This document shows positions 1 to 15,790 of a DNA stretch of 15,790 bases, piece after piece (position 1 is the first letter of the stretch; the number at the start of each line of letters is the position of its first letter). The translations under genes and the position numbers were made by a program. The stretch is from an uncultured Clostridia bacterium (lineage in GTDB: Bacteria > Bacillota > Clostridia > Peptostreptococcales > Anaerovoracaceae): NCBI GenBank assembly GCA_934271235.1, contig CAKQQT010000033.1, positions 1 through 15,790 of the forward strand. Reading direction: 5' to 3'. The notes below the pieces were generated by a model, which saw nothing but the letters and a program-made list of their open reading frames with translations, searched no databases and was not told the DNA's origin.

Positions 1-74
1 TTACCATGGTCTACGTGTCCGATGGTACCGATGTTGATATGCGGTTTGGTTCTTTCAAATTTCTGTTTTGCCAT
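1..74 (-). CDS. tuf: Elongation factor Tu, N-terminal fragment (cut by window edge)
   Basis: EF-Tu is the GTPase that delivers aminoacyl-tRNA to the ribosomal A site. Only the first 24 codons are in the window. They read MAKQKFERTKPHINIGTIGH followed by VDHG, which is the nearly invariant EF-Tu start leading into the G1 P-loop (GHVDHGK). The ATG is at 74-72, and a strong Shine-Dalgarno GGGAGGA at about 83-89 lies 8 bases upstream. It follows fusA by 42 bases with no promoter or terminator visible between, so it is the last visible gene of the str operon. Identity is certain from the motif; everything beyond residue 24 is outside the window. Confidence 0.95.
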   Translation of the reverse strand, partial: MAKQKFERTKPHINIGTIGHVDHG

Positions 75-116
75 TTTTCATTTCCTCCCGTAAAAGGTTT
101 TTTCTATTATAATGGA

Positions 117-2180
117 TTATTTATTGATTTTGTCGATCAAGCTATCCGGCAGCTTTTCGAAGTGATCCATCTGCATGACGTATACGCCGCGGCCCTGTGT
201 CTTGGAACGCAGGTCGGTTGCGTAGCCGAACATTTCAGACAGCGGAACGAAGCCTCTGATCGCAACAGCGCCCATGTTCATGTCAGAACCTTCGATCCTG
301 CCTCTTCTGGAGGAGATATCGCCGATGACATCGCCCATGTACTGTTCCGGAACGGTTACTTCGACCTTCATGATCGGTTCCAGCAATACCGGTTTTGCTT
401 TTTTGGCAGCTTCTCTGAACGCCATGGAAGCAGCGATCTTGAACGCCATTTCCGAGGAGTCGACTTCGTGGTAAGAACCGTCGTACAGTTCTACGCCGAC
501 ATCGACAACCTGGTAGCCTGCGATCGGACCGGTCTGCATCGCTTCGATGATGCCTTCCTCGATCTTCGGAATGTATTCCTTCGGGATCGCACCGCCGACA
601 ATGGAGTTCTTGAACTCGAATCCGGAGCCTGCTTCTCTCGGGTAAACCTTGATCTTAACGTGACCGTACTGACCTTTACCGCCGGACTGCTTGACATACT
701 TGTTGTCCACATCCGCTGTCGTGGTAATGGTTTCTTTGTAGGATACCTGAGGTTTGCCGACATTCGCTTCTACCTTGAATTCTCTGAGAAGTCTGTCTAC
801 GATGATTTCCAGATGCAGTTCGCCCATACCCGCGATAATGGTCTGACCGGTTTCTGCATTGGTATAAGTTTTGAAAGTCGGGTCTTCTTCTGCTAATTTC
901 GCAAGCGCGATGCCCATCTTTTCCTGACCTGCTTTCGTCTTCGGCTCGATGGCGATCTCGATTACAGGATCCGGGAAGTTCATGGATTCCAGGATAACTT
1001 CCGCTTTTTCGTCGCAGAGCGTATCGCCGGTCGTCGTGAACTTCAGACCTACGGCAGCCGCGATATCACCGGAGTAAACCTCTTCGATCTCCTGACGGTG
1101 GTTTGCGTGCATCTGCAGGATACGGCCGATTCTTTCTTTCTTGCCCTTCGTGGAGTTGTAAACGTAGGAACCGGTTGTGAGGGTTCCGGAGTAAACTCTG
1201 AAGAAAGCAAGTTTGCCGACAAACGGGTCAGCCATGATCTTGAACGCGAGCGCGGAGAACGGTCCCTTATCATCAGCGACTCTTTCCACTTCCTCGTCGG
1301 TTTCCGGATCAACGCCCTTGATCGGCGGGATATCCAGCGGAGACGGCATATAATCTACAACGCCGTCCAGCATCATCTGGACGCCCTTATTTCTGTAAGC
1401 AGATCCGCAGAACATCGGCACCATGCGGCCTCCGATGGTCTCCTTTCTGATTACGTCTTTGATCTCTTTTACAGTAAATTCTTCCCCTTCCAGGAACTTC
1501 ATCATCAGCTCTTCGTCTGTTTCTGCAACGGATTCGATGAGCTTTTCTCTCCATTCCTGTGCGAGGTCGGCCATGTCAGCCGGAATCTCGGTGATTTCGA
1601 ATTCCTTACCTAACTGGTCTTTATAAATCTCTGCTTTCATTTCTACTAAATCGATAATTCCAATGAAACTATCTTCAGCACCGATTGGTAATTGGACCGG
1701 AACGGCATTCGCCTTGAGTCTGTCTTTTACCATCTGGACAACGCGGAAGAAATCTGCTCCCATAATGTCCATTTTATTAACAAAGATCATTCTTGGTACG
1801 CCGTACTTCTCAGCTTGTCTCCAAACTGTTTCAGACTGAGGTTCAACACCACCCTTTGCGCAAAGTACTGTTACTGCACCGTCCAGAACTCTAAGAGATC
1901 TTTCGACTTCTACAGTAAAGTCTACGTGTCCCGGAGTATCGATTATGTTAATTCTGTGATTCTTCCATTGTGCTGTAGTAGCTGCAGAGGTTATCGTGAT
2001 ACCACGTTCCTGTTCCTGTTCCATCCAGTCCATAGTCGCCGCACCTTCGTGAGTTTCACCCAGCTTGTGCGTCTTGCCGGTATAGAACAGAATTCTCTCA
2101 GTCGTGGTAGTTTTGCCCGCATCGATGTGCGCCATAATACCGATATTTCTTGTCTTTTCTAACGGAAAACTTCTTGGCAT
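117..2180 (-). CDS. fusA: Elongation factor G
   Basis: EF-G is the cytoplasmic GTPase that drives translocation of tRNA and mRNA on the ribosome and, with RRF, ribosome recycling. The 687-residue protein has the usual EF-G length. The G1 motif AHIDAGKT is at residues 17-24, G3 DTPGH at 81-85 and G4 NKMD at 135-138. The ERGITI switch region is near 58-63, and the C-terminal domains include the domain IV segment around [16 protein letters not shown]. The ATG at 2180-2178 has a GGGAGG Shine-Dalgarno at 2189-2194. It sits 57 bases after rpsG and 42 before tuf, as in the standard str operon. If S7 represses rpsG through the upstream spacer, fusA could be co-regulated by translational coupling, as known in E. 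coli; that is inference here. There is no truncation. A tetracycline-resistance TetM/O paralogue is unlikely given the str context and close match to housekeeping EF-G. Confidence 0.98.
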
Positions 2181-2237
2181 ACGTATATCCTCCCTTCTAC
2201 TTTTCTCTTGTTTGTTCGTTCAAAACCTGCACCCGGA

Positions 2238-2708
2238 TTACCATCTGAAGTGTGCAAACGCTCTGTTTGCATCAGCCATCTTATGCGTATCTTCCTTCTT
2301 CTTTACAGATGCACCTGTGTTGTTCGCTGCATCCATAAGTTCTTTTGCAAGTCTTTCCGCCATCGTTCTTTCGCCTCTGGCTCTTGTATACTTGGTCAGC
2401 CATCTCAGACCTAAGGTCTGTCTTCTTTCCGGTCTTACTTCTACCGGAACCTGGTAGTTCGCACCACCGATTCTCTTGGCTTTTACTTCTAATACAGGCA
2501 TGATATTGTTCATTGCCTTTTCGAATACTTCCAAAGGTTCTTCGCCTGTCTGGGCTTTGATCATGTCAAACGCACCGTAAACGATCGCCTGTGCAGTTCC
2601 TTTTTTACCGTCGAGCATAATGCTGTTGATCAGTTTGGCAACAGTTACGCTTCCGTAAACAGGATCCGGAAGTACATCTCTCTTTGGTACATTACCTTTT
2701 CTTGGCAC
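2238..2708 (-). CDS. rpsG: 30S ribosomal protein S7
   Basis: S7 is the primary assembly protein of the 30S head. It binds the 3' major domain of 16S rRNA and contacts tRNA at the E site. The 156 residues match the family length. The N-terminus reads [19 protein letters not shown], the centre contains [18 protein letters not shown], and the protein ends in the typical AHFRW. The start codon is GTG (2708-2706), fixed by the family N-terminus and by an AGGAGG Shine-Dalgarno at 2717-2722 with 8-base spacing; no ATG fits. The gene follows a 296-base structured spacer after rpsL that resembles 16S rRNA (separate entry). Autogenous control by S7 is known in E. coli and is inferred here. Confidence 0.98.
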
Positions 2709-3004
2709 TTCTCTTCCCTCCTCGCCGGATCATCCCGAGTCTGTCTTATCTAGTACGGAACGATCTGCAAACTAAAAATTAACGTTTCAATTGCACTTTG
2801 CTTCACCCTCATGCCTCTTAGGAAAATCTGTCCTTGCGGGCGTTTTCCCCGCGGCACGCGGATTACTCTGGTCAGGCTGCAATCTCGCTTCTGGCCAGTC
2901 TTCGCTGACGGGGTACTCGATCTATCCTTTAGGATGACCGTGAGCGCTTCTTTTATGCTGAAAAGAATGCTCTACCGCGTTTTTTGTCTTACCGAACGGA
3001 AATC
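2709..3004 (-). promoter_or_regulatory. Structured rpsL-rpsG spacer, candidate S7 autoregulatory RNA mimicking 16S rRNA
   Basis: This 296-base spacer has no credible ORF but several hairpins in the transcript. One at 2942-2972 has a 7-bp UUCUUUU/AAAAGAA stem plus an outer GAGC/GCUC. Another at 2924-2935 is AUCC-UAAA-GGAU. A third at 2868-2898 pairs CUGGCCAG with CUGACCAG with one mismatch. A small CCGCG-UGC-CGCGG hairpin lies at 2849-2861, and an alternative GCGGG/CCCGC pairing spans 2836-2852. GCGGUAGAGCAU (2978-2967) matches 16S rRNA GCGGUGGAGCAU (E. coli 939-950) at 11 of 12 bases. AGUAAUC (2867-2861) and UGCCGCGGGGAAAACG (2856-2841) match the 16S helix 43 region, the latter at 14 of 16 against the Firmicutes form. 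The order is the same as in 16S. S7 binds this part of 16S rRNA, and E. coli S7 represses translation at the rpsL-rpsG junction. The function here is inferred; the 16S comparison is from memory. Confidence 0.7.
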
Positions 3005-3424
3005 TTACTTCTTCGCTTTCGGTCTCTTAGCGCCGTATTTGGAACGAGCCTGCAGTCTGTTGTTCACACCTGCGGTATCAAGGGTTCCTCTTACGATGTG
3101 GTATCTTACACCCGGAAGGTCTTTGACTCTGCCGCCTCTGATCAGAACAACGCTGTGTTCCTGCAGGTTGTGGCCGATGCCAGGGATGTAAGCAGTTACT
3201 TCAATACCGTTAGTCAGACGAACTCTGGCAACCTTTCTCAGAGCCGAGTTAGGCTTTTTCGGAGTTACTGTCTTAACAGAAGTGCAAACGCCTCTTTTCT
3301 GTGGGGAATGTGTGTCAGTCGCAACTCTTCTCAGAGAGTTCATACCCTTGTTTAAAGCAGGAGCAGTTGACTTCTTCACAGCACTGGTTCTACCTTCGCG
3401 TACTAATTGATTAATAGTAGGCAT
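3005..3424 (-). CDS. rpsL: 30S ribosomal protein S12
   Basis: S12 lies at the 30S decoding centre and helps control translational accuracy. The 139-residue protein begins [12 protein letters not shown], contains [12 protein letters not shown] (residues 54-65) and [14 protein letters not shown] (96-109), and ends in [13 protein letters not shown]. It carries the roughly 14-residue insertion before PQKRGVC that distinguishes Bacillota S12 (about 137-139 aa) from the 124-aa E. coli protein. The lysines where streptomycin-resistance substitutions usually fall (K56/K57 and K101 here) are wild type. The ATG at 3424-3422 has an AAAGGAGA Shine-Dalgarno at 3431-3438. It is the first gene of the str operon and has its own consensus promoter about 100 bases upstream. 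Confidence 0.98.
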
Positions 3425-3521
3425 CCTTTTTCTCCTTTCTTCTGAAATGTAAATTTATTTTTTCAAGCCAAAACGACCTGTTGTCAAGTCTTCAGGCCGA
3501 ATTTGCTCGAAAGCGCTTATA

Positions 3522-3551
3522 ATTATACCAGAAAACACCTCTCTATGTCAA
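3522..3551 (-). promoter_or_regulatory. Sigma-A promoter of the str operon (rpsL)
   Basis: On the minus strand there is a perfect -35 TTGACA (3551-3546), an 18-base spacer and a perfect -10 TATAAT (3527-3522). The -10 is preceded by TGG, which gives an extended -10. Transcription should start near 3515, leaving a leader of about 90 bases before rpsL. The -35 box begins three bases after the stop codon of the hydrogenase gene. A second TTGACA at 3487-3482 lies in the leader but has no matching -10 at a normal distance. Confidence 0.88.
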
Positions 3552-3554
3552 CCG

Positions 3555-4976
3555 CTATTTTGTATTTTTCAAGGTTTTGCGGCAGCTGGACTCGCAGTAG
3601 GTCTTCATGTGCAGGGCTGTGTTCTTCTTGTTGACCAATGTACCGTTGCCGCGTACGCAGCCGCCCTCACAGATCATGCCCTCGATAAAATTGCCGTCCA
3701 ATTTTCCGGCCTTGGCCTTGAGGAGCGCCGCGCGGCATTCTTCGACACCGTTCGCGATCACCGGTTTGAATTCGAAATCCTCATGTCCCAGTTCATTCAA
3801 GGCCTCGATGATCGCCGCCGTGACGCCGCCGCTCTGCGCGAAGCCCCGGCCGAAGCAGGAGCCATCCTGCGGATCGCTCTCCGGCATCGTTTCCAAGTCA
3901 AGATCGCGGCTGTCAAACAACGCCTGCAGTTCAGAGAACGTCAGCACATGGTCTATGTACGGCGCTGCCTTGTCGGTCTTACGCTCGTACTTCTTGGCAA
4001 CGCACGGTCCGATGAAGACGACCAGCGCGTCAGGATCTTTTTCTTTGATGCGCTTTCCGGTCATGACCATCGGCGAAGGCGTATCGGACACCTTGTCTGC
4101 CAGCATCGGGAATTCGACGTTGACATATTCCACGAATGCCGGGCAGCAGGAGCTGGTCAGAAAGCCCCGCTCCAGCAGTTCCTCTGCCTCTGTGAGCGCG
4201 GTTTCGTCCGCGCCGCCGGCGACTTCGGTCACGCTGTCAAACCCAAGTGCCAGGATCGCGCTGAAGACCTGTCCCGTCGTCACGCCGGAAAACTGCGCAG
4301 CGACCGCCGGTGCGACGATCGCATGGATATGCTGCGCATGCTGCTGTTTGTCCTGGATCGCATGGATCACGCGGACCATGCTGGAAATATCGTTCATTGC
4401 CCCGAACGGACATTCATAGACGCAGGCACCGCAGACGATACATTTATCCTGATCGATCTTGGCGCTGCCGTCCTCGTCCATGCTGATGGCATGGACCGGG
4501 CAGGATTTTTCACATGGGCGGATCATGTTGGTGATCGCATGATATTTGCAGGCGGAAGCGCAGCGGCCGCACTCAATGCAGCGATCCTTATCAATATGCG
4601 CGTAACCTTTCGTATCGACAGCGATGGCGTCTTTCGGACAGGCTTCCCTGCAGTAATGTGCCAGACAGCCTCTGCACAGACTGGTCACCACATGGCCGGA
4701 CTTCGGACATTCATCGCAGGCGATGGTCACGACCTGCACGGTATCCTTGCTGCCGTGATATTCACCCAAGCCGATGCGGATCCGCTCCGCGATGATCGCG
4801 CGGTCCTTGTAGATACAGCAGCGCATCGGCGGTTCACCTTTTTTGACGACCACATTCGCAATGTCATTGAACGCCATGAACGCATCCTTGCCTGCCCAGG
4901 TCTGCCGCGCGAGTTCCCGCATCACCTGGTATTTGATCACATCGACCTTACTTTCAAAGATCTTATCCTTTGTCAT
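3555..4976 (-). CDS. Monomeric [FeFe]-hydrogenase, group B-like
   Basis: This is a probable cytoplasmic enzyme for reversible H2 oxidation/proton reduction with ferredoxin-type partners. The 473-residue protein starts with a region unlike classical clostridial HydA. A cysteine-rich ferredoxin segment follows, with C87/C90, C101-x2-C104-x4-C109-x3-C113, C133/136/139/143, C155/C159 and C179/182/185/189. The H-cluster domain has all three signatures: TSSCCPAF (274-281), GPCVAKKYE (323-331) and EGMICEGGC (432-440). All four H-cluster cysteines (C278, C325, C436, C440) and the proton-relay cysteine C277 are present. The usual Met of the second motif (MPC) is Gly, and TSCCPxW has Phe instead of Trp; both fit the group B enzymes (for example C. 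pasteurianum HydIII) and not group A. The ATG has GGGG and AGGA elements just upstream. It lies alone between rpoC and rpsL, and no maturase genes are visible. Sensory function is possible but no PAS or kinase domain is fused. Confidence 0.88.
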   Translation of the reverse strand: MTKDKIFESKVDVIKYQVMRELARQTWAGKDAFMAFNDIANVVVKKGEPPMRCCIYKDRAIIAERIRIGLGEYHGSKDTVQVVTIACDECPKSGHVVTSLCRGCLAHYCREACPKDAIAVDTKGYAHIDKDRCIECGRCASACKYHAITNMIRPCEKSCPVHAISMDEDGSAKIDQDKCIVCGACVYECPFGAMNDISSMVRVIHAIQDKQQHAQHIHAIVAPAVAAQFSGVTTGQVFSAILALGFDSVTEVAGGADETALTEAEELLERGFLTSSCCPAFVEYVNVEFPMLADKVSDTPSPMVMTGKRIKEKDPDALVVFIGPCVAKKYERKTDKAAPYIDHVLTFSELQALFDSRDLDLETMPESDPQDGSCFGRGFAQSGGVTAAIIEALNELGHEDFEFKPVIANGVEECRAALLKAKAGKLDGNFIEGMICEGGCVRGNGTLVNKKNTALHMKTYCESSCRKTLKNTK

Positions 4977-4995
4977 TTTCCCCTATCCTTTCAAA

Positions 4996-5001
4996 ATTAT
5001 A
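4996..5001 (-). promoter_or_regulatory. Candidate -10 box of the hydrogenase gene
   Basis: A perfect TATAAT lies 20 bases upstream of the hydrogenase ATG and directly after the rpoC terminator T-tract. The region 16-18 bases further upstream is only T-rich (about 5018-5025) and has no good -35 match; TTGTGG at 5029-5024 is 22 bases away, too far. The leader would be about 12 bases. The promoter is plausible but weak, or may need an activator. Confidence 0.45.
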
Positions 5002-5017
5002 CCGGAATATCCCTTAC

Positions 5018-5057
5018 AAAAAATCCACAAAATGGAGCGGATCTCTCCGCTCCATTT
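5018..5057 (-). terminator. Intrinsic terminator of rpoBC
   Basis: A perfect 12-bp inverted repeat has arms at 5046-5057 and 5030-5041. On the minus strand it encloses a GAGA (GNRA) tetraloop and is followed by TGTGGATTTTTT. It lies 30 bases after the rpoC stop codon, so it should end most rpoBC transcripts before the hydrogenase gene. Confidence 0.88.
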
Positions 5058-5086
5058 GCATTTGCTGTCATTTGCAAGCCAAGGCT

Positions 5087-8000
5087 TTATTCTTCCTCCG
5101 GCTGCTTTTCTTCACTGTCGTACTCTTCTGCATCTATCGCGTCTGCTTCCGCAGCTTCTTCTGCGGTCTCAGGCATCCTTTCCTCTGCTGCATCTTCTTC
5201 GTCGTCATCGTCATACATGGTAATGTCCGCAGCTTCCGCTTCCTCTGCTTCGGCCTCTTCGCGCGCCTGCATTTCAAGGAAAGCACGTTCTTCGGCAGCC
5301 GCGCGGGCAGCTTCTTCTGCCTGCTGCTTTTCGAAGTTTTCCATGATCTCGGCGTTGATGCCGTAGTCAAGCTCGATGTTGCGGTAACGCTTCATGCCGG
5401 TACCTGCCGGGATCAGCTTACCGATGATAACGTTTTCTTTCAGTCCGAGCAGCTTGTCGTTCTTGCCCTTGATGGCCGCGTCGGTCAGGACTCTGGTGGT
5501 CTCCTGGAAGGATGCCGCCGACAGGAACGAATTGGTGGCCAGAGACGCCTTGGTGATACCCAGAAGGATCCTCTTGGCTACACATGGCTCGCCGCCCTCT
5601 TCGACTGCTTTGGCATTGGCCTCTTCGATCTCGAATTTGCCGTATAAACCGCCCGGAAGCAGATCTGTATCGCCGGCATCTTCGATCTTGTACTTGGAAA
5701 GCATCTGGCTGACGATCACTTCAACGTGCTTATCGTTGATGTCTACACCTTGCTGCTTATATACACGCTGTACTTCCTTGAGAAGATACTGGTATACGCC
5801 TTCTACGCCGTTCAGTCTTAAAATATCATGAGGATTCAGCGGTCCGCGTGTGATCTGTCCGCCCGCGAAGACTTGGTCGCCTTCTTTGACGTTGATCCGC
5901 GCGCCGTAAGGAATGACATAGGTCCTGTCTTCTTCCGCGCCGCGTACGCGAACTTCTGTCTTATTGTCTTTTCTCGCTTCGATGGAAACGACCGTACCGT
6001 CTGCTTCGCAGATCTCCGCAAGTCCCTTTGGCTTTCTGGCTTCGAACAGTTCTTCAACTCTGGGAAGACCCTGAGTGATATCGCCGCCGGCTACGCCGCC
6101 CGTATGGAAGGTTCTCATCGTCAGCTGCGTACCTGGTTCACCGATGGACTGTGCCGCTGTGATACCGACTGCTTCACCGATGTTGACTTCTTCACCGGTC
6201 GCCAGATTGCGTCCGTAGCATTTTACGCAGATACCGGTTCTGGAGTGGCAGGTCATGACCGAACGGATGGCAACGCTTTCGATGCCGCAGGCTTCGATGC
6301 GTTCCGCTGCCGGTTCGAGGATCTCCGCGTTCTGTTCGACGATCACTTCACCGCTGGTCGGATCCACGATGTCATTGAGCGCGACTCTGCCGACGATCCG
6401 CTGCTTCAGCGGTTCGATGACTTCCTTGCCGTCTGTGAAAGCTCTGACTTCCACGCCCTCATCCGTGCCGCAGTCGAATTCTCTGACGATCACGTTGTGG
6501 GATACGTCAACCAGACGTCTGGTCAGGTAACCGGAGTCGGCTGTACGCAGCGCGGTATCGGCCAGACCTTTCCGCGCGCCGTTGGAAGAAATGAAGTATT
6601 CCAGGATGGACAGACCCTCACGGAAGTTGGACTTGATCGGGATCTCTACGGTCTTACCGGTCGCGTTAGCCATCAGACCACGCATACCGCCGACCTGTTT
6701 GATCTGGTTCTTGGAACCACGGGCTCCGGAGTTTGCCATGATGAACAGGTTGTTCAGAGGCCCTAAGGAATCCATCAGCGCGTCCGCTACATCGTCGGTC
6801 GCCTTGGACCAGATCTTGATGATCGCTTCGTATCTTTCCTGCGGGGACATCAGACCCATACGGAATGCTTTTTCATATTTATCGACTTCCGCTTCCGCAG
6901 CCTTGATAATGGTCTCCTTCTGTTCCGGGATCTCCATATCGCTGACGCTGATGGTCACGGCCGCTTTGGTGGAATATTTATAACCCATGGACTTGATATA
7001 GTCCAGCATGATAACGGTACCGGTGTTGCCGTGTTTACGGTAGCACTTGTCGATGATCACGCCGAGTTTCTTTTTGTCGCAAAGGAAGTCAACTTCCAGC
7101 GAATACGGATCAGCTTCTCTGTCTACAAAGCCCAGATCCTGTGGGATGCCCTGGTTGAAGATGAAGCGGCCGACGGTGGATTCTACCAGTCTTCCTCTTT
7201 CATCGCCGTCGAGGTACATTCTGACTTTGACCTTCGCATGGATACCGACAACGCCGTCCTGATATGCCATCAGCATTTCGTCCAGATCCGTGAAAACTTT
7301 TCCGTCGCCTTTTTCCGCGTAGGTGTTTCTTTCTTCTACGCCCGGGTGTGTCAGGTAGTAGCTTCCCAGGATCATATCCTGTGTCGGGGTCGTGATCGGA
7401 GATCCGTCTTTCGGCGCCAGGATGTTGTTGACGGAAAGCATCAGGAATCTTGCTTCAGCCTGTGCTTCCACGGACAGCGGTACATGTACTGCCATCTGGT
7501 CGCCGTCAAAGTCTGCGTTGAACGCGGTACAAGCCAGCGGATGCAGCTTGATCGCCTTACCTTCTACGAGTACCGGCTCGAACGCCTGGATACCCAGTCT
7601 GTGCAGGGTCGGCGCACGGTTGAGCATGACCGGATGTTCCTTGATGACGCCTTCCAGCACATCCCATACTTCCGGTCTGACCTTTTCGACCATTCTCTTG
7701 GCGCTCTTGATGTTGTGCGCATATCCCTGTTCTACCAGTTCTTTCATGATGAAAGGCTTGAACAGTTCCAGCGCCATCTTCTTCGGCAAGCCGCACTGAT
7801 AGAACTTCAGTTCCGGTCCGACGACGATTACCGAACGTCCGGAGTAGTCGACACGCTTACCCAGCAGGTTCTGTCTGAAACGGCCCTGTTTGCCCTTGAG
7901 CATGTCGGACAGGGACTTGAGCGGTCTTGCGCCCGGTCCTGTAACGGCTCTGCCGCGTCTGCCGTTGTCGATCAGCGAGTCTACCGCTTCCTGCAGCATT

Positions 8001-8878
8001 CTCTTTTCGTTCCGGACGATGATGTCCGGCGCGCCCAGTTCCAGCAGTCTGTTCAGGCGGTTGTTCCGGTTGATGACTCTTCTGTACAGGTCGTTGAGGT
8101 CGGAGGTCGCAAAGCGGCCGCCGTCGAGCTGTACCATCGGACGGATATCCGGCGGGATGACCGGGATCACGTCGAGCACCATCCATTCCGGACGGTTGCC
8201 GGAAAGGCGGAGCGCTTCGATGACTTCCAGTCTTCTGACGATACGGATCTTCTTCTGTCCGGACGCGTCTTTTAATTTATTGCGAAGATCTGCGGAGAGT
8301 TCTTCCAGGTCGATGTCGGTCAGAAGTTTTTTGATCGCTTCCGCGCCCATGCCGGCCTCAAAACGGTCTCCGTACTGTTCTTTTGCTTCTCGGTACTGCT
8401 GCTCGCTGAGAATCTCCTTGTAACCCAGTCCGGTATCGCCCGGGTTGGTTACGATATAGGATGCGAAATACAGTACTTTTTCGAGGTTTCTCGGTGTTAC
8501 GTCCAGGCAGAGTCCCATTCTCGACGGGATACCCTTGAAGTACCAGATATGAGAAACAGGTGCCGCCAGTTTGATGTGACCCATTCTCTCTCTTCTGACT
8601 TTTGCCTTGGTAACTTCTACGCCGCAGCGGTCGCAGACGATTCCTTTGTAACGGATGCGTTTGTATTTTCCGCAGTGGCACTCCCAGTCTTTCATCGGCC
8701 CGAAGATCCGTTCGCAGAACAGACCGTCTCTTTCCGGCTTGAGCGTTCTGTAGTTGATGGTCTCCGGCTTGGTAACTTCGCCGTGGGACCATTCCAGAAT
8801 CTTTTCCGGAGATGCCAGACTGATTTTCATCGATTCGAAATTATTTAATTCATAATCCTGATTTACGTTGTTGTTCAA
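5087..8878 (-). CDS. rpoC: DNA-directed RNA polymerase subunit beta'
   Basis: This is the largest catalytic subunit of RNA polymerase. The 1263-residue protein has the N-terminal zinc site CHCG...CDRC (C67, C69, C82, C85), the catalytic NADFDGDQM with Asp 456/458/460, a bridge helix near 768-795, the second zinc site (C803, C877, C884, C887) and the trigger loop at [10 protein letters not shown] (921-930). The conserved fold ends near 1180. An unusual acidic tail of about 82 residues follows, first Ala/Glu-rich and probably helical, then very acidic ([13 protein letters not shown] and onward). The start is TTG at 8878-8876 behind a GGGGAGGGG Shine-Dalgarno (8883-8891). The first internal ATG (8830) would remove the conserved ELNNFES start, so TTG is preferred. 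It follows rpoB by 21 bases and is co-transcribed with it. A strong terminator follows. Confidence 0.98.
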
Positions 8879-8882
8879 GGAG

Positions 8883-8891
8883 CCCCTCCCC
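8883..8891 (-). promoter_or_regulatory. Shine-Dalgarno that decides the TTG start of rpoC
   Basis: GGGGAGGGG on the minus strand ends 4 bases before TTG at 8878 (6 bases if GGAGG is taken as core). The next ATG is 48 bases further and has no comparable site, which supports the TTG start. Confidence 0.75.
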
Positions 8892-8899
8892 TTTCTGTA

Positions 8900-11800
8900 T
8901 TACTCGTCTTTGAAATTGTCGAATTCAAAGTCATCCGGTTCCTGCATATCGTCATCGTCCAGTTCGTCGTCGTCCACAGTTTCTTCACTGAAGCCTGCGT
9001 TCAGAACGTCTTCCTCGCTGCCCATATCGGTTTCGATATCCATGATGGATTCGAGGTTCGGAAGATCGTCGTCATACTCGGAAGATTCTTTGATCTCGAT
9101 CTCTTCGTTGTTTTCCGACAGAACCTTGACGTCGAGTCCGAGTGCCTGCATTTCTTTGATCAGAACCTTGAAAGATTCCGGAATGCCCGGCTTCGGAATA
9201 TTTTCACCCTTGACGATCGCCTCGTAGGTCTTGACACGTCCTACGATATCGTCGGATTTTACAGTCAGGATTTCCTGCAGTGTATAAGCCGCGCCGTATG
9301 CTTCCAGCGCCCAAACTTCCATTTCGCCGAAACGCTGTCCGCCGAACTGCGCTTTACCGCCCAGCGGCTGCTGCGTTACCAGAGAGTACGGACCCGTACT
9401 TCTTGCGTGGATCTTGTCGTCTACCAGATGGTGGAGCTTCAGCATATACATGTAGCCCACGGTTACCGGGTTGTCGAAGTATTCGCCGGTCCTGCCGTCT
9501 CTGAGGCGCAGTTTGCCTGTCTTCGGATAGCCGCATTCCTCCAGCAGGGACATGATGTCTTTTTCGTTCGCGCCGTCGAATACCGGGGTAGCGATATACC
9601 AACCCTTTTTCTTGGCTGCCAGACCAAGATGCACTTCCAGTACCTGTCCGACGTTCATACGGGACGGTACGCCGAGCGGGTTCAGCATGACCTGCAGCGG
9701 CTGGCCGTTTTCCAGGAACGGCATATCTTCTTCCGGCAGGATCCGGGAGATAACACCCTTGTTTCCGTGACGTCCGGCCATCTTATCGCCGACGTTGATC
9801 TTTCTCTTGGTCGCGATATAGCAGCGCACCAGTTTGTTGACGCCCGGCGGCAGTTCGTCGCCGTTTTCTCTGCAGAAGATCTTCACGTCGACCACGATAC
9901 CGGTCTCGCCGTGCGGAACACGCAGGGAGGTGTCTCTGACTTCTCTTGCCTTTTCGCCGAAGATCGCGCGCAGCAGTCTTTCCTCGGCGGTCAGTTCGGT
10001 CTCGCCCTTCGGCGTCACCTTGCCGACCAGGATGTCGGAGGAGTTGACTTCCGCACCGATGCGGATGATACCTTCTTCGTCCAGATCCTTGAGCGCGTCA
10101 TCGCCGACATTCGGAATGTCGCGGGTGATCTCTTCCGGTCCGAGTTTGGTGTCACGCGCTTCGGATTCATATTCTTCAATGTGGAGCGATGTCAGGACAT
10201 CGTCCATCAGTAATCTTTCGTTTAAGATGATCGCGTCTTCGTAGTTGTAGCCCTCCCAAGTCATGAAACCGATCAGCAGGTTCTTGCCGAGTGCGATCTC
10301 ACCAAGGTCTGTGGATGGGCCGTCGGCGATGACTTCGCCGGCTTCTACGTGTTCGCCGTGCGCAACGATCGGGCGCTGATTGATGCAGGTGCCCTGGTTG
10401 GAGCGCTTGAACTTGAGCAGATGATACAGCTCTTTTTCGTTGTTGTCGTCTCTGCGGATGATGATGGTATCCGCGTCTACGAATTCAATGGTGCCGGCAT
10501 GTTTCGCCAGGATGACAACGCCGGAGTCGCGGGCTGCCTTGTATTCCATACCGGTGCCGACGATCGGTGCCTCGGTCACGAGCAGAGGTACTGCCTGACG
10601 CTGCATGTTGGAACCCATCAGGGCACGGTTCGCGTCGTCGTTTTCGAGGAATGGGATCATCGCGGTCGCCACGGATACTACCTGTTTCGGGGAAACGTCC
10701 ATGTAGTCGATCTTTTCTCTCGGCATCAGGGCGATCTCGCCGTGTTCGCCTCTGGACGCAACCTTTGCGTTGGCAAAGTGTCCGTCTTCGGTCAGCGGTT
10801 CGTTGGCCTGCGCAACGACCATCATTTCTTCTTCGTCTGCCGTCAGATAGTGGATCTCGTCGGTGACTCTGTGTGTTTCTTTATCTACAACGCGGTACGG
10901 TGTTTCGATGAAGCCGTACTGGTTGATCACGCCGTAAGTCGTCAGGGAACCGATCAGACCGATGTTCGGACCTTCCGGCGTCTCGATCGGGCACATTCTG
11001 CCGTAGTGGGAATGGTGTACGTCACGCACCTCGAATCCGGCTCTTTCTCTGGAAAGGCCGCCCGGGCCGAGCGCGGAAAGTCTTCTCTTATGTGTCAGCT
11101 CTGCCAGCGGATTGTTCTGGTCCATGAACTGGGAAAGCTGGGAACTGCCGAAGAATTCCTTGATGGCTGCCGTCACCGGCCGGATGTTCATCAGGGCCTG
11201 CGGGGTGGTCACGTCGATGTCCTGTGTCGTCATTCTTTCCTTGACGACTCTTTCCATTCTGGCAAGACCGATGCGGAACTGGTTCTGCAGAAGCTCGCCG
11301 ACCGTCCGCAGTCTCCGGTTGCCCAGGTGGTCGATATCATCCACGGTTCCGATGCCGTAGTTCAGATTGAGAATGTAGCTGACGGACGCGATGATGTCTT
11401 CTATGATAATGTGTTTCGGAGAAAGGTCGTGCTTTCTCTCCACAAGTTTTTCTTTTAGATCCGCTTCGGATTCCGATTCTGCCAGGATCTCTTTGAGTAC
11501 CGGGTAGAAGACCTTGTCTGCCACCTTGAGTTCGGAAACGTCAAAATTGACATACTGCTGCAGGTCGACAAAGCGGTTGCCGATCACCTTGGTGATCTGT
11601 CCCTCTTTTTCTTTTTCCGGGCTGTACGCGTAAATATATTCTACACCGGCATTTTCGATCGCAAATGCCAGATCTCTGTTGATGAATTGATCTTTTTCCG
11701 CGAGGATCTCTCCGGTTTCCGGATGGATGACATCCTCTGCTGCCACAACGCCTGCAATTCTGTTGGATAATCCCAGCTTCTTGTTATATTTATATCTGCC

Positions 11801-12607
11801 GACCTTGGCAAGGTCATAGCGCTTTGCATCAAAGAACAGGGAATTCAGAAGTGCTCTCGCGCTCTCGACTGTCGGCGGTTCTGCCGGACGCAGTTTCTTA
11901 TAGATCTCCTTCAGACCGTCTTCATAGTTGGACGCGGAGTCCTTTTCGAGGGTCTTCATCAGTCTCGGGTCTTCGCCGAAGATGTCGATGATCTCCTGAT
12001 CGCTGCCGAATCCGAGCGCGCGCAGAAGGGTCGTAACCGGCTGTTTACGGGTACGGTCGACTCTGACGGAAATGATCTCGTTGGAATCTGTTTCATATTC
12101 CAGCCATGCCCCGCGGTTCGGGATAATGGTCGTGGAAAACAGTTTATTATTGGACTTATCGGTGGTCACATCGTAGTAAGGTCCCGGGGAACGCACGAGC
12201 TGTGTAACAACGACTCTTTCGGCGCCGTTGTAGATGAACGTTCCTTTTTCGGTCATCAGCGGGAAATCTCCCATGAACACTTCCTGTTCCTTGACTTCGC
12301 CTGTTTCCTTGTTGATCAGTCTGACTTTTACTTTAAGCGGAGCAGCGTATGTTACATCTCTCTCCTTACATTCTTCCTGCTCGTACTTCGGAGCATCGGT
12401 AAGGGAATAGTCGATGAATTCTAAAATCAAGTTGTCTGCGTAGTCCTTGATCGGAGAACTGTCTTCAAAGACTTCCCGAAGTCCCTCTTTGATGAACCAG
12501 TTGTATGAATCCGTCTGGATTTCGATTAAGTTCGGCATTTCGCATACTTCATTGATTTTCGCAAATGTCATTCGCTCTTTTCTACCTACTTGTATAGGTT
12601 TTGGCAT
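8900..12607 (-). CDS. rpoB: DNA-directed RNA polymerase subunit beta
   Basis: This is the second-largest RNA polymerase subunit and forms the other half of the active-site cleft. The chosen start gives 1235 residues beginning [18 protein letters not shown], the typical clostridial N-terminus. The rifampicin region near residues 485-515 reads [18 protein letters not shown] then [14 protein letters not shown]. Its Q, D, H and S positions are wild type, which predicts rifampicin sensitivity. C-terminal signatures [12 protein letters not shown] and [22 protein letters not shown] are present. The last 72 residues are a tail with about 33 Asp/Glu and only two Lys. Possible starts are GTG 12616, ATG 12613 and ATG 12607; AAGGAG at 12616-12621 sits 8 bases before 12607 and overlaps or abuts the others. 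It has its own promoter; rplJ/rplL are not upstream. Confidence 0.98.
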
Positions 12608-12615
12608 CTTCATCA

Positions 12616-12621
12616 CTCCTT
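12616..12621 (-). promoter_or_regulatory. Shine-Dalgarno that decides the rpoB start
   Basis: AAGGAG on the minus strand. It overlaps the upstream GTG (12616-12614), leaves only two bases before ATG 12613, and leaves 8 bases before ATG 12607. The last spacing is optimal and matches the family N-terminus. Confidence 0.8.
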
Positions 12622-12650
12622 AAATTCTTAAACAGATTACTTTGTGTGGC

Positions 12651-12687
12651 AGTCTAATATTATATAATAATTTTGTCAAACATGCAA
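12651..12687 (-). promoter_or_regulatory. Promoter region of rpoBC
   Basis: Two overlapping minus-strand candidates are visible. One is a perfect -35 TTGACA (12679-12674), 17 bases, then TAGACT (12656-12651). The other is TTGCAT (12687-12682), 17 bases, then a perfect TATAAT (12664-12659). The surroundings are AT-rich. Either gives a leader of roughly 40-45 bases before rpoB. Which is used cannot be told by reading. Confidence 0.7.
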
Positions 12688-12749
12688 GCCCTAATTTGCG
12701 ATTTCTTATGGTTTCTTTGCATTTTTTGCAGCTTCTTTCCGGATGAGTC

Positions 12750-12810
12750 AAAAAAGCGAGTCGAACGGTGCCGAAAGACCTCTGTTTCGGCCCGGCGGTT
12801 CTGACTCGCT
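12750..12810 (-). terminator. Terminator of the amino-acid ABC operon
   Basis: There is a long stem with outer arms AGCGAGTC (12755-12762) and GACTCGCT (12803-12810), a further GAAC/GTTC pairing, and inner GCCGAAA/TTTCGGC. On the minus strand it is followed by six T residues (12755-12750). The other flank is also T-rich on the plus strand, so it may act in both directions. Confidence 0.85.
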
Positions 12811-12945
12811 GTCTTTTCTTTCCTTATTATATAGCACTTGCTGCTTGCACCGCCGATCCCCTTGGCGGCAATGCATAGTCCGTCTGCGTTCTTGCTCTGC
12901 GGCTCTGCGTTGCCGCCTGACTGCTGCTCTGCACTCCGTCAGCAA
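12811..12945 (-). other. GC-rich structured spacer after the ABC ATPase gene
   Basis: This 3' untranslated stretch can form several hairpins on the minus strand: CUGAC/GUCAG, GCGGC/GCCGC, and GCCGCC closed by GGCGGU at about 12854-12869. It repeats short words such as CGCAGA and CAGAGC. A TATATAAT sequence at 12829-12836 lies just before the terminator, but no -35 box matches it. A reading frame starting at TTG 12945 runs through the terminator and has a composition (Arg-rich) and start unlike a gene, so I do not call it. No clear function is visible. Confidence 0.35.
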
Positions 12946-13638
12946 TCAAGCGCGCAGCATCGCGCCCAGAAATGCTTTGAGGCGTTCGCTCTTCGGCGCG
13001 TCAAAGATCTCCTGCGGGCTGCCTTCTTCGACGATAACGCCGTTGTCCATGAAGATCACGCGGTCCGCGACCTCTTTCGCAAAACCCATTTCGTGCGTGA
13101 CCACGATCATCGTCGTGTGCTCGTCTGCCAGTTTCTTCATGACGTTCAGCACCTCGCCTGTGATCTCCGGGTCGAGCGCCGAGGTCGCCTCGTCGAAGAG
13201 CATCAGATCCGGATACATAGCCAATGCGCGCGCGATCGCGACTCTCTGCTTCTGTCCGCCGGACAGCATTGCCGGATAAACATCCGCCTTACTTTCCAGT
13301 CCGACCATCCGCAGAAGTTCCATCCCGTGTTTGAGCGCCGCGTCCTTGGGCTGTTTCTTGACCTTGATCGGCGCGTAGGTGATGTTCTCCATACAGGTCA
13401 TGTGCGGAAAAAGATTGAAGTGCTGGAACACCATTCCGGTCTCACCCTTGAGGATGACCTCGCCGGAGGTCGGCTTATCCAGCCCGTTGATGCAGCGCAG
13501 CAGCGTGCTCTTACCGGAGCCGGACGGCCCGATGATCGCGACGATCTCGCCTTTTTCCATTGAAAAATCCACATGATCGACCGCGCGAAAATTCCCGAAG
13601 TCTTTGACGATGTCTTTCATTTCTAAGATTTTTTCCAT
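12946..13638 (-). CDS. Polar amino-acid ABC transporter, ATP-binding protein (GlnQ/ArtM type)
   Basis: This cytoplasmic ATPase powers amino-acid import with the adjacent permease. The 230 residues contain Walker A GPSGSGKS (37-44), Q-loop Gln72 in [14 protein letters not shown], signature LSGGQKQR (125-132), Walker B LMLFDE (145-150) and switch His182 (VTHEMG). Compared with E. coli GlnQ (240 aa), about 15 residues are missing between the beta-strand VILKG and the Q-loop. All catalytic motifs are intact and the reading frame is continuous, so this looks like a shortened surface loop and not damage. The ATG shares one base with the permease stop (TGATG), and an AGGAGG lies inside the permease end, so translation is coupled. 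Substrate specificity cannot be read from the ATPase. Confidence 0.95.
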
Positions 13639-14300
13639 CAGTATTCCTCCTTCCGGTCATATCTGGCAAAATATTTTTCGAGTCTGCCCGCGAACATAGT
13701 CAGGATCAGATTGATCAGCAGATAGATCAGCGCCGAGAAAAACATCGGCGTGATATCGGTCATACGATTGACGGAGCTGTTGGTCGCTTTCATCAGATCC
13801 ACCAGCGGCAGGGATGAGGCCAGCGCCGTATCCTTGACCAATGTGATCGCTTCGTTGACGATCGGCGGCAGCACGGCTTTCATGGTCTGCGGCAGGATGA
13901 TGTCCAGCATGGTCTGCTTTTTGCTCAATCCCAGCGCAAAGGCTGCCTCATGCTGTCCTTTGTCCACGCTGTTGATGCCGCCGCGGTAGATCTCTGCCAG
14001 ATAAGCGGCATAGTTCAGCACGAAGGTCAGGATGACGGTCACAAAGACACTGATCTTGATCTTCAGCACCAGCGGGAAAAAGAAATAAAAGAAGAACAGC
14101 TGCAGCATCAGCGGCGTGCCGCGAAAGATCAGCACGTAGAGCCTGCACAGCCATGCCAGCGGCCTGATGCGGCAGTTGCTGCCGAGCGCCACCGGAAGTC
14201 CGAGCGGCAGCGCCAGCGCCAGAGTCAGCACAAATATTTTTAATGTCATCACGGTCGACTGCAGCATGTACGGCAGAAATTTCATCAAATAATCGATCAT
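13638..14300 (-). CDS. Polar amino-acid ABC transporter, permease (His/Glu/Gln/Arg family)
   Basis: This integral membrane protein of 220 residues forms the translocation pore, probably as a homodimer because no second permease is present. Hydrophobic segments lie near residues 14-40, 50-80, 83-104 and 188-208. [14 protein letters not shown] (60-73) is typical of this family. The EAA loop EAAFALG...ILPQ (E118, G124, 135-138) is the docking site for the ATPase. The ATG at 14300-14298 has an AAGAGGT Shine-Dalgarno 8 bases upstream. The gene is separated from the binding protein by a hairpin-rich spacer but overlaps the ATPase gene by one base, so it belongs to the same transporter. The substrate class is inferred from the family; the exact amino acid is unknown. 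Confidence 0.95.
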
Positions 14301-14327
14301 TGGGGTTACCTCTTTCTCATCTTTGCC

Positions 14328-14432
14328 CGCGTCGGCTCACGCGTTCGGTCGTTTCCGCCGATCCGCGCTGCTCTGCCGGCAAGAAGAAACCGAACGAAGT
14401 TCTGCGTTCTGCTCCATTCGGTTTCTTCCGGC
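14328..14432 (-). repeat. Hairpins between binding-protein and permease genes
   Basis: The main inverted repeat has arms GCCGG + AAGAAACCGAA (14375-14379, 14384-14394) and TTCGGTTTCTT + CCGGC (14417-14432), 16 pairs with a 4-base bulge and a 22-base loop. A second hairpin, CGCGT/ACGCG, is at 14328-14343. On the minus strand no T-run follows the main stem. Its T-rich flank is on the plus-strand side, so it is not a classic terminator for this operon. A processing or mRNA-stabilising role, as for stem-loops after binding-protein genes in other ABC operons, is an inference. Confidence 0.6.
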
Positions 14433-14529
14433 TTTGTTGTTTTCTTTATTTACTTTATTTTTTCTTCATTGAGGAGAATCTTATTTTTGTTTCTTCTTTT
14501 GCATTTCAGCTGATATGTGTCACACTGTG

Positions 14530-14554
14530 CCGGTCATGCAGCTCGCTGTACCGG
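14530..14554 (-). repeat. Hairpin immediately after the binding-protein stop codon
   Basis: CCGGT (14554-14550) pairs with ACCGG (14534-14530), with an inner CAGC/GCTG pairing. It starts at the base after the TAA. No T-tract follows, so it is more likely a 3'-end protecting structure than a terminator. Confidence 0.5.
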
Positions 14555-15412
14555 TTATGCGATCGGTTCGAACACCACGATATCTCTGCCGAACCATTCG
14601 GTGCTGATCTCAGCTGCTTTACCGCTGTCGATAACTGCTTTGATCGCGTCGTTGACTTTGTCTCTCAGCTCAGTGTTGCTCTTTTCGAAACCGATGACAT
14701 AGTAATCATCGCCTAAGGAATAGGTGCATTCTTTCATCTCGCCGCCGAGGTTGTTGTTGGTGTATTCGCCAAGTACCTGGTCAACTGCGATGACGTCCAC
14801 TCTGCCTGCTTTGAGATCCATGATAGCTGTATCATAGGTTTCATATTCGCTGATGTTGTCCTTGAAATTTTCATATTCTTCGTTTGCCATCAGCATTTCC
14901 AGTGCGGAAGAGTCTACCTGCGTACCGATCTTCAGTTCTGTCAGATCTTTGGCGGAAGTTACATCGATATCGGAGCTTGCCAGTGCCATCAGTACGATCT
15001 TGTTGTTTAAATACTTGTTGGTCAGTGCCATGTTTTCCTGTCTTTCCGGGGTAATGGACATGCCGTTCCATACGCAGTCGATCGTACCGGCTTTCAGTTC
15101 CATCTCCTTGGCGTTCCAGTCGATCGGCTTGAATTCTACCTGCATGCCGAGTTCATCAGCGACCGCGGTCGCCAGATCGATATCGAAGCCGACCAGATTG
15201 CCCTGCTCATCGCGGAAGCCCATCGGCGCGAACGTATCATCCAGACCTACGACCAACGTTTCCGCAGCGGTATCCTGTTCGTCTGCATCGGTTCCTTGTG
15301 CATCATCCTGACTGCCGCAGCCGGTCATCAGCGCGAGAGATGCGGTCAGCGCAAGCAGCAGCGCGCAGATCACAAATTTATTTTTCATCCAATTCTGTGC
15401 CATCTTTTTCAT
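14555..15412 (-). CDS. Polar amino-acid ABC transporter, substrate-binding lipoprotein (family 3)
   Basis: This extracellular receptor captures an amino acid and delivers it to the permease. The 285-residue protein has a lysine-rich N-terminus, a hydrophobic stretch and a lipobox ending ALMTGC, so Cys32 is the likely lipid anchor. An acidic linker follows, then the type-3 binding domain: TLVVGLDDTFAPMGF, NLVGFDIDLATAVADELG and WNGMSITPERQ, whose Arg usually holds the ligand carboxylate. The start ATG 15412-15410 has a perfect AGGAGG (15420-15425) 7 bases upstream. The frame stays open for 39 codons further upstream to a TTG at 15529, but that segment has no ribosome site and would bury the signal peptide. 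It is the first gene of the operon. The ligand is not determined; Gln, Glu, Arg, His and cystine are all possible. Confidence 0.94.
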   Translation of the reverse strand: MKKMAQNWMKNKFVICALLLALTASLALMTGCGSQDDAQGTDADEQDTAAETLVVGLDDTFAPMGFRDEQGNLVGFDIDLATAVADELGMQVEFKPIDWNAKEMELKAGTIDCVWNGMSITPERQENMALTNKYLNNKIVLMALASSDIDVTSAKDLTELKIGTQVDSSALEMLMANEEYENFKDNISEYETYDTAIMDLKAGRVDVIAVDQVLGEYTNNNLGGEMKECTYSLGDDYYVIGFEKSNTELRDKVNDAIKAVIDSGKAAEISTEWFGRDIVVFEPIA

Positions 15413-15419
15413 TTTGTTT

Positions 15420-15425
15420 CCTCCT
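15420..15425 (-). promoter_or_regulatory. Shine-Dalgarno that decides the binding-protein start
   Basis: A perfect AGGAGG on the minus strand, 7 bases before ATG 15412. It rejects the longer in-frame TTG start at 15529. Confidence 0.85.
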
Positions 15426-15535
15426 ATGCTGTCTTTCATTTTTGTGTTTTTGTCGTTCTCGTTGTTCTTATGGTTTGATTGACTTTGTTTGAAAATGGTT
15501 TCGTGCACTTCTTCGATTTTACGATCCAAATTTCG

Positions 15536-15579
15536 TCGCTTTCATGATTTATCGCTTTATTTGATTAAATCGCTAAATC
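15536..15579 (-). repeat. Repeats in the ABC operon leader, possible operator
   Basis: An inverted repeat at 15546-15579 has 14-base arms (12 matching) around a 6-base centre, just downstream of the -10 box. On the plus strand the word TCGCT recurs at 15536, 15552 and 15570, with AT-rich text between, giving loosely repeated units of 16 and 18 bases. The position at about +7 to +50 suits a repressor site or an RNA hairpin. No known operator consensus is recognised. Confidence 0.45.
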
Positions 15580-15592
15580 GAACGATGTACTC

Positions 15593-15621
15593 ATGCTACA
15601 ACAAAAAAAGAGGTTTGTCAA
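15593..15621 (-). promoter_or_regulatory. Promoter of the amino-acid ABC operon
   Basis: A perfect -35 TTGACA (15621-15616), a 17-base spacer and a -10 TAGCAT (15598-15593, 4 of 6) lie on the minus strand. The leader to the binding-protein start would be about 175 bases. The -35 lies in the loop and inner stem of the hairpin at 15603-15632. Confidence 0.7.
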
Positions 15622-15632
15622 CCCCTTTTTTT
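15603..15632 (-). terminator. Symmetric terminator-like hairpin upstream of the ABC operon
   Basis: The arms are AAAAAAAGAGGTT (15603-15615) and AACCCCTTTTTTT (15620-15632), with a TGTC centre. On the plus strand there is one A-C mismatch. In the minus-strand transcript that position is a G-U pair, so all 13 positions pair and a U-tract follows. It probably ends transcription from a leftward gene beyond the window edge, and could work both ways. Confidence 0.6.
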
Positions 15633-15790
15633 ATCTTATCGCACAATTTTTTATTTTTCCGCTAACGCCGGTTTTTCTAAAGGCGGCAGATTTTCTCTCT
15701 TCCCTCTCTTCCATTTCCATAATTTTCTAAGTATGAATAATGTACTGCTTTTACGCCCTTTTTGCAAAATCTGCACGGGCCTGCGTGCTA
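15633..15790. other. Non-coding stretch at the window edge
   Basis: No convincing gene is present here. A weak promoter-like pair, TTGCAA (15767-15762) and TACATT (15744-15739) at 17-base spacing, is visible on the minus strand. A 29-codon frame from ATG 15720 ends just before the hairpin at 15632, but it has no Shine-Dalgarno. An imperfect CGCC/GGCG hairpin lies near 15665-15685. Confidence 0.3.

Follow-up and report, generated by a model that had tools for sequence, protein, structure and literature searches.

What does the RNA between rpsL and rpsG do in this clostridial operon, and could it allow ribosomal protein S7 to govern its own synthesis? In Escherichia coli S7 acts as a repressor at the rpsL-rpsG junction, and the same determinants of the protein bind 16S rRNA and the mRNA (PMC10931766, in part). 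The window, by which is meant the whole stretch of 15,790 nucleotides analysed, carries on its minus strand, in this order, rpoB, rpoC, a gene for a monomeric [FeFe] hydrogenase, rpsL, the spacer, rpsG and fusA. The hydrogenase gene (TIGR04105) lies at 3555-4976, between rpoC and rpsL. By S7, the closest relatives among the loci compared were uncultured MAGs, L001 (97%) and L002 (96%). The spacer is 296 nt long (3004-2709), as a first-pass annotation of this DNA had stated, and is bounded by two genes.

2238..2708, minus strand: rpsG (S7), GUG start (TIGR01029, 3e-66)
3005..3424, minus strand: rpsL (S12) (TIGR00981, 1.2e-66)

Minimum-energy folding of the whole spacer was mildly informative (z -2.0). 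Predictions for other bacteria place transcription attenuators ahead of rpsL or fusA (PMC2965389, in part), but a terminator scan of window positions 2690-3020 found no intrinsic terminator (0.4 expected in shuffled sequences), and an attenuator in this spacer is extremely improbable.

The core element and its map on 16S rRNA

Comparison with relatives revealed a core that reads, 5' to 3', GCRC, a linker, a hairpin (P2), AGUA, CC, a variable arm, GG, GAAG, a few bases and the start codon. The consensus may also be read as GCRC, hairpin, GAGUACC, variable arm, the Shine-Dalgarno sequence GGAGGGAAG and a start that is usually GUG; GGAGGGAAG ends in the GG and GAAG of the core. The linker between GCRC and P2 is mostly 2-4 nt, AA being the commonest, and the closing pair of P2 is C-G in 147 and U-G in 12 of 160 carriers. 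In the window the core comprises 2947-2912 and 2721-2705, and lies partly outside the interval 2836..2978 covered by the first-pass annotation. The parts are as follows.

2942..2972, minus strand: 5' hairpin GAGC...GCUC preceding the core, its outer strand being the GCGGUAGAGCAU segment (from the sequence and relatives)
2943..2947, minus strand: GCGCU, 5' strand of the h28-like helix, able to pair with A-GUG-C at 2709-2705 with one G-U pair
2918..2940, minus strand: P2 hairpin (h29-like), with closing pair C2940-G2918 adjoining AGUA (from P2 covariation)
2912..2917, minus strand: AGUACC, in which AGUA resembles 16S 1346-1349 and CC pairs with the Shine-Dalgarno GG
2728..2765, minus strand: P5 hairpin, with apical UACUAGAUAAGACAGA at 2755-2740
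2713..2721, minus strand: rpsG Shine-Dalgarno sequence and tail, GGAGGGAAG; G2718 and G2717 pair with C2912 and C2913, and GAA (2716-2714) would face AGUA
2705..2709, minus strand: start codon GUG with A before it and C after it, forming the 3' strand of the h28-like helix

On E. coli 16S rRNA (numbering from L085), GCAC-AA corresponds to 933-938, AGUA to 1346-1349 and GAA to 1373-1375, while P2 occupies the place of h29 (939-943/1340-1344) and CC/GG that of 1350-1351/1371-1372. We take the h28/h29/h43 junction of 16S rRNA to be the S7 site, and AGUA and GAA there to form a bulged-G motif. The core is predicted to fold as a three-way junction resembling h28/h29/h43, in which GCRC would pair with the start codon (GUGC), P2 would stand in place of h29, and AGUA-CC would lie against the GG-GAA of the Shine-Dalgarno sequence, AGUA presumably facing GAA as the non-standard bulged-G motif. 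AGUA and GAA are invariant in the core, and since neither ever varies, their contact is outside the reach of covariation.

The apical loop UACUAGAUAAGACAGA of P5 was identical in 12 of the loci compared, the window included, and 5 of its substrings had no match in E. coli 16S; the loop is a possible further binding site. In short forms such as L010-L026 (alignment A1), the hairpin that precedes GCRC repeatedly contains an AUAUAUA(GA) run with three near-invariant A columns. The tail of the Shine-Dalgarno sequence is altered in some carriers (L009, L011, L012, L253 and L324), and spacer L101 has a tandem duplicate of GAGTACC (GAGTACCGAGTACC) ahead of S7.

The first-pass annotation had also held that the spacer imitates the S7-binding part of 16S rRNA. 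There is indeed a conserved, structured RNA that resembles h29 and h43, although mostly not by way of the segments that were named, and it had escaped notice that the rRNA-like junction takes in the rpsG Shine-Dalgarno sequence and start codon as two of its strands. The strings that it quoted are present on the minus strand, GCGGUAGAGCAU at 2978-2967, AUUGC at 2883-2879, AGUAAUC at 2867-2861 and UGCCGCGGGGAAAACG at 2856-2841. Its map built helix 29 from GCGGUAGAGCAU and AUUGC and took CCGCG-UGC-CGCGG for a shortened helix 43, and the strings do occur in the order of 16S. The 11/12 match of GCGGUAGAGCAU, offered as a mimic of h28/h29, is nevertheless at chance level: 12-base windows with at least 11 identities numbered 2 against E. 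coli 16S, where 60 shuffles averaged 1.37, and 0 against Alterileibacterium 16S, where shuffles gave 1.3. The same applies to the 14/16 match of UGCCGCGGGGAAAACG, said to be to the Firmicutes form of 16S, since 16-base windows with at least 14 identities numbered 0 against these two 16S sequences (shuffles 0.25 and 0.08). The 16S gene was recovered from 1 of 23 relatives. Across 13 relatives with the extended form described below, GCGGUAGAGCAU is kept only as a hairpin strand (GAGC..GCUC) and UGCCGCGGGGAAAACG sits in a loop insertion that was seen only in the window; CCGCG-UGC-CGCGG is not supported as a short helix 43. AUUGC is conserved, but its conserved partner is the downstream GCAAUU (2794-2789) and not GCGGU. 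AGUAAUC fared better, being both conserved and 16S-like, with GGGUGAAG (2808-2801) as its conserved partner. Contradicted by chance-level matches, missing conservation and a different partner for AUUGC, the earlier map is highly improbable.

Distribution of the core and covariation of its helices

In the Clostridia sample S7 was obtained from 116 of 128 genomes, and 99 of the 116 rpsL-rpsG junctions anchored on it carry the element by reading of the rows (an automated pattern call alone gave 95 of 116); 16 are without it, and one junction with a GUG start (L300) was ambiguous. The carriers start rpsG with GUG in 91 cases, with AUG in 7 and with UUG in 1, and the 16 non-carriers all start with AUG. 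Among 80 relatives picked by S7, GAGUACC or GAGUACU was found in 32 junctions, with 30 GUG and 2 AUG starts; the remaining 48, mainly Bacilli and Selenomonas-type with mostly short spacers, had 47 AUG starts, 1 UUG and no GUG. In the window's family the element was present in 38 of 38 junctions (37 GUG and 1 UUG starts); these were the junctions most similar to the window's among the 80 genomes, of 99, in which S7 was found. GUG starts of rpsG are associated with the element, which may be the reason why they predominate in Clostridia. The pattern GAGTACC-N9-39-AAGGAGGGAAG matched 159 of 291 genomes of the class, and no reversed control pattern was seen among the matches listed. Of these matches 130 loci were inspected, and every one of them lies immediately before an S7 start. 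In most of the Clostridia sampled the element is a concrete candidate operator.

The pairing with the Shine-Dalgarno sequence was followed through its variants. CC/GG is found in 177 of 185 distinct rows and AC/GU in 4; of the other 4, one lacks GAAG and three have CC/AG, CC/AA and CT/GG. Within one order, 19 of 287 genomes matched a pattern with C and G excluded at the first pair and nine other combinations permitted. All 19 of these rpsG junctions (L332-L350), seen in context, have GAGUAAC with GGAGUGAAG, a change of C-G to A-U on both sides. Of the further entries in the variant set, L351 was not S7 and L352 duplicated L344. Readings of AGTATC in this search were misparsed, the core string being the GAGTAAC upstream. 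With a two-by-two pattern, A or C on one side and U or G on the other, 113 of the 287 genomes gave a match, 14 of them as A-U, and among the matches listed there were no mixed pairs, all those other than A-U being C-G. A tree built on S7 from 44 rows (17 A-U and 27 C-G; L344, L348 and L367, with incomplete S7 genes, left out) shows 8 changes of state, at least 3 of them on supported branches. Both sides changed together in 3 of 3 independent pairs (sign test p 0.25, a test that cannot reach significance with only three such pairs). The A-U variant is the form found in 16S (A1350-U1372). The pairing of CC with the GG of the Shine-Dalgarno sequence is shown by comparison. Both types, A-U and C-G, occur in the two rpsG junctions of a single genome (G596; L348 and contig C6), perhaps as the result of a mixed assembly.

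For the start codon, counts were made on 160 of the 185 distinct rows, those with P2 over 45 nt being left out. GCRC was found in 112 of 145 GUG carriers (shuffled mean 9.6) compared to 1 of 15 AUG carriers, and GGCAU in 2 of 145 compared to 7 of 15, the rows not being independent in either count. GCRC was missing from 33 of the 145 GUG carriers. Several lineages show GCAC changed to GCAU where GUG is changed to AUG, and many AUG carriers have kept only GGC. A tree of carriers (n=111, 73 of them scored for both traits) provided 3 supported independent pairs with an agreement of 2.5 on average and none opposed, too few pairs for the test to reach significance. In the model-fitted alignment the outermost position of this helix is unpaired in 34 of 92 rows. 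The start-codon helix is shown by comparison less completely than P2 and CC/GG.

The core as a whole was followed in two alignments. A structure-unaware alignment, which took 62 of 77 chosen rows, had 84.0% of its cells paired, compared to 20-51% when the partners were slid by 1-3 columns. Pairs with double changes were not in excess (4 vs. 4.0 in shuffles); double-change cells numbered 28 vs. 11.8, and the covariation score was 0.253 vs. 0.207. In several rows MAFFT had misplaced the core's 5' half, and a second set of counts was taken from 92 sequences in a model-fitted alignment, with 7 double-change pairs vs. 6.3 in shuffles, again no excess, 113 double-change cells vs. 38.4 and a score of 0.385 vs. 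0.189. This second alignment favours the structure, but neither the trees nor the pattern counts depend on it. P2, like CC/GG, is shown by comparison. A covariance model gave E of about 1e-15 on the junctions, some of the genomes having also supplied training sequences. Its match in the window was weak and confined to the 3' part (2778-2700, E 0.034), because an insertion separates the halves of the core. The few weak matches elsewhere were in L061 and L031 and at second places in L018 and L104.

The second module and the choice of ligand

In the window and in 22 other distinct spacers from its relatives, a second module is inserted between AGUACC and the Shine-Dalgarno sequence, in the order hairpin, AGUAAUC, hairpin, GGUGAAG. 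Its features in the window are these.

2868..2898, minus strand: second-module hairpin (h29-like), closed by C2898-G2868, with a pseudoknot strand in its loop
2879..2884, minus strand: GAUUGC, loop strand of the pseudoknot (includes AUUGC, 2883-2879)
2860..2867, minus strand: AGUAAUCC, equal to 16S 1346-1352 plus C
2809..2859, minus strand: loop of the h43-like arm, with the insertion, seen in the window alone, that contains UGCCGCGGGGAAAACG
2801..2808, minus strand: GGGUGAAG, resembling 16S GGU-GAA 1370-1375; pairs A2863-U2805, U2862-G2806, C2861-G2807 and C2860-G2808
2789..2794, minus strand: GCAAUU, downstream strand of the pseudoknot; alternative partner UUUGCA near 2771-2766

These 23 spacers were chosen by the string [AG]GAGUAAU[CU], so that AGUAAU is not an independent count in the 22 of 23 that have AGUAAUC (L241 has AGUAAUU). 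GUGAAG is also present in 22 of 23 (L218 has GGACGAAG). In L241 both strands of the flanking stem are, by reading, altered (AUUUUCUGU/ACAGAAAGU). Of the 23 spacers, 19 combine a loop strand that reads AAUUGC, GAUUGC or AAUUUGC with a GCAAUU-like strand downstream, and the other 4 have neither. This agreement in 23 of 23, together with the combination of GAUUGC and GCAAUC in L009, argues for a pseudoknot. In many extended spacers the downstream strand can, by reading, form a hairpin instead with a UUGYGCA-like stretch. The first-pass annotation had placed AUUGC in the loop of a 2898-2868 hairpin, which can form, and had proposed two alternative folds at this strand. Competing pairings there are reasonable, but the partners differ from those proposed. 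The L009 spacer, of 489 nt, has a long near-repeat around GAGGAGGGAACGU. A related module, AGUAAG-hairpin-GAAGA, lies within the P2 loop of L004, L005, L007, L012 and L235; P2 loop and third arm thus present the same module at two places of the core.

The AGUAAUC and GGUGAA(G) of the second module share 13 identical letters with 16S 1346-1352/1370-1375; E. coli 16S has a single AGUAAUC. The core alone is not specific to h43, since GAGUAC is also found in 16S h27 (AGTA at 889); E. coli 16S contains AGTA at 7 places. Motifs of the AGUA/GAA type are present at several places in rRNA. These observations would suit a ligand other than S7, be it S9, S12 or another factor, which recognised a generic bulged-G motif, the likeness to 16S having arisen by convergence. 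Such a ligand is improbable in view of the position of the element before S7 in every one of the 130 matches inspected, the 13-letter match of the second module to h43, and the A-U form of the core, which moves toward the 16S form.

The fold may also be real and have no ligand, setting the rate of rpsG initiation or coupling it to ribosomes leaving rpsL, with no feedback by S7. The conserved parts are the Shine-Dalgarno sequence and start codon, as that explanation would have it, and where every pair can form, in 112 of 160 carriers, the complete junction averages 1.2 kcal/mol above the minimum-energy fold. A difference of this size also means that a protein could tip the balance. A mere hairpin, however, needs none of the conserved letters, which track the S7 site of 16S rRNA, above all in the second module, and a second copy of the motif in 23 distinct spacers would be of no obvious use to it. 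We regard a ligand-free fold as unlikely.

With S7 taken as the ligand, the extended form in the window has two copies of the site, and the second module probably provides another S7 site or amplifies the switch. A fuller picture for this lineage, in which an rRNA-like core and an h29/h43 replica in its third arm, with a pseudoknot opposed by a competing hairpin, make up a two-site S7 sensor, is offered tentatively, as a possibility that we consider less likely than not. If true, it would be a tandem protein sensor made of rRNA copies, with a sharper or ordered response to S7.

Probable repression by S7 and comparison with known operators

The element is a structured RNA, conserved among relatives, that sits where translation of a ribosomal protein gene begins. 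It lies between rpsL and rpsG and resembles the S7 site of 16S rRNA, the second module by its 13 identical letters and the core by mapping and by covariation at its first pair. We think it probable, from these comparisons, that S7 represses its own translation by locking the Shine-Dalgarno sequence and start codon into a replica of its rRNA site. We infer both the ligand and the repression. S7 in excess of free 16S rRNA would bind and hold the fold, hiding the Shine-Dalgarno sequence and start codon of rpsG, and 16S rRNA would release the operator by absorbing S7. In the lineage of the window the more 16S-like pseudoknot module between the halves of the core would add its second site or amplification. 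Expression of fusA would be lowered through coupling and that of rpsL by decay of the message, as in E. coli (PMC10931766, in part). The start signals appear to be built into the copy of the S7 site, so that surplus S7 is probably able to shut down its own synthesis. The Shine-Dalgarno sequence, and probably the start codon as well, co-evolve with their partner strands within an rRNA-like junction.

A search of the window with Rfam 15 (4227 models, E up to 5) gave 4 unrelated weak matches elsewhere and none at the element; none reached the gathering score on 12 loci, and on 5 loci there were 2 weak unrelated matches. A clostridial S7 leader was not found in searches of open papers or in the available parts of PMC7247131, PMC8040213, PMC6429828, PMC11109978, PMC2965389 and PMC2704228. 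As the first-pass annotation had surmised, the clostridial element appears to be undescribed, within Rfam 15 and the open papers searched.

Several known systems may be set beside it. The S7 operator of the E. coli str operon shares its junction and gene order, but the E. coli spacer is 96 nt (L086) and its rpsG starts with AUG, where clostridial carriers mostly have GUG. The clostridial covariance model R1 had no match in L086, and the likeness does not extend to the E. coli site itself; the structure of the E. coli operator is not obviously conserved elsewhere (PMC10931766, in part). In cyanobacteria the rpsL-rpsG intercistronic region resembles the S7-binding region of 16S rRNA (Meng 1989, cited in PMC10931766, in part), as the clostridial junction does, a likeness drawn here from the description. 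Imitation by mRNA leaders of the rRNA site of a ribosomal protein is a general principle (PMC7247131, in part), although rpsG and uS7 are absent from the main text of that paper. The clostridial element shares the principle with those leaders, and differs in being a whole junction that would enclose the initiation site. The SAR11 rpsL motif is likewise a structured RNA of the str operon, built on a three-stem junction, but it lies before rpsL and is reported only from Pelagibacter and marine metagenomes (PMC2704228, in part). Control by S7 at the rpsL-rpsG junction is known from E. coli and cyanobacteria, and among the sources searched its probable clostridial form appears to be new.
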